A stretch of 64,000 nucleotides of DNA from Bdellovibrionales bacterium (GTDB lineage: Bacteria; Bdellovibrionota; Bdellovibrionia; Bdellovibrionales; UBA1609). A program made the position numbers and the translations under genes. The notes beneath the pieces are model-generated. The model was not told the DNA's origin. It was given only the letters and a program-made list of their open reading frames with translations, and did not search any database. Every line of letters starts with the position of its first letter. Positions within the stretch are counted from its first letter, which is position 1. Positions 1 through 64,000 of the stretch are shown here, piece by piece. The stretch covers positions 1-64,000 of the forward strand of contig JALZUR010000037.1 of NCBI GenBank assembly GCA_023301025.1, written 5' to 3'.

Positions 1-38
1 TTATTTGTAATCTTCTAAATTTAGAAGATTACAAATAA
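1..38. repeat. Perfect 38-bp palindrome at window edge
   Basis: Two 19-base arms (TTATTTGTAATCTTCTAAA and its exact reverse complement) meet with no spacer. The stop codon of the small minus-strand ORF at 29-358 lies inside it. It may be a transcription terminator for genes converging from either side, or a protein-binding palindrome. The sequence to its left is not visible, so an unpaired T-tract on the minus strand cannot be checked. Confidence 0.7.
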
Positions 39-358
39 AAATAACTGCTCCAGTAGAACATGCTTGTGTAGATATAGTTCTTTTTTACAGAATTTTTATT
101 TTTCGGATGATTTTTTGAACTCGTTAAAATCCAAGAAGCTCTTGTATGAGCTTCTCCTCGAGATAGTTTAAAGCAGTAAATACTTTTATACACATCAAAA
201 TTATTTAGCTTAAGTTTACATGTTTGGATTCTATTAAACTTTAAAAGCCTTATTCTTTTTGGTTTGAAGATCAGTCTTGCATAAGCCAAGTTAGACTCTT
301 GTAAAAACCTTGGTGTTAAAAAAACAAAGACTAATAAAAAAATGACTTTCTTTTCCAA
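29..358 (-). CDS. Small putative secreted protein, unknown function
   Basis: I do not recognise this 109-residue ORF. It would start at a TTG inside the last codons of the comEC-like gene (28-base overlap), which would suggest translational coupling. Its first 25 residues look like a signal peptide: a short basic start (MEKK), a hydrophobic run, and an Ala-Tyr-Ala cleavage-like site. The remainder is rich in Lys, Arg and aromatic residues with no motif I know. It ends within the palindrome at the window edge. The non-ATG start and lack of a clear ribosome-binding site leave open that it is a chance ORF. Confidence 0.4.
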   Translation of the reverse strand: MEKKVIFLLVFVFLTPRFLQESNLAYARLIFKPKRIRLLKFNRIQTCKLKLNNFDVYKSIYCFKLSRGEAHTRASWILTSSKNHPKNKNSVKKNYIYTSMFYWSSYFYL

Positions 359-1152
359 TAAACAGTTCCAATGTGAAGAGTTATAAGTAGCACTAAAAGA
401 TGCCCTAGAAGCCAGTTTAGATTTTCAAAATTAGCTAGGCTTTTTTTAGGGTAATTGAAAAATATATTTAAAAAATCTAAACTATTTAAAAACTCCCACC
501 AAAAAAAGTGGCTCAGCCATTCAGCCCTATCGAACAAAAGACCTAAGAAAGAAAGAGGAAGAATTACAAAACCAATAAGAGGGCTTAAGAGTATGAGAGG
601 GAAAAGTGCTGATAAGGGGGGGAGGCCAAGCATTGAAATATAGGTGGGTGCAGCCAGTAAAATAAACTTAATCTCTAAGTGTTTCTTTATACCTAAGCAG
701 GTTATTAAAGTTGAAAAATATAAACTTAAGATTAAAGAAAGCATTTCTCCTTTTAAAAGAGCAGTAGGAAGCGTGAGTGCTGCTGATATTACTTTTAGAA
801 AAGGAGGAGGTAAAAACACTCCAGTTTTATTAAGAAAAATAAGGCTTAGTCTTTCAAAGAAGCATCTGGCTATAGGGCTAGAGAAGTTGCACGTTAAAAC
901 ATAAATCAACAGAACGAGGAGTTGTACTTTTTTTTTAAGACCAATCAGTTTTAGCAGTTTTTCAAAAAAAAGTGCATGAGCTCCAGAAACAACAAAGAGA
1001 TGTATTAAGTTAAAGTTAAGAATAAGGTCTTTAATCTCTCCTTCAGGCCATGAAGTTCCACACACAAGAGCCCTGTTGAGTGGGTGATCTAGTAGTTTTA
1101 AGCAAAGCTCATTTAATGGCAAAAGAAGAGTCATAATGTAAGTGCTCTTCAA
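331..1152 (-). CDS. comEC: Minimal ComEC/Rec2-type DNA-uptake channel
   Basis: ComEC forms the inner-membrane channel that carries single-stranded DNA into the cytoplasm during natural transformation. This 273-residue protein is almost entirely hydrophobic with many membrane segments. It carries the family's signature near residues 51-58 (HLFVVSGAH, compare the usual HLxxISGxH). Typical ComEC proteins are 600-800 residues, with an N-terminal OB-like domain and a C-terminal metallo-beta-lactamase domain; both are absent, leaving only the core competence domain. The frame is intact, so this looks like a short form rather than a decayed gene. A dprA gene lies nearby on the opposite strand, supporting a role in DNA uptake. 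The start is an ATG with no obvious Shine-Dalgarno sequence. Confidence 0.75.
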   Translation of the reverse strand: MKSTYIMTLLLPLNELCLKLLDHPLNRALVCGTSWPEGEIKDLILNFNLIHLFVVSGAHALFFEKLLKLIGLKKKVQLLVLLIYVLTCNFSSPIARCFFERLSLIFLNKTGVFLPPPFLKVISAALTLPTALLKGEMLSLILSLYFSTLITCLGIKKHLEIKFILLAAPTYISMLGLPPLSALFPLILLSPLIGFVILPLSFLGLLFDRAEWLSHFFWWEFLNSLDFLNIFFNYPKKSLANFENLNWLLGHLLVLLITLHIGTVYWKRKSFFY

Positions 1153-1280
1153 AAAACTGAAGCGATCTTATTTCATCAGAAATTAGGCAGCACAATCCAA
1201 GCAAGATTTATAAGCATAAAAAGCGGATTTATTATTTAGTTTAGCTAGAATTTTCAGCAATGGGCTAAAACATATTAGTA

Positions 1281-1302
1281 AGGTCTAGTTCCAGTCTAGT
1301 TC
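1281..1302. promoter_or_regulatory. Tandem TCTAGTTC repeats in divergent promoter region
   Basis: TCTAGTTC occurs twice (1284-1291 and 1295-1302), separated by CAG, which puts the copies 11 bases apart, about one helical turn. The site lies between the divergent comEC and LysM genes. Variants of the AGGTCTAG core recur in other intergenic regions of the window (near 6361, 12660, 17531, 29490, 41381 and 63719). It could be a promoter element or regulator site; nothing here shows which. Confidence 0.35.
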
Positions 1303-1309
1303 ACCCCCC

Positions 1310-1332
1310 TTTTCCACAAAAAATGTGGAAAA
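1310..1332 (+). promoter_or_regulatory. Hairpin covering the start region of the LysM gene
   Basis: TTTTCCACA (1310-1318) and TGTGGAAAA (1324-1332) are perfect inverted repeats around five A residues. The GTG at 1325 lies in the downstream arm. If GTG is the real start, the hairpin would hide it; if the ATG at 1343 is used, the hairpin sits just upstream. Either arrangement could affect translation, or the site could be a DNA operator. Confidence 0.4.
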
Positions 1333-2500
1333 CTTAAAGTCTATGCATGGTTTTATAAGCTGTTTATGTCTAATTCTATTCTTTATATTTAGCTATAGAG
1401 CTAATGCTCAAAAAGTTAGCTTGATAGAGCCTGTCCAAGGATGGTCGCGTTTAGTTAGAAGCTCAAACATAGATACTAAGTATGAAGTAAAGTCTGGTGA
1501 CAATCTTTACGACATTAGTGATATTCTTTTTGGTGATGCTAACTATTGGCCCAAAATATGGTCGCTCAATAAAGTGATCACTAACCCGCACATTATAGAA
1601 GTGGGGCAAGTGGTATACTTTGACAGTGGAAGTGTCTTAACACCTCCATCAGTTAGACTCAGCCCTAAAAGTGGAGTCTATCTCATGGCGGAAAACTATA
1701 AGAATCCAATTATTCCTAAACAGGTTCCTCGACCAAAACTAAGAATTTTACCAGACTCTTTACCTCAAACCTTTGGAAGTTTAAGTCTTGATGAAGAAGA
1801 AGAAGTTCTTTTAAAAGAAATTGAAGTAGGCAAAAGATTTGTCTTGGAAGAAAAATTAGCCTCTATGCTATACACAGAGATTTTATCAAGACGGCCTGAT
1901 GACATTGGAAGACTTAGTGTAGTTGAGGACAATTCAAATTTTGCAAAAATAAACTCTGAAGTGGTCTTAAATTTAAATAAAGAGGTAAGACTTGGACAAA
2001 ACTTATCTTTGTTTAGAGATGTACCCTCTGGCAGCGCAGGGCATATTATTGAATGGTTGGGCGAAGTGCAAGTGATAGAAGAGCTTTCAGATTCAAAGTA
2101 CAAAGCTTTAATCACTGTTGCCCATGAGGATATTAGAGTAAATAGTTTAGTGAGTTTAAATCCATTAAAGTATGTCAGATACGCTGAAACTCAAAATCAG
2201 CCTATATTAACTGATACGAAAATTAAAATTATTGGTGGTGAAGGAAAACTTGGAAGAGTTCTTTTAAGTGATGGGGATTTTGTTTACCTAAACAAGGGAC
2301 GCTCAAAAGGAGTTTCAGATGGTGATGTTTACTTGCTGAGTAAAAATCTTAAAAGCTATCACACAATCTCTAAAAAGAATGACGTTCCAACAGTATCTTC
2401 TCTAGTAAAAGTAGTTTCAGTAGATGATAGTTATTCAACAGGTGTTATCTATAGTATGGACGATATTGTCGGTACTGGCACTGAAACTCGAACAGAATAA
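1325..2500 (+). CDS. Secreted LysM-domain protein
   Basis: A 391-residue protein with an N-terminal signal peptide ending near Ala-Asn-Ala-Gln (about residues 26-29). One LysM domain follows at about residues 52-98: YEVKSGDNLYDISDILFGD, then the Asn-rich middle and a GQVVYF end. LysM domains bind peptidoglycan glycan chains, so the protein is probably periplasmic or outer-membrane associated. The C-terminal 290 residues show no domain I recognise. The frame opens at GTG 1325; an in-frame ATG at 1343 still leaves a good signal peptide, and neither has a strong ribosome-binding site. It precedes dprA by 60 bases on the same strand. A second LysM protein of the window (45315-46178) has the same signature, including the WPKIWSLN/W-Lys-x-Ile-type segment. 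Confidence 0.8.
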   Translation: MENLKSMHGFISCLCLILFFIFSYRANAQKVSLIEPVQGWSRLVRSSNIDTKYEVKSGDNLYDISDILFGDANYWPKIWSLNKVITNPHIIEVGQVVYFDSGSVLTPPSVRLSPKSGVYLMAENYKNPIIPKQVPRPKLRILPDSLPQTFGSLSLDEEEEVLLKEIEVGKRFVLEEKLASMLYTEILSRRPDDIGRLSVVEDNSNFAKINSEVVLNLNKEVRLGQNLSLFRDVPSGSAGHIIEWLGEVQVIEELSDSKYKALITVAHEDIRVNSLVSLNPLKYVRYAETQNQPILTDTKIKIIGGEGKLGRVLLSDGDFVYLNKGRSKGVSDGDVYLLSKNLKSYHTISKKNDVPTVSSLVKVVSVDDSYSTGVIYSMDDIVGTGTETRTE

Positions 2501-2560
2501 ATATTAAATAGATTTTGAGGTTACTTAGAGTAACTTTAAACTTTTGCATAGACTCTTTAG

Positions 2561-3358
2561 ATGAGAGATTTTTTTTTACTTGTATGGCTTTTTCCAAATA
2601 ATAAGAGATTAAAAGATGAGTTTAAAATTTCTTTTAAAGATAGAAAATTTAGCCCAAGTTCATTTATCAAAGACTTATTTTTTAGATCAAAAGATGAAAT
2701 TTCAAATCTTATAAAAATTCTAAAAAAGAACTCTATTACCTACATTACAGTTGTAGATGAGTTGTACCCTAGAGAAATTCTAACATATAACTACCAACCC
2801 TATATCTTTTCTTGTAAGGGTGATTTTTCAATTTACAGTCAACTTGAGCCTGTTTGTTTTGTAGGTAGTAGAAGACTGGATCCAGAGTTAGAAGAGTGGA
2901 TTTTTGAAAATATTAGTATTCAGTTTACAAAAATTCTCTTTGTCTCAGGCGGAGCCATAGGTACAGATCAAGCTATTCATAGAAGTGCAATAAGAAGCAA
3001 GAATAAAACTTTATTTGTTCTTCCTAGTGGTTTATTAAATGCGTATCCAAAAGGTGTTTTAGCTAGATTTGAAAACTCTAAAAACACAGTGTTTGTTTCT
3101 CAGTTTTCTCCATTTCAAAAGATGTATAAATCAAACTTCTATGCGAGAAATTATTTTATGTCTGCTCTATCAAATAGAGTCGTTATTCTACAGGCTGAAG
3201 TCAAAAGCGGAACACTGGTTACATCAAAGTATGCAGTTGAAATGAACAAAGAGCTCTTCGTTTTATCATGCTCACCTTGGGATAAAAGATACACTGGAAA
3301 CAAAAAACTTTTAAACGAAGGAGCTGGTCATATTATAAATCTAGATCTATTCCAATAA
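2561..3358 (+). CDS. dprA: DNA-processing protein DprA/Smf
   Basis: DprA binds incoming single-stranded DNA during transformation and loads RecA on it. The 265-residue protein has the Rossmann-like DprA core: CFVGSRR at the first strand, SGGAIGTDQAIHRSA (the family's SGxAxGID motif), the YPKGVLARFE segment, an ARNYFMSALS segment (compare the usual FxxRNR) and GTLVTSKYAVE (usual SGTLxTAxxA). The final NKKLLNEGA matches the usual GxNxLIxxGA end. It lacks the C-terminal winged helix and extended N-terminal SAM-like domain of longer DprA proteins. Its last 31 bases overlap the end of the convergent LptF/LptG gene. Proximity to comEC supports a transformation role. Confidence 0.88.
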   Translation: MRDFFLLVWLFPNNKRLKDEFKISFKDRKFSPSSFIKDLFFRSKDEISNLIKILKKNSITYITVVDELYPREILTYNYQPYIFSCKGDFSIYSQLEPVCFVGSRRLDPELEEWIFENISIQFTKILFVSGGAIGTDQAIHRSAIRSKNKTLFVLPSGLLNAYPKGVLARFENSKNTVFVSQFSPFQKMYKSNFYARNYFMSALSNRVVILQAEVKSGTLVTSKYAVEMNKELFVLSCSPWDKRYTGNKKLLNEGAGHIINLDLFQ

Positions 3359-4413
3359 AAGAGGTACCCAACAAATATAAGAAAGACACCTATGGGAAAG
3401 TAAACCCATAGCGGACTTTTCATCGTGAAGGACATATACTCAGAGAAAAAGAGAAGAATCAAAAAGAATAAAGATAATGCTAATGCCAGTACAAAACCTT
3501 TTCCTGAGGAGCTTCTAGAGTGAAGTCTTAAACTTAAAAGTAGAGCTATAAAGAAAAATAGAAAACAAGTTAAAGATAAGACCATTCTTTTATGATATTC
3601 AATTTTATATTTGATGCCTTTTTTTTGTAATAATTTTTTAGAATCTAAATAGTCTGGCTTTGATCTGATAAATTCAATATCTTGGTTTTTAAAAAGAGAG
3701 ACTTTATAATTTTCAAAATCAACCAACAGGTTTTTTTTTGTAGTGTCTTCACCAAACAATTGACCATTTTTTAGAAGAAGTTGAAAAGACTCCTCTTTAT
3801 CATATGAATCTAAGAAAGCGCCGGTGTCTGAAAAAATAAACTTTAGTTGGTCTTTATCTTTTCCTGTTAAAAGAAAAACTTTTTTAAGGTCTTTAGTGCT
3901 ATTTTTGATCTCTTCAGCGTAAAAAACTGAACCAGGAATGTTATTTAGAAAAACACCTTCTTGAAGCGCCGATAATGCAAGTTTTTCTATGAGTAATGAG
4001 TTTATAAACTTTGATTTAGCTTTTGAGTTAGGGCCCCATGTGTGAATTGAATTTGAACAGATAAAAAAGCAAATAAAAGTTAGAAATAAAGCTGGAGTTG
4101 ATAAGCTAATTTTAGAGTATCCTATATTTGAAAAAGCAGTGAGTTCTAAATTTGAGCTCAGTTTCCCATAGCCAAATAAAATAGACAAAAGCAGACAAAA
4201 GGGAATAAAAAGAGGGAGGTAGGATAGGCTTCCGAAGATAAAAAATTTGATACTTAATAAAAAATCTTTACCATCTACTAAAAGTAGTTCTGAATTATTT
4301 AAAAATTGAAGAATAAAAATTAAGCTTAAAAATGAAATTAATGAAAGTACAAAAGGCCAAAATATCGCAGAAAGAATATAAAAAAAAGCTTTTGCTGATA
4401 AGAGAAATTTCAT
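3328..4413 (-). CDS. LptF/LptG-family LPS export permease
   Basis: This 361-residue protein matches the YjgP/YjgQ family in length and layout: membrane segments near the N-terminus (about 10-35 and 50-75, then about 105), a soluble periplasmic jellyroll-type central region (about 125-265), and a C-terminal block of three membrane helices. LptF and LptG form the inner-membrane part of the LptB2FG ABC transporter that extracts lipopolysaccharide. Only one family member is here, so I cannot say F or G; the partner must be elsewhere. It is convergent with dprA and just downstream of the REC regulator on the same strand (33-base gap), so they may be co-transcribed. Confidence 0.8.
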   Translation of the reverse strand: MKFLLSAKAFFYILSAIFWPFVLSLISFLSLIFILQFLNNSELLLVDGKDFLLSIKFFIFGSLSYLPLFIPFCLLLSILFGYGKLSSNLELTAFSNIGYSKISLSTPALFLTFICFFICSNSIHTWGPNSKAKSKFINSLLIEKLALSALQEGVFLNNIPGSVFYAEEIKNSTKDLKKVFLLTGKDKDQLKFIFSDTGAFLDSYDKEESFQLLLKNGQLFGEDTTKKNLLVDFENYKVSLFKNQDIEFIRSKPDYLDSKKLLQKKGIKYKIEYHKRMVLSLTCFLFFFIALLLSLRLHSRSSSGKGFVLALALSLFFLILLFFSEYMSFTMKSPLWVYFPIGVFLIFVGYLFYWNRSRFII

Positions 4414-4446
4414 AGAAGCTCAGATTATAAGCTTAATATTTTATTG

Positions 4447-6279
4447 TCACGATGATTTTTTGTATGAAAATAAAGAAGAAATACTAGATTTTTTCTTTAT
4501 TTTCTCAGTATGACTTTTTTTGAGTTCACTTTTATACTTAAATTTTTCGCGTCTACTTGGTAAAAAATTAGGATCAATCTGTAAACTTTTTTCTAGATTT
4601 TTTAAAACTCCATTGCTGTCATTTTGACGTTTGCTTATCAAAGCTAAAATGTAGTGATCGAGAGCTGTTTTAAGGTCTCCGTTATCATTTAAAAGCTCTT
4701 TACTGGCTTTTTTAAGATCAATTTCCTTTCCAGTCTTAAGTTGTGTCCATAAAGTTATAATAGGTAACATTTCATGGTTAAAGTTTGAATTTATAGATTT
4801 AATTTTTTTTAGCCAGGCTTCCGCATTTGAATATTCTGATTTGTTTAAATGTTCTAAGGTTTTTTTAATCAGATTGTTTAATTCATCTTTTTCTTTTTCT
4901 TTGCTTAGTAAAATTCTTGTATCAAATGTTTTTCGCTTATCTAAACTTTTTATTTTATTAAAGTCTTCTGTTATTTTTGTGAATGCCTTTTTAAAGATAA
5001 TTTCATTTTCAGCATCAAGATTTAGACTCATAAGTCTGTCAGGGTGAATCTTTTTCGCAATTTTATGATAAGACTTGGCAACTTCAACGTCTGTAGTGTT
5101 GCTTTTCTTTATATCCAATGTTTTGTAGGGGTCTTTTTCACTAAGAAGTTTTTTTATAAATTTCAGATTAAAACTTCCTTCATCTTGATTGTGTTTTGAT
5201 TGTTCTTGTAACGTAGCGGCTCCACTGATGACTAATAAGAATCTTAGTTCAAGATCTTTTGTATCAAGAGAAATTTGATTTGTATCATCAATAAGCTTAA
5301 AACTAGGTGTGGCATATAACCTATCTGTTTGTGAAAGCTCTTTTTTTGACAATGAAAATAGAATGCTGTTTTTTAAGTCTAGATTTTCTTTTAAACACTT
5401 AAAGTAGTCTGAGTAATTTAGTGAGACTGATTTAACTTCATTTTTTTCTTTTAGCAAACTTACTTTGAAGTTTGTATACCCAAAAACTATTTTTAAGCGA
5501 TCAATAGTTTGATCTTTTAAAATTTCTTTGTATGCATGGGGACTTAGTAAATTTTTTGAAAGTAAGTAAGCTCCAATTTTTAATTTACTTTCTTTAAATT
5601 GATTGCTTCTTAAAACTTCATCAATAGCGTCTTGAAGGATATAGCCTTTTTTTAAAAGTCTTTCTCCAAAAGGTTTTGTTTCTAGATTATTGGTTATATT
5701 TTCAAAACCACCATCGGACATATTGATAATAGACGTTTGAGATTTATCGGTCATAAAAATAACCTTTCCACTAAACGTATAATCAATTGCTTGTGTTAAG
5801 ATTGGAATAAATTCTTCGATGTCATCATACTTAGAGTTTAGATTATGAGCGATCACTTCATCTAAACTGTTAAATTTATGAAAAAAATCAAACTTCTTAA
5901 TCACACTTTGATTTTTAAAGTGCTTTGTTAAAAGACTTTGTTGAATTGGTTTTTTATAGCTTTCGGTAATGTGACTTAAATCATCTGGTAATAGTTTTGT
6001 ATCAACAAAAGCACTTATTAAAAAAACCTTACCAGCGTTGTTTTTGCTTTTATTTAGCTCGTAAAGAGTTTTTGAAAGTTTAATACCGTCTGAACCTGAA
6101 AGGATGCAATCAACAAATATATGACTGAAACCTGATAAGCTTCTTTGAATAGACTCTAAAGATTGCTTTTCATTTGTGCAAATTTCGATATTTTCTAAGG
6201 AGTAGTTCTTTTCAAGTAGTCTTCCAAATGCATTTGCAAAATTTGTATCGTCATCAATAATAAGAACTGAAGCATCCAT
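4447..6279 (-). CDS. REC-PATAN-J domain-TPR multidomain regulator
   Basis: A 610-residue cytoplasmic protein with an unusual chain of modules. Residues 1-120 are a response-regulator receiver: acidic cluster D9-D11, phosphoacceptor Asp57 (IFVDC), a Ser in LISAF and a Lys in SYKKP. Residues about 150-280 look like a PATAN/DUF4388 region (GERLLKKGYI, IGAYLLSKNLLS). Residues about 390-450 form a DnaJ-like J domain with the HPD motif at about 410-413 (AKKIHPDR), the part that stimulates Hsp70 ATPase. The C-terminal 130 residues resemble TPR helices. There is no output DNA-binding domain. This suggests phosphorylation-controlled protein interaction, perhaps recruiting DnaK; that is inference. It is divergent from trxA. 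Confidence 0.75.
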   Translation of the reverse strand: MDASVLIIDDDTNFANAFGRLLEKNYSLENIEICTNEKQSLESIQRSLSGFSHIFVDCILSGSDGIKLSKTLYELNKSKNNAGKVFLISAFVDTKLLPDDLSHITESYKKPIQQSLLTKHFKNQSVIKKFDFFHKFNSLDEVIAHNLNSKYDDIEEFIPILTQAIDYTFSGKVIFMTDKSQTSIINMSDGGFENITNNLETKPFGERLLKKGYILQDAIDEVLRSNQFKESKLKIGAYLLSKNLLSPHAYKEILKDQTIDRLKIVFGYTNFKVSLLKEKNEVKSVSLNYSDYFKCLKENLDLKNSILFSLSKKELSQTDRLYATPSFKLIDDTNQISLDTKDLELRFLLVISGAATLQEQSKHNQDEGSFNLKFIKKLLSEKDPYKTLDIKKSNTTDVEVAKSYHKIAKKIHPDRLMSLNLDAENEIIFKKAFTKITEDFNKIKSLDKRKTFDTRILLSKEKEKDELNNLIKKTLEHLNKSEYSNAEAWLKKIKSINSNFNHEMLPIITLWTQLKTGKEIDLKKASKELLNDNGDLKTALDHYILALISKRQNDSNGVLKNLEKSLQIDPNFLPSRREKFKYKSELKKSHTEKIKKKSSISSLFSYKKSS

Positions 6280-6453
6280 ATTGTCTTTTCGGTCCTCTTG
6301 TACTTCATCTTAAAGGTTATTCTGAATTTTAACTCTCTCTACGTGTTTGAGCATAGGCAAAGGTCTAGCGCATTTATTATGCTCTAATTGTAACTAGACT
6401 TTTGAATTAAAAGTAAAATAGTGTATGTTTAGAAAATACAAGAAGGAGCTTTT

Positions 6454-6768
6454 ATGCCAATTTTAAATATAAATGATGCTCAGTTTGATCAAGAGGTTTT
6501 GAATTCTGATGAGTTAGTAATGGTTGATTTTTGGGCTGAATGGTGTGGTCCTTGTAAGGCACTCGGGCCAAAATTAGAAGAGATCTCAACAGAGAATAAC
6601 ATTAAGATTGTAAAAATTAATATTGATGAAAACAAAGAAACTGCTCAAAAGTTTGGTATTCGAAGTATACCAACTATGATTCTTTTCAAATCAGGTAAAG
6701 ATGTAGAAACATTAATGGGAAATCTTCCAAAAGAAGAGCTTGTTTCAAAGCTTCAATCTCATTCATAA
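6454..6768 (+). CDS. trxA: Thioredoxin
   Basis: A 104-residue thioredoxin, the usual length, with the redox-active site WCGPC (Cys31, Cys34) after the VDFWAEW strand and the cis-proline segment IRSIPTMILF. It reduces cytoplasmic disulfides using electrons from thioredoxin reductase. There is no signal peptide, so it is cytoplasmic. The start has a clear ribosome-binding site (AAGGAG) and the gene ends in its own terminator, so it is probably a single-gene transcript divergent from the REC regulator. Confidence 0.97.
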   Translation: MPILNINDAQFDQEVLNSDELVMVDFWAEWCGPCKALGPKLEEISTENNIKIVKINIDENKETAQKFGIRSIPTMILFKSGKDVETLMGNLPKEELVSKLQSHS

Positions 6769-6789
6769 GTCTTAGAATTTTGTCTTAAG

Positions 6790-6816
6790 CAGTTGCGTAC
6801 CCGCAACTGACTTTTT
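6790..6816 (+). terminator. Rho-independent terminator of trxA
   Basis: CAGTTGCG (6790-6797) pairs perfectly with CGCAACTG (6802-6809) around a four-base loop, followed by a run of T residues at 6812-6816. It lies 21 bases after the trxA stop codon and abuts the end of the convergent rodA gene. Confidence 0.85.
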
Positions 6817-7925
6817 CAAAAAAGGTATTTTCTCTTAGACACATTTGAGACAAGGCCTAATGAAGCCATCGTTGTTAGAACTGATGAACCTCCATAACTT
6901 AATATTGGCAGGGGAACACCCACAACAGGCATCATTCCCGTTATCATAGCAACATTTATAAATACATGCCAAAAAACAATAGCTCCGACTCCCACTGAGA
7001 CCAGTGTCCCAAATGAGTCGGGTGATTCTGCGGCAGTATTTATTATGCTAAGAAACAGCAGTAGAAATAAAAAAAGCACCAATATTGATCCGATAAAACC
7101 ATGCTCTTCACTTAAGACGCTAAAAATAAAGTCAGTGTGCCTTTCTGGTAGAAATTGTAATTGAGATTGTGTTCCTTTTAAATACCCTCGTCCTAATATT
7201 AAACCACTTCCCACTGCAATTTTTGATTGATGTGAGTTATAACCGCCCCCTCGAATATCGCTTCCAGGGTTTAAGAATGTAAGTATTCTTTGTTTTTGAT
7301 AGCTTTTAAGCCCGTAGTTCCATACAGGTGGAAAACTAATAAGGCTAAACAATGCGATGAATATAAGTACTTTTTTATCAAGCCCTATAAAAAGAACGAT
7401 TGTGCCTCCAATAATAAACATGACTAAGGAAGTGCCCAAATCAGGTTGGGTAACAGTGGCGGCAAAGGGTAAAAAGCAAACGATAAAAGGCATAAAAAGG
7501 TCTTTTATTTTTAGTTTTTGCTGGCTCAGGCTTTTGCAAAGAAGTGCTGCCAACGCGAGTACAAGTGTAAGTTTCATTGTTTCTGAAGGCTGATATTTAA
7601 AAAATCCTAAATCCAACCACCTTTTAGCGCCATAAAAGCTTTTACCAAAAAATTTAACACTTACTAGAAGTGCTAAATTGACAATATAGAAGATCCAAAC
7701 ACCTCGTTTGATAAAGTCTAAGTTTAAGTATGTAATTATAAAAAATAAGACCCAACCCCCTAAAATCCATATGAGCTGAGAAATAAAAACTCTATTAAAA
7801 GTTTCAGCTTCTGGGGTGTGTGTAGCGCTGTATAAATTAACAATTGAGATGAGACTTAGTGCTAGAAGCACCAACAAAAGGTTAATATCAAGTTTTTTAG
7901 TATCTTTAAGGTTCATCTTAACCAC
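6816..7925 (-). CDS. rodA: RodA, elongasome peptidoglycan glycosyltransferase
   Basis: RodA polymerises lipid II into glycan strands during side-wall growth, paired with PBP2. The 369-residue protein is a typical SEDS family member with about ten membrane segments. Family signatures include GAKRWLDLGFFKYQPSE (catalytic/lipid-binding loop), the GxGxILGRGYLKGTQSQ segment, LPERHTDFIFSVLSEEHGF and the C-terminal PLPILSYGGSS. It is the last gene of the mreC-mreD-mrdA-rodA series, 66 bases after mrdA. Confidence 0.95.
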   Translation of the reverse strand: MVKMNLKDTKKLDINLLLVLLALSLISIVNLYSATHTPEAETFNRVFISQLIWILGGWVLFFIITYLNLDFIKRGVWIFYIVNLALLVSVKFFGKSFYGAKRWLDLGFFKYQPSETMKLTLVLALAALLCKSLSQQKLKIKDLFMPFIVCFLPFAATVTQPDLGTSLVMFIIGGTIVLFIGLDKKVLIFIALFSLISFPPVWNYGLKSYQKQRILTFLNPGSDIRGGGYNSHQSKIAVGSGLILGRGYLKGTQSQLQFLPERHTDFIFSVLSEEHGFIGSILVLFLFLLLFLSIINTAAESPDSFGTLVSVGVGAIVFWHVFINVAMITGMMPVVGVPLPILSYGGSSVLTTMASLGLVSNVSKRKYLF

Positions 7926-7991
7926 TATGTTTTAAGTTTTTCTATTATATCATTATATGCTTTTAATCTAAAATCTCAATTGTAAGTTTCT

Positions 7992-9914
7992 TTATCTTTT
8001 AAAAAGCTCAGGGTGTTTTTTCTTCATATAAGAGGTTAAGAGTTCAGTCACCATAGGGGCAGCCCCGCTAGATCCGCCGCATGCATGAAGTGCTAAAGCT
8101 GCAACCACAATTTCAGGGTCCTCAACAGGTGCAAAGCCTACAAAAAAACCGTGATGTCGCTCTTCCTCAACACGGTTTTTACACTTTTTATATATCTCAT
8201 TACTTGAAAAATTTTTAACTTGGACTGTTCCTGTTTTGCCCGCCATTTTAAATTTTTTAGAAGATCTATATCTAGCAGTTCCTCTTGGTCCATTGGCTAC
8301 TTTAGTTAGGCCTTCAATGATTGTTTCAAAATCGACTTTTTCAACATCATCGCTTTGTTTAAGATCATACTTTAACTTAGAGTCATAAGAGGCAATGGTT
8401 CTGCCTTCCTCATTTAAAACTTCTTTTACAAGGACAGGCTCATATACAAGTCCCTTTGTGGCTATTGTTAAGTAGCCAACTGAAAGCTGTAAAAGTGTTG
8501 TATTAATATAGCCTTGTCCGATGGCGTAGCTTAAATCTTCTCCTTTGTGCCACTTCTCATTTCTATTTTTACGTTTCCAAGCTTTTGTGGGTAGGAGTCC
8601 TTTAGATTCTTGAATATACTGTATTCCTGTTCGTTGTCCCAAACCCATTTTAGAAATTAAAGAGCTCATAACATCAACGCCCATCTCTAAACCTAACTTA
8701 TAGAAAAAAACATTTCCAGAAACTTCAAGAGCTTGAGTCACATCTACCTCTCCATGTCCCCCTGCGCGATGATCATGATAATAACGACCTCCGTAGTAGA
8801 GTTTTCCGGGGGAGTAAAGTTTGGTGTACTTGCTAATAATATTGTTTTGTAAAGCGGCTAATCCTACAAAGGGCTTAAAAACAGACCCTGGTGAATAAGT
8901 GCCTTGTGCGACTTTATCAATTAAAGGTTTATACTTATTATTATTAAGCTCTTTCCAAAGTTCAGAGGAGATGCCTGTTTGAAAAACAGTTGGGTCAAAC
9001 GAGGGGTTTGAAGCCCAAGCCAAGACTTCACCTTTTATATTTAAAGCTATAATTCCGCCTTTGCGCTCCCCTAAAGCATCTTCTCTTTGAAATGCGTCAA
9101 AGGCATCTTTTTGTAAATCTTTATCAATAGTTAAAACTACGTTGTTTCCAATTTTAGCATCAATATCCTTTAAGCCTACATAGTTTACTAAAGATTCTGA
9201 TTTGTTTTGTCTTCTTCCCCTGGCATCAACTTGGACGTAAGAGAGGCCATTTTTACCGCGAATAAATTTATCTAGTGTATTCTCTAAGCCTGTTTGACCA
9301 ATCTGATCTCCAAGGTCAATGCTAAGTCCTTGGTTTCTGAGTTTTGAGATTTGTTTTTCATTAGCTGTTGAAACATAACCAAAAATTTGAGCCCCAGACT
9401 CTTTAAGAGGGTAGTTTCTGAAAATAACTTCTTCGGCATTTATCTCTGGATAGTTTTGTTTGAGTTTTTTAAACTCTAGGGCTTGAGTTTGAGTTATCTG
9501 TCTAGCAACTAGTGTTGGAAGGTAGGAGCCAAGTAGATGGTAGTTTCTTTTGGCATTTTTAATTAAAATAGCTTTGTCTTGTTTAAGTATGTGAGACACT
9601 TGCTCAAAAACATCATCAGTTCTTTTCTTTTTAGAAAATCTAAAAAGTTTTGGATCAATAGTTAATCTATAGCCAGGTGTATTTCCAACTAAAACATCAC
9701 CATTTCTATCGTAAAAGTAACCTCTTGGAGCGCGAATTTTTTGCTCTTTTATAGTGTTCTTATCTGAAAAAGCTCTAAATTTCCTACCATTTAAAATTTG
9801 CAAGTGCCAAAGTCGAACTGTAAGTAGGAGCATCAAAAAACCTAGTGCAATACTTAGCCTCTTTGTTCGTATTTCATTAAAAAATTTAAGAGTTTGCTGG
9901 TTGTCAATTTCCAT
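7992..9914 (-). CDS. mrdA: Penicillin-binding protein 2, transpeptidase
   Basis: PBP2 cross-links nascent peptidoglycan in the elongasome. The 640-residue protein has one N-terminal membrane anchor (about 18-38), a PBP dimerisation domain, and a transpeptidase domain with the three active-site motifs: SVFK (SxxK, in YSPGSVFKPF), SGN (in LEVSGNVFFY) and KTGT (in MAGKTGTVQV). Length and order match class B PBP2. It starts two bases after mreD ends, so the genes are likely co-translated. PBP2 and RodA form a single synthase complex in the periplasm and inner membrane. Confidence 0.96.
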   Translation of the reverse strand: MEIDNQQTLKFFNEIRTKRLSIALGFLMLLLTVRLWHLQILNGRKFRAFSDKNTIKEQKIRAPRGYFYDRNGDVLVGNTPGYRLTIDPKLFRFSKKKRTDDVFEQVSHILKQDKAILIKNAKRNYHLLGSYLPTLVARQITQTQALEFKKLKQNYPEINAEEVIFRNYPLKESGAQIFGYVSTANEKQISKLRNQGLSIDLGDQIGQTGLENTLDKFIRGKNGLSYVQVDARGRRQNKSESLVNYVGLKDIDAKIGNNVVLTIDKDLQKDAFDAFQREDALGERKGGIIALNIKGEVLAWASNPSFDPTVFQTGISSELWKELNNNKYKPLIDKVAQGTYSPGSVFKPFVGLAALQNNIISKYTKLYSPGKLYYGGRYYHDHRAGGHGEVDVTQALEVSGNVFFYKLGLEMGVDVMSSLISKMGLGQRTGIQYIQESKGLLPTKAWKRKNRNEKWHKGEDLSYAIGQGYINTTLLQLSVGYLTIATKGLVYEPVLVKEVLNEEGRTIASYDSKLKYDLKQSDDVEKVDFETIIEGLTKVANGPRGTARYRSSKKFKMAGKTGTVQVKNFSSNEIYKKCKNRVEEERHHGFFVGFAPVEDPEIVVAALALHACGGSSGAAPMVTELLTSYMKKKHPELFKR

Positions 9915-9916
9915 AG

Positions 9917-10450
9917 TTAAACTTCAAATCCAAAAGGGTAAACAACACCAATTAAGCTATCAGCACGTTTAAGTAGTGGCTCAACTATAAAAGAAAAACC
10001 AGGGCTCACAAGTGCTATTAAAATTAAAAGTGCTAGATCGTTAAAAGAGGCCAAGTTTGAATAAAAAACATAGTTTGAACCAAACATAAAAAAGTAAAAC
10101 ACCAAAAGGCCAAGCATGGTTGTTAAGTATAAGTAAGCACTCCCTTTTACAAAAGACCTAATTTTAAAAATATTAACAAAAGTTAATGTTGCTATAAGGC
10201 CTGCTAAAATTTGAAAAAGAGGTGCGCCTGTAAAGCCAGCAAGAATAAAGGTCGAGAGAACAGTTAGTAATGCGCCCATTAGTGGAGTTCTATGCAAAAA
10301 GTAATAGATCAGTGGTACAAACCAAATGTCGACTTCTATAAAAAAATTAGACGAACTGAAAAAAATTGATTCAATAGAGCAGACCATTAACAGTATAAGG
10401 CTGTACACAATTGTATCTATAAAGCTAACAATTGAGAGGTTTGATTTCAT
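9917..10450 (-). CDS. mreD: Rod shape-determining protein MreD
   Basis: A 177-residue integral membrane protein with about five to six hydrophobic segments, lying between mreC and mrdA, which is where mreD sits in most bacteria. Sequence conservation in MreD is low, so the call rests on size, topology and position. It links MreC to the other elongasome proteins in the inner membrane. It starts 3 bases after mreC ends. Confidence 0.85.
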   Translation of the reverse strand: MKSNLSIVSFIDTIVYSLILLMVCSIESIFFSSSNFFIEVDIWFVPLIYYFLHRTPLMGALLTVLSTFILAGFTGAPLFQILAGLIATLTFVNIFKIRSFVKGSAYLYLTTMLGLLVFYFFMFGSNYVFYSNLASFNDLALLILIALVSPGFSFIVEPLLKRADSLIGVVYPFGFEV

Positions 10451-10453
10451 AGT

Positions 10454-11326
10454 CTACACTTCATCTTTATCGTTAGAAGTTTCTGTTGATTCGTCAGATT
10501 CAATCTCGTTTTTTTCAGGATTTCCAGGGTTTATTATTATAAAAAACTCTTCCGTATTTTTAAGATCCACAAGGGGCTTTATTGTAGCAGCTTTGGTTAT
10601 TCCTGATTTTGTTTTTTTGATTTTTTTAACTAAGCCAATAGGAAGTCCTTTTGGGAAAACTCCACTTGAGCCAGAGGTTACAATTAAGTCTCCTTCAAGG
10701 ATTTGAGCTTCAAAAGGGAGATGCTTCGAGATCAGATCATTTTGGCCATCACCTTCTATAAGTATGCGCTCTCTTGAGCGTTGAACAATACCTTCTGTAG
10801 CAAAAAAGTGATTTGTGATTGTAAGAACTTGGCTTTTAAATCTTGAAATCTTTAGAGTTTCACCAACAACACCATTTAGTCCAACAACTCCCATTTTTTC
10901 CTTCACACCTTCGTGTTCGCCTTTTGACAAGGTTAGGGTGTCACCCGAAAGAATTATATCTTGAGCTGAAATAAATGAAGCTAAAAGCTTCATAGGGCTG
11001 CTTTGCTCAAGTTTCAGCAGTTTTCGAAGGCGGTCATTTTCAAGTTTAATCTCTCTATTTAAAACCTGCTCAATTTTAAGTTCAGAGACTTCTTTTAAGA
11101 GCTGTCTGTTAAGTTTTTTAATAGAAATGAGGTTTGTGTACTCACTTACAGATTTTAAAACGCCTAGGCTGATGTAATCTAAACCGCCTTGTACCCCATG
11201 GGCTACTTCAACAAAAGGCTTTGCCGCTGTAGTTAAGCCTCCCTCTGAGTTAAAAAGAAATATAGGCAAGCTGATAAGTAAAAGCACAGCTAAGATTTTG
11301 CGCAGATCAAACTGAAAAAAAAACAT
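10454..11326 (-). CDS. mreC: Rod shape-determining protein MreC
   Basis: MreC is the periplasmic scaffold that activates PBP2. This 290-residue protein has an N-terminal membrane helix (about 9-25), a coiled coil (about 60-105) and a beta-rich region with typical segments (GVVGLNGVVGETLKISRF, DLIVTSGSSGVFPKGLPIG). The C-terminus carries an acidic, disordered tail of about 20 residues. It heads the mreC-mreD-mrdA-rodA operon. mreB, which usually precedes mreC, is not here: the upstream neighbour is a divergent chaperone gene. Confidence 0.95.
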   Translation of the reverse strand: MFFFQFDLRKILAVLLLISLPIFLFNSEGGLTTAAKPFVEVAHGVQGGLDYISLGVLKSVSEYTNLISIKKLNRQLLKEVSELKIEQVLNREIKLENDRLRKLLKLEQSSPMKLLASFISAQDIILSGDTLTLSKGEHEGVKEKMGVVGLNGVVGETLKISRFKSQVLTITNHFFATEGIVQRSRERILIEGDGQNDLISKHLPFEAQILEGDLIVTSGSSGVFPKGLPIGLVKKIKKTKSGITKAATIKPLVDLKNTEEFFIIINPGNPEKNEIESDESTETSNDKDEV

Positions 11327-11422
11327 AATTTATGGCCTGTCCCTTGCAATTTTTAGGTTTAATGACGAACATTTTATATAGATCTTAATTTAAAAAAATT
11401 ATTATGAAAAGGTGAATTCTCA

Positions 11423-12589
11423 ATGTTAGAAAAAATCAGGAAACCTGAAAGTACCAGAAGTAGATTTACTTACATTACCTCTTTGATTTTATTTTCGATG
11501 ATTATAGCTACATTTATTTTTATGATACCTGGAATGTCAGGTACTGGTGGTGCTGTAAATGCGGCCGCTGAGGTTGGAAGTTCAACCGTATCTCTACGTG
11601 AATATGACGATCAACTCAGAGCTATGAGATCTCAGTATCAAAAAATGTTTAATGGTGAAATACCGCCTGTATTTGAGGCTAATATTAAGAATCAAGTTCT
11701 AGAGTCTCTAATTCAGGCTGAAGTTATGACTCAATTTGCTAAAGAGCAAAATATTGTTGTTTCTAACTTAGAGGTTGCTGATTTTTTAAGAACAGAGATT
11801 CCTGCTTTTCAAGAAGATGGTCGCTTTAGTTTATCCCTATACAATAACTACTTAGATGCGGTTAGGTTAACTCCTTCAAGTTTTGAAAAGAGAGTATACA
11901 GTGATATTTTAAGACAAAAAATCCAAGGTGCTTTCAGTGTTGCTTTCAACAAAACTCAAACAGAAAAACAACTTCTCAGCGAGGCTAAAGCCGTAAAATT
12001 AAGATTAAAATACATTAAACTAAACACGGATCTTTTTGACTCTCAATCAGAGGTAAGTGATGTCGATGCTACAGAGTTTTTGAAGGGTTCAAATAACCTT
12101 ACAGAACTTAAAAGTTTTTTTGACTCTAACAAAGCCAACTATAAAGAAGATTTTGAAAGTCTTAAGGCTGACATTGCAAAAGATTTTTTAAAAGATAAAG
12201 CATCTAAGTTAAAAGATCAGGAGCTTAAAGACATTAACAAGGCTCGAGATGCTAAGTCATTAAAAGAGTTTTTACTAAAAACAGGTCACATTTGGTCTGA
12301 AGAGCAAAAGCTTAGTTTGACAGATACTAACCTTAATAATGTTGGTGAGACTAAAGATTTCTTTACAGGTGTTTTGGATCTTAACAAAGGGCAGTCCAGT
12401 AATAAACTAATCACAGTTGGAACAGACCGCTTTGTGTTTCTAAATGAAGGTTTCACAACTGAAACTGCTAAAAGTGAAGTCCCTGAGCCTCGTGTTGGGT
12501 CTAGAGGTCAGGATGCTTATAATCTTGTGTATCAAGATGAGAAAAAGAACAAGAGTGTTATCATAAATAATGAACTTGTTGCGAATTAA
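11423..12589 (+). CDS. SurA/PpiD-type membrane-anchored periplasmic chaperone
   Basis: A 388-residue protein with a cytoplasmic N-terminus, one membrane helix (about 17-36) and a periplasmic region. It begins like PpiD: a VNAAAEVGSSTVSLREYDDQ segment, then a SurA-N domain (about 50-170) with VLESLIQAEVMTQFAKEQNI and the FQEDGRFSLSLYNNYL motif. PpiD helps fold outer-membrane and secreted proteins at the translocon. E. coli PpiD is about 620 residues with a parvulin domain; I see no parvulin active-site signature here, so this is probably a shortened chaperone without isomerase activity. The ribosome-binding site is AAGGTG. It is divergent from mreC. Confidence 0.75.
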   Translation: MLEKIRKPESTRSRFTYITSLILFSMIIATFIFMIPGMSGTGGAVNAAAEVGSSTVSLREYDDQLRAMRSQYQKMFNGEIPPVFEANIKNQVLESLIQAEVMTQFAKEQNIVVSNLEVADFLRTEIPAFQEDGRFSLSLYNNYLDAVRLTPSSFEKRVYSDILRQKIQGAFSVAFNKTQTEKQLLSEAKAVKLRLKYIKLNTDLFDSQSEVSDVDATEFLKGSNNLTELKSFFDSNKANYKEDFESLKADIAKDFLKDKASKLKDQELKDINKARDAKSLKEFLLKTGHIWSEEQKLSLTDTNLNNVGETKDFFTGVLDLNKGQSSNKLITVGTDRFVFLNEGFTTETAKSEVPEPRVGSRGQDAYNLVYQDEKKNKSVIINNELVAN

Positions 12590-12685
12590 GTAGTTTTTCC
12601 CTGTTTCCAGAATTTTTTTAAAGAATATTGGATTTAATTGAGTCAGCCATGTAAGACTTAGGTCCAGTCCAGCCGAAATAACTTT

Positions 12686-14182
12686 ATGCTAAAGTTGTTT
12701 TATTCCACATTCATATTCTTCCTTCTTCCTTTTTCATGGACCCAGGCAAATGCACAAGATGCGGAAATAACTGAGCGTGTTCCTGATGAATATATTGTTG
12801 TGTATAAACCTGAAGCTTCTGTCTCATCAAAAACGCTTTCTGTAGCAGCTTTAAATCACAATTTATCTTTAAAAACCAGTTGGAGTAATATCAACAGCTA
12901 TCACTTTAAAGCTAGAAAATCTGTTGATTTCGATGCTTTAAAAGAAGAGATGTCTAAAAATCCAAATATACTTACTATTGAGCCAAATTATAAAGTTAAG
13001 GCTCTTTCTTTATTTAATAGAGTTTCAACAGATGCAGACCTTGGCGCAAATTCTGCTTGGCAAGCTATTGCTGATAATCAAGAATTTTCACGAGGTTTCT
13101 CATCTTATAGACCAATAGTTGCTGTAATTGATTCGGGGCTTGATGTGAATCACGATGTTTTTACCCAGACTGAAAGACTTTGGGTGAACGAAGGTGAGAT
13201 TCCAAATAACGGTATTGATGATGACTTAAACGGTTTTATTGATGATGTTAATGGGTGGAACTTTGTTGATGATTCGCCAAATGTTTTTGATGATGATGAG
13301 TTTGGTCATGGATCGCATGTGTCTGGTATTGTGGCGTCTTCATCTGGCCCTCTAAATTACACACTTAGTGCACTTCCTCCAGTAAGAGTTATGTCTTTAA
13401 AGTTTTTAAATGGAGTAGGTGAGGGAACTACGGCTGATGCTATCTCTGCCATCTATTATGCTATTGAAAACGGTGCTAAAGTTTTAAATAATTCTTGGGG
13501 TGGTTCAATCTACTCAACAGCTCTTCATCAAGCTGTATCTTTTAGTTATGAAAGAGATACCGTTTTTGTTGCTGCAGCTGGTAATGAAGGTGTGAACACA
13601 GACAACACACCACTTTATCCATCATCGTTAGATGTTCCAAATGTTATATCCGTCGGTGCAAGTAGTGACACATCAAGAGCTATCTTTTCAAACTTCGGTG
13701 CTGAAACTGTAGATATTTTCGCTCCAGGTGCTGGTATATACAGTACTTTACCGGGCAATACTTATGGAAATTTAAGCGGAACTAGTATGTCTGCTCCTTT
13801 TATTTCAGCTTTAGCCGCTTTGATGTTTGTCGAAGCACCGCAATTTTCAGGTTATCAAATAAGAGAAGACATCTTAGCTACAGCTCAAAGTTTTACGCAA
13901 CTTAATGGTTACAGTGCCACTGGTGGTCGAGTGGATTTTGGTGCTGCAATAGATCAGCTTCAAACGCACTCAACTGATGTAAACTTTAAACCAAGCTACG
14001 TTCCTGAGTTTACTTCAAGATCTATAGCATCTGTAGGTAACAGTTCGAATAACGATAGCCTTATAGCATGCGGACGAGTTAGAAAAAGTTCAGGTGGTTC
14101 ACAAAGTGGTACAAGTAGCGCAATATTTTTACTACTATTTCCAATGCTTTTAATTTTGTTATTCAGAAGATTAAGTTATTAA
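12686..14182 (+). CDS. Secreted subtilisin-family serine protease with C-terminal sorting-like tail
   Basis: A 498-residue S8 peptidase. It has a signal peptide (cleavage near ANAQDA), an I9-type inhibitory propeptide (about 30-105, starting VPDEYIVVYKP) and a catalytic domain with Asp ~148 (AVIDSGLD), His ~210 (FGHGSHVSG), the oxyanion Asn (AAAGNEG) and Ser ~368 (LSGTSMSAPF). The last 40 residues are a Cys-containing, Gly/Ser-rich linker (ACGRVRKSSGGSQSGTSS), a hydrophobic helix, and an Arg-Arg end. This is the layout of GlyGly-CTERM or MYXO-CTERM tails, which are cleaved after export so the protein is released or anchored at the surface. The start lacks a Shine-Dalgarno sequence. The stop overlaps the end of the convergent murI. 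Confidence 0.93.
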   Translation: MLKLFYSTFIFFLLPFSWTQANAQDAEITERVPDEYIVVYKPEASVSSKTLSVAALNHNLSLKTSWSNINSYHFKARKSVDFDALKEEMSKNPNILTIEPNYKVKALSLFNRVSTDADLGANSAWQAIADNQEFSRGFSSYRPIVAVIDSGLDVNHDVFTQTERLWVNEGEIPNNGIDDDLNGFIDDVNGWNFVDDSPNVFDDDEFGHGSHVSGIVASSSGPLNYTLSALPPVRVMSLKFLNGVGEGTTADAISAIYYAIENGAKVLNNSWGGSIYSTALHQAVSFSYERDTVFVAAAGNEGVNTDNTPLYPSSLDVPNVISVGASSDTSRAIFSNFGAETVDIFAPGAGIYSTLPGNTYGNLSGTSMSAPFISALAALMFVEAPQFSGYQIREDILATAQSFTQLNGYSATGGRVDFGAAIDQLQTHSTDVNFKPSYVPEFTSRSIASVGNSSNNDSLIACGRVRKSSGGSQSGTSSAIFLLLFPMLLILLFRRLSY

Positions 14183-14976
14183 ATCTCAACCTTCTCGACT
14201 TCAATATCTTTATTAAAAATTTGAAAAATAAAGCTTTTAAAATTTTTAGCCTCATCAGTGATTAAAATTTTAGTTAAGCTTTTCTCATTGAGCCTGCTAT
14301 TTAAATTTTTTAGTTCCAATTTTCCACTTAGAGACTTTGAAACACTAATTGAAGAGTCTATCAATTGTATTTCAGGAATCTTTTTTGAAAGTGGTTCTTT
14401 GAAAAATGGAAAATGGGTACAACCCAAAATCAGAACATCAATTTTCTCTTTAAACTTTTCTAAGTAGTAGTCAAAGGCGTGAGGTAGAAGTTTATGGGTG
14501 TTTAAAGACTCTTCTACTAAAGCTACTAGGGTGGGGCAGCTGATCATCTCTACATCAATACTTGGATCAAGTTTTTTTATTTCATTTTCATAAGCTTTAG
14601 AAAGCACAGTTGCTTGTGTTGCCCATAAGCCAATACGTTTTCCACCTATATTTTTTAGACATTCAACAGCCGCAAAAGCACCTGGTTTGATAACCCCAAA
14701 AAGCGGGACTGGGCTTTTAACATACTCAAGAACTGTTGAGACGGAGTTACAGGCTACAACTAAAGCTTTAATATTGTAGTTTGTAAGCAGATAGTTAAGG
14801 TTTCTTTCAGCATAGCTTATGATTGTAGTTTGAGACTTTGTTCCATATGGCAGCCTTGCAGTATCGCCAAGATAAATAAAAGTTTCTTGAGGGTGATCAA
14901 TTTGCAGTTGTCTTAAAACACTTAAGCCGCCGACACCAGAATCAAAAACACCAATGGGTTTATTTTCTGTATTCAT
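14179..14976 (-). CDS. murI: Glutamate racemase
   Basis: MurI converts L-glutamate to the D-glutamate used in peptidoglycan stem peptides. The 265-residue protein has the family's two catalytic Cys motifs, VVACNSVST and LGCTHFPFF, and the N-terminal GVFDSGVGGLSVLRQL segment. It overlaps the stop of the upstream IMPDH/GMPR gene by four bases (ATGA), so the two are translationally coupled. Confidence 0.96.
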   Translation of the reverse strand: MNTENKPIGVFDSGVGGLSVLRQLQIDHPQETFIYLGDTARLPYGTKSQTTIISYAERNLNYLLTNYNIKALVVACNSVSTVLEYVKSPVPLFGVIKPGAFAAVECLKNIGGKRIGLWATQATVLSKAYENEIKKLDPSIDVEMISCPTLVALVEESLNTHKLLPHAFDYYLEKFKEKIDVLILGCTHFPFFKEPLSKKIPEIQLIDSSISVSKSLSGKLELKNLNSRLNEKSLTKILITDEAKNFKSFIFQIFNKDIEVEKVEI

Positions 14977-16025
14977 AAACTAAAAAGGCCGTGGGCCACA
15001 GACTCTTTATAACCTGATGGTGACATCTTTAAGAATCTGGCATTTTCTTTAATTTCAGAAAAAGTTGTAGCATTAATATAACTCATCCCACTTTTAACAC
15101 CGCCAGAAAGTTCTGAGACAATATCAACTGCATGTCCTTTAACCGGAATAAGATGTGATTCACCTTCTGGGGCCATACCTTGAGTAACTCCACCTCTCCA
15201 AGAGTCTTGTGCAGAACGAGAGGCCATACCACGGTAAAGTTTTTTTCCGTTTCTTGTGCGACCTGGTGTTTCAAGTGTTCCGGCTAGTAAAGATCCAATC
15301 ATTACAGAATCTGCTCCAGCACAAAATGCTTTAAAGATATCACCTGAGCTTTTTAAACCCCCATCAGCTATTATAGGTACTTTGTATTTTTCAGCTTCAA
15401 TTGCACACATTGAAATTGCTGATAGTTGAGGAACACCACAGCCAGTGATTACACGTGTGGTGCACATTGAGCCAGGCCCAATACCTACTTTAATGGCATC
15501 AGCACCTGAGTCATAGAGGTCTTTAACAGCTAATGGGGTTGCTACGTTGCCTGCAATGACTTGAATAGAGCTAAAATTATTCTTAACCCATTCAGTGATC
15601 TCTAACATTTGAACACTGTGACCGTGAGCAATGTCTATTGTTAAGATTTCAACTCCTGCATCAACTAACTTGCGAGCACGTTCTTTTGCAGATTCACCGA
15701 CACCAATGCTTGCAGCTAGTAGTGAATCTTTACAATCTTTAGCCGTTTTGAGTTCTTCAATCTGTTGATCCACATCAATGAACCTGTGAATGATTCCCAT
15801 ACCACCCATTTCGGCCATGGTTTTAGCCATAAGACCTTCAGTTATGGTGTCCATGTTTGAGCTAATGATAGGTAGAGATCTTTTGATTTTTTTTGTAATA
15901 TTTGAATTGAGATCTGGGTCTTTTCTTGATCTAACATTTGATTTTTGAGGTACAATTAAAACATCGTCAAAAGTTAAACCTTCAGGGTGTTCAGCAATCT
16001 CATTTCTATTTAAATACTTGGCCAT
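14973..16025 (-). CDS. CBS-less IMP dehydrogenase / GMP reductase
   Basis: A 350-residue TIM-barrel enzyme of the IMPDH/GMPR family, which interconverts IMP with XMP or GMP. Visible motifs are [13 protein letters not shown] at the start, SNMDTI, the catalytic Cys loop [11 protein letters not shown], the phosphate site [14 protein letters not shown] and the flap [10 protein letters not shown]. There is no CBS pair between the barrel halves, which regulatory IMPDHs usually have. The C-terminal ending and missing CBS fit GMP reductase (guaC-like), but the flap and GGVKSGM segment are shared with IMPDH, so I leave the reaction open. The start has a good AAGGA site. It is coupled to murI. Confidence 0.85.
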
Positions 16026-16058
16026 TTAAAATATTCCTTCATGTGTAAATTGTATCAT

Positions 16059-16880
16059 TCATTTTTTAAAATCAGTCTCTGACTTAGAACTTAAAACGTA
16101 AAGTGTGTGTAAAAATATATAGTAAAGGTAAGATAAAAAACTAAATATTAAAATAAATTTTAGTCCTTTACTAAAAACAGAAAATAATTCTAAAGAACTT
16201 TCAGATTCAAAAAGTGTATTTATATAAAGAAACAAAATATCAAAAACAATTAAGGGTAAAAGAAGCATCCATTTTTTAAGAGTCATAAATGTTCTAGATG
16301 CAGTGATAGGATCAAAAGTAGGTGATTTCATTTTTTCATTGTAAAAAACATGAAGTGACGACAAAGAAAGTCTTGTGTTTTCAATAAGTGCTAATGCGAT
16401 AGGAACAGCAAAACAAAAACCGGCAAAGATTTTAGTTTTAAAATCTATCTCCACATTTAAAAGTTCTGTAAAAGCTACAGGTGAAAGCCATATAAAGAGA
16501 CATAAAAAAGGAATTAAACTTATAATAAAAGTAATTAGAACCCGCAGTTGAACTCTTATTTCAACATTAACCCACTCAATAAAAACATTCTTTAGAAAAA
16601 GCTTAAAGGAGTGGTGTAAATGATTTTTATTTCTTAGACCAAGTGTGTAGAAGAAGGTTAACTTCAGAAGACCATTTAAGAGTAAAGTTAATATAAGTGC
16701 TGTAGCCATCACAGTAAATCTTTCAAGTTCACTGCTGTCGTTTAAAATTAATCTTTGTCTCATAATCATTGTAAGAAACAAAAATAAACAGAACAAAACC
16801 AAAAGATACATCAGATCTTTAAAATAGTTTTTTTTTAGACTCTCTAAATATATTTTTTTGAAACTTCTGTTATGCACCAT
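16059..16880 (-). CDS. Multi-pass membrane protein, unknown
   Basis: I do not recognise this 273-residue protein. It has about six hydrophobic segments (approximately 22-42, 55-77, 110-135, 145-163, 205-225 and 242-262) with a Lys/Asn-rich N-terminus. A similar broad layout occurs in bacterial multi-pass proteins of unknown role, but no motif decides. It lies 34 bases upstream of the IMPDH/GMPR gene on the same strand and could be first in that operon. No ribosome-binding site is evident. Confidence 0.65.
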   Translation of the reverse strand: MVHNRSFKKIYLESLKKNYFKDLMYLLVLFCLFLFLTMIMRQRLILNDSSELERFTVMATALILTLLLNGLLKLTFFYTLGLRNKNHLHHSFKLFLKNVFIEWVNVEIRVQLRVLITFIISLIPFLCLFIWLSPVAFTELLNVEIDFKTKIFAGFCFAVPIALALIENTRLSLSSLHVFYNEKMKSPTFDPITASRTFMTLKKWMLLLPLIVFDILFLYINTLFESESSLELFSVFSKGLKFILIFSFLSYLYYIFLHTLYVLSSKSETDFKK

Positions 16881-17038
16881 AGAGGGTGAAGTTATATTTA
16901 AAATCTGTAACTTAAAAGAACTTGTCTACTGCATTATGAGGGCTTGGATCAGTACTTAGGCTGTTTTTAGACTGCTCTTTTGTATTTGCTGTCGTATAGC
17001 ACACAAAAAAGCAGCTGAAAGAAATTATTTAAGGTTAA

Positions 17039-17440
17039 TTAACCTTTTAAAGCCCAGCTTACACACCATGCTTCAGGCTTAACTTGTTTTCCAGGGAAAA
17101 GCTGGCATCCAATTCCTTCTTCACCTTCTTTAACAACGTTTAGAGCGCAGTTTTTACAATACTGTTCAGATCCTGGAGTATCACCTTTTGCAACTCTAAT
17201 AGACTCAGAAACTTCTGATGCTGCTTCTTTGTATTTAACACCTTGAGCGATTTGATCAGATTCACTTACATATTCAACTGCGCTTACATCTGCAGTGTCT
17301 GTAGGAGCTGCTGCCTCAGTAGATTCTGTAATTATTTTGTCGCTTTTTGAACATGCAACAAGTCCAGCTCCAGCAATGATTGCTGTTCCAGCAATAGATT
17401 TTTTGATCAGTTCACGGCGGCTTAATGATTCTTTTTTCAT
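17039..17440 (-). CDS. High-potential iron-sulfur protein, Tat lipoprotein
   Basis: HiPIPs carry a [4Fe-4S] cluster and act as periplasmic one-electron carriers. The C-terminal 45 residues contain the four-Cys pattern: YCKNC, IGCQLFPGK and AWCVSW, including the usual conserved aromatic and GCQLFPG motif. The N-terminus has a twin-arginine signal (SRRELIKKS) ending in a lipobox (LVAC, Cys30), so it is probably exported folded through Tat and lipid-anchored. I chose the ATG at 17440: the AGGAG site is seven bases upstream of it but only one base from the ATG at 17446. A Thr/Ala/Glu-rich linker joins signal and cluster domain. It is divergent from the hydrolase gene. Confidence 0.88.
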   Translation of the reverse strand: MKKESLSRRELIKKSIAGTAIIAGAGLVACSKSDKIITESTEAAAPTDTADVSAVEYVSESDQIAQGVKYKEAASEVSESIRVAKGDTPGSEQYCKNCALNVVKEGEEGIGCQLFPGKQVKPEAWCVSWALKG

Positions 17441-17569
17441 GTGCATACTCCTAAGTATTTGTTAATTAGTTTTAATTTAAGTATCATCTGACTTTCAATA
17501 TCTCAAATGAATTGTTCTTTTGGCACCATGGGTCTGGTCAATTCATTGTATTGTCTTAATATTTAAAAA

Positions 17570-18349
17570 ATGTATTTCTTAAAATTTAAATTCTTAGCTG
17601 TTTTTTATATTTCTGTACTCATTTTATTCTTAGTTTTGACACCTAAAAAAGCTATGGCTTTGAATTTTGTAACAAAAGGTGAGTTGAGTAGTACACAATC
17701 AGTGCTTTTTATTCATGGGACTCCAGGCAACGCAAAAGTTTATAAGAAATACTACGAAGACAAAGATTTTTTGAAACGATTTTTCATGGTTTCAGTTGAT
17801 AGACTGGGTTTTGGTAAGAGTTCAAAACAAGCAGAGGTTTCTTTAGATGTACAGGTGGACTCCATTTTAAAGCTTTTGAGAGGCACGTGGCCAAGTAAAA
17901 AGTTTTCTTGCATAGGGCACTCCTATGGTGTGCCTATTTGTTTGATGCTTTTTTTAAAAGACCCAAATCGTTTTACAAAAGGCGTTCTATTAGCAGGGGT
18001 TTCTAATCCGAATCGTAAGCTTTTAAGGTGGTACAACTTTATGGCTGATAGATTTTTGGTTAAAATATTCCTAAGTAAAGGTTTTAAGAACAGCAATAAA
18101 GAGATGAAGTCTTTACGACCTCAACTAAAAAATCTTGAAAGTCATCTTCGAGAAATAGATAAAGAAATTCTTATACTTCATGGTAAAAAAGATGGGATTG
18201 TGCCGTTTACCGATTCAGAGTTTTTGGTTAAAAATTTGATTCAATCAAAAGTTAAGGTCTTTTTACCTGAAAAAATGGGACATCTTTTCATTTGGAAAAA
18301 GAGTGATTTTGTCAAAACTAAGGTTTTAGAGTTTTTAAATGCTCTCTGA
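17570..18349 (+). CDS. Alpha/beta-hydrolase
   Basis: A 259-residue alpha/beta-hydrolase fold protein with a hydrophobic N-terminal segment (about 5-28) that may be a signal peptide or anchor. The oxyanion region is LFIHGTPGN, the nucleophile is in GHSYG (Ser ~121), the acid is in HGKKDGIVP and the His in MGHLF. Substrate cannot be told from sequence. There is no Shine-Dalgarno before the ATG; a TAATAT-like -10 lies about 10 bases upstream, so the mRNA leader may be very short. Confidence 0.85.
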   Translation: MYFLKFKFLAVFYISVLILFLVLTPKKAMALNFVTKGELSSTQSVLFIHGTPGNAKVYKKYYEDKDFLKRFFMVSVDRLGFGKSSKQAEVSLDVQVDSILKLLRGTWPSKKFSCIGHSYGVPICLMLFLKDPNRFTKGVLLAGVSNPNRKLLRWYNFMADRFLVKIFLSKGFKNSNKEMKSLRPQLKNLESHLREIDKEILILHGKKDGIVPFTDSEFLVKNLIQSKVKVFLPEKMGHLFIWKKSDFVKTKVLEFLNAL

Positions 18350-18416
18350 ACAGTAAGATTTGAACGTAAATTCTATGCAGATTTAACCCAAAACTTGAAA
18401 AAGAATCAGCCTATTA

Positions 18417-18454
18417 ATGTAAAAAATATAATTACATGCTCTAGAATAATGTAA
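18417..18454. promoter_or_regulatory. Three ATGTAA half-sites upstream of the TonB-dependent receptor
   Basis: ATGTAA at 18417-18422, its reverse complement TTACAT at 18432-18437, and ATGTAA again at 18449-18454 form two overlapping inverted pairs. A TTGATC/TAACTT promoter-like pair with 17-base spacing follows. The site could bind a dimeric regulator of the receptor gene. It does not match the Fur consensus. The 247-base gap otherwise shows nothing I can name. Confidence 0.4.
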
Positions 18455-18602
18455 TCTTGATCAAATTATGAACTTTAAGTAACTTTCCTCTGATATGGTC
18501 TTTTTTTGGCTATGTTAATTGCTCTTGATTTAATTCATCTTAAGAATCAGCAGCTTAATTAACACCATAAAAGCTTATGCAAATCTTAAGGAGTTCATGA
18601 CA

Positions 18603-21467
18603 ATGATAAGTCGTTTATTAGTTACTTTAGTTTTTATTTTAGCCTTAGCCCCTTCAGCTTTTTCTCAAGACTCTTCTGACCCAAATGGAAGTAAAAAAGA
18701 GACTGAAGAAAAATTAGTAAACAAAACAACGGAAGATGCTAATAAAGCTACTGAAGATGCTGTTAAAGACACTTCAAATGAGGTTTCTACAGAAGAAGTA
18801 AAAGAAAATGTAAAAGAAGAAGTAAATGAAGAAGTAAAACCTGAAAGCTCTCAAAAATTTGAACGTGTTCAGGTTACGGGTTCATTAATCAGACGTGCTG
18901 ATTTTGAAGGTCCTTCACCTATTCAAATCATTGACCGTAAATCTTTAGATGAGTCAGCTTTTAACTCTGTTGGGGATTACTTAAGAGAATTACCAGTATC
19001 CAACACAGGGTCTACGAGAGAATCTTCTGGCCGTGTGGGTGCAGATGCCTCATCTATAGACTTGCGTGGACTTGGAGCTTCAAACACTTTGGTTTTGATG
19101 AATAATATGAGGCTTCCATCTGATCCGACTACAGGCTTTTTTGATATAGGTTTGATCCCTGAAATTGCCATTGAAACAACAACAATTTTAAAAGATGGTG
19201 CCTCAGCCACTTATGGGTCTGATGCGGTTGGTGGGGTTGTAAACCTAACAACCAGAAAAAACTTTACCGGTATTGAGGCTAATATCAGGCAGGGTATCGC
19301 TGAAGAAAAAGGCGGGAATAAAACTGATGTCGGTGTTATTGGTGGTTTTGAATTTGGTGGTTTTGGTCCTGTCAAAAGAGGCTCTGTTACAGCAGCTGCT
19401 CAGTACCGTTTCAATCAAAGAATTTATGATAGAGATCGTATTTGGTCTAGACCCTCACCTGTTGATAGTCCAAAAAACATCGGTTGGAGTGCAGTTGGTG
19501 ATGTTGCCACTTATATTCCTTACGATTTTAATAATCCTGAAGAGTTTAGCTCTGACAGAAACTACATAGAAAGTCAGTGTGATGCTGCCGGATATAAAGT
19601 TTTTGGTGATGGTGGTGGTAAAGGTTTTTGTGGCTTCCCATTTGCCTTTCAATCAGATCAGGTGCCTGAGATTCAACAGCTGAGTGCGTATTTAAATACA
19701 GAGTTTGAGTTCAGCTCAAGAAGCGTTTTGGATATAACGGCTGTGGCTACAAAAAGACTTGCTGAGTGGACTTTTGCGCCATCTCCTGGACAGCCTTCAA
19801 ATGGTTTTACAATTCCATCTGCAGTGGCGGACACTTTAAATGCTGGGAGTCCGCTTCCAGGAATTACTGCTGGGCAAGATGTTGGTTTCTTTTACAGAAC
19901 CACTGAATTTGGACCTAGAGTAAGTGAAATTGAAACCTCTGCTGTCACTGTAGTATCTGCTTTTAAGCATGAGTTTAACGAGACTGCTCAGTGGAACACA
20001 ACGGCTTCTTTTACCTACACCGACAGAAAAGATGATGGTGTTTCAGGTTATGCACTTGCAACCCCTTTTATTGAGGCTGTTAGATCAGGTGCATACAACC
20101 CTTTTGATCCTAATAGAGATGTAAGTGGCTTATTAAGTGATGTTCAGCATCAGACATTTCAGTACAGCAAAAGCAATATGATTATGTTAGACACCAACGT
20201 TAATGGTGAGCTTTTTTCATTTCTAGATAAAGGACTTTTTTCAGGTGCTATTGGAGCACAGTATTTTGGTGAGTCTTTTGACGATAGAGCTGATGCTGAA
20301 AGTATTCCGAGTCTTAAGCCTGATGGCACAATTAGAAGTGATGTTTTTGGTTCTGCTGCAACATCGGGTGAAGGATCAAGAGATGTGGGTGCAGCTTACG
20401 GAGAACTTGCAATCACATATGGAACACTTGCTGAACTTCAGCTGGCTGCAAGATATGATAACTACAGTGATTTTGGTAACTCTTTGATTCCTAAGGTGGG
20501 TTTAAAAGTAAGACCTTTTAGTTGGTTGATGTTTAGAGGTTCATTTAGTCAGGCCTTTAAAGCACCACTTCTAACGTCTCTTTATCAAGATGCCTCTGAG
20601 GGCAACCCTACATATATTGATTATGTCGCTTGTGACAATGCTGGTGGAACACCAAATGATGAGAATTTTGATGAATGTCTTCCAAGACAAAGACGAAACG
20701 TAAATGTTGGTAACGAAAACCTTAAGCAAGAAGAGTCTGATATTTTTGGTTTAGGTATTATTGTTGAGCCTATTAAAAGATTAGCTATATCTGTTGACTA
20801 TTGGAAGGTCAGTCAGTCAAACGTTGTTGGTGGAGGAACTGGTTTAGTTCTTCAAGAGATGACTCGTGCAGAACTTGAGCAAGGTACTGATCCAAACGAC
20901 ACTCCAGGTGTTCAGATCAACAGATCAGCAAATGGAAACAATGAGATAAACTTTACTCAAGTAGGGGCCTTAAACCTTGGTAAAAATATTGCTGAGGGCT
21001 TAGACTTTGAAGTTTCCTATTCGTTAGATACAAAAATTGGATCCTTTAGTTTAAATAACACCTACTCAAGAACTTTTAGAAGAGAAGTTGAAGCTTTTCC
21101 TGGTGTGGGTGTTAGAGACTTTTCTGATGCCATTGGAAGTCCACTGTGGAGAAATAGAATGTTATTAAGTTATGCACCTGTTAGAGGGCATTCTTTTTCA
21201 TTTGTAGTTAATTCTACAGCCTCTCAGAATAAGAGTTTAGACAACCCTGCATCCGGTAGAATTCCTGACTTTCATAGGTTTGATTTAAGCTATACAGGTA
21301 ATGTTAAATTTCTTAGTCAAAATGGTTCTGTTACACTAGGTGTTCAAAACCTTTTAGATGAAGTGCCTCCATTTGATGATGTTACTGGTGGCCCAAATCC
21401 TTTCAACAACAGTCTTTACTCACCACTTAATAGAAACTTTTATGTCAACTACAGACATGCATTTTAA
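18603..21467 (+). CDS. TonB-dependent outer-membrane receptor
   Basis: A 954-residue outer-membrane transporter powered by TonB. After a signal peptide (cleavage near SAFSQ) comes a strongly charged Lys/Glu/Thr-rich linker (about 30-85), then a plug domain (about 90-210) with ERVQVTGSLIRRADFEGPSP and RGLGASNTLVLMNN, and a 22-strand-type barrel ending in an aromatic residue (NVNYRHAF-like C-terminal Phe). The ligand is unknown; family members import siderophores, cobalamin, sugars or other compounds. The ATG at 18603 is nine bases from the AAGGAG site; an ATG at 18597 is only three bases from it. The TonB2-type energising genes follow, supporting one functional unit. Confidence 0.93.
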   Translation: MISRLLVTLVFILALAPSAFSQDSSDPNGSKKETEEKLVNKTTEDANKATEDAVKDTSNEVSTEEVKENVKEEVNEEVKPESSQKFERVQVTGSLIRRADFEGPSPIQIIDRKSLDESAFNSVGDYLRELPVSNTGSTRESSGRVGADASSIDLRGLGASNTLVLMNNMRLPSDPTTGFFDIGLIPEIAIETTTILKDGASATYGSDAVGGVVNLTTRKNFTGIEANIRQGIAEEKGGNKTDVGVIGGFEFGGFGPVKRGSVTAAAQYRFNQRIYDRDRIWSRPSPVDSPKNIGWSAVGDVATYIPYDFNNPEEFSSDRNYIESQCDAAGYKVFGDGGGKGFCGFPFAFQSDQVPEIQQLSAYLNTEFEFSSRSVLDITAVATKRLAEWTFAPSPGQPSNGFTIPSAVADTLNAGSPLPGITAGQDVGFFYRTTEFGPRVSEIETSAVTVVSAFKHEFNETAQWNTTASFTYTDRKDDGVSGYALATPFIEAVRSGAYNPFDPNRDVSGLLSDVQHQTFQYSKSNMIMLDTNVNGELFSFLDKGLFSGAIGAQYFGESFDDRADAESIPSLKPDGTIRSDVFGSAATSGEGSRDVGAAYGELAITYGTLAELQLAARYDNYSDFGNSLIPKVGLKVRPFSWLMFRGSFSQAFKAPLLTSLYQDASEGNPTYIDYVACDNAGGTPNDENFDECLPRQRRNVNVGNENLKQEESDIFGLGIIVEPIKRLAISVDYWKVSQSNVVGGGTGLVLQEMTRAELEQGTDPNDTPGVQINRSANGNNEINFTQVGALNLGKNIAEGLDFEVSYSLDTKIGSFSLNNTYSRTFRREVEAFPGVGVRDFSDAIGSPLWRNRMLLSYAPVRGHSFSFVVNSTASQNKSLDNPASGRIPDFHRFDLSYTGNVKFLSQNGSVTLGVQNLLDEVPPFDDVTGGPNPFNNSLYSPLNRNFYVNYRHAF

Positions 21468-21491
21468 GTTTAATTTATAAGTGATTGCTGG

Positions 21492-21543
21492 AGGACGCAC
21501 TATGTCTTTATTTCTTAGAGATGGTAAGACTAATATGCGTCCT
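21492..21543 (+). ncRNA. Structured RNA element between receptor and TonB operon
   Basis: AGGACGCA (21492-21499) pairs exactly with TGCGTCCT (21536-21543), and inside it GTCTT (21504-21508) pairs with AAGAC (21526-21530). This gives a two-part stem with an internal loop and a 17-base apical loop. It encloses almost all of the short ORF at 21502-21546. It may work as an attenuator, a processing site or an expression control between receptor and TonB genes; no known family is recognised. Confidence 0.5.
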
Positions 21544-21546
21544 TAA
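21502..21546 (+). CDS. Fourteen-residue leader-like peptide
   Basis: A very short ORF, MSLFLRDGKTNMRP then TAA, preceded by an excellent ribosome-binding site (GGAGG, seven-base spacing), better than that of most genes nearby. It is enclosed by the hairpin described above, whose 3' arm includes its last codons. It lies 34 bases after the receptor and 18 bases before the DUF3450 gene. It could be a leader peptide that couples translation to expression of the TonB operon, or a true microprotein. It was found by direct reading and has no known homologue to me. Confidence 0.5.
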   Translation: MSLFLRDGKTNMRP

Positions 21547-21564
21547 AGCTGATCAAGGAGTTGA

Positions 21565-22404
21565 ATGTACATGGGTTTTAACATGTTATCGGGAGTCACT
21601 TTAGGGCTCCTTTTTTTATTTACGAGCGTTTCTTTTGGTCAATCTCAAGCTAGTAAGTCTCCAAAAGCTAAGCTTAAGACGGCAGTTGGAATTCAAGCAG
21701 ATTCTGATACCCAAGGCCGAAAGTCACAAGAAAAGGTAAACACTTTAGCAGATCAGACAGATTCTGATCTTAGAGAGTACAAGTCTGTTCTTAAACAGAT
21801 TGAGAGTATGAAGATTTACAATCAACAGATGCGTGATTTGATTGCTTCGCAAGTGACAGAGATGTCTACAATAAAAGATAAGATGAAGAATGTCTCTAAT
21901 TTAAAAAAAGACATACTTCCACTTGTTGCAAGCATGCTTAAGAATTTAAAAACTTTTATATCTTTAGATACTCCGTTCTTAAAAGTAGAGCGCCAAAAAA
22001 GAGTTAATGATTTAGAGTCTTTAATGTCTAGAGCTGATGTTTCTACCTCTGAAAAATTTAGACGAGTGCTTGAGGCCTACCAAATTGAAAATGAGTATGG
22101 AAGAACTATTGAATCTTACAATGGCAGTGTGTCTTTAGATGGTGGTGAGGACTTAGCCGTCGAGTTTTTAAGATCGGGTAGGCTTTCACTTATGTATGTA
22201 AGTCTTGATGGTAAAACATTTGGGCGTTGGGATCAGGCCTCTAAAAAGTTTGTTCCGCTTGAAGGCAAGTATAAATCATCTTTAAAACAAGGGCTAAGAG
22301 TTGCTAAAAAACAGCAAGCTCCTTCATTGTTAAAAATACCTGTCACCAAATCTGCTTCAGCAAAAAGTACTACTTCAAACTCAAAAGTAAAAGGTGAGGG
22401 TTAA
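21565..22404 (+). CDS. DUF3450 periplasmic protein of the TonB2-type system
   Basis: A 279-residue exported protein: a signal peptide (about 1-28), then a helical, coiled-coil-prone region (about 60-160; EYKSVLKQIESMKIYNQQ), and a C-terminal part with GEDLAVEFLRSGRLSLMYVSLDGKTFGRWDQ-like sequence typical of DUF3450. In Vibrio, a DUF3450 gene precedes ttpC-exbB2-exbD2-tonB2, and the same order is seen here. Its role is not settled, but it probably works in the periplasm with TtpC. Starts at 21565 or 21571 are both possible from one AAGGAG site. It is two bases from ttpC. Confidence 0.85.
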   Translation: MYMGFNMLSGVTLGLLFLFTSVSFGQSQASKSPKAKLKTAVGIQADSDTQGRKSQEKVNTLADQTDSDLREYKSVLKQIESMKIYNQQMRDLIASQVTEMSTIKDKMKNVSNLKKDILPLVASMLKNLKTFISLDTPFLKVERQKRVNDLESLMSRADVSTSEKFRRVLEAYQIENEYGRTIESYNGSVSLDGGEDLAVEFLRSGRLSLMYVSLDGKTFGRWDQASKKFVPLEGKYKSSLKQGLRVAKKQQAPSLLKIPVTKSASAKSTTSNSKVKGEG

Positions 22405-22406
22405 TT

Positions 22407-23762
22407 ATGAAAAGTTCTACGACTTACAAATTAATGATAAATATTTTTTCACTTATATTTTTATTTTTATTTTCAAATCCTGCTGGTGCTGCAGAAAATC
22501 TAGATGAGCTTTTAAAAGATGTTAAAAATAGAGCTATGCAAGAGGGACAAGTTTGGAAACAAAGAGAGTCTGAGTTTCGTTCAAAAAGAGACAAACAGGC
22601 TGGTCTTTTAAGAACAGCAAAAAATGAGCTTGCGGCTTTAGAAGCCGAAGGCAAAAAACTTGCAGCTTCTTTTGATGCCAATGAAAAAAAATTAGCAGTA
22701 CTAGAAGAAGAGCTTAATATTGCTGTTGGAACTTTGGGTGAGGTTTTTGGTGTTGTAAGACAGGTGTCAGGTGATTTTAAAGGTATTGTTGAGACATCAG
22801 TTGTATCTACTCAGTATCCTGGGCGAGCAAAATTTCTAGAATCTTTAACTGATAAAAAATCAATACCTTCTTCAGAGGAGTTGGAGAGATTTTGGTATGA
22901 GTTACAGTTAGAAATGACTGAATCTGGAAAGGTTGTGACTTATAAAACAGACGTTGTGGGCCCTGATGGAAAGACTAAAGAGATGGATGTTTTAAGGCTC
23001 GGCTCTTTTAACATCGCAACTAACGGCGACTTTTTAAATTACACTCCAGAAACAGAGACTTTATCTTATCTTTCAAGACAGCCCTCTGTTAAAGGCAAGC
23101 TTTCAAAAATTCAAGGAGCTGATGCTTTAACAACTCTTCCTATTGCAATTGATCCTACAAGAGGTGCTCTTCTTAATATGCTTATTGATGCCCCAACTCT
23201 TTGGGAGCGTTTTACATATGGTGGTATTGTTGGTTACGCCATTGTTATTGTTCTACTTTTTGGCATTGCTTTGTCAATTGAGCGCTTTTTATTTTTAACA
23301 AAAGAAGAGACTAAAATTAAAGAGCAAATGTCTTCAAAGACAGGTGATACAAACAATGCCTTGGGCAGAATTTGGCAAGCCTTTTCAGATTTGAAAGGTA
23401 TGAGTAAAGACAGCGTAGAGTTAAAACTCGATGAGGTTTTAATTAAAAACTCTGCACCATTTGAAAAAAGACTTGGACTAATAAAGCTGTTTGCAGCGAT
23501 TGCACCTTTGATGGGGCTACTTGGAACTGTCACTGGTATGATCATGACCTTTCAATCTATTACACTTTTTGGAACAGGCAATCCTGCAATTATGGCTGGT
23601 GGTATTTCACAAGCTTTAGTTACAACAGTATTGGGTTTGGTTTGTGCCATACCGCTTTTACTTTTACATAACTTTTTAAATGATAAAGCTCAGGGAATTT
23701 TAACCATTTTGGAAGAGCAAAGTCTTGGAATGCTTTCTGAGAACTTAACAAGAAACAGTTAA
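22407..23762 (+). CDS. ttpC: TtpC-like MotA/TolQ/ExbB protein with periplasmic coiled coil
   Basis: A 451-residue ExbB-family protein with an N-terminal signal peptide and a long periplasmic region, unlike ordinary ExbB (about 240 residues). Residues about 30-115 are coiled coil (KNELAALEAEGKKLAASF); residues about 260-290 begin the membrane part, with the TolQ/ExbB core GLLGTVTGMIMTFQSITLFG and GISQALVTTVLGLVCAIPLLL near the C-terminus. In the Vibrio TonB2 system, TtpC is needed for TonB2-dependent transport. It is one base from exbB. Confidence 0.9.
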   Translation: MKSSTTYKLMINIFSLIFLFLFSNPAGAAENLDELLKDVKNRAMQEGQVWKQRESEFRSKRDKQAGLLRTAKNELAALEAEGKKLAASFDANEKKLAVLEEELNIAVGTLGEVFGVVRQVSGDFKGIVETSVVSTQYPGRAKFLESLTDKKSIPSSEELERFWYELQLEMTESGKVVTYKTDVVGPDGKTKEMDVLRLGSFNIATNGDFLNYTPETETLSYLSRQPSVKGKLSKIQGADALTTLPIAIDPTRGALLNMLIDAPTLWERFTYGGIVGYAIVIVLLFGIALSIERFLFLTKEETKIKEQMSSKTGDTNNALGRIWQAFSDLKGMSKDSVELKLDEVLIKNSAPFEKRLGLIKLFAAIAPLMGLLGTVTGMIMTFQSITLFGTGNPAIMAGGISQALVTTVLGLVCAIPLLLLHNFLNDKAQGILTILEEQSLGMLSENLTRNS

Positions 23763-23763
23763 G

Positions 23764-24288
23764 ATGTTTGATTTTTTAGACCCTTTTTTTAACCTAATAG
23801 AGTCAGGCGGGGATGTTCTGCTTATTCTGTTTTTTGTTGGGGCTCTTTTAATTGAAAGAGTTTTGGGTCGAGTTATTTTTTACAATCGTTCTTTTGAAAA
23901 AATTATGAATGAAAGTCTCAAAAATTTTTCTAAAGCCCAGGAGACTGGACATGAAAAATCAAAGTTTGATGCTTACATTAGACAGATGGAAGTCTCGAAA
24001 CTAAGACAAAAACTGTCTAATCAGCTTTCAAACATTCAAACGCTTGTTTTTCTTTTTCCTTTGCTAGGGCTTTTAGGAACTGTAACTGGTATGATTGCAG
24101 TTTTTGATGTTATGGCGAATAAAGGTCTTGGAAACCCACGTCTTATGGCTTCTGGTGTTTCTCAAGCGACCTTACCGACAATGGTTGGTATGGTTATGGC
24201 TTTAGTAGGTTTATTTTCTATGAATTATTTAAATCATAAAAGAAAAAAACTAGAGCTTGTTTTAAACGAAAATTTTAGTGTGGAGTAG
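23764..24288 (+). CDS. exbB: ExbB proton-channel subunit
   Basis: A 174-residue MotA/TolQ/ExbB protein, short like ExbB2 of TonB2 systems. It has three membrane segments: an N-terminal one (about 15-32), then GLLGTVTGMIAVFDVMANKG and the ASGVSQATLPTMVGMVMALVGLF block. It forms the pentameric proton channel around ExbD in the inner membrane and energises TonB. It follows ttpC closely. Confidence 0.92.
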   Translation: MFDFLDPFFNLIESGGDVLLILFFVGALLIERVLGRVIFYNRSFEKIMNESLKNFSKAQETGHEKSKFDAYIRQMEVSKLRQKLSNQLSNIQTLVFLFPLLGLLGTVTGMIAVFDVMANKGLGNPRLMASGVSQATLPTMVGMVMALVGLFSMNYLNHKRKKLELVLNENFSVE

Positions 24289-24296
24289 TTTTTATT

Positions 24297-24707
24297 ATGA
24301 GTCGAAGAAGAAGAAATAAAGGTCAAGAAGAAACAGGTGTTGATTTAACCCCTATGCTAGATGTGACCTTTATTATGTTAATATTTTTTATAGTAACAAC
24401 CTCTTTTGTAAAAGAGGCGGGCTTAGAAGTCTCACGTCCATCTGCAAAAAGTGCAAAGAAAAAAGAGAATGCTTCAATCTTTGTTGCCATAGGTGGAAAT
24501 GATGAAATTTGGGTTGATAAAAGGCAAGTGGATCTGAGGTCTGTCAGGGCTAATATTGAGCGCCTTCATGCAGAAAGCCCAGAAGGTGCTGTGATTATAC
24601 AAGCTGACCAAGGTTCAAAAACAGGTGTTCTTGTTAAAGTTATGGACCAAATTAAGTTGGCCGGTGTTGAAGACATATCTATTGCCGCAAAGGAAGTTGC
24701 AAACTGA
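24297..24707 (+). CDS. exbD: ExbD proton-channel subunit
   Basis: A 136-residue single-pass protein: a basic cytoplasmic N-terminus (RRRRNK), then VDLTPMLDVTFIMLIFFIV with the conserved proton-carrying Asp22, and a periplasmic domain. ExbD/TolR proteins plug the ExbB pentamer and couple proton flow to TonB. The gene ends one base before tonB begins. Confidence 0.94.
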   Translation: MSRRRRNKGQEETGVDLTPMLDVTFIMLIFFIVTTSFVKEAGLEVSRPSAKSAKKKENASIFVAIGGNDEIWVDKRQVDLRSVRANIERLHAESPEGAVIIQADQGSKTGVLVKVMDQIKLAGVEDISIAAKEVAN

Positions 24708-24708
24708 T

Positions 24709-25344
24709 ATGTGGCTTACTAGAGTTTTATCCATTTTATTAGGTTTTTTCTCAGTAGCTCTTCTTTTTTTAGGAATTGGCTATGTTGTTAAAGCCCCAAC
24801 TCCTAGTTTAGATGACAAGGACCGAATGGATCTTTCATTTCTGAGAACAATCAGACCGAGTGATTTAAACGAAAGAGAGAGAAAAAAACCAAAAACCCCT
24901 CCTAAAGTTCAAAAACAACCTAATGTTCCAAAGCCAAAAGTTGCAAAAATTCAAAAATCTAATCCTTCTAAAATGAATATGAAATCTTTGCCCTTAGACT
25001 TATCTTTGGACTTAGGAAGTGGACCTTATGTGGGAGGTGTAGGCTCTGGCGCAACTGGTATGTCTGATACTGATCTTGTGCCTATTGTTAAAGTACAACC
25101 GCAATACCCAAGAGATGCAGCAATGAGAGGGCTTGAAGGTTTTGTTCAGCTTACAGTTGATATTCAAGTTGATGGTAGTGTTGCCAATCCAAAAATAGTT
25201 AACTCAAACCCAAGGCGTGTATTTGATCGAGCAGCTCTAACGGCAGCACGTAAGTACAAATACAAACCACCTGTAATCAATGGTAAGCCCCAGCTCGTGA
25301 AAGCCCATGGAATACAAATTGATTTTTCTTTGGATGGTAAATAG
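24709..25344 (+). CDS. tonB: TonB energy-transducing protein
   Basis: A 211-residue TonB. It has an N-terminal anchor (about 7-25), a Pro/Lys-rich spacer (about 50-85; KKPKTPPKVQKQPNVPKPK) that spans the periplasm, and a C-terminal domain with YPRDAAMRGLEGFVQLTVDI and FDRAALTAARKYKYKPP, which docks to receptor TonB boxes. I chose the ATG at 24709, one base after the exbD stop; the longer open frame starting inside exbD would add residues with no TonB features. It presumably serves the receptor upstream and others in the genome. Confidence 0.93.
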   Translation: MWLTRVLSILLGFFSVALLFLGIGYVVKAPTPSLDDKDRMDLSFLRTIRPSDLNERERKKPKTPPKVQKQPNVPKPKVAKIQKSNPSKMNMKSLPLDLSLDLGSGPYVGGVGSGATGMSDTDLVPIVKVQPQYPRDAAMRGLEGFVQLTVDIQVDGSVANPKIVNSNPRRVFDRAALTAARKYKYKPPVINGKPQLVKAHGIQIDFSLDGK

Positions 25345-25346
25345 TT

Positions 25347-26582
25347 ATGAAGTATTTTTTAGTTTTAGCAGTATTTATTCTTTCAGCTTATTCACAAGCT
25401 TTTGATTTTAATCAAGATGCTTCAAAGTATAAAAAAAAGTTAAACAGAAAGGGACAAGTCTCATTAACCGAACAGACTTTTAAACTTCTAGAAAGAGCTC
25501 AGGAAGATTTAAATCAGGGGGCTGATGCAAGAGCTTTTAAACTTTTTAATAGCCTTTTAAAAAGAACAAAAAATTCACCAAAAGAGCATGCACAGATTTT
25601 GCAAAACTTAGGATATGCTTTTGCACAAAAAGACAGAAATGATGAAGCACTACAGAAGTTTAATGAAGTTCTAGACTATGATGTTCTTCCACAAACGCCA
25701 ACACTGATGAGCATGTATATTTTAGGGCAAATTTATGCTTTAAAAGCGAATCACAAAAAAGCAGTTGAAGTTTTAAGTTTTTGGTTAAAAATTGCACCAA
25801 AGCCAAGTGGTTCAGCTTATGCTATGCTTGCGGGTAGTTTGTTTGAGCTCGATAGAAAAAAAGAAGCTTTAGTAAACATACAAAAGGCTATTGATTTAAC
25901 GAGTAAACCAAAAGAGTCTTGGCTTTCAATGGCTGTAAGTTTGTACTTTGCAAATAACAAGTATGCAGAAGCTGCAAAAGTTTTAGAAGTGCTTGTCGCT
26001 CAAAATCCCAAAAAAGAAGCGTACTGGAGACAGTGGGCAGCTAGCTATTTAAATGCTGATGATGAAAAAAGCGCACTTGTTGCAATGGAGCTTGGTGAGA
26101 TTCAAGGTACAGTTACTAAAGACACTGATATCAAAAACTCAGTTAGTCTTATGATGACAACCGATCTTCCTTATAAAGCTGCTATGTGGATGCAAAATAA
26201 AATGTCTAAGAAAGAATCTAGCAGTTTATCAAATCAAAAACTTTTAGCTTCAGCCTTTATGAGTTCAAGAGAAAATCTAAAGGCTTTAAATATACTAAGA
26301 AGCATTCATAAAGAACAACCTGAAATTAAAAGCTCATTGCAGCTTGGCCAGATCTTACTAGAAGAAGAAAAATGGCAGGAGTCTTTAAAGGTTCTTAATA
26401 AGACTAAAGGCCTAAAGCCGAATAAAAAACAAAAAGAAGAGATTCTTATCAGTGAGGGTATTGCCCACTATAATTTAGGGGACTTAGATAAATCAAGACA
26501 GTCCTTTGTCGCAGTTGCAGACACTTCTGAGACTGCTAGAACGTGGTTATCCTTTATTCAAAAACAAGACGTTAAGGACTAA
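25347..26582 (+). CDS. TPR-repeat protein at the end of the TonB operon
   Basis: A 411-residue protein with a signal peptide (about 1-19, ending near AFDFN) and several tetratricopeptide repeats over most of its length, for example YAFAQKDRNDEALQKFNEVL, LAGSLFELDRKKEALVNIQK and AHYNLGDLDKSRQSF. A TPR gene also closes the Vibrio TonB2 operon and is thought to assist the complex. It begins two bases after tonB. It is probably periplasmic. Confidence 0.85.
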   Translation: MKYFLVLAVFILSAYSQAFDFNQDASKYKKKLNRKGQVSLTEQTFKLLERAQEDLNQGADARAFKLFNSLLKRTKNSPKEHAQILQNLGYAFAQKDRNDEALQKFNEVLDYDVLPQTPTLMSMYILGQIYALKANHKKAVEVLSFWLKIAPKPSGSAYAMLAGSLFELDRKKEALVNIQKAIDLTSKPKESWLSMAVSLYFANNKYAEAAKVLEVLVAQNPKKEAYWRQWAASYLNADDEKSALVAMELGEIQGTVTKDTDIKNSVSLMMTTDLPYKAAMWMQNKMSKKESSSLSNQKLLASAFMSSRENLKALNILRSIHKEQPEIKSSLQLGQILLEEEKWQESLKVLNKTKGLKPNKKQKEEILISEGIAHYNLGDLDKSRQSFVAVADTSETARTWLSFIQKQDVKD

Positions 26583-26627
26583 GCCAAAAGTCCTGATCTC
26601 ATAATGAAGCACTAGTCCAAATTTTTC

Positions 26628-26651
26628 ATAAAAAAGCCGATTCTTTTTTAT
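26628..26651 (+). terminator. AT-rich hairpin after the TonB operon
   Basis: ATAAAAAAG (26628-26636) and CTTTTTTAT (26643-26651) are exact inverted repeats around CCGATT. The arms' A- and T-runs make it usable as a weak terminator in either orientation. It lies between the TPR gene and the MotB-like gene and ends 14 bases before the latter's ATG. Confidence 0.45.
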
Positions 26652-26665
26652 AAAGATGGTGGTTT

Positions 26666-28414
26666 ATGAGTTTTGATTATGATCAGTTAAAAGCTAATGA
26701 AAATAATGATGGCAATTTTTGGGCCAGCTACAGTGACCTTTTTATGGTTTTATCCCTAGTATTTTTGCTTTTGTATGTTGTTGCGGGTCTTCGATCGGGT
26801 ACCAATAGTATTAAAAATATTATGGAATTTGACAGAATAAAAAAAGAAAACGCTGATTATAAAGAACAGATAAAAGCCTATAATACGTTAAAAGATGATT
26901 ACCTTACACAAGGGTCTACTGAAAGTGAGCAAGAAACCTATGAAAAGCTTATGGGTAAACTTACTCTGTTAAAAGATGAAGCTAAAGAAGAAAAAAATGA
27001 GTTAAGAAAAAAAGCTCAAGAGAATGCTGAAAAAGAAGAAGCTCTAAACCAGTATCAACAGATTGTAAGAAATATTATTAACACTAATATGCTATCTGCT
27101 GCGCGTATGAAGCGTAAAAATAAAGTTATCACTAAAATTGATAAAAGCTTAGAAGAGAAAAAAGTTGAAGTAAAAGAGCTTAATAAAGTTGTTTCAGAAA
27201 AGCAAAGTGAAATTGAAGAGCGTACTGAAGAGATTGAGCAAGCCAATGAAAAGCTTGATCAAAAAGTTGATCAGTTAAAGCAAGCGTTTAAGAAAAATAA
27301 AATCACTAAGGCAATGATGAATGCCAAAATGAAAAAGATTAAGAAAAAAGCTGATGCAGAGATTGATGAGCTTCAGAGTAAGGCAAATGAAGTTGAAGGG
27401 GAGCTAGAGCAGGCCATGTCTAGTTTGTCTCAAGCTCAAGATGAAATTGATCAAAAAGATGAGACTATAAGTCAAAAGAACACAGAGCTAAGTGCTCTTG
27501 AAGCTAAGAAAAAGCAAACTGAGCAAGAGATTGAGGGCATGAAAGATGAGTTTAGACAGGCCAGAAGTAAAGCTCAAAAAGAATTTAATGAGCAGCTTAG
27601 AAATCAAAGGCTTTCAGCTTTAGAGAGATCTAAAAAGATTGAAGCTTTTAGAGATAAACTTGCTGAACAAAAAAATGACTTAGATCAAAAGGTTCAGTCT
27701 CTAGAAGGGCAAATGAATGCTAAGCAACAAGAACTTGCAGATGCTGAAGCTAGTGTCCAACAGGCAAAAGCTAGAGCAAGAGCTTTAAAAGGTCAAAATA
27801 GCAAACTCTCTAAAAACTTAGCAAAAGCTAAAGATATCATTGATGCAAAAAAGAAACTTACAAAAAAGATTGCAGACAGTTTAAGAAAAGCTGGGGTTAA
27901 AGCGAGTGTTGATGGAAAAACTGGTGATGTAGTTCTAGATTTCGGACAAGAGTACTTTGACACTGGAAAATCAAACCTTAAAGCTAATATGAAGTCTACA
28001 CTGAAAAAGTTTATGCCAGCTTACTCTAAGAGTTTATTACAAGATAAAGAAATTGCTTCAAAAATTAAATCTGTAAAAATTGTTGGTTTTGCATCCCCTA
28101 CCTATAAAGGTCGTTATGTTGATCCAAGAAGCCTACGTTCTGAAGACAGAGAGGCAGCAAAGTACAACTTAGAGCTTAGTTATAAAAGAGCTGAATCTAT
28201 TTATGATTATATTTTTGATAAAAGATACATGAGTTATCAATACCAAAAAGAAATTTTACCTATGGTTGAAGTGGCTGGGAGAAGTTACTTTGCTGAGGGT
28301 GAAGAGAAGCAACGTGAGATTGCAAGCAATTTGCCTTCTGGTGAATACTGCAAAAAGTTTGATTGTAAAAAATCACAACGTGTAATTATTAAATTTGACA
28401 TGAAAAATAAGTAA
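26666..28414 (+). CDS. MotB/ZorB-type stator protein with very long coiled coil
   Basis: A 582-residue protein with a short cytoplasmic N-terminus, one membrane helix (about 25-45) carrying Asp24 in the FWASYSDLF motif (equivalent to the proton-binding Asp of MotB), then a continuous coiled coil from about 55 to 430, and a C-terminal OmpA-like peptidoglycan-binding domain (about 435-582). The OmpA part has VLDFGQEYFDTGKSNL, KIVGFASP and YNLELSYKRAESIYDYIF, with two Cys (YCKKFDC) near the end. Flagellar MotB has no such long stalk (usual length about 300). It precedes its MotA-like partner, the reverse of the usual order. It is probably the peptidoglycan-anchored subunit of a proton-driven motor. 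Confidence 0.82.
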   Translation: MSFDYDQLKANENNDGNFWASYSDLFMVLSLVFLLLYVVAGLRSGTNSIKNIMEFDRIKKENADYKEQIKAYNTLKDDYLTQGSTESEQETYEKLMGKLTLLKDEAKEEKNELRKKAQENAEKEEALNQYQQIVRNIINTNMLSAARMKRKNKVITKIDKSLEEKKVEVKELNKVVSEKQSEIEERTEEIEQANEKLDQKVDQLKQAFKKNKITKAMMNAKMKKIKKKADAEIDELQSKANEVEGELEQAMSSLSQAQDEIDQKDETISQKNTELSALEAKKKQTEQEIEGMKDEFRQARSKAQKEFNEQLRNQRLSALERSKKIEAFRDKLAEQKNDLDQKVQSLEGQMNAKQQELADAEASVQQAKARARALKGQNSKLSKNLAKAKDIIDAKKKLTKKIADSLRKAGVKASVDGKTGDVVLDFGQEYFDTGKSNLKANMKSTLKKFMPAYSKSLLQDKEIASKIKSVKIVGFASPTYKGRYVDPRSLRSEDREAAKYNLELSYKRAESIYDYIFDKRYMSYQYQKEILPMVEVAGRSYFAEGEEKQREIASNLPSGEYCKKFDCKKSQRVIIKFDMKNK

Positions 28415-28434
28415 TAAATTAAGGAGAGAAGTAA

Positions 28435-29346
28435 ATGAATGGTATAGTACACGGAATAATAGATGGGTTGGTGGTTTTTGCCACAGATCTTCTGATTCCA
28501 TTTATGGTCCTTTTGTTCATTTTCGCTGTAACTATGAGAACTCTAGTCTTTTTTACTGTGAAAAGACAAAAGTGGTTTGCTGAAGAGTTTCAAAAAAGAG
28601 TGAATGTTCTTATTGAATCAGAAGAATTTATCAAAAAATCTAACAAATCTTTTTATGTTTTAACAAAAGGTGCATTAGAGAAAACATTTTATGAGCTTTT
28701 TGAAGTTAGAAGCTTTATGAAACGTAGAAAGCCTGACTTTATTATGACATTTACTGACAGAGTTTTTCTTATACAACAGGGGTGTGCTTGGTATGTAAAA
28801 GATGTCTTAAGACAGTTAAAGTTTTTACCTTATCAAAGAGAGTCAAATCCTAAAATTTTTGAAATTTCAAAAAGCACGTTTCAAAGAAACCCAGCTTTTA
28901 ACAGAGTTTTTGGAATTATTCCTGCTTCGGTTAGCACTGAACTTTTAAATATGATTCCAGGAATATTTATTGTACTTGGTATCTTTGGTACTTTTTTAGG
29001 TATAATGAAAGCCCTACCAGATTTAGGTAATATGGATCTTTCGGATATTGAAGGTACTAAACTTGTAATGGATCAGTTTTTACTTAAGATCTCTTTTTCT
29101 ATGAGTACGTCTTTAATGGGTATTTTATTGTCAGTTGTAATGAGTCTATTTAATGCTTTTTTCAATCCTACAAAATCTTTTATTGATGCTGTTGATAGAA
29201 TGGAGATTACGCTCTTTACGTTATGGAATGTGAGCAATAATAATGACAAGGTTGTTACAAATGGTGATTTTGATGAGCATAAAGACCCTGTAGCAGCTCT
29301 CGCTGAGCAAGCTATTGCAAGACATACAAAAGACCATGCAGCTTAA
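28435..29346 (+). CDS. MotA/TolQ/ExbB proton-channel protein, partner of the MotB-like stator
   Basis: A 303-residue protein of the proton-channel superfamily. It has an N-terminal membrane segment (about 13-40), a large cytoplasmic loop (about 45-180), then NMIPGIFIVLGIFGTFLGIMKAL and ISFSMSTSLMGILLSVVMSLF, the two channel-forming helices. The topology is closer to TolQ/ExbB than to four-helix MotA. The start has a clear AAGGAG site, 20 bases after the MotB-like gene, so the two should be co-translated in fixed ratio. The cytoplasmic loop is where such proteins contact partners. What the motor drives is unknown. Confidence 0.82.
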   Translation: MNGIVHGIIDGLVVFATDLLIPFMVLLFIFAVTMRTLVFFTVKRQKWFAEEFQKRVNVLIESEEFIKKSNKSFYVLTKGALEKTFYELFEVRSFMKRRKPDFIMTFTDRVFLIQQGCAWYVKDVLRQLKFLPYQRESNPKIFEISKSTFQRNPAFNRVFGIIPASVSTELLNMIPGIFIVLGIFGTFLGIMKALPDLGNMDLSDIEGTKLVMDQFLLKISFSMSTSLMGILLSVVMSLFNAFFNPTKSFIDAVDRMEITLFTLWNVSNNNDKVVTNGDFDEHKDPVAALAEQAIARHTKDHAA

Positions 29347-29650
29347 AAAGCTATGCGTCTATTAATAGTCTATACAATCAAATCTAAATCTTAGCTTTAA
29401 GTTAAGGTTTAGATTTATTAAAAAGTATTGCCCTGAAATTTTATTTAAAAAAATTACTATTTAATTTTAGATATATAAGAGTTTAAAAAGGTCTAGTTTT
29501 TAGATCTTTTGTCATTTGATTAAAAGATTTTATTTAATAATAAAAAGGTCTTTTTTAGCATCAAATCTAGTGTTCAAAGGTGTTTCATATTTAGAAGCAC
29601 TTAACTTAAAGTGTTTTTAGCCGATTAATAGTATTAAGAGGTATATAAAA
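29347..29650. other. 304-base intergenic region with terminator-like hairpin
   Basis: After the stator pair, AAATCTAAATCTTA (29380-29393) and TAAGGTTTAGATTT (29403-29416) form a 14-base stem with one G-T pair and a nine-base loop; no T-run follows. A second inverted repeat, AAAAGGTCTA (29486-29495) and TAGATCTTTT (29501-29510), contains the GTCTAG core seen in other promoters. The rest is strongly AT-rich and probably holds the promoter of the FHA gene. AAGAGG at 29635-29640 is its likely ribosome-binding site. I see no ORF or RNA gene here. Confidence 0.55.
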
Positions 29651-32407
29651 GTGTCTGCTCATTATGGATTTAAAATAATATCATTTACGGCAAGTGGTCA
29701 GTCTGAAGGGACTGTTAAAGGCTTTGAATTTGAAGTTGGTAGAAATATCTCTAGTGATTTTGCTATTATGGCTAATGGTGTCTCAAGAAAACACTTAATT
29801 GTAAGCTATAAAGATAATCAAATTTATATAAAAGATCTTGGATCAACCAATGGAACATACTTAAAAGGTGAACGTATAGAACCTCTAACGGAGATTTTAT
29901 ACACGCCAGGTGACAGAGTCAGTCTAGGACAAGCAGGGTGTTTTATAAAAATCTCTAGTTGTGAACAAGAGTTAAATACAAATGCTGGACCAAATATTGC
30001 TTTCGATAAATCTAATGTAAGTGGTGAACATAAAAAATTTGAAGATACAGATTCTAAAAAATCAGTAGATGAAACAGGAATCTTTACAAAACTTTTTAGT
30101 GCTGATGAAAAAGATAAATCAAAAGCCTCAAAGTATATGAAAAATGCTGAAATTCTAGTTAAAAAAAGAATTAAAGAAGCTGAAGGTTCAATCAAAGATG
30201 GTATTGAAAAAGCCAGAGGGCGGGCAAAAGGTATAGTTCAAAAAGCTAAAGTTGAAGCCAGTACAATCTTAGAAGAAGCCCAAGTTGAAAAGTCTAAGCT
30301 TATTGAAGAGGGTCAAGCTGAAGCATCAAATTTTATTAATGCGATTAATCAGCAAAAAAGTGATACCGAAGCTGAATTAGAGAGTATTCAAAAGCAAATA
30401 TCCGATGCTGATCAGATTAAAAAAGACATTGATGTTGAAATGCATGAGTACACTTCAAAGAAAGGGATTATTCAAACAGATTTTGAAGGTTTAGAGCTAC
30501 GTTATAAAAACCTAGACTTAGCTTTTAATGAAAAAAACGATAAATATGAAAAAGAATTAGAACTTTTAAGAGTTGAATTAAAAGAAAAAGAAACTCGCTT
30601 AAGTGCAATTAAAGAAGAAAAAGAAAGTCTTTTAAAAAATCACACACAAAAAGTTGATGAATCTCAAAAGAATTTTGATGTTCTAAATGAAAAACATAAA
30701 AAATACAGCCAAGAAATTACTAGTTTTAAGTCTGAAAAAATCTCATTAGAAGAAAATATTTCTAAATTAAAAAAAGATAAAGATGAGGCTTTAAGATTAA
30801 AAGAAAGTACTGAAAAAGATTTTGATCAAATAAAAGAGAAAGCCGATAGGATTATTTCTGATGCAGAAAAAGAAGCTATTTTAAAAAAAGAAGAGTTAGC
30901 TAAAGATTTTGCTCTAAAGCAAGACAAGTTTGAAATAGAAAAAAATGAATTTTTTGATTCCATAAAAGAAAAAGAAATGGAGCTTGCTAAGCTAGAAGAG
31001 ACAAAGTTAGAAGAGATTGAGATTGATAAACAAGAGATCTTAAAGGCTGCCAAAGATGAAGCTGAAAGTATTACCGCGACCGCTAAATCTGAACTTGTTG
31101 TGGTTAAAGAGGATTTAGATAGGCTGCAATCTGAGATTGATTTAAAGTCCAGAGATTTCAATGATGAAAGAGAAAAAATTGTAGATACTGCAAATGTTGA
31201 GGCTAAAGCGCTTATTGAGGCTGCTCTTTTAGAGAAAAAAACTCTTTTAGATGATATAAAGTTTCAACAAGAACGAGTGCTTAAAGAGTCTAAACAGAAG
31301 ACAGATTCAGCTGATAAGTATCACACTGAAACCATTGGAAAGGCTAATGATTATTGGAGTGAACAAAAAAGTAAGGCTGATACATACAATAAAGAAAAAC
31401 TTCAAGATGGCGATAGCTACTACTTAGAAAAGAAAGACTCTGCTGATAAGTATTTTAATAATATAAAGTCAGAAACAGATGATAAGATTAAAGAGTATAA
31501 AGATGGCTCTTATGCTGATCTCGAAAAAGAAATTGCTGAATTTAAAGTTTCTGAAACTTTAAAGGTAGAAAAAGAAGTATCTGAACAGAAAAAACTTTTC
31601 AATAATTATAAAAAAGAACTATCAAACTCATGGTCTCAGTTAATTTCAGACTCTTTTTATAACTCTTGTGTTAATGATTTAGGTATTAATGTTACTAATT
31701 CTTTGGCTTTCAAAGATAAAATGAAAGATACAATAACTTCAATTGTCCTTGATAAAAACCCTGATGAAGAAAATAAAGTTAGGGGCATAATGAACTTTGA
31801 CCCTGAGAAGAAAGACAGAGTTAAAAAGTATTGGAAGAGAACAGCTATGACTATTGGTATCTGTGCTGTTGCTTTATACTTTGCTCCTTACGTTTTAAAA
31901 GGTGTAAAGAAGCAAGCAGTAACTGTTGCTGAAAATTTTGAAGCTGATAATGTTGAAAAAATTAAGTCTATTGAAGAAAAAAGAAAAATTGAAAGAACTT
32001 TTGTTCCTGAAAAAGTAGATGAATTTTTTGATAACTACACTGAAAGAGTAGTTTATACAGAAGGTTATGTAGAAAATGAGCTTGATAGCTCTTACAGAGA
32101 AGAATGGTTTTTAAATTTAGATACTTTTTTTGTTGAAGAGCTAATCTTGTCTGATGAAGCTATAGTTACTTTTATATCAGGTGAAACAAATCTGATTAAA
32201 AAGTTAGCTGAAATTGGAGATGAAATAAACCCTAAATTTTTAGATGAAGGTTTATCCAGAATGAAGACTATTGAAGACGAATTTGTTTCTGAAGTTAGAA
32301 AAATTGTTAAATCAAAGTCAAAATACAACAGATTTGTTAAATTTAAAAAAGAATACTACTTAAAAAACTTCCCTTTCGGTTCAGAAAGAGAACTTTCGAG
32401 TGAGTAA
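29651..32407 (+). CDS. FHA-domain, giant coiled-coil, single-TM protein
   Basis: A 918-residue protein starting at GTG. Residues about 5-105 are a forkhead-associated domain: GR (30-31), SRKH (45-48) and DLGSTNGT (62-69), the residues that bind phosphothreonine peptides. Residues about 160-690 are coiled coil rich in Lys, Glu and Asp, with tandem EAxx/KAxx-type stretches. A single membrane helix follows (about 730-750; GICAVALYFAPYVL), then about 165 residues predicted to be periplasmic. A cytoplasmic FHA on a long stalk with a periplasmic tail is the layout of GltG of the Myxococcus gliding machine; I see no TonB-like domain in this tail. It overlaps the next gene by eight bases. Confidence 0.8.
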   Translation: MSAHYGFKIISFTASGQSEGTVKGFEFEVGRNISSDFAIMANGVSRKHLIVSYKDNQIYIKDLGSTNGTYLKGERIEPLTEILYTPGDRVSLGQAGCFIKISSCEQELNTNAGPNIAFDKSNVSGEHKKFEDTDSKKSVDETGIFTKLFSADEKDKSKASKYMKNAEILVKKRIKEAEGSIKDGIEKARGRAKGIVQKAKVEASTILEEAQVEKSKLIEEGQAEASNFINAINQQKSDTEAELESIQKQISDADQIKKDIDVEMHEYTSKKGIIQTDFEGLELRYKNLDLAFNEKNDKYEKELELLRVELKEKETRLSAIKEEKESLLKNHTQKVDESQKNFDVLNEKHKKYSQEITSFKSEKISLEENISKLKKDKDEALRLKESTEKDFDQIKEKADRIISDAEKEAILKKEELAKDFALKQDKFEIEKNEFFDSIKEKEMELAKLEETKLEEIEIDKQEILKAAKDEAESITATAKSELVVVKEDLDRLQSEIDLKSRDFNDEREKIVDTANVEAKALIEAALLEKKTLLDDIKFQQERVLKESKQKTDSADKYHTETIGKANDYWSEQKSKADTYNKEKLQDGDSYYLEKKDSADKYFNNIKSETDDKIKEYKDGSYADLEKEIAEFKVSETLKVEKEVSEQKKLFNNYKKELSNSWSQLISDSFYNSCVNDLGINVTNSLAFKDKMKDTITSIVLDKNPDEENKVRGIMNFDPEKKDRVKKYWKRTAMTIGICAVALYFAPYVLKGVKKQAVTVAENFEADNVEKIKSIEEKRKIERTFVPEKVDEFFDNYTERVVYTEGYVENELDSSYREEWFLNLDTFFVEELILSDEAIVTFISGETNLIKKLAEIGDEINPKFLDEGLSRMKTIEDEFVSEVRKIVKSKSKYNRFVKFKKEYYLKNFPFGSERELSSE

Positions 32408-32801
32408 AACTATTAAGATTTTTTCTCAAAAAAAAAATACTTTAACAGATAAAAAACTACTTTTTTTTTCTGTAGTTATAAATGTAATGACTCTTATTGT
32501 CTTAAGTCCAAGTTTTCTTAAGTCTTATAAAAGTCTAAAAGATATATACAGCACTCAAAATGAATTAATTCCAAATAGAGTTATAAAGTGTCAGTTGCCA
32601 TTGAAAAATGGTCTTTTCCAGAACTTGTATTATATGGCACCTGATAAACAGACTGCTAAAAAACTACTGTTTAATGACAAAACGGGTTTGTTTTTTGATA
32701 ATATGTTATTTGTAAAAACAACTGACTACAAAGGCATTGACCATGTAGTTCCTTTTACAGATGTTTTTTGTGACTCTATCGGAACCGAAATTAAAATATA
32801 A
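32400..32801 (+). CDS. Small single-pass membrane protein coupled to the FHA protein
   Basis: I do not recognise this 133-residue protein. A basic N-terminus (about 1-22) leads to one membrane helix (about 22-45) and an 85-residue, probably periplasmic domain with two Cys (IKCQLP and VFCDS) that may form a disulfide. It starts at a GTG eight bases inside the FHA gene, so its translation depends on that gene. It is likely a partner of the FHA protein. Confidence 0.65.
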   Translation: MSKTIKIFSQKKNTLTDKKLLFFSVVINVMTLIVLSPSFLKSYKSLKDIYSTQNELIPNRVIKCQLPLKNGLFQNLYYMAPDKQTAKKLLFNDKTGLFFDNMLFVKTTDYKGIDHVVPFTDVFCDSIGTEIKI

Positions 32802-32852
32802 ACACTAAAGCTAATAGAAGCTTAGGCTCTAGTGGTTTAATCTTGTAAAAAA

Positions 32853-33695
32853 CTATACACTAACTTCAAAATCTCTAAGAGCTGAATTTAAAGATGTTTT
32901 TTTATCTGTGCTCTCACTTCTTTGTCCAATAATTAATGCTACTGGTACGCCATACTCTCCAGCACTAAATTTTTTAGTTATTGTTCCAGGAATAACAACA
33001 GAGTTTTCAGGCACGAATCCCTTATAATGTTTCTCCTCTGAACCTGTAACATCAATAATTTTAGTGGAAGCAGTTATAGTTACTCCAGCACCTATTACTG
33101 CGCCGGTTTTAACAACGGCACCTTCTACAATAATTGATCTACTTCCAACAAAAACCTCATCTTCAATAATTACAGGAGTTGCTTGTAGAGGCTCTAAGAC
33201 ACCGCCAATTCCAACTCCACCAGACAGGTGAACGTTTCTTCCAATTTGTGCACAAGAGCCCACTGTTGCCCAAGTATCTACCATTGACCCTGAACCTACA
33301 TATGCTCCAATATTCACATAAGAGGGCATAAGTATGGCACCAGTTGCGATAAAAGCTCCTTTTCTAACAAGCGCTTGTGGGACAACTCTTACTCCCTCTG
33401 TGCCAGTCCATTTTTTTAACGGTATCTTATCGAAGTAATTAAACTCACCTGATTCAATAAGTTTCATTTTTTTGATTTTAAAATATAAGAGTACAGCTTT
33501 TTTAACCCATTCATTGGCCTGCCACTCATTTTTTTCAGTGTTAAAATCTGCTGTTCTAATTTTTCCTTCATCTAACATATCAATCGCTATTTTTACTGCG
33601 TCCACCATCTCTTGTGGAAAACTGTCAAACTTTGGAGAGCTTATGTTCATTGAAAAGTACTGATCAATTTGTTGTTCTAAATGCTGTTGTTCCAT
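32853..33695 (-). CDS. dapD: Tetrahydrodipicolinate N-succinyltransferase
   Basis: DapD transfers succinate to tetrahydrodipicolinate in the succinylase route to meso-DAP and lysine. The 280-residue length matches the family (about 274). The C-terminal two-thirds is a left-handed beta-helix of hexapeptide repeats: GAFIATGAILMPSYVNIGAY, then VGSCAQIGRNVHLSGGVGIGG and VFVGSRSIIVEGAVV. It starts from an AAGGA site 19 bases after the MpaA-like gene, so the two form an operon. lysC and lysA for the same pathway are divergent neighbours. Confidence 0.96.
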   Translation of the reverse strand: MEQQHLEQQIDQYFSMNISSPKFDSFPQEMVDAVKIAIDMLDEGKIRTADFNTEKNEWQANEWVKKAVLLYFKIKKMKLIESGEFNYFDKIPLKKWTGTEGVRVVPQALVRKGAFIATGAILMPSYVNIGAYVGSGSMVDTWATVGSCAQIGRNVHLSGGVGIGGVLEPLQATPVIIEDEVFVGSRSIIVEGAVVKTGAVIGAGVTITASTKIIDVTGSEEKHYKGFVPENSVVIPGTITKKFSAGEYGVPVALIIGQRSESTDKKTSLNSALRDFEVSV

Positions 33696-33714
33696 ATTTA
33701 TAGTCCTTATCTTT

Positions 33715-34380
33715 TTATTGAGTTTTTGCGTAAAGAGTTAGTGAATCATAAAGGGGTTGTAGATGAACATTTAAAACCTCTTCTAAATCAATTCCTTTTT
33801 GCAGTTCGTATGTAAGTGTCGGTAGTGAGCGCTCTAAACCAGTGTATGTTCCCAAAGACCCTGGTGTTGGGTAGCCAATGTCTTTTTTAATCACTAGCCC
33901 TGTTTTTTCAGAGATATGGTCAGAAATAGGGGAGCAGTTACCATTTACATTTAGCATAGGTTTCCAACTGTGAAGTGAAATAATATAATCTATTTTTTCT
34001 GAATTTAAAAATTGATCTAAATTTTTGTTTTCAGGCTCACTACAAGGGGTCGGTCCTGGGTAGTACCTAATTTTTTTAAAATCGCTTGACCAGTCTTTTG
34101 TGGGAAGGTTTCTATTTAAGTCTACCCCTGTGTGATTTTGCCTTGTGCCTAACAAAACACCTTCAATATTAAACTCTGGAACTATTGTTACGTTTAAATC
34201 TTTAATAGGGTTTTCGATCAAACTGTTTATAAGTCCTCTTGCTAAAACAACACCCTCTATTTCATCACCATGAACGCCACCAATAACTAGCACATGTTTA
34301 ATCGCCTCAGGTGATGACTCAAATTTGTAGCCAAAAACTGGCAAATTCTTAGAAGATCTTCCAAATAAGAAAGTTTTCAT
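33715..34380 (-). CDS. M14 zinc carboxypeptidase, MpaA-like murein peptide amidase
   Basis: A 221-residue metallopeptidase. Zinc ligands are the His and Glu of GGVHGDEIEG and a later His in ISLHSW; the catalytic Glu lies near YELQKG; GVDLNRNLPT is the substrate-binding DLNRN motif. E. coli MpaA removes diaminopimelate from murein tripeptides by cutting the D-Glu-meso-DAP bond, and the match in size and motifs is good. There is no signal peptide, which fits a cytoplasmic recycling enzyme. It sits in an operon with dapD and beside lysC and lysA, so DAP recovered from cell wall would feed straight into lysine synthesis. Confidence 0.85.
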   Translation of the reverse strand: MKTFLFGRSSKNLPVFGYKFESSPEAIKHVLVIGGVHGDEIEGVVLARGLINSLIENPIKDLNVTIVPEFNIEGVLLGTRQNHTGVDLNRNLPTKDWSSDFKKIRYYPGPTPCSEPENKNLDQFLNSEKIDYIISLHSWKPMLNVNGNCSPISDHISEKTGLVIKKDIGYPTPGSLGTYTGLERSLPTLTYELQKGIDLEEVLNVHLQPLYDSLTLYAKTQ

Positions 34381-34416
34381 TTACCTTATCCTTTAATTTT
34401 GTTTAAAGGTATTACT

Positions 34417-35634
34417 ATGAAATCAGTTAGCGTCAAGAAGTTTGGGGGCACCTCTGTAGGCTCAATAGAGCGTATCGAGCGTGTTGCCGATCGTTTGTGT
34501 GAAAGTTATAAAAACGGCGAACGATTTGTGGTTGTAGCCTCTGCAATGTCTGGTGAGACCAATCGTTTGGTGCAGCTTGCCCATGACATTCATCCAAAAG
34601 CCAGAGGTGGAGAGGCCTATGACCTCTTACTTGCCTCTGGTGAGCAAGTTTCAATTTCTCTTTTAACACTCGCTCTATTAAAGAGAGGTGTTCCTGCAAG
34701 TCCTCTTTTAGCTTTCCAATTAGGTATTAAAACAAACTCCATTTACTCTAAGGCTCGTATTCAAAATATAAAAGCTGGTGAACTTAAAGCTCTTTTAGAA
34801 GAAGATAAAATACCTGTGGTTGCTGGATTTCAGGGGATAAATGATAAAGATAAAGTTACCACCCTTGGACGTGGGGGGTCTGATACCACAGCTGTAGCAC
34901 TTGCGGCTGCTCTTGAGGCTGATGTTTGTGAAATCTTTACTGATGTTGATGGGGTATATTCTACAGACCCTAGAATTGAGCCAAATGCTTCAAAAATCAA
35001 AACGCTTAGCTATGAAGAGATGATGGAGATGGCCTCTTTAGGATCTAAAGTGCTTCACTTTAGATGTGTTGAGATTGGCGCTAAGTATAATGTACCTATT
35101 CATGTACGATCAACCTTTGTTATGGATGAAGGAACTTGGATTATTAACCCGGAGAAGAGTATGGAAGCCCCTGTTGTATCTGCTATTACGCATGATCCAA
35201 AAGTTACAATTTTAGCTGCTGAGCCAGCACCAGAAGGTGTAGATTTTTTATCAAAACTTTTTGGTAAACTTTCTGAAAAAGAGGTTTTGATAGATATCAT
35301 TTCTCAAATGAAAGGGGATAAGGGACAAAGAGTTGCCTTTTCTCTTCCAGATGAAGATATTGACGAAGCTCAAAGCGTTTTGAAATCTTTTTTGACATCT
35401 GACTCTGAAATTACGGTTATCAAGCATGCCTCAAAGGTTTCTATTGTAGGTGTAGGGATGAAGACGCACCCAGGGGTAGCTGCCCGGTTTTTTAAAGCTT
35501 TAAATAAAGCTGATATTTCAGTAAGTTTAGTCACCACCAGTGACATTAAAGTCAGTGCAGTGATTGAAAGAGAAAAAACTAATGATGCTGTTAGAGCATT
35601 GCATGAAGAGTTTGATTTAAGTAAAAGCAGCTAG
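34417..35634 (+). CDS. lysC: Aspartate kinase
   Basis: LysC phosphorylates aspartate, the first step toward lysine, threonine and methionine. The 405-residue length and single kinase domain with C-terminal ACT pair match the alpha-type enzymes. It has KKFGGTSVG at the start, the TLGRGGSDTTAVALAA motif, FTDVDGVYSTDPR, and ACT-type GVGMKTHPGVAARFF. I chose ATG 34417, which has an AAAGG site eight bases upstream; the longer TTG frame from 34399 lacks one. It is divergent from the MpaA-like gene across only 36 bases, so their promoters overlap. lysA follows. Confidence 0.95.
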   Translation: MKSVSVKKFGGTSVGSIERIERVADRLCESYKNGERFVVVASAMSGETNRLVQLAHDIHPKARGGEAYDLLLASGEQVSISLLTLALLKRGVPASPLLAFQLGIKTNSIYSKARIQNIKAGELKALLEEDKIPVVAGFQGINDKDKVTTLGRGGSDTTAVALAAALEADVCEIFTDVDGVYSTDPRIEPNASKIKTLSYEEMMEMASLGSKVLHFRCVEIGAKYNVPIHVRSTFVMDEGTWIINPEKSMEAPVVSAITHDPKVTILAAEPAPEGVDFLSKLFGKLSEKEVLIDIISQMKGDKGQRVAFSLPDEDIDEAQSVLKSFLTSDSEITVIKHASKVSIVGVGMKTHPGVAARFFKALNKADISVSLVTTSDIKVSAVIEREKTNDAVRALHEEFDLSKSS

Positions 35635-35668
35635 TTGGCTAGTTAGTTTAGAAGAAGAAAGAAGTTTT

Positions 35669-36886
35669 ATGGACCCACTAAATAGAGACACATTTTTTCA
35701 TAAAGATAATGAGCTTTTTACAACTGTTGATGGAGTACTAACTCCTGTAAAGACTCTAATTGGTTCTTCGGAAAAACCAATTTATATTTACAGTAAATCT
35801 TGTATTGAAAAACGCATTAATGCCTATAAGTTGGCTTTTAAAGAAAAAGCTGCACATATTCATTATGCTGTTAAAGCCAATTCAAACTTAGAGGTTCTTA
35901 AGTTTATAAAGTCTCTTGGTGTAGGTGCAGATGTTGTCTCTATTGGTGAATTTAACCGAGCATTAGAAGCTGGCTTTAAAGCATCTGAAATTATTTTTTC
36001 TGGAGTAGGTAAAACTAAGTTAGAAATTAAGGAGGCTTTAACAAAAGGCTGTAGGCAGCTTAATTGTGAAAGTCTTTCTGAATTCAGACGTATTGGTGAA
36101 CTTTCTAAAGCTTTAAAAATAAAAGCCTATGTTGGTGTTCGTATTAATCCTGATATAACTGTAGAAACTCACCCATATATTGCAACAGGTTTTAGGGAGA
36201 ATAAATTTGGAGTTCCTTTAAAACAGATTTCTGAATTAGTGGAACTTGCAAAATCTTTTAAAGAGTCTGTTGAATGGGTGGGTTTAAGCTGTCATATTGG
36301 TTCTCAAATCATGACCACAGACCCCTTGGTTTTAGCAAGTCAGGCATTAGTAAACACAGCAAAAGATTTAAAAAGTTATGGCATTGAAATAAAGTCTTTA
36401 GATGTTGGAGGCGGGCTTGGTGTTGACTATCAAGATGACGATGAATCTAAAGATTTAAAAAGTATTCAAGCCTTTGGAGAAAAGGTTTGCCATGTTTTAA
36501 AAGACTTTTCGGGTGAAGTATGTTTAGAGCCTGGTAGGTCTATTGTTGCAAGATCAGGTTTACTTTTAGCACGTGTTGAATATGTAAAAACAAATGGTTT
36601 TAAAAATTTTATCGTCTTAAACACAGGAATGCATCACTTGATGAGGCCTTCTTTATATCAAGCTTATCATAAAATTGTCCCTATTGATTTTAATTCTGCT
36701 AGAAAGCTTGAGACTTTTGATGTGGTTGGACCCATTTGTGAATCTTCTGATGTTTTGGGCCATGATCGATCTTTTTATCGTCCACATGAGGAAGAGTGGG
36801 TGGCTATTTTAGATGCAGGGGCTTACGGCATGTCTATGGCCAGTGCTTACAATCATCATGAGTTTCCAGGTGAAATTTTGATGTAG
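35669..36886 (+). CDS. lysA: Diaminopimelate decarboxylase
   Basis: LysA converts meso-DAP to lysine with PLP. The 405-residue protein has the PLP-lysine segment HYAVKANSN, SCHIGSQI, GGGLGVDYQ, EPGRSIVA, the dimer-active-site motif CESSDVLG, and DAGAYGMSMAS. It follows lysC by 34 bases and likely shares its transcript. With dapD and the MpaA-like amidase it completes a compact DAP/lysine block. Confidence 0.96.
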   Translation: MDPLNRDTFFHKDNELFTTVDGVLTPVKTLIGSSEKPIYIYSKSCIEKRINAYKLAFKEKAAHIHYAVKANSNLEVLKFIKSLGVGADVVSIGEFNRALEAGFKASEIIFSGVGKTKLEIKEALTKGCRQLNCESLSEFRRIGELSKALKIKAYVGVRINPDITVETHPYIATGFRENKFGVPLKQISELVELAKSFKESVEWVGLSCHIGSQIMTTDPLVLASQALVNTAKDLKSYGIEIKSLDVGGGLGVDYQDDDESKDLKSIQAFGEKVCHVLKDFSGEVCLEPGRSIVARSGLLLARVEYVKTNGFKNFIVLNTGMHHLMRPSLYQAYHKIVPIDFNSARKLETFDVVGPICESSDVLGHDRSFYRPHEEEWVAILDAGAYGMSMASAYNHHEFPGEILM

Positions 36887-36928
36887 TAAAGCTCTTTTAG
36901 AGTCATCTCTTTAAATAAGAGTGTGCTT

Positions 36929-36961
36929 GTAAATTTTAATTGAGTACAATTTACTATTTTT
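36929..36961 (+). terminator. Probable terminator of the lysC-lysA transcript
   Basis: GTAAATT (36929-36935) and AATTTAC (36948-36954) are exact inverted repeats with a 12-base loop, followed by TATTTTTG. The stem is AT-only and therefore weak, but it is the best hairpin-plus-T-run after lysA. Confidence 0.45.
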
Positions 36962-36995
36962 GTTATTGTTACAAACATGAAAGCCTAGAGTAGTC

Positions 36996-37025
36996 TTGAC
37001 ATCAACACTTTAAGTGATGTTTTAT
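36996..37025 (+). promoter_or_regulatory. Probable promoter of thrS
   Basis: A perfect -35 hexamer TTGACA (36996-37001) is followed, 18 bases on, by TTTTAT as the -10. The spacer contains an exact palindrome CACTTTAAGTG (37006-37016), a plausible repressor site between the boxes. About 85 bases separate it from thrS; no T-box-like structure is apparent. Confidence 0.5.
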
Positions 37026-37112
37026 ATGATTAATGTATCAAAAAAACGTTATAAATATATGCACGTACCTGTATAACCTATCATCTAGTGCACTCTTCTT
37101 TAATTCTATCTT

Positions 37113-39044
37113 GTGATAAAAATATTTTTACCTGACAATTCATTCAAAGAGTTTGATCATGCACCTACAGCTTTAGAGGTTGCGCAAAGCATTGGTTCAA
37201 AGCTTGCCAAAGACACTGTTGGTGTAAAAATTAGTGGCTCTTCAGAGATCAAGGATCTTAGGTCTGTTTTGAAGGATCAAAGTAAAATTGAACTTATTAC
37301 GATTAAACAAAAAGAGGCGTGTGAAGTTATCAGACATAGTGCTGCTCATGTTTTGGCTCAAGCGACACAGGAGCTTTATCCTGGGACACAAGTAACCATA
37401 GGCCCTGTTACAGCTGATGGGTTTTATTATGATTTTTTCCGTGAAGGTGAAGCTTTTACTCCTGAGGATCTTAAAAAAATTGAAAAAAAAATGCAGCATA
37501 TTGTTAAGCAAAACCTTCCTCTTGTTAAAGAAGTTGTAAGTCGAAATGATGCTGTAGAGACATTTTCTAAACTCGGGGAAGATTTTAAAGTAGAAATTAT
37601 TAAGGAGCTTCCAGAAAACGAGGATATCTCTATTTATAAACAAGGGGATACATGGTTTGATCTTTGTCGAGGGCCTCATGTTCAAAAAACTGGTCAGATA
37701 AAAGCGTTTAAACTTATGTCTTTAGCTGGGTCTTACTGGAGAGGAGATGAGAACAAAGCTCAGCTTCAAAGAGTATACGGAACAGCCTTTGAATCTAAAG
37801 AGTCTTTAACTGAACATCTTGAGCTTTTAGAAGAAGCTAAAAAACGAGATCATAGAAAGCTTGGTAAGGATCTAAATCTTTTTAATTTTAACAATGACTA
37901 TGCCCCAGGCTCTCCATTTTTTAGTCCAAAGGGTACATTTGTTTATCAATCTTTACAGAACTATTTAAGAGAAAAGTATATTAAGTTTGGCTATCAAGAG
38001 ATCATTAGCCCTCAGATATATGATGTTGAGCTTTATCATAAAAGTGGACACTACGAAAATTACAAAGAAAATATGTTTTTTACAGAAACAGATGGAAGAG
38101 ATTTTTCTGTAAAACCTATGAACTGCCCTGGGCATTGTTTGTATTACTCTTTTAAAAAGAAGTCTTATAAAGAGCTTCCGTTAAGAATTGCTGATTTTGG
38201 TAGACTTCACCGCTATGAAAGAAGTGGTGTGATGCATGGTCTTACTAGAGTGCGTACTTTTTGCCAAGATGATGCTCATGTATTTTGTAGAATAACACAA
38301 ATCCAAAGTGAAATTGCAGAACTTATGACATTTCTTAATGAGGTATACAAAGAATTAGGAATGCCTAACTACAGAGTCTACCTTTCTACACGACCTGAAA
38401 AAAGAATGGGTTCTGACGAGATTTGGGACAAGGCTGAAGACTCATTAAAACAAGCACTTAATTCTTTAAATATACCTTATGAGATCAATGAAGGTGATGG
38501 TGCTTTTTACGGCCCAAAACTTGATATTATGTTTGTTGATGCTTTAAAAAGAGACTGGCAGTTAGGCACAATTCAATGTGATTTTAATCTGCCTAAGGCT
38601 TTTGAGTTAAGTTTTGTAAATGAAAATAATGAAAATGAAAGACCTGTAATGCTTCACAGGGCGATTTTAGGCTCAATGGAAAGATTTTTCGGAGTTTATT
38701 TGGAGCACACTGCTGGACGTCTTCCATTATGGTTATGTCCTACACAGGTTAAGGTCTTAAATGTGTCAGACAAGCATTCAGAATTTTGTATTGAGCTTAC
38801 TGAAAAGTTTAAAAGAAATGGAATTAGAGCTGAATTTGATTCTCGTGCAGAAAAATTAGGATACAAAATCAGAGAGGCGCAGCTTGAAAAAACTCCTTAT
38901 ATGATTACTTGTGGGGACGAAGAGATTGAAAGTGGCTCGATAGCTGTTAGAAAGCGAACTGGTGAAGTTGTTAAAGATGTTAATGTTGATACTTTTATCG
39001 ATGAATTGAAAGAAAAAAGTTTAAAAAGAGATCTGGAATTATAA
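37113..39044 (+). CDS. thrS: Threonyl-tRNA synthetase
   Basis: ThrS charges tRNA-Thr and edits misacylated Ser-tRNA. The 643-residue protein is full length: an N-terminal TGS domain (about 1-60; IKIFLPDNSFKEFDH), the editing domain with HSAAHVLAQA, and the class II core with RIADFGRLHRYERSG, MNCPGHCLYY (zinc Cys) and the C-terminal anticodon-binding domain. The GTG start at 37113 gives the standard N-terminus, but no Shine-Dalgarno is visible. It leads into infC. Confidence 0.97.
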   Translation: MIKIFLPDNSFKEFDHAPTALEVAQSIGSKLAKDTVGVKISGSSEIKDLRSVLKDQSKIELITIKQKEACEVIRHSAAHVLAQATQELYPGTQVTIGPVTADGFYYDFFREGEAFTPEDLKKIEKKMQHIVKQNLPLVKEVVSRNDAVETFSKLGEDFKVEIIKELPENEDISIYKQGDTWFDLCRGPHVQKTGQIKAFKLMSLAGSYWRGDENKAQLQRVYGTAFESKESLTEHLELLEEAKKRDHRKLGKDLNLFNFNNDYAPGSPFFSPKGTFVYQSLQNYLREKYIKFGYQEIISPQIYDVELYHKSGHYENYKENMFFTETDGRDFSVKPMNCPGHCLYYSFKKKSYKELPLRIADFGRLHRYERSGVMHGLTRVRTFCQDDAHVFCRITQIQSEIAELMTFLNEVYKELGMPNYRVYLSTRPEKRMGSDEIWDKAEDSLKQALNSLNIPYEINEGDGAFYGPKLDIMFVDALKRDWQLGTIQCDFNLPKAFELSFVNENNENERPVMLHRAILGSMERFFGVYLEHTAGRLPLWLCPTQVKVLNVSDKHSEFCIELTEKFKRNGIRAEFDSRAEKLGYKIREAQLEKTPYMITCGDEEIESGSIAVRKRTGEVVKDVNVDTFIDELKEKSLKRDLEL

Positions 39045-39056
39045 GATTGATAGATA

Positions 39057-39081
39057 GCTTCAGAGTTTAGAACTCTAAAGC
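39057..39081 (+). promoter_or_regulatory. Hairpin between thrS and infC
   Basis: GCTT-C-AGAGTT (39057-39067) pairs with AACTCT-A-AAGC (39071-39081), a 10-pair stem with one mismatch and a three-base loop TAG. It ends nine bases before the ribosome-binding site of infC. No T-run follows, so it is not a standard terminator; it could set mRNA stability or block ribosome access upstream of infC. Confidence 0.5.
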
Positions 39082-39089
39082 AAAGGATT

Positions 39090-39105
39090 AAGGAGGACGT
39101 GTATC
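39090..39105 (+). promoter_or_regulatory. infC ribosome-binding site and ATC start codon
   Basis: AAGGAGG (39090-39096) is a near-perfect Shine-Dalgarno sequence placed six bases before ATC 39103-39105. The frame from this ATC restores the conserved IF-3 N-terminus (RIKGKGRRPV, then REQGHKMNGDI). IF-3 genes commonly use AUU or AUC starts, through which IF-3 represses its own translation. No in-frame ATG, GTG or TTG lies between the site and the conserved region. Confidence 0.85.
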
Positions 39106-39717
39106 GCACGCATAAAAGGAAAAGGCAGACGCCCAGTTAGAGAACAAGGTCACAAAATGAATGGAGACATTCGTGCAAAAGAGATAAGAGTCGTTGCCGA
39201 TAACGGTGAAATGCTCGGAATATTTTCCGTTCCTGAGGCTGTAAATATGGCCGAAGCCAAGGGTCTTGATTTGATTGAGATAGCTCCGAACGCTAAACCA
39301 CCGACGTGCAAGATCATGGACTATGGAAAATGGAAGTATGAGAATAAGAAAAAAGCTGCTGAGGCGAGAAAAAAACAAGTTATTGTGTCTATCAAAGAGG
39401 TGCAGCTTAGGCCTAGAACTGAAGATCATGATCTTGAGACCAAATTAAAACACGCTACTAAATTTTTGCTTGGTGGAGACAAGGTTAAAGTAAATCTAAG
39501 ATTTTCTGGACGTGAAATGGCTCACCAAGAGCTTGGACGTGAGCTTTTAATGAAGGTTACGAAGAAATTAGATGATATTTCGATTGTTGAACAAGAGCCT
39601 AAAAGCGAAGGGCGACATCTTTTTGTTATGCTTGCCCCAGATTCAAAGAAAATTAAAGAGTGGGAAAAAAATAAAAAAGCAGAAGAGCAAGAGAGTTTAG
39701 AACAAAAAGAAGCCTAA
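39103..39717 (+). CDS. infC: Translation initiation factor IF-3
   Basis: IF-3 binds the 30S subunit and checks start-codon pairing. From the ATC start the protein is 204 residues. It has the N-terminal domain segments IRVVADNGEMLGIFS and GLDLIEIAPNAKPPTCKIMDYGKWKY, and the C-terminal KEVQLRPRTEDHDLETKLKHATKFL and KVNLRFSGREMAHQELG. The ATG at 39157 lies inside the conserved region and would truncate it. IF-3 discriminates against AUC, so the start suggests autoregulation. The usual partners rpmI and rplT do not follow; the next gene is convergent motB. Confidence 0.96.
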   Translation: MARIKGKGRRPVREQGHKMNGDIRAKEIRVVADNGEMLGIFSVPEAVNMAEAKGLDLIEIAPNAKPPTCKIMDYGKWKYENKKKAAEARKKQVIVSIKEVQLRPRTEDHDLETKLKHATKFLLGGDKVKVNLRFSGREMAHQELGRELLMKVTKKLDDISIVEQEPKSEGRHLFVMLAPDSKKIKEWEKNKKAEEQESLEQKEA

Positions 39718-39720
39718 GCA

Positions 39721-40452
39721 CTAGAAGGGGAGTTTATTCATAATTTTAACAACAACTCTTCTATTTTTTGTATTGATCTCTTCATCTGAAAGTTCAGCTG
39801 CATTTTCACCTGCTACGACCGGTCTAGTTTCTCCGAACCCAATAGTTAATATCTGATCTTTAGAAAAACCTGTATCTTCAAAAAGCCTTGCGATAGCATT
39901 TGCTCTAAGGCTCGAAAGTTCCCAGTTACTTGCAACTAAACCTCTGTTTATTGGCACGCTATCTGTGTGACCTTCAATTAGTATTTTTTTATCAGACGTT
40001 TGCTCTTGTACAGAGCTTGATATGTCGTCCATAAGTTTTTCAGCTTCGTCTTTTAACTGAATTGAACCAGAAGTGAATAAAACTTTTCCTGTAAAATTAA
40101 TTGTAATGTTTGATTTGTTTACTTCAACATTGACTGATTCTGACAGTCCTTTTTCACTTAACAGGCCTTTTAAGTCTTCACCAATTTTTTCAAATTCATT
40201 TGTAACATCAACTTCACCACCAGTAAATTCAGCAATCTGTTCACCAAATGAAGTAAACTTTTCTTCATCAAATGTACCCAAAGATGTCATTAAAGCAAAA
40301 AACCCCATTAAAAGTGTCATAAGATCTGCGTAACTTATGAGCCAAACACCTTCAGTTTCTTCTTGTGCTTCAGGTATTAAGGCGTGCTCTTCAAGTTCAG
40401 CTTTGGCTTGATCGAGTTCGTCTTGAAGTTGATTGTAATCTAACTTTTCCAT
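39721..40452 (-). CDS. motB: MotB flagellar stator protein
   Basis: A 243-residue protein with a short acidic cytoplasmic N-terminus, a membrane helix (about 37-57) containing the proton-binding Asp43 in GVWLISYADLMTLLMGF, and an OmpA-like peptidoglycan-binding domain (about 120-240; LIEGHTDSVPIN, NWELSSLRANAIARLF, IGFGETRPV). It pairs with MotA in the flagellar motor. It ends three bases from infC on the opposite strand and starts three bases after motA, so motA-motB form an operon. Confidence 0.93.
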   Translation of the reverse strand: MEKLDYNQLQDELDQAKAELEEHALIPEAQEETEGVWLISYADLMTLLMGFFALMTSLGTFDEEKFTSFGEQIAEFTGGEVDVTNEFEKIGEDLKGLLSEKGLSESVNVEVNKSNITINFTGKVLFTSGSIQLKDEAEKLMDDISSSVQEQTSDKKILIEGHTDSVPINRGLVASNWELSSLRANAIARLFEDTGFSKDQILTIGFGETRPVVAGENAAELSDEEINTKNRRVVVKIMNKLPF

Positions 40453-40455
40453 TTT

Positions 40456-41271
40456 TTAAGCAGCCTTATCCATGTCAGACCCACCAGGTGCATTTTTTCT
40501 TTTAACAAGGGCTCTTTCGCTTGGAAGAAGATAGCTTTTTAGGTTCTCTTCAACAATAACAGGATGTTTTTTTTCTCTAATCATTTGAAGCCCATCAATG
40601 GTCATTTTTCTAATAATTTTATCTTGTTTGTTAAACTTAGCTAAATTTTCTCCAACTGGAATAAAAATAAAGTTAGCAACTGCAATACCGTAGAGTGTAG
40701 CGACAAGGGCAGTGGCCATTGCAGGCCCTACACTATTAATTGCGTCTGCTCCACCTAAGCCTTGCATCAGGGCTATGATTCCGACAACAGCACCTAAAAG
40801 ACCAAACGCAGGAGGAAACTTAGCAAGAGTTGTAAACATATGAGCATCTTCAGAATAGCGTACATAATGAGTGTTAGCTCTTTTCGTTAAAATAAGATTA
40901 ACCTCTTTACTTGTAAAGACACCATCTAAAAGAAGTTGAACGCCTTCTTTTAAAAATAGATTTTGGATTTTATCAAGATTGTCTTTTAAGTAGTTGTCAT
41001 CAGTTCTGTATTTTGCCGAAATATTAACAATCTCTTCAATTATGCTTGAGTATTGATTTTCTTTTCCTTTTAAAACTTTAGACAGAAAAAGCTTCATGAG
41101 CTTTGTCAGATTTTTTATATTAAAGCTAAGTAAGGCTGCCGCAAGCGTACCACCTAAAACTATAACAGCTGCATGCCAGTCAAGAAATATAACTGAGTCT
41201 TTTACAGAGCTCAGTGCGACCACTAAAAAAACACTAATGGCCAAAATTAAGCCGAATAAAGAACTGTTCAT
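40456..41271 (-). CDS. motA: MotA flagellar stator protein
   Basis: A 271-residue protein with four membrane segments: about 5-22, 32-50, and two near the C-terminal half containing FGLLGAVVGIIALMQGLGG and MATALVATLYGIAVANFIFIP, the MotA core. It forms the pentamer around MotB that drives the flagellum. I start it at ATG 41271, which has a GGAGA site eight bases upstream; a longer frame from 41343 has none. The C-terminus ends in a Lys/Arg-rich tail. It is divergent from the GYF gene. Confidence 0.93.
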   Translation of the reverse strand: MNSSLFGLILAISVFLVVALSSVKDSVIFLDWHAAVIVLGGTLAAALLSFNIKNLTKLMKLFLSKVLKGKENQYSSIIEEIVNISAKYRTDDNYLKDNLDKIQNLFLKEGVQLLLDGVFTSKEVNLILTKRANTHYVRYSEDAHMFTTLAKFPPAFGLLGAVVGIIALMQGLGGADAINSVGPAMATALVATLYGIAVANFIFIPVGENLAKFNKQDKIIRKMTIDGLQMIREKKHPVIVEENLKSYLLPSERALVKRKNAPGGSDMDKAA

Positions 41272-41471
41272 CTTTGTCTCCTGTTCCTTAATGAGATCGG
41301 CAATATGATGAAGCTTATTAATAAATTCAAAAAGATGTTTCATAAAAATGCAGATTCAACTTTAGTCGTAATCTTACATAGGTCTGGTTATCTGTAAAAT
41401 AAGTATATACTAAGGTTGGTGTTTTAAATTGAATTATATAAATAAAGAATAAAAAAATATAATATTACAGT

Positions 41472-42806
41472 GTGGAAATAGATAATTATCAAAAAAATGA
41501 AGATGGTCGTTTATCAATTTTAATTGATAAAGGAAGAGAAAATAGAGATTGGTATGTTTTTAGGGATCAAAAGCACTTTGGTCCTTTTACTTACGAAGAT
41601 ATAACAGATTTTATAAGTGAAGGCCAAATTCTTTTAAATCATCATATTTGGAGACCAGGATTTAAGTCTTGGAGAAGAATAAATAAAATACAAGAGTTTT
41701 CAAGCTATTCAATTGTAGGATCTGAAAATAAAAATTTCTCTGATATTGAATTTGAAAAGAATTTAGACTTAAGTATTGAAGATCAGGTTTTTAAGGATGA
41801 TGTAGTAAATAATATTAAAATATCCAAACTGCCGCCACTTGAACTAGAGAAGATTAAGAAGTACAAGCGAAACAACTACTACCTATCAGGAGCACTAGCT
41901 TTTATCTTAGCAGCAGGTACTTTAGGTTATGTATTTAGTGATAGACGATTAAATTCATTTGAAAATTTAAATGTTTATCAGAAAGAAAAGCTAACAAATA
42001 TCAGTAAAACAAAACAGAGTGATACAGATATAAGATTTGATGGCTTTTTAAGTGTAGTAGAAAAAGGTGATCCTGTTTTTGTTTTTGCATCAAATTTAAA
42101 AAAAGAAACGGCCATAAGTTACAGTCTAAGATCTGTAAAAGACACTCTTGTTGGAAGTCATAGGTTAAAGCTAATAAACAGTGTAAAAACAGCTGAAATA
42201 TTTGAAAGTAAACCTCTAAGAATAGAAAATGGTTTATTTATTAAGCAAGGTGAGTACAACCTGAAAGTCATGTGCAGCACATGTAGTGACAAAGTACTGT
42301 TAGAGAAAAAAGTAAAATATTTCCCAAAGGGAGAAGCTGCTTACACAGCAAGTCTAACTAAGTTTAATGAAAGTCTTAATAGTTCTAAAAAATTAGAGAT
42401 CGAAGAATTAGAAAACATAGTAAATACAGCGAAAAAACAGCTTCTTCTTACAAAGTCTAATTTTAAGACTAGAACAACAAAAAGACAGTGGTCAAAATTT
42501 TCAAGCACATGGCTTGTAAATCAAAATGAACTTATTAGTTTACTATCTCAGCTAGATAAAATAGATATGCAAGAAAAAATTTATCACTTAGACCTTTACT
42601 TGAGTCTTAAAAAAGCTGTGCAGACAACTTTTGAACTTCATATGGCACAAGAGCAAAGTTTTAGTTTAGAGAAAGATAAAAAAATAATGAGTACTTTAAC
42701 TAAAGGTGTGAATAAGAATGAACTCACAATCAATTCAATAGATAATAAAGTTAAAGCAGCTCAAATAAAAATAAAAAAAGAAATTTCTAAATCAAAGATA
42801 AGCTAA
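41472..42806 (+). CDS. GYF_2-domain single-TM protein
   Basis: A 444-residue protein starting at GTG. Residues about 25-75 are a GYF_2-type domain (WYVFRDQKHFGPFTYEDI, IWRPGFKSWRRI), which in other proteins binds proline-rich peptides. A charged stretch follows, then one membrane helix (about 136-156; YYLSGALAFILAAGTLGYVF) and about 285 residues predicted periplasmic, with a Cys pair (CSTC) and helical, Lys-rich C-terminal region. The closest architecture I know is GltJ of the Myxococcus gliding machine (zinc ribbon, GYF, TM, TonB), but there is no zinc ribbon or TonB domain here. The next gene is 12 bases downstream. Confidence 0.78.
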   Translation: MEIDNYQKNEDGRLSILIDKGRENRDWYVFRDQKHFGPFTYEDITDFISEGQILLNHHIWRPGFKSWRRINKIQEFSSYSIVGSENKNFSDIEFEKNLDLSIEDQVFKDDVVNNIKISKLPPLELEKIKKYKRNNYYLSGALAFILAAGTLGYVFSDRRLNSFENLNVYQKEKLTNISKTKQSDTDIRFDGFLSVVEKGDPVFVFASNLKKETAISYSLRSVKDTLVGSHRLKLINSVKTAEIFESKPLRIENGLFIKQGEYNLKVMCSTCSDKVLLEKKVKYFPKGEAAYTASLTKFNESLNSSKKLEIEELENIVNTAKKQLLLTKSNFKTRTTKRQWSKFSSTWLVNQNELISLLSQLDKIDMQEKIYHLDLYLSLKKAVQTTFELHMAQEQSFSLEKDKKIMSTLTKGVNKNELTINSIDNKVKAAQIKIKKEISKSKIS

Positions 42807-42818
42807 GGAAATCCGAAA

Positions 42819-45203
42819 ATGGAAAAAAAAATAGTATCAAAAACTGAAAAAAATATTAAAAATAATGATGTTGAAATAAAAAAGACAGTAAAAGATCTAA
42901 AAGAAATCATATTTGAAAACTCGAAGAAAAAAAATGAAGACAAGTTTAAGTTTGATACAAATTCGATACAAAAAATAAGTTTTCTACTTAGTAATAGCGA
43001 AAAAATAATTTTAGAAAATGATAATTTAAAAGCTGAATCAGAAATGTTTAAGTTGGTGAATAAAAGTTTTGTCGAGGATGGAAAAGACTTAAATCCCAAA
43101 AGCTTAAGTGAACTAAAAGATGGCGTTAAAGAAAAAATTATTAAAATTGAGAATAGTGTTAATGAAAAGAAAGAACTAAAAGAATTAAGAAAAAACTTAT
43201 CAATATTATCAGGTAGAAATAAATTTCTAGAAGAAACTCTAAAAGATTCAGGTGAAAAAAACAGAAGGTTAAATCTAAGCAATAAAGATCTAAGGCTTAG
43301 CAAAGTTAAGATGAATTCTGAAATTCAGACTCTCAAAGAAAAAATATTAGATGAAAAAAGCTTTTTTTTAAAGAAATATCAAGACAAGAATAAAATGTCA
43401 CTTGATAAAAATAGTAAGTTAACAGAAGAGCTTACAGAGTTAAACCAAAGCCAAGTAGTCTTAATTAAAGAGAATCAAAACCTCAAAGATGAGATATCTG
43501 AAAAAGAAAAAAAAATAGAACTGCAAAATAATCATTTTGAAATTTATAAAAATGATGAAGTCAAAAAATTTAATGAAAAAAATAAAAGATTTGAAGTTTC
43601 AGAAGATGATAGAAAGTATTTAGCTGATCAAAATAGTTTACTAAAAAACACAAACGAAGAGTTTAAATCGGAAATAGAAATTCTTAAGATGAAAAATTTT
43701 GGTATTGAAAAGTTAAATAAAGACCTTGAAAAAGATATTTTAAATCAAAAGAATTTAGTTACAGATTTAGATAAGAAGAACATCCTTGCAAATAATATTG
43801 TCTTGGAGCAAAGAGAAAATATAAAAGAAAACTTAGAGAAAATATCTTTTATTGAAAGTTCTTTACAAAACGAGAAAAAAGAAAGTTTAAATAATAAAGG
43901 TGCTATAAATAAATTAAATAAAAGCTTAGAAGAAAAAATGGCAATTGATGTCATTTTAAAAGAGAAAATTAAAATTATTGAAAAAAATGACATTGAAAAT
44001 CTAGAATTAAGAAAAGATTTAAATAAAGCACTGTCAGTTCAAGTTTTATTTGAAGAGCAAAAGAAAGTTATTCTGAAAAAAGATTCTGAAATTCTTGATT
44101 TGAATAAGAAGTTAGAAGATGGTTTTAAAAAAATATCTTCTGTAGAAGAGCATTTAGAAAAGCAAAAAAATATTGTACTAAGTAGAGATGAAAATATTTC
44201 TGATTTAGAACAAAAATTAAATGATACATCAGAAGTTGAGCTTATTTTAAAAGAAAAAAATGAAATTTTAGAATTAAAAAATAAAGAAATTTCAGAATTG
44301 GAACAAAAAATAAATGAATCATCTTCATTTAAAAATCTTTTAGATGAAGAAAAAAACATTGTTCTCCAAAAAGATGAAAAAATAACAGTATTAAAAAAAG
44401 AATTAAAAGAGAGTTTAAGCAGTTTATCTTCAGTAGAAAATCTTTTAGAAGAACAGATAAAAACAGTGCTTAAAAAAGATGAAGTAAATGCAGGTTTAGA
44501 ATCTAAGATTTCAGTATCTTTTGATAAATTGACATCATTGGAAGAAGAAAATGAAGAGCTTAAGTCAGATTCATTAACTTTAAAAAATGACATACAATCT
44601 TATTCAAAGACTATAAAGGATTTAAATACAGATATAGAAGACTATAAAGTGCAAATAGAAGCGTCTGTAAATGAAAGTAGTGAGAGTATAAAATCTTTGG
44701 AAAAGTCCTTACAAGATAAATCAGATGAAATTGCTGATTTTCACGAATTGAGGAAAAGGCTTGAAGATGATTCTAAAAAACATGAAGAATTAAATGAATC
44801 TATTTCTAAGCGTGAAGTCCAAGTTCTTGAGAGAGAAAATAAAAGTAAATTTTATTTAAAGTGGATCGAAGAGCAGAAAAAGCTTTTTAGAAAAAAAGTT
44901 GTTGAGTTTTCTCATGAGTTAAAAATTTCTTATAAGTTAAGTCCTTTGAATGATTATATTGTTATACTTGATACCGAAATTCAGCGTACTAAGAAATTTA
45001 TGGAGTATGCAGGAATTGGCAAAAAATATAGCATGTATGAAAAGCAGCTTAAGAATCTATCGAAACAAAAAGAAAATATTTTAGCGATTATAGATAAATC
45101 TAAGGTCGAGTTTACTCATAAATATAGAGATTTTCAAAATATGTTAAATGATAGTGACCTTTTGCCAACACCGCCGACGCCACCAAATTCGGATGATGTT
45201 TAA
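42819..45203 (+). CDS. Large cytoplasmic coiled-coil protein with proline-rich tail
   Basis: A 794-residue protein with no signal or membrane segment and strong coiled-coil character over about residues 40-700 (long runs of Lys, Glu, Leu, Asn). The C-terminal quarter is less repetitive (about 690-775; IEEQKKLFRKKVVEFSH). The end is proline-rich: LLPTPPTPPNSDDV. The gene is co-directional and 12 bases after the GYF gene. A giant cytoplasmic coiled coil (GltI) also accompanies the GYF protein in Myxococcus; here that is a parallel, not a tested homology. The proline tail is a possible ligand of the adjacent GYF domain. Confidence 0.78.
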   Translation: MEKKIVSKTEKNIKNNDVEIKKTVKDLKEIIFENSKKKNEDKFKFDTNSIQKISFLLSNSEKIILENDNLKAESEMFKLVNKSFVEDGKDLNPKSLSELKDGVKEKIIKIENSVNEKKELKELRKNLSILSGRNKFLEETLKDSGEKNRRLNLSNKDLRLSKVKMNSEIQTLKEKILDEKSFFLKKYQDKNKMSLDKNSKLTEELTELNQSQVVLIKENQNLKDEISEKEKKIELQNNHFEIYKNDEVKKFNEKNKRFEVSEDDRKYLADQNSLLKNTNEEFKSEIEILKMKNFGIEKLNKDLEKDILNQKNLVTDLDKKNILANNIVLEQRENIKENLEKISFIESSLQNEKKESLNNKGAINKLNKSLEEKMAIDVILKEKIKIIEKNDIENLELRKDLNKALSVQVLFEEQKKVILKKDSEILDLNKKLEDGFKKISSVEEHLEKQKNIVLSRDENISDLEQKLNDTSEVELILKEKNEILELKNKEISELEQKINESSSFKNLLDEEKNIVLQKDEKITVLKKELKESLSSLSSVENLLEEQIKTVLKKDEVNAGLESKISVSFDKLTSLEEENEELKSDSLTLKNDIQSYSKTIKDLNTDIEDYKVQIEASVNESSESIKSLEKSLQDKSDEIADFHELRKRLEDDSKKHEELNESISKREVQVLERENKSKFYLKWIEEQKKLFRKKVVEFSHELKISYKLSPLNDYIVILDTEIQRTKKFMEYAGIGKKYSMYEKQLKNLSKQKENILAIIDKSKVEFTHKYRDFQNMLNDSDLLPTPPTPPNSDDV
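44050..44530 (+). repeat. Tandem 31-35-residue coiled-coil repeats
   Basis: Inside the coiled-coil gene five units line up: EEQKKVILKKDSEILDLNKK, EKQKNIVLSRDENISDLEQK, KEKNEILELKNKEISELEQK, DEEKNIVLQKDEKITVLKK and EEQIKTVLKKDEVNAGLESK. Successive unit starts are 35, 31, 31 and 35 residues apart. They probably arose by duplication within the coil. Confidence 0.6.
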
Positions 45204-45314
45204 GATTGTCATATTTTAAGCGTTATGTGTAGAGTTGTGATTCTATTTATAGAGTAAGCATCAGATAGAAAGTCTCGGCTTTTATCCAGTGTATTTTATT
45301 TTCTAGTTACCGAA

Positions 45315-46178
45315 ATGTATAATGTGAAAAAAATCATATTATGCAGTTTTATTTATTTAGCTTCATGTGCATCTTTAAATCCAGGTGATAGTGACTTTCG
45401 TGGTGAGGTTGTTGCCGTTAATAATGAAAGTCCTGTTCCTGTTGAAATAGCCAGACAAATTCAAAATATAGTTGAAGGTGGATCTGTTGTAAAAGTTGAT
45501 GATTTTTTAAAATTTGATAAAAACACCCAACTCAAAGCACAAAATTGTATTGAAAGTAATGATTGTTTTTTAAGACTTAAACATCAATTATCTGAGGATA
45601 TTATTACAAAAGAACAAGTTGTAAGTGCTAATTCACAAAATAGTTCTAGAAAACCTGCCTCTGTTTCTGCAGTCAATAAGTCAATTTTAGGACCTAACAG
45701 AGGTGTTCTCTCAAGAGGGCGTAGCTTAGGACCTCTTAAGAAAGAACGCTTAACTGATATGACAGGTGGCTCTACTGTTACTTATATTGTTAAACGAGGT
45801 GATACCTTAATGGAGATTGCCTTTGATAAGTATGCTGATTATTTGAGGTGGAGAAAAATATACAGCGAGAATAGAGAAAAGATTGTTAAGCCTGAGCTTA
45901 TGCAGATTGGTACCCAGTTAGATATAAATAACTTTAGTCCTGTTGATATTAACAGAAGTGGTAAAGCATATAAAATAAAGAAATCTGATACGTTAAAATC
46001 TATTTCTAAACAGTTATATGGTGATGAAAATCAATGGAAAAAACTTTGGAAAAACAACCCTCAGCTTATTAAAAATCCAAAAAAAATATATCATGGGTTT
46101 ACTCTTTATTACAATGAGCAATCTGATATTTCAGATGGTTTAAGACAGCCGGCAAATGATGAAAAGTCCAAGGACTGA
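45315..46178 (+). CDS. Lipoprotein with two LysM domains
   Basis: A 287-residue lipoprotein: signal ending in the lipobox LASC (Cys18), a central unordered region, then two LysM domains at about 155-205 (YIVKRGDTLMEIAFDKYADYLRWRKIYSEN) and 215-265 (YKIKKSDTLKSISKQLYGDE). It is probably anchored to a membrane and bound to peptidoglycan. It lies 112 bases after the coiled-coil gene and two bases before the barrel gene, so it shares an operon with the latter. It may tether the outer membrane or machine to the wall. Confidence 0.85.
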   Translation: MYNVKKIILCSFIYLASCASLNPGDSDFRGEVVAVNNESPVPVEIARQIQNIVEGGSVVKVDDFLKFDKNTQLKAQNCIESNDCFLRLKHQLSEDIITKEQVVSANSQNSSRKPASVSAVNKSILGPNRGVLSRGRSLGPLKKERLTDMTGGSTVTYIVKRGDTLMEIAFDKYADYLRWRKIYSENREKIVKPELMQIGTQLDINNFSPVDINRSGKAYKIKKSDTLKSISKQLYGDENQWKKLWKNNPQLIKNPKKIYHGFTLYYNEQSDISDGLRQPANDEKSKD

Positions 46179-46180
46179 AC

Positions 46181-47314
46181 ATGTCTTTATTGAAAAGTAT
46201 TCTTACAACATGTTTTAATTTTAGAAATTTTAAATACATTATCGTGAGTTTTACAATTTTGCTGTTAAGCAGCAAAGCTTTTTCTATAGAAGAAAAAGAA
46301 AAAAAACATATTGTTAAATCTATTAAAAAAGAAAAAAATATAGAAGAGTACTCTGACAGTCACAAACGTGCTGCATGGAAAGCTTATCCTTTAAGAGTAA
46401 AAGCACAAGATAGGCTAGATGGACTATCTGTTACAGATTTAAGTCTTCCAGTTTTCTTAACTCCGATTGGTAATGGTGATAATTTTAGGCCTTTAGTGCA
46501 ATTAAATTTAGGCTTTTCAAGAAAAGGTTGGAGTTTATATGATGGTGAAAAACAAAAAATTATAGAGACCTCAGTAAAAAATAAGTATAAAATTTATGCT
46601 TTTCTAAATTCTAGGCTTAGTACAGTACAAGTTTATGCTCTTGGTCCTAATGATGAATTAGAAGAGGAGAAGATTTATATCTTTTCGCCTGAAGCTAGAG
46701 AGTTTAAAACAAAGTCTATATTTCATTCTTTGATAGTTTCATCGGGGTACTCTTACCTAAGGTATAGACAATTTAGTTTTGGGACCTTTATAACACATTC
46801 TTTATTTTTTGGTCTAAATTATCAAAGTCCTCTCAAAAAAAGTAAATTTGGATACTTTGGTGATCTTTCTTCTACTTTATATACCTTTGATTCAAGCCCT
46901 ATTCGGGAGCCTTCTCACTTTCTAGATGTTAGATTAGGTTTAACTTATCCTGTTAAAGTTTTTAAAAATGTTCGTTATAGGTCTCATTTTCGATTAGGTG
47001 CTAGCAGTTTAAATTTCTTTACTTTTGGAAGAGACTTTGGATTTACAGGTCTTTTTGGCCCCAACTTAGGTTTTAGAACAGAGTATTTTGTTAATGGAGC
47101 TTCAAGCTATATGTTTAATCTAAGTTATGCTCCATATGAGTTTAGTCGCCCATTAAAAGAGAGAAGTTTAAGATTTGAAGTGTATAAAAACTTAAATCTT
47201 AAAAATTTACGAAGAGCTAGATTTGGTGTTGAATTCTCTAATTCAGCTTTTAGTTTTGAAAATGAATCTATTGAAATGAACAACTTAACTTTAAAGTTTG
47301 GTATGGGGCTTTAA
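46181..47314 (+). CDS. Putative outer-membrane beta-barrel protein
   Basis: A 377-residue protein with a signal peptide (about 15-36, ending SKAFS), a Lys/Glu-rich N-terminal segment, and a region from about 80 onward with alternating hydrophobic/aromatic strands: LVQLNLGFSRKGWSLY, SYLRYRQFSFGTF, HFRLGASSLNFFTF and a terminal LTLKFGMGL. This pattern suggests a barrel of about 8-12 strands. I find no named family. It starts two bases after the LysM lipoprotein. Outer-membrane barrels such as GltA, GltB and GltH are part of the Myxococcus gliding machine; a link is speculative. Confidence 0.65.
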   Translation: MSLLKSILTTCFNFRNFKYIIVSFTILLLSSKAFSIEEKEKKHIVKSIKKEKNIEEYSDSHKRAAWKAYPLRVKAQDRLDGLSVTDLSLPVFLTPIGNGDNFRPLVQLNLGFSRKGWSLYDGEKQKIIETSVKNKYKIYAFLNSRLSTVQVYALGPNDELEEEKIYIFSPEAREFKTKSIFHSLIVSSGYSYLRYRQFSFGTFITHSLFFGLNYQSPLKKSKFGYFGDLSSTLYTFDSSPIREPSHFLDVRLGLTYPVKVFKNVRYRSHFRLGASSLNFFTFGRDFGFTGLFGPNLGFRTEYFVNGASSYMFNLSYAPYEFSRPLKERSLRFEVYKNLNLKNLRRARFGVEFSNSAFSFENESIEMNNLTLKFGMGL

Positions 47315-47328
47315 TTTGTATTCTTATG

Positions 47329-47353
47329 AATATATCAAAATGATATATTTTTC
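47329..47353 (+). terminator. Rho-independent-like terminator after the barrel gene
   Basis: AATATATCA (47329-47337) and TGATATATT (47341-47349) form an exact nine-pair stem with an AAA loop, followed by TTTC. The stem is AT-rich but it sits 15 bases after the stop codon in the right orientation. Confidence 0.65.
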
Positions 47354-47497
47354 TTTGAAAGAAGCAATTTTGTATTAATTTTAGTTTTAAATTTTTGTCA
47401 GTTTTAATACCTTCGAGTACACAGGTGTTTTAACCTATTTTTAAATTACTATTTTATGACACTAGGTAAACGTCCAATTTGTGTTTAATTTAGCTTG

Positions 47498-47503
47498 TAT
47501 AAT
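47498..47503 (+). promoter_or_regulatory. Consensus -10 box of the giant lipoprotein operon
   Basis: TATAAT lies 14 bases before the ATG at 47518, so transcription would begin about 8 bases upstream of the start codon. No Shine-Dalgarno sequence is present; the mRNA may be near-leaderless. No good -35 is at the usual distance. Confidence 0.5.
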
Positions 47504-47517
47504 ACCGATTTATAGCT

Positions 47518-50500
47518 ATGAATTTATCAAATTATAAGACTCTTTTTTTACAGCTCATAAAAGCCTTTATGATGTCATTTTTACTATTTGCAATGGGGTG
47601 TTCAGGTTCTGATGATAACATCACTGAAGACTCTATTGAACAAGATGCTAGGCCTAATGGCTTTAAAGGTTTACTAAATGTTGAAACACTATCTAGCACT
47701 CAGTTGAGTCTTACTTGGGACTTGAGCACAAATGATGAAATAGTCTCTTACAATATTTATGACGTTAGACTTCCTTCTCAACCTGTTTTGTTAAAAACAG
47801 TTTCTAAAGATACTACTTCAACTACAATATCGAGTTTAAATGAAGGTTTTTTATATGAATACCGAGTTCGTGCAGTAGATGAAAAAGAAAAAGAAGATGG
47901 AAATACTGTAGACCTTTTTGGTATTCCACATGGTGGTATTCAAAATGCTGTCGTTACAAGCTCTACAACTGCTGATATTTTTTTTGGTTCTGTTGCGCAA
48001 AGCGAAGCTCTTGAGGGTATTGTTTATTGTCAGGTAGGTGATGATGAAGTTTGGAACTCTTTTGCGACTGTGACAGACATATCGTTAAGTAGTGTATCAA
48101 TTTCAGGTTTAACTCAAAACTCTGTTTATACATGTCGTTATAGTATTTCTGTTAATGGTCAAGAAGACAACAACTCTGAAAGAGTTACTTTTACAGCATT
48201 AGGTAAAGCTTCTCGCATATCTTTTATTGAAAGTGATGGTGGATTTCAACCTGGTAATGGTGCTTCGGGTGAACCATTGTCTGTTCAACCTACAGTAGTG
48301 ATATTAGATGAAAATAATAATATTGTTGCTGGTGGTCCTGATGCAACGGCACTTATTACATTAACAATTGCTCTTGATTCTCCATCAGGTGGTGCAGTTT
48401 CAGGTACCGTTTCTGTAAATGCTGTTCAAGGTGTCGCAATTTTCACTGACCTTGTTATTAGTGAGTCAGGGCAAAAAAAATTAACAGCTACTAAAGAAGA
48501 TACTTCAAGTATTACATTTGGTACTCCGCAAATGCTAACAGACTCTGATCTGTTTAACATTACTTCTGGTAACGTTTCTCCAGCTTTATCAACAATAACT
48601 ATTAATCCTGCAGGTTCTACTGCTTTAACTGCAGATGGTGTTCAATCTTATGAAGTTATATTTGCTTTAAAAGATAGTTTTGGGAATCCGATTTCTGGTA
48701 TTATTCCACAATTTTCATCAAATGTAATTGGAGACTCTTTAAGTCAACCAACTCTACCGACAAATGAATTTGGCCAAACAACTGGTGCAATATCTACAAC
48801 AGTTTCTGACACCAACACCAATGTTACGAGAATAATTAATATCAGTTCTCCTGCTGGGCTTGAAGGGTTAACTGTAGAGACACCTTTTGCTCCAGGCGCT
48901 GCTAATCAACTTGCATTTAGCATACAACCACAAAACTCTTCTGCCGGTGCTGGAGGTTTAAATTCTAATATAAGTGTGAGTGTTCAAGACAGTTTTGGAA
49001 ACCTTATAACAGAAGGATCATCTTCAACTGCAGCAATTTCTTTAACTATTAACAACAATGTTGGTGGTGCAACTCTTTCTGGAACGACTTCAGTTAATGC
49101 TGTTGGTGGTACAGCACTCTTCACTGATTTAGGAATTGATATTACAGCAAATGGATATCGTTTATCTGCTGGATCTGGTGCACTACTTCCTGCTACAAGT
49201 AACAGTTTTAATATTGGTTCTGGTATTCCTCGTGTTATAGCCATGACTGGTCCAGCAGACGTTTTGTCTGGTGCATGTAGTGCAGCAATTGAAGTACAGC
49301 TACAAGATTTTGGTGGAAATCCAGCAAAAGCTACCCAAACAACAAGTATAACTTTATCTAATTTTGGTAATGCTGAGTTTTACAGTAATACTTCATGTTC
49401 AGGAAATGCTTTAAGCAACACTGTTCAGTTTACACCAGGTACGGATACTAGAATTATTTATCTTACTAGTGATAAAGTAGAGAGTCTAAGCATTGATGCA
49501 ACAGACACATCAAATGTTTTAACTCCTGATACTCATGATATTTTTGTAACGCCTAGTAAAATTAGATTGATAGCTGAAGCAGCTCCTCCTGAATCACCAG
49601 GGCAAACTTTAGTTGTTCCATCAAACTCATGTTCAAGTGCTATTTATATTGAGCCTCTAGCAGAAGATAATAGTATAGGGCAAGTTTTTACTCCAACAAG
49701 TGTTTCTGTATCTGGTTTAGTTGGTTCTCAAGCAGAGCTTTATTCAGACCCGTTGTGTCTTTCATTTTTAGATAGCAATGACATCCCTTTAGATATCTCT
49801 AGTCCTCCAAATCAGAATACTGCAATTTATTTAAAAGGACCTGCAAGTGAAAATCTCAATCTAAATGTTTTAGATTTAAGCGGGAATATACAGACAACAT
49901 CACTTCTTCAAGTCGTAAAAATTGTTGGTTCTGAGATTAATTTAACTGGTCCAGAAACAGCTGTTTCAGGTCAGTGTTCAGATCCATTTACACTTATTTT
50001 AGAAGACTCTTTAGGAAACCCTTCTTTTGAAACGACAGATATAACACTTACAATTAATGGTTTAGACGCATATCCAACAGGTGAGTTTTTTGTAAATGAT
50101 CCCTCATGCTCAGGTGTTGGATCAGGAGATAGTGTTCTTATACCTTCAGGCAACAGTACAGTTTCTTTAAGATTTAAAGGTATAGATTCTTCAAATCTAA
50201 GTATATTTTTAAGTGATGCTCGAGGTGTTTTAAATAACTCTCAAACACTAAGCTTAGATGTTACTCCATCAAATTTAGTGTTAGTTGCTCCAACAGGCTT
50301 AGGTGGTAGTTCTGATTCAAATGAGTGTGTTGGACCTTTTACTGTTAGAACTAAAGACAGCGCTGGAACAGATTCAAATGTTTTAGAAGACACGCTTATA
50401 AATCTTTCTGGAAAAGGTGTTGCTGGATCTTTTTACTCTGATGCAACTTGTGAAACTGAGATTAATGAGGTGACAGTCTCTGTTGGGACAAGCTCAAAAG

Positions 50501-53364
50501 ACTTTTGGTTTAATGGATATTATCCTGAAGCAAGTTTAACTTTAAGAGCAGATGATGATGCAGGTGTTTTACAAACAGGAACAGTAAACTGGAGTGTAAA
50601 TGCATCTCTTGGTTTTATAGGTACTGTTTCAAATTTTGGACCTAACCCTGTTGCTTTAGCTCCAATAGCAACTGGTGAACGTTATATTCAAGCAAATATT
50701 GATGGCTTTAGAAATGCACGTCATATGGCTTTTGATCCTACTTATAAATATCTTTATGTTGTAGATGGATCTAGAAATAGAGTTTTAAAATATGATTATG
50801 AAAATCATGAGTACGTGGGTTGGATTGGACGTGTTTCAAGACAGCAACCTAGTGGAAGTAATGTTTCTACTCCAAGCTCTGCTCTTTGTGTGAATACTCC
50901 AAGATTTGGTGTTCTTCCAGGTTGGTGTGTAGGTGGAAATTCTATTTCTAATCTTCAAGAAGATGGTGGTTTTTTCAATCCAAGAAGCATTACAGTTGAT
51001 GACACATATTTATATGTTACAAATGTTACCTTCTCAACTGTCGGTCGATATGTTGCAGAGACTGGTGAGTTTGCAGGTTATATTGGTCGAATTAATAGTT
51101 TGGCTAATATTTATGATGCAAATGATGATGGAAATCCAAACAATGATCTTTGTCCAACAGCTTCGGTTGATGATGCAACACCTGTTTGGTGTATGGATGG
51201 TGACGTTAAAGAGGGTAGTCAAACAGGAGATGGTTCTTTACATAGTGCAAGAGGAATAGCACATGATGATACCTATCTTTATGTGTCTGATGAGTCATCT
51301 GTTGCAAGGTACAATAAATCATCTGGTGCTTTCGCAGGTTGGATTGGACAAGTCAACAACAGCTCTCCTACAAGTAATGCACCTGGAACGACAGGAGATT
51401 GTACTGCAACTCCAAATTCAACTCTCACACCTGGCTGGTGTTTTGGTGGTAATCATCACCGTGGTGATCCAAGAGACACAGGATTTATGCACTTTTCTGA
51501 AGATATTTTTGTTACAGCAACCGATCTTTATACTTTATCTAATAGTTTTGGCTCTACAATTAATAGATACGACAAACTTACTGGTGCATTTATTGAGACT
51601 CTTCCAAATCACAATAGAAATTGGCCATTTACTGAAGGTCAAATGGATTGGGATCCAGTAGCGAATAGATTTATCATAGCAAACAATTCACGTATTGTTA
51701 GAATGGACTCAACTGGTTTAATAGATGGCTGGTTAGGAAAAGTTTCAAATGGATCTGGAATGTCAGGTCCAGGCTGTTCAGGCCTTAATCCAAATGAAAA
51801 TAATCCTGGTTGGTGTGTAGGTGGTATTCACAAACCTGGTTTAGACGAAGGTGCCTTTGGTCGCAACTATGGAATTGCCTATGATGGTAACGGTAGTTTT
51901 TTAACCAGTAGTTTCGTTGTGCCTAGAATTCAAAAATTTGATGCATCAACTGGTGCATATCAAGGCTCTTTTGGTGTGAGAGATGCGAGTCCAACTAGAT
52001 GGATATCTAACTTCTCAACCCTTGCTCAAGGGCCAGGACTTTCAGGTAAAGCTGCAAATTTACCTGCAGGAGTTTTAGTCGAAGGGGACTTTTTATTCGT
52101 AGCAGATTCTGAAGCCGCAAGAATTAAAAAGCTTGATAAAAGAACAGGGGAGCTTATCGGTATGGTTGGTGGAATGACCACGGCACCTACTGGCGGGCAA
52201 GATGGTTCTGGTTGTGACACTGCAAATGCCATGAGTCCTGCTCCAGGTTGGTGTTCTGGCCAACTTCCATATCATAATGATTTTTGGAATACAGCTACAA
52301 TGATTGATGATTTAGTTCAGGGTATAATGCATACACCTACAAGTTTAGCCTCTGATGGTACTTGGCTTTATGTTGCGGATATTTTTTTACACAATATCCA
52401 TAGGTTTAAAGTTGATGATGGAAGTTATGGTGGTTGGCTTGGTGAAGTACGCACCTCTCCTACTAGTGGGCCTGGTTCCAATTGTATTGGCGCCGCAGAA
52501 GGTGAATTTACTGGTGGTTGGTGTTTTGGTGGACGAGCTAGAGAAAACACTGATAATGACGGAAATGGTGGGTTAAGACATCCTACGGGAATCACATTCG
52601 CTAATGGAAACATTTATGTATTAAATGAAGAGTCTCATACAATTAACTCTTACAACGCAAGTACAGGACAGTTTAATGGATGGATTGGTGCAATTGCATC
52701 AGCACCATTAGGTGGATGTACACCTGTGAACAACGGTAACAGTTATAGTGTTTCTGGTTCAGGCTGGTGTATAGGTGGCAGTTCTCAAGAAGGGAGCAGC
52801 TCTGCGGATCGTGGTGGTGCATTTAGTTTTAACTATTGGCCAGAGATTCATACAGATGGTGTTAATCTTTTTGTTTCGAACACTAATAACTCTAGAGTAG
52901 ATAAGTTTTCTTTTGACGGTAGTTTTATAGAAGCTGCGAACATTAGAAGAACTATTTATACGAATAACTGGGTAAGTAACGCAAATGATGTTGCAGGTAT
53001 TGGGGGCGGTTCTAACTGTGGTGATGTTGTTTCTCTTTGGTCAGATAGCACCTATATTTATGGGTTAAGTTACAGAGATTGCGCGCAGGGAGATTGGCCT
53101 TTAGTGCTTTGGCGTATGGATAAAACAGCAGGTCGAATTAATGGTTGGAAAGGCGGAATTCATACAGTGGGTCCGACAGGTGGTGAGGCAGGTTGCTTAG
53201 GTGCTACAGGATTTACACCTGCTTGGTGTCAAGGTGGAACAACTATTTCTACTGATCAGTTAGGTGGATTTTCTGAAGGAGCGATCGGTATGATCACTGG
53301 TGATGACCACTTTATTTATGTGACTGATCGTGCAGGAAACAGAGTAATGAGGATTCCGAAGTAG
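47518..53364 (+). CDS. Giant lipoprotein with Fn3, Ig-like and disulfide-bearing propeller repeats
   Basis: A 1948-residue exported protein with a lipobox-like signal (FAMGC, Cys28). Residues about 45-235 are two fibronectin-III-like units; about 240-1030 are Ig-like or invasin-like modules with repeats such as VSVQDSFGNLITEG. Residues about 1035-1948 are NHL-type propeller repeats: a TYLYVTN/RVxRY blade, then GWIG, then a Cys...GWC-x-GG segment. Eight intact Cys pairs of the form C-x(10-17)-WC are present (for example CVNTPRFGVLPGWC), probably one disulfide per blade, so the domain is extracellular. It is the first of three giant lipoprotein genes, 25 bases before the next. It is likely a surface adhesin; ligand unknown. 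Confidence 0.8.
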   Translation: MNLSNYKTLFLQLIKAFMMSFLLFAMGCSGSDDNITEDSIEQDARPNGFKGLLNVETLSSTQLSLTWDLSTNDEIVSYNIYDVRLPSQPVLLKTVSKDTTSTTISSLNEGFLYEYRVRAVDEKEKEDGNTVDLFGIPHGGIQNAVVTSSTTADIFFGSVAQSEALEGIVYCQVGDDEVWNSFATVTDISLSSVSISGLTQNSVYTCRYSISVNGQEDNNSERVTFTALGKASRISFIESDGGFQPGNGASGEPLSVQPTVVILDENNNIVAGGPDATALITLTIALDSPSGGAVSGTVSVNAVQGVAIFTDLVISESGQKKLTATKEDTSSITFGTPQMLTDSDLFNITSGNVSPALSTITINPAGSTALTADGVQSYEVIFALKDSFGNPISGIIPQFSSNVIGDSLSQPTLPTNEFGQTTGAISTTVSDTNTNVTRIINISSPAGLEGLTVETPFAPGAANQLAFSIQPQNSSAGAGGLNSNISVSVQDSFGNLITEGSSSTAAISLTINNNVGGATLSGTTSVNAVGGTALFTDLGIDITANGYRLSAGSGALLPATSNSFNIGSGIPRVIAMTGPADVLSGACSAAIEVQLQDFGGNPAKATQTTSITLSNFGNAEFYSNTSCSGNALSNTVQFTPGTDTRIIYLTSDKVESLSIDATDTSNVLTPDTHDIFVTPSKIRLIAEAAPPESPGQTLVVPSNSCSSAIYIEPLAEDNSIGQVFTPTSVSVSGLVGSQAELYSDPLCLSFLDSNDIPLDISSPPNQNTAIYLKGPASENLNLNVLDLSGNIQTTSLLQVVKIVGSEINLTGPETAVSGQCSDPFTLILEDSLGNPSFETTDITLTINGLDAYPTGEFFVNDPSCSGVGSGDSVLIPSGNSTVSLRFKGIDSSNLSIFLSDARGVLNNSQTLSLDVTPSNLVLVAPTGLGGSSDSNECVGPFTVRTKDSAGTDSNVLEDTLINLSGKGVAGSFYSDATCETEINEVTVSVGTSSKDFWFNGYYPEASLTLRADDDAGVLQTGTVNWSVNASLGFIGTVSNFGPNPVALAPIATGERYIQANIDGFRNARHMAFDPTYKYLYVVDGSRNRVLKYDYENHEYVGWIGRVSRQQPSGSNVSTPSSALCVNTPRFGVLPGWCVGGNSISNLQEDGGFFNPRSITVDDTYLYVTNVTFSTVGRYVAETGEFAGYIGRINSLANIYDANDDGNPNNDLCPTASVDDATPVWCMDGDVKEGSQTGDGSLHSARGIAHDDTYLYVSDESSVARYNKSSGAFAGWIGQVNNSSPTSNAPGTTGDCTATPNSTLTPGWCFGGNHHRGDPRDTGFMHFSEDIFVTATDLYTLSNSFGSTINRYDKLTGAFIETLPNHNRNWPFTEGQMDWDPVANRFIIANNSRIVRMDSTGLIDGWLGKVSNGSGMSGPGCSGLNPNENNPGWCVGGIHKPGLDEGAFGRNYGIAYDGNGSFLTSSFVVPRIQKFDASTGAYQGSFGVRDASPTRWISNFSTLAQGPGLSGKAANLPAGVLVEGDFLFVADSEAARIKKLDKRTGELIGMVGGMTTAPTGGQDGSGCDTANAMSPAPGWCSGQLPYHNDFWNTATMIDDLVQGIMHTPTSLASDGTWLYVADIFLHNIHRFKVDDGSYGGWLGEVRTSPTSGPGSNCIGAAEGEFTGGWCFGGRARENTDNDGNGGLRHPTGITFANGNIYVLNEESHTINSYNASTGQFNGWIGAIASAPLGGCTPVNNGNSYSVSGSGWCIGGSSQEGSSSADRGGAFSFNYWPEIHTDGVNLFVSNTNNSRVDKFSFDGSFIEAANIRRTIYTNNWVSNANDVAGIGGGSNCGDVVSLWSDSTYIYGLSYRDCAQGDWPLVLWRMDKTAGRINGWKGGIHTVGPTGGEAGCLGATGFTPAWCQGGTTISTDQLGGFSEGAIGMITGDDHFIYVTDRAGNRVMRIPK

Positions 53365-53389
53365 CAATGAAGCTAGAGGTTTTTAGTTT

Positions 53390-56300
53390 ATGAAAAAAGG
53401 TTTTTTATCACTTTGTCTTTGTAGTTTATTTTGTTTAGTCTCCTGTAAAAATGGTGTTGATGTTGACTCTGGTTTTAAGGGTCCAACTGATGGTGATCCT
53501 GATGGTTTAAGCTTAGTACTACCCGGTGAAAGTCCTTTTTACACAAATGACACTAGTGTTGTAGTTTCTGGTGTATGTCAGATAAACTCTCGTGTTCGTT
53601 TACGTGGTGATGAGACATCTGATATAGAACTTTTTGAAGACTGCACTGACAATTCATTTTCTTTTGATGTGGCATTAGGTACTGACAAAACATACACATT
53701 TGAACTTGTTCAGTTAAGAGGGGGAGCTACATCATCTTCTCTGACTTTTAACGTTGTGAAAAAGACATCTGTTTCAAAACCAGCACTAACTTTTCCTTTG
53801 CAAAATCCTTTTAGTTCAGCAAGCACAAACCTAACTGTAACAGGAACATGTGAAACAGGTTCAACAATTGAAACTTTTGTAGATAGTAGTTTGCAAAGTA
53901 CAACATGTGTGAATTCTACTTTTAGTTCAGATATAAGCAAATTTTCAGATGGTTCTTTTCCTGTTCTAATCACTCAAAGAGATTTAGCTGGCAATGAAGC
54001 TACTACTGATTTTATATGGACAAAGCAGGATCTTACAGTAACACCTGACAAACCTCAAATAGTGGTTGATCAAAGTCAGATTTTTAGCATTGAAGGGGGA
54101 ACACCTCCCTATGATGTAGTCTTCGTAAATAATCTTTCAGGTGCATTGTTTGATTCTACAACTTTAGATTATCAGGCAGGTACTATATCAGGTGTAGTTG
54201 ATGAAATTGAAATAACAGATGCTCTAAACTTTAAAGTTTCTATAGAGGTAACAGTACTTCCTGATGTGGCTGATCGTTTTGAGTATCCTTTAAATAGCGG
54301 AAATTTTCAAAACTCTTTATTAGGAATGCAGTTTTTGAATCCTTTTATTGCAAAAGTTGTCGATAAATATGGAAATGCAGTTCCTAATTATAATGTTGTT
54401 TTTAAAAAAACAGGTGGTGATTTTAGTTTTGAAAATGTTAGACTTGTAACTACAGATGCACAAGGAAATGCTTCGATTTTGGTTGACCAAGGCTACAGTT
54501 CTATTCGTTCAAACTTAGTAGCTTCATCTTTTATTGGTCCTCTTCCCGATACAACTGCTACTGGACGTAGAAGTTTAACGTTCACTCTAAATACTAGCTC
54601 TAATAATACAGGAAATTTAGGTTTAGATTTTCCAGTAGGCAATGGTGCTGAAAATACTTTAGTTGATTTATTAAATGATGATGCTTTTGAAGATCTTATG
54701 GTTTTAAATAAAGGAAGTCGAACAATTGATATATACCTAGGGGATTCTTCTGGTGTTTTAAAATTTTCAAACAGAATAACAGGGCTTTGTAGCAGTCCAA
54801 GCTCTTTTGTTGGTGGTGATTTTAATGAAGATGGTTATTTTGATATAGTATTAACATGCTCAACAAGTTCTTTTTATTATGTTTTTGAAGGTATAGGTAC
54901 AGGGGCCTTTTTACCATCTGTTAGTTATGCAACAGATGTAAATGAAGTTTTAGTTCTTGATGTTTTTGCAGCCCACTTAAACAGTGATGCTTTCTTGGAT
55001 TTAGCTTTTGTGTCTGCAAGTTCAAATCAGCTTTCTGTTCGTTATGGAGTAGGTGATGGTAGTTTTCAAAACCCAACGTTATATGGAACTTTAAACACCC
55101 CAGTCAAAGTTTTTGCATCTGACATTGATCAGGCAAATGGGTTAGATCTATTAGTTTTAAACTCAGAATCTCCGCAGCGAGTTCAGGTGTATTTAAACAA
55201 TGGTTCGGGCCTATTCTTTGCTCCTAATGCTCAAAATACACATTTTGTAACAAATGGAGCTTCAAGCTTTACAGTTGATGATGTAACGGCTGATGCTTCT
55301 CCTGATTTTTTGGTAGTTAATAATATTGAAAACAAAGTTGAAACTTTTATCAATAATGGTGATGGTACTTTTGGTTTTCCTATAGACACACCTACAGGAA
55401 GCTCACCGACGCACGCTTTAGTTTACGATTACAATGGAGACACCCATAATGATTTAATGGTGAGTAACATCAATGACAACACAGTTGGCGTTTACTCCGG
55501 TAATGGTAATGGAAGTTTTAATTTAGATTATAATATAACAACAAAGCTATCGCCTATAAGTGTTAATAAAATCGATGTTAATAGTGACAGCGCTGATGAT
55601 CTTTTAGTTGTTTCAAGTGGAGCTTCAGAGGTTCAAATTTACCCTAATGATGGGAATGGACAGTTAGGTTTACAGTTTGAAGCAGACTCAAACCCTGTAG
55701 ATTTTTTAGCCTTGGACTATAACAATGATGGTATTAGAGATAAGGCTGTTTTAAGTCAAAGTATTAGGACTTTAAAGATCTATCAAGGTAACAACCGTGG
55801 GCAGTTTAGTTTAGCGCAAACACTTACTTTTGGACTTCTTGATCCAGTAGCTTTTATTAGTGATGATTTTGATTCAGATGGTTTTGATGATTTTGCTATT
55901 TTGAATGCATCAACAACTAGTCTTGTTTTGTATATGAATAATGCAGGTGCTGGTTTTACAGCATTAAGTCCTCTTTCAACAGGTACTCAGCCTCATGCTC
56001 TTGTTTCTGGTGATTTTGATTCAGATGGAGATGTAGATATTGCTGTTACAAACTCTGGCTCTAATACATTTTCAACTTTTTTAAATTCAGGTGCAGGTAT
56101 CTTTCAGAACAGAGTTGATCTTGCAACAGGTGCGCAACCTCTTGGTATTCAAGTGGCTGATATGAATCTAGATAGTCACTTAGATATTATTTTAGTCACA
56201 GCATCTGATGCTACTAATAACCTTTCTATTTTCAATGGTATTGGTGATGGAACATTTACCTCTTCTCCTTCACAGTACACTGCAGAAAGCTCTCCAACAG

Positions 56301-56689
56301 AACTTGTTGTTGGTTACTTTAATACGGATGCTTTACTTGATGTAGCTGTTTTAAATTCTATATCTGCTTCAATCAGTGTTTTTCTTGCTAAGAATGGGGG
56401 TGGTTTTCAGCCTGCTTCTAGTTACTTTGCTGGTTCTGAAGCTAAAGATCTAATCACTGCAGATATTGATGGTGATTCGGATCAAGACCTTATAGTAGCC
56501 AATGGAGTTACGCAAAATGTAAGAGTACTCTATGGTATTGCTTCAGGTCTTTTCCCAACAGATGAAGTACTGAGTTCTGGTTTGAATGCTCAAAAATTAT
56601 ATGTTGATGATTATAACAATGATGGCGCAGTTGATCTCTCTGTATTGGGATTTACATCTGGAGTCATTAGAATCTATCTTGGACACTGA
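53390..56689 (+). CDS. Lipoprotein with FG-GAP/VCBS propeller repeats
   Basis: A 1099-residue lipoprotein (lipobox LVSC, Cys19). The N-terminal part (about 40-240) has Ig-like units; the middle is an unassigned beta-rich region; residues about 405-1095 carry repeated FG-GAP/VCBS-type motifs with calcium-binding-like Asp/Asn clusters: DFNEDGYFDIVL, DFDSDGFDDFAI, DFDSDGDVDIAV, DMNLDSHLDIIL, DIDGDSDQDLIV and DYNNDGAVDLSV. Such repeats build integrin-alpha-type propellers, used for adhesion and carbohydrate binding. It is 25 bases after the first giant gene and four bases before the third, so all three likely share a transcript. Confidence 0.85.
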   Translation: MKKGFLSLCLCSLFCLVSCKNGVDVDSGFKGPTDGDPDGLSLVLPGESPFYTNDTSVVVSGVCQINSRVRLRGDETSDIELFEDCTDNSFSFDVALGTDKTYTFELVQLRGGATSSSLTFNVVKKTSVSKPALTFPLQNPFSSASTNLTVTGTCETGSTIETFVDSSLQSTTCVNSTFSSDISKFSDGSFPVLITQRDLAGNEATTDFIWTKQDLTVTPDKPQIVVDQSQIFSIEGGTPPYDVVFVNNLSGALFDSTTLDYQAGTISGVVDEIEITDALNFKVSIEVTVLPDVADRFEYPLNSGNFQNSLLGMQFLNPFIAKVVDKYGNAVPNYNVVFKKTGGDFSFENVRLVTTDAQGNASILVDQGYSSIRSNLVASSFIGPLPDTTATGRRSLTFTLNTSSNNTGNLGLDFPVGNGAENTLVDLLNDDAFEDLMVLNKGSRTIDIYLGDSSGVLKFSNRITGLCSSPSSFVGGDFNEDGYFDIVLTCSTSSFYYVFEGIGTGAFLPSVSYATDVNEVLVLDVFAAHLNSDAFLDLAFVSASSNQLSVRYGVGDGSFQNPTLYGTLNTPVKVFASDIDQANGLDLLVLNSESPQRVQVYLNNGSGLFFAPNAQNTHFVTNGASSFTVDDVTADASPDFLVVNNIENKVETFINNGDGTFGFPIDTPTGSSPTHALVYDYNGDTHNDLMVSNINDNTVGVYSGNGNGSFNLDYNITTKLSPISVNKIDVNSDSADDLLVVSSGASEVQIYPNDGNGQLGLQFEADSNPVDFLALDYNNDGIRDKAVLSQSIRTLKIYQGNNRGQFSLAQTLTFGLLDPVAFISDDFDSDGFDDFAILNASTTSLVLYMNNAGAGFTALSPLSTGTQPHALVSGDFDSDGDVDIAVTNSGSNTFSTFLNSGAGIFQNRVDLATGAQPLGIQVADMNLDSHLDIILVTASDATNNLSIFNGIGDGTFTSSPSQYTAESSPTELVVGYFNTDALLDVAVLNSISASISVFLAKNGGGFQPASSYFAGSEAKDLITADIDGDSDQDLIVANGVTQNVRVLYGIASGLFPTDEVLSSGLNAQKLYVDDYNNDGAVDLSVLGFTSGVIRIYLGH

Positions 56690-56693
56690 CTGA

Positions 56694-59600
56694 ATGATAA
56701 AAAAAATAGCTTTATTTTTTTTAGTTCTTGGACTCTCTTCTTGCAACAGCAAGGGGGAGCTTGCGAACAATTCAGAAAATGGAAATCTATTAAATTTTAA
56801 GGAAAGAGTGGTTTTAGATTATAATCAAGACAGTGTATTTATAAATTTTATAGGAAATCTTAATGAGGATCTTATAGAAGATGGAGATCAGATTCTCTTC
56901 TTCTCTAATTCAACATGTAGCAATGAAATTAATAAAATATCTGCATCTAAATTCATAGAAAATAAAAGTATAGAGTTTGAACTCTCACGTGCTAAAAATG
57001 AGCATGAAATCTATATTTCAAGACTTTCAGACTCTACATGTGAATTTTTAGAAACTTATGCTTTGCCACCACTTGTACCATCGGCACCTGTTTTTGATCA
57101 AATTGTTCCAGCCACTCCAAATCGTATATCTACGACTCCAGGTATTTTTGGTTCTTCATTTCCAAAAACATCAACTATAAAAATTTATGAAGATTCAAAC
57201 TGTGAAAATCTTTTAGTTGAAGACAGTCAAAATTCTTTTTTACAGTCGGGTATTGGTCTTAGTTTACAAGCAAATACAATTACTAGCTTGTATGCTCAAA
57301 CTGTAGATACACTTCTTCAAACTTCAACCTGTACTTTTCTAATTGATTATGAACATTCAGATGCTTTAAGTTCACCACCTATATTTTCTTCTTTTAACCC
57401 ATCGTCTCCGAGCAATCTTGTTTTAAATCCCAAAGTTATTGGTACAGTTTCGGGTACAGCTGATTCTATAAATATTTTTTCTGACAGTGGTTGTACTGAT
57501 CTACTATCAACTGGAACAGCTGTAGACTTTACGTCTACTGGTATAGAGTTTAATGCTATAGAAAATGGGACATTAGAAGTATTCGCACAGAGCACAGATG
57601 ATCAAGGTGTTCCTTCAGCTTGTACAAGAATTTCTGAATATACGCATGATAATATATCCCCTCAAGACCCAGTGTTTTTATCTATTACACCTCTGTCGCC
57701 GAACAACATCACTACTACTCCTCTCATTGTAGGATCTCTTTTGGGTGATTCTGTATCTATAGATTTTTACAATGGATCAACGTGTAGTAACCGAATTGGT
57801 ACAGGTTTTAAAGAGGCATATGAATCAACTGGCCTTATAGCAAGTGTTGCTAGTAATTCTGTTACAGATATTTATGCAAAGTCTTTTGATTTAGCCGGTA
57901 ACGGGTCAGCATGTACAGAATTTTCAAGTTATAAACATAACACAATTGCTCCAAACCCACCAACATTTCAAGGGTTTAATCCAAGCTCTCCTACAAATAT
58001 CACAACAAGTCCTTTCATTGGTGGTTTGATTAGTGATAGAACAATTACGGTTTCTGTTTACAGTGATGAACAGTGTACTAATCAAATCGGGACGGGCAGT
58101 GGAGATGACTTTCAAAATACAGACATTCAAATTACAGTTCCTACAAACACAGACAGCGATATATACATCACTGCTGTTGATGTTGAAGGTAATGTATCTG
58201 CTTGTACGTCAGCTGCACAATTTCAACACTCTACAGAAGCAGCAAATGCGCCCCAATTTTCTCAAACACTTCCAGCAAGTCCTTCAAATGCATCAATTAA
58301 TCCGAGGTTTTTAGGTTTAGCAGACTCGACAATAACAGATGTATTTTTATACAGTGATAATTTGTGCAGTAATTCTTTAGGATTTGGGTCAAGAAATGAT
58401 TTTTTAGCTACAGGAATTCAAATAGCGGTTTCTCCTAATTTTGAAACAGATGTTTATGCCAAATCACGAAACAATTTTGGAAATAATTCAGCATGTACGT
58501 TTCTTACAACTTACACCCACGTTGATGTTGTTCCTTTAAATCCTACGTTTAATACTATAAGTCCGCTTTCACCTAATAATTTTAGTTTCACACCTACTGT
58601 TACTGGTGGTTCTTTGCAAAACCCAGCAAGTTTACTCCCACCTAATCGAGTAGCTTTTTACACAGATTTTAATTGTGTTGTGCAAGCTGGTGAGGGTAGT
58701 CCTGAAGATTTTGTTAGTGGAATTGATTTAACCCTTCCTTCAAATGCAATTAGTCAAGTTTATGCCAGATCTTTTGATGCCGCTACAAATAGAAGTGATT
58801 GCACTTTTTTAACGAGTTACACACATAACGCTTACGAGCCGGCTTTCCCTATATTTGAAAATTCAATTGCAGCTTCGCCTTCTTACTCGAATGAAATTTA
58901 TCTTAATGGTAGGTATTCGTCTAACTCTCAAGATTTTATGAATCGAACAGCTCTTAGTGTTTACTCTGATTCGACTTGTTCTAGTCTTATTCAGTCAGGT
59001 AATCCCCAAGATTTTGATTCATCAGGATTTTATATAGAGGTTCCTGAAAATCAAAATACATCTCTTTACGGTCAGTCAACAAATGAAGTAGGAACTTTAT
59101 CAACCTGTTCTTTATTAACAAATTTCTTGCACAGTGATGCTAAGTTGACAAATTTAAATTTAAATTTAAGAGCAAATGGATCTGTATTTGTAACTTGGTT
59201 TCCTGATAATATTGCTAGTCCTTCACCAACTTACACACTTGAACGCTCAGTTAATGTTAATGGCCCTTACGCAATTGTTGCACAGAATCTAAATAGTGTT
59301 AGTTTTACAGACGTTAATGTAAGTAATGGCGTTGAATACTATTACAGAGTTTATGCAGCCAACACAACAGGTCGTGGAAATTATTCTGATCCATCTTCTA
59401 TAATGGTTTCACCATCTACTCTTCCAGCAGGTGGAACATTAACGGCTACACCAAGAGATGAAGAGGTTGGTTTAAGTTGGGTTAGTAATTTACAAACAAC
59501 TTATTATAAAATTTATAGATCAGAACAGCCTAATGGTCCTTTTAATAATGTTTATGCAACAACTCTTTCGACTTCTTACTTTGATGAAAATGTAGTTAAT

Positions 59601-62600
59601 GACGAAACCTATTACTATGTTATTAGGTACACGAATCCATCAGGTGTTAGTACTGAATCTAATGTTGCTTCAGCAACGCCAAAAGAAACTCCGACACCAG
59701 TTGAAAATTTTAAAATGACCTTAGTTAATAATAATCCAAGAATTTGCAATGGTGCTGTAAGTTTACTGGCTAGTTGGAAAGCAAAGTCTTATGTAGGCTC
59801 TTATGTTCTCAACTCTGCTAATAACAAAGGTCAGGTACAAAACACAGTTCTTTCAACTACACAAAATAATGCTATTCATTGCAATATATTCAACCTACCA
59901 AATGACCTAAGTTATTTAAATATTATACCTCAGTGGCCAAATGGTACGATATCTATTTCAAATACAGAGGGCTTTTTTGAAACTTCAGCTCCTCGACTTG
60001 AAGCTTTTGCTGGTGATGATGAGGTGTTGCTGACATGGTCAGATGTAGTGTTAGATCAGACGCTTCAAAATTACACTTTGATTTATGATTTGTTTTACTC
60101 CTCAGATCCAGATCAAACATTTGAACCTCTAGCTTTAGGTGTAAATCAAGTTTCTTACGTAGATACTCTAGCTAATGGTGAGGCAAGGTATTATTATATT
60201 CAAGCCTATGTTATAGATATAGATGGAGATAGAATTTACATTGGGCCTCCAAGTGTTATACAGAGTGCTAGGCCAGCAGCCACTCCGCAAGCTCCTAGTA
60301 ATTTGACAGTTGAAAATAATGAAGGATCAAAAGTAAAATTAGACTGGTCATCACCCAGTCATTATAATGGATTTTCGATTTATAAATCAAATAGTGCTTT
60401 AGGACCTTTTACAGAAATTGGTTACACTACAAATAATAGCTTTAGTATTTTTAGTGAATCAGAAGGACTTCACTATTATATGGTTAGGGCTGTTTGGGCC
60501 ACTACTGAATCAACAGATTCAAATGTTGTTGAGCAAAGAGTTGCTGAGATTAAAAATCTTACACTGGTGCCTACTAATACCGAGATTACTCTAAATTGGG
60601 ATTCTATTTTGGGTGCAAGTGATTATGTCATTTATAAAGACACTGAATTTGAAGGCAGCTTTTCGTCTTCTTCAGTTGTAACTTCTAATACTTATACAGA
60701 CACAGGTCTTCTTCCCAATATATCTTATTTTTATAAAATTAAGGCTAGATTTCTTGATGGAACAGAGGGAACTCTTGCTAATGCCTCATCATCGACATCA
60801 AACAGCACTTTACCAACAGGTCTTAGAGCTGAGTCTCAAAGTACAGGTGGAGTTCGCGTAAGTTGGTTGCCTGTACCGCAAGCTTTACAGTACAGAGTAT
60901 TAACTTCTGATCAAGAAAATGGAGTGTATGAGCTAGCAAGAACAACAGTAAATACAAGCACTGATATTTTTGGTTTAGCTTTATTAACAGAAGTTTTTTT
61001 TAAGGTAGAGTACGTGTTTGATACTCAAACATTTACATCAGAATTTATTTCATTTACTCCTAAGCCAATTTTGAGCCCTCCTATTGTTAGATCTGGTGAT
61101 AATCTTTTGAATATTGAGTGGTTTACTACTTTAGGGGCAAATGACTATGATCTATTACGTTCCACAGACGGTATCAATTTTGTACCCTTAGTTAGTGGGT
61201 ATAGTAATATTTCTTATGTTGATAATTCTGTTGTAAATGGATCTCTTTATTTTTATAAAGTTCAAGCAAACTTTGACAACGCAATCACCTCTCTTTCAGG
61301 CTCAAGTGTTGGGATTACACCAGGAATTGTTCCTTTAGAACCTTCTGGTCTTCAAGTTGAAAACACTGGAACTGGAATTAATGTAGAGCTTTCTTGGTCG
61401 AGTGTTGACGGTGTGAATCGCTATGCTGTCTATCAAAGTACAACTTCAGGAGTTTACGATGCGCCTGTATTAGAAACATCTTCTAATTTAAGAGTTGTTT
61501 TATCGGGTTTAAGTACAAATCAACAGTATTTTTTCACAGTTAAGTCTCTAAATGGAGATATAGAAAGTCCCTTTTCTCAAGAGGTTTCAATTGTACTAAG
61601 TCCAAATTTAGAAGCACCCGATGTAAGCTATGAGACAGCTAATAGTCTTTCTTTGTTGTGGCCAGATGTAGTAGGTGCAAGTACTTTTGATGTATTTAGA
61701 TCAATAGATTCATATAATTTTGATCTGATAGCATCAAATGTAAATACAAATAGCTATATAGATTCAAGTTTAGATGTGGCGGAAACTAATTACTATAAGT
61801 ATTTAGCTAGAACAGCATCAGGTGTTGAAATTGCACTCTCAAATGTAAGTCAGCCCATAAACTTAGACACTGCACCGCTTACTCCAACAGATTTGAGAGT
61901 CTTTTTAAAAACTCAGACTGAAGCTAACCTAAGTTGGTCGGCACAAACCAGTGTTTTTGCTTATCAGATATTTAGATCAACCACTGCAGGAACGGGCTAC
62001 GTTCAAGTTGGTGAAGTGCCTTCAAATGAAATCAGCTTTACTGATACCACCTTATCTCCTAATCAAAGTTATTACTATGTAGTAAGGTCTACTTCGAGTA
62101 TTGGGGTTCCCTCTAGTTTTTCAAATGAAGTTTCTATTGCTACTGATTTGGGTATAACAGATTTACTAGCTAATGATTTATCTGGACAAATTAATCTCAC
62201 ATGGTCCGCTTTACCGGGTGTTTTAAATTATAGTGTTTATAGATCAACAGTTACTGGTGGTCCTTTTACGTTTATAGGCACAACTAATAATCTAAGTTAT
62301 AGCGATATCACATATCTTCCTGAAAGAGAGTATTTTTATATTGTTTCCGGAGTTTATAGCACTGGCGAAGAAACAGTTGTTTCTAATGAAGTGACTTTAA
62401 GTCCATCTGGATTTTTAGATTTTGAAGTTTCAATTGATCTTATTGATGAACCAGCTAGGTCAAAATCTTTGGTGGATCAAGATTTTAAAAGAGGTCAGGT
62501 TTCTTTTGATCCCGAAGACTATGATGGAGTTGTTGAAATTTCATATGAAGTTGTGGCGCAAAATTTTGATAACGAAGATCGTTCTGTGCTTTTACTTGAT

Positions 62601-63608
62601 CAATCTGATATCATAGTAGACCAAGTGACTGTTCCGGCGTTTACATCAATCTCTACAAGATTAAGAAAAGCTTTTATAAATCTAAATTCAGAACTAGATC
62701 ATTATAGAATTGCTCTTGAAGGCACTAACTCTGATGGTGATCTTACTGTTGAAAGTGCTAAAATACTTATTAGACAAGATGACGCAACTAAAACAAAAAT
62801 ATACTATCCGCTAATCAGTTCAGAGAGTAATGCATCTTCAAATGACTATACAAACCCTGTTTTTAGCACAAACTCATTGATACCTGTAAAAGATAGTTCT
62901 TTTACAACTTATTTAAGAGAAACAGAATCTTTAACAGAGCTTAGTGATTTTAACAGTTGGGAGCTTGAAGCTGTTGTCGCCTCTTCAGGTTTTGCTGAAG
63001 GGGAGCTACTACTCTACAACGAAAATGAATCTATTTCTATTTCTGGTTCTCAAATTGTTATTGATGACAATGAGATGCGTGTGGGTCGTGCTTTTATTCA
63101 AGAAGGAACTACTGGTTTATCAACAAGTAATGAAAATCAAAAGTATGGCCTTAGACTTTTGTGTACAAGAGAGTGTGACACAGGAGATGTAAGAGTATAT
63201 AAAGCCGGAATTTGGATTAAATTACAAAATTTAAGTGAACTAAGACTATACCATAAGTTAAATAAAAAGATTTCTAACTTATCTCAGAACACCTTTATCG
63301 GAAAAGATCGTTATAATTTAGGTTCAGCAAACTATAGCAGTCCCACTTATAAATACAGGGTTATTGCAAGCGATGGACCTTTGGACAGTGGAAGCTTTGA
63401 ACTCTCGGGTGTAAGTTCACCTTCGGGTGATGCAGGCGCTCAATCTGTTCCAGGATCTTTGATTATGGTTGATTTTGACCAAAACCAAATTTACACAAGT
63501 ACAGAATTCACGCCAGTGCCTGGTTTAGATTATATTACAAACTTTGGTATTCAGTCTGGTTCTGTTGATTTAGAGTCTAGTTTTATAATGATAGATGTTA
63601 AAAGATGA
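56694..63608 (+). CDS. Giant lipoprotein with seven Cys-paired Ig-like and about twelve Fn3 repeats
   Basis: A 2304-residue lipoprotein (lipobox LSSC, Cys17). Residues about 130-820 contain seven tandem 90-95-residue units, each starting with a P-x-F...SPxNxxxxP pattern and holding two Cys (for example SDEQCTNQIG, then SACTSAAQF). Residues about 820-1905 are about twelve fibronectin-III units, each with a late Trp (LSW, VTW) and a YYYxV strand. The last 400 residues are non-repetitive, with a beta-rich ending. This is a long surface stalk with a distinct tip or base domain. It starts four bases after the FG-GAP gene. Confidence 0.85.
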   Translation: MIKKIALFFLVLGLSSCNSKGELANNSENGNLLNFKERVVLDYNQDSVFINFIGNLNEDLIEDGDQILFFSNSTCSNEINKISASKFIENKSIEFELSRAKNEHEIYISRLSDSTCEFLETYALPPLVPSAPVFDQIVPATPNRISTTPGIFGSSFPKTSTIKIYEDSNCENLLVEDSQNSFLQSGIGLSLQANTITSLYAQTVDTLLQTSTCTFLIDYEHSDALSSPPIFSSFNPSSPSNLVLNPKVIGTVSGTADSINIFSDSGCTDLLSTGTAVDFTSTGIEFNAIENGTLEVFAQSTDDQGVPSACTRISEYTHDNISPQDPVFLSITPLSPNNITTTPLIVGSLLGDSVSIDFYNGSTCSNRIGTGFKEAYESTGLIASVASNSVTDIYAKSFDLAGNGSACTEFSSYKHNTIAPNPPTFQGFNPSSPTNITTSPFIGGLISDRTITVSVYSDEQCTNQIGTGSGDDFQNTDIQITVPTNTDSDIYITAVDVEGNVSACTSAAQFQHSTEAANAPQFSQTLPASPSNASINPRFLGLADSTITDVFLYSDNLCSNSLGFGSRNDFLATGIQIAVSPNFETDVYAKSRNNFGNNSACTFLTTYTHVDVVPLNPTFNTISPLSPNNFSFTPTVTGGSLQNPASLLPPNRVAFYTDFNCVVQAGEGSPEDFVSGIDLTLPSNAISQVYARSFDAATNRSDCTFLTSYTHNAYEPAFPIFENSIAASPSYSNEIYLNGRYSSNSQDFMNRTALSVYSDSTCSSLIQSGNPQDFDSSGFYIEVPENQNTSLYGQSTNEVGTLSTCSLLTNFLHSDAKLTNLNLNLRANGSVFVTWFPDNIASPSPTYTLERSVNVNGPYAIVAQNLNSVSFTDVNVSNGVEYYYRVYAANTTGRGNYSDPSSIMVSPSTLPAGGTLTATPRDEEVGLSWVSNLQTTYYKIYRSEQPNGPFNNVYATTLSTSYFDENVVNDETYYYVIRYTNPSGVSTESNVASATPKETPTPVENFKMTLVNNNPRICNGAVSLLASWKAKSYVGSYVLNSANNKGQVQNTVLSTTQNNAIHCNIFNLPNDLSYLNIIPQWPNGTISISNTEGFFETSAPRLEAFAGDDEVLLTWSDVVLDQTLQNYTLIYDLFYSSDPDQTFEPLALGVNQVSYVDTLANGEARYYYIQAYVIDIDGDRIYIGPPSVIQSARPAATPQAPSNLTVENNEGSKVKLDWSSPSHYNGFSIYKSNSALGPFTEIGYTTNNSFSIFSESEGLHYYMVRAVWATTESTDSNVVEQRVAEIKNLTLVPTNTEITLNWDSILGASDYVIYKDTEFEGSFSSSSVVTSNTYTDTGLLPNISYFYKIKARFLDGTEGTLANASSSTSNSTLPTGLRAESQSTGGVRVSWLPVPQALQYRVLTSDQENGVYELARTTVNTSTDIFGLALLTEVFFKVEYVFDTQTFTSEFISFTPKPILSPPIVRSGDNLLNIEWFTTLGANDYDLLRSTDGINFVPLVSGYSNISYVDNSVVNGSLYFYKVQANFDNAITSLSGSSVGITPGIVPLEPSGLQVENTGTGINVELSWSSVDGVNRYAVYQSTTSGVYDAPVLETSSNLRVVLSGLSTNQQYFFTVKSLNGDIESPFSQEVSIVLSPNLEAPDVSYETANSLSLLWPDVVGASTFDVFRSIDSYNFDLIASNVNTNSYIDSSLDVAETNYYKYLARTASGVEIALSNVSQPINLDTAPLTPTDLRVFLKTQTEANLSWSAQTSVFAYQIFRSTTAGTGYVQVGEVPSNEISFTDTTLSPNQSYYYVVRSTSSIGVPSSFSNEVSIATDLGITDLLANDLSGQINLTWSALPGVLNYSVYRSTVTGGPFTFIGTTNNLSYSDITYLPEREYFYIVSGVYSTGEETVVSNEVTLSPSGFLDFEVSIDLIDEPARSKSLVDQDFKRGQVSFDPEDYDGVVEISYEVVAQNFDNEDRSVLLLDQSDIIVDQVTVPAFTSISTRLRKAFINLNSELDHYRIALEGTNSDGDLTVESAKILIRQDDATKTKIYYPLISSESNASSNDYTNPVFSTNSLIPVKDSSFTTYLRETESLTELSDFNSWELEAVVASSGFAEGELLLYNENESISISGSQIVIDDNEMRVGRAFIQEGTTGLSTSNENQKYGLRLLCTRECDTGDVRVYKAGIWIKLQNLSELRLYHKLNKKISNLSQNTFIGKDRYNLGSANYSSPTYKYRVIASDGPLDSGSFELSGVSSPSGDAGAQSVPGSLIMVDFDQNQIYTSTEFTPVPGLDYITNFGIQSGSVDLESSFIMIDVKR

Positions 63609-63610
63609 TG

Positions 63611-63631
63611 GTCTTTTGTAATAGAAAAGAC
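63611..63631 (+). terminator. Short hairpin after the giant lipoprotein operon
   Basis: GTCTTTT (63611-63617) and AAAAGAC (63625-63631) are exact inverted repeats around GTAATAG, two bases after the stop. No long T-run follows, so termination would be weak. Confidence 0.4.
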
Positions 63632-63774
63632 ATTTATTAGTGCAATGAATTGCTAACACTCACCATTTTAAATTTAAAAAGAAACCTTGATCAAATCAAA
63701 AAATCACGACCTATGAACGTCTAGTTTTATTTTGAGTTACTTCAAAAAATCTACAAAAAAGACGAATAAAACTT

Positions 63775-64000
63775 ATGAAGTGTCTAAAAATGATTAATAT
63801 AATTACAGTGAGTTTGGTGTTTTATGCAGGTTGTGTCTCAAAACCTTTTAAAATAAACTCAGAGCCAGATAATGCAGAAGTCTCAATTTTGATTGGTGAG
63901 GATAGAGAAAAGAAATCTTTAGGACAAACTCCAGTCATAAAAACAAAAAAAGAGATAGAAGAGCTTCTCGATGTGGATTTAAATTCAGGTGAAGTTATAA
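63775..64000 (+). CDS. PEGA-domain lipoprotein, truncated by window end
   Basis: The frame opens at ATG 63775 and runs off the window after 75 codons. It starts with a signal and lipobox (YAGC, Cys20), then KINSEPDNAEVSILIG and SLGQTPVIKT, the pattern of a PEGA domain, a small beta module of surface and envelope proteins. No Shine-Dalgarno is visible; a GTCTAGTTTT element lies about 50 bases upstream. Further domains would be beyond the window. Confidence 0.75.
   Translation, partial: MKCLKMINIITVSLVFYAGCVSKPFKINSEPDNAEVSILIGEDREKKSLGQTPVIKTKKEIEELLDVDLNSGEVI

Follow-up and report, generated by a model that had tools for sequence, protein, structure and literature searches.

A ZorAB-related gene pair with a long helical spacer and a conserved FHA-domain partner in a Bdellovibrionales bacterium

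The locus lies in a 64,000-nt stretch of contig JALZUR010000037.1 (the window) and begins with two forward-strand genes that the original prediction had described as a stator-type pair at 26666-29346. Both open reading frames were found exactly there, with sound starts and plausible ribosome-binding sites. The first (26666-28414) encodes the 582-AA B subunit, which is MotB/ZorB-like, and the second (28435-29346) the 303-AA A subunit, a ZorA-like protein of the MotA/TolQ/ExbB fold. A third conserved gene, absent from that prediction, follows on the same strand (29651-32407) and encodes a 918-AA protein with an FHA domain, a coil, a transmembrane (TM) helix and a C-terminal domain. The end of this gene is overlapped by an ORF of 133 AA with one hydrophobic segment (32400-32801), which was tried as a fourth component and left out of the system because the related loci that were examined lack a homologue of it. 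No Rfam match was obtained within the window, simple promoter and terminator scans gave no signal above shuffled sequences, and no published study of these genes was found in the literature. Upstream, at 18597-26582, lie genes for a TonB-dependent receptor, a DUF3450 protein, an ExbB with a DUF3450-like N-terminus, a second ExbB, ExbD, a 239-AA ORF product and a TPR protein, together resembling an energy-transfer cluster of the TonB2/TtpC type. Membership of the A/B/FHA trio in this DUF3450-ExbB-ExbB-ExbD-TPR cluster was rejected since the flanks differ in relatives; the genes surrounding the trio vary between genera.

The A subunit has three TM segments, and its ion-site residues T186 and S226 are invariant. 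Its C-terminus extends for about 60 AA beyond the last TM segment and is devoid of the cytoplasmic extension of ZorA; the structure model of A alone had a pLDDT of 46, too low to be of use. Residues T225-S226 form a Thr-Ser tandem that aligns with the same tandem in Shewanella ZorA, the structure of which holds Na+ (PMC11890865). The original prediction had called the pair proton-driven; the tandem may be taken as a hint of Na+ use, not as proof.

In the B subunit a W19..Y22-S23-D24 motif leads into a single TM helix (residues 24-42). The channel aspartate D24 (codon at 26735-26737, + strand), singled out in the original prediction, is invariant in all 17 B homologues and corresponds to the Asp of type I ZorB (PMC11890865). 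Both the Asp in B and the Ser/Thr ring in A, as in the ZorAB core, are present. The predicted OmpA domain is real, with its start at about residue 410 and not 430. Although the Pfam OmpA match is weak (22.7 bits, below cut-off, residues 430-523), the PADLOC ZorB1 model matches residues 380-581 with an E-value of 6.5e-31, and the OmpA/ZorB-type peptidoglycan-binding domain (~410-582) carries invariant N501, L504 and R508 and a C562/C567 cysteine pair. B matches OmpA and not PF02472, the ExbD/TolR fold. Elsewhere in the same genome an OmpA match lies within an open frame of 8919 AA (contig C45, 23194-23388).

The channel helix and the wall-binding domain of B are separated by a helical spacer (residues ~45-408) with zero proline over approximately 356 residues; 16 of the 17 type-1 homologues, those with script-found boundaries, have no more than one proline in this region. 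Its proximal part (~AA 45-155, 26798-27130, + strand), which includes ALNQYQQIVRNIINTN, is helical and strongly conserved and shows no clear heptad signal. The heptad coiled-coil part follows (~AA 155-408, 27128-27889, + strand), the 3.5-residue period being significant only from ~130-155 to 408. A single continuous coiled coil from about residue 55 to 430 had been proposed earlier; the long helical spacer holds, and its continuity does not, as the structure model contains two turns. The expectation that a straight rod would exceed the width of the periplasm is borne out, with 356 extended residues amounting to about 53 nm. In the model, a monomer built from a two-sequence input with a mean pLDDT of 60 (73-88 only for AA 150-280), helices are predicted at 50-82, 86-209, 215-313 and 318-408, and turns at 210-214 and 314-317 would yield rungs of 13-18 nm. 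The first turn coincides with a conserved [ILM][ST]K motif. Its distance from N141 is exactly 71 residues in 11 of 17 homologues, and two others have it at 64 or 78 residues (-7 or +7), the pattern expected of a heptad-constrained arm. These turn motifs are not universal: one homologue (L053) is missing the first, and two (L054, L055) have no clear second. The weaker fold matches of the B model include helical-hairpin proteins. Because canonical heptads are confined to ~130-408 and two turns interrupt the modelled helix, the coil of B most likely folds back and does not form one straight rod. Spacer length ranges from 255 to 443 AA among close relatives. In divergent relatives of the pair from family f12 (L094-L099 and L113; e.g., L095:8241-11351), the B subunits have nearly proline-free spacers of ~400-800 residues, and an FHA gene is not adjacent. 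A range from 255-443 to ~800 AA indicates that the spacer does not act as a ruler of set length.

By profile, tree and fold comparison alike, both subunits are nearest to ZorAB of Zorya, a specific kinship that the original prediction had missed. Searched against PDB, the A profile retrieved ZorA chains (8vvn, 2.7e-7) and one chance match (E 0.53), and in the B search ZorB chains were the stator-type matches, the remainder being unrelated coiled coils. ZorA models matched all 19 A members, and four ZorB structures headed the list of fold matches for the B model. In the channel-region tree, a check suggested in the original prediction, the A family groups with ZorA (support 100/99), apart from ExbB/TolQ and MotA; the alternative groupings, with MotA (p 0.27) and with ExbB/TolQ (p 0.19), were not rejected by AU tests, which ran on few alignment columns. 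The pair shares with ZorAB (8VVN, 8VVI, 8QYD) the channel region, the Asp plus Ser/Thr ion site, the three-TM A subunit and the ZorB-type peptidoglycan-binding domain. It differs in the missing ZorA extension, in the ~350-AA spacer inserted in B, in having an FHA partner instead of ZorC/D/E, and in being chromosomal and widespread in one phylum.

The third protein has an N-terminal FHA domain (AA 28-93) with the standard ligand-binding residues, a coil of ~550 AA and a single TM helix (AA 731-749). Its C-terminal domain is helical, conserved and predicted to be periplasmic, and gave no match to Pfam, TonB included, or to PDB chains; together with the TM helix it occupies 31805-32398 (+ strand), the stretch behind profile A5. 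Among 325 Bdellovibrionota genomes, which are mutually related so that the counts are not independent, A orthologues were found in 133, the FHA protein in 122 and both in 118. The two genes lie within 8 kb of each other in 106 of these 118 genomes; the complete genome G175 keeps them 917 kb apart, and some A/B pairs occur without the FHA protein.

In FHA-positive genomes the A subunit ends in a tail resembling FDEHRDPxEALAE, here at ~AA 278-293 (29266-29313, + strand; includes FDEHKDPVAALAEQA), a short motif that we propose as a docking tail. Among the first 51 loci it was seen in 33 of 33 FHA-positive (30 by pattern, three degenerate ones by eye) and in 0 of 18 FHA-negative ones. For 20 added check loci the stated patterns matched 8/15 FHA-positive and 0/5 FHA-negative sequences, and the aligned tail was visible by eye in 15/15 of the former. 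A relaxed pattern, fixed after the stricter ones had caught only 8/15 held-out FHA-positive sequences, matches 48 of 48 A proteins with the FHA protein and 0 of 21 without it. In a tree of A calculated minus the tail, all FHA-positive members fall on one side of one branch; the association of tail and FHA protein thus counts as one event and cannot alone prove contact.

We consider it reasonably probable that these genes encode a ZorAB-branch motor with B as its wall anchor and the FHA protein as its coupling or gating part; the motor would serve a non-flagellar envelope or surface task and not phage defence. An alternative flagellar stator would share the 5:2 stator logic, the WxSYxDL motif and the OmpA-like anchor in B with MotAB/PomAB, and A was found in 167 of 296 FliG-positive and only 2 of 29 FliG-negative genomes, counts that cover all E-values and include divergent paralogues. 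Yet B differs from MotB in its long coil, A has three TM segments against four in MotA and is matched by neither MotA/MotB nor PomA models, and the PDB matches of the A and B profiles are Zor chains with zero MotA. Moreover, the source genome (G000) gave no match to FliG or FlhA, and probably the organism has no flagellum, a reading that follows from these missing genes; G015 likewise has neither match, and both genomes keep A together with the FHA protein. Retention of the pair in the source genome contradicts the flagellar-stator reading for this species, and we regard it as very improbable. The suggestion that the pair does a non-flagellar job agrees with its ZorAB kinship and with the missing FliG and FlhA. 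A separate flagellar MotAB had been placed at 39721-41271; MotAB-type genes are indeed present (39721-41343, - strand), but the term flagellar is doubtful in a genome with no FliG/FlhA match. A second MotAB-type pair lies on contig C15 (~60638-61724) of this 97.5% complete genome.

A Zorya system proper is ruled out by the missing tail, effectors, cut-offs and mobility. The long cytoplasmic C-terminal extension of ZorA is required for defence (PMC11890865), and scans of the neighbours with Pfam, NCBIfam and PADLOC revealed no recognisable ZorC, ZorD or ZorE. It could be argued that the locus encodes a divergent Zorya-like phage-defence motor, with other genes as effectors and with the FHA-coil protein acting as the ZorA tail in trans; ZorA and ZorB are the nearest relatives, and the long cytoplasmic coil of the FHA protein resembles that tail. 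We find this improbable, given that none of 315 genomes reaches the curated ZorA cut-off (NF033914, 190 bits), that flanks differ between genera and that the Bdellovibrio-like genus g36 keeps one copy in almost every species sampled, a steady and not a patchy distribution. Relatives were not found in plasmid, phage and viral-contig collections either, and a scan of genome contigs returned one match, in Bdellovibrionia. Long-tailed ZorA-like proteins under the ZorA cut-off were noted in other Bdellovibrionota (L125, L126, L130). A Tol- or Agl-like envelope machine, in which the motor would use the periplasmic domain of the FHA protein to pull on a partner at the outer membrane or septum, with B as no more than a fixed wall anchor, has somewhat more in its favour and is still unlikely in our judgement. 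TolQ-TolR and ExbB-ExbD resemble the pair in their A subunit, which has three TM segments and belongs to the same Pfam family, and the AglRQS-GltG gliding system of Myxococcus likewise combines a non-flagellar motor with an FHA-TM-periplasmic protein; GltG has this architecture (PMC3169522), and the C-terminal domain of the FHA protein is conserved and predicted to be periplasmic. The channel subunits, however, are not of Agl/Tol type: B has the OmpA and not the ExbD/TolR fold and the tree position is separate, whereas the Agl motor subunits are of the ExbB/ExbD type. GltG ends in a TonB domain, whereas the helical C-terminal domain here belongs to no known family and has no TonB, other Pfam or PDB match.

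An FHA-linked envelope motor is our best guess of the function. By homology, A and B would assemble into a ZorAB-branch rotary motor, ion-driven and of 5:2 stoichiometry, with five A subunits around the paired TM helices of dimeric B. The ion path would lead past D24 in B and past T186, S226 and T225 in A, and the flow would turn the A ring against B, the OmpA domains of which would grip the peptidoglycan. In this species the spacer of B probably extends outwards, returns and extends outwards once more, its helices stacked antiparallel in rungs of ~13-18 nm, which would make a rigid stand-off within the width of the periplasm. In Zorya, ZorA moves a cytoplasmic tail of its own. The present A subunit is devoid of such a tail, and most likely the FHA protein receives the motion or controls it; the FHA domain and long coil of this protein would lie in the cytoplasm and its C-terminal domain in the periplasm. 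This protein possibly docks through the FDEH-DP-EALAE tail of A, and a phosphothreonine-marked partner bound to the FHA domain would set the time and place of motor work. The task would be a chromosomal, non-flagellar one in the envelope or in surface motility, and not phage defence.

Tentatively, and with confidence just short of even, we propose a distinct housekeeping branch of ZorAB-type motors in Bdellovibrionota, with a folded-stack wall anchor and geared to the FHA protein through the A tail, which may act in gliding, in the invasion of prey or in remodelling of the envelope. The solved Zor-type motors are those of phage defence. If such a housekeeping branch exists, the Zorya defence motors would have relatives that work outside defence, in the ordinary biology of the cell. 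The relative described here is widespread and chromosomal and has a fixed partner, and its presence in Bdellovibrio-like species amenable to culture and mutation would allow one to ask which roles Zor-type motors had before defence or alongside it. It also poses the question of how torque may be transmitted across the periplasm by a seemingly over-long rod.
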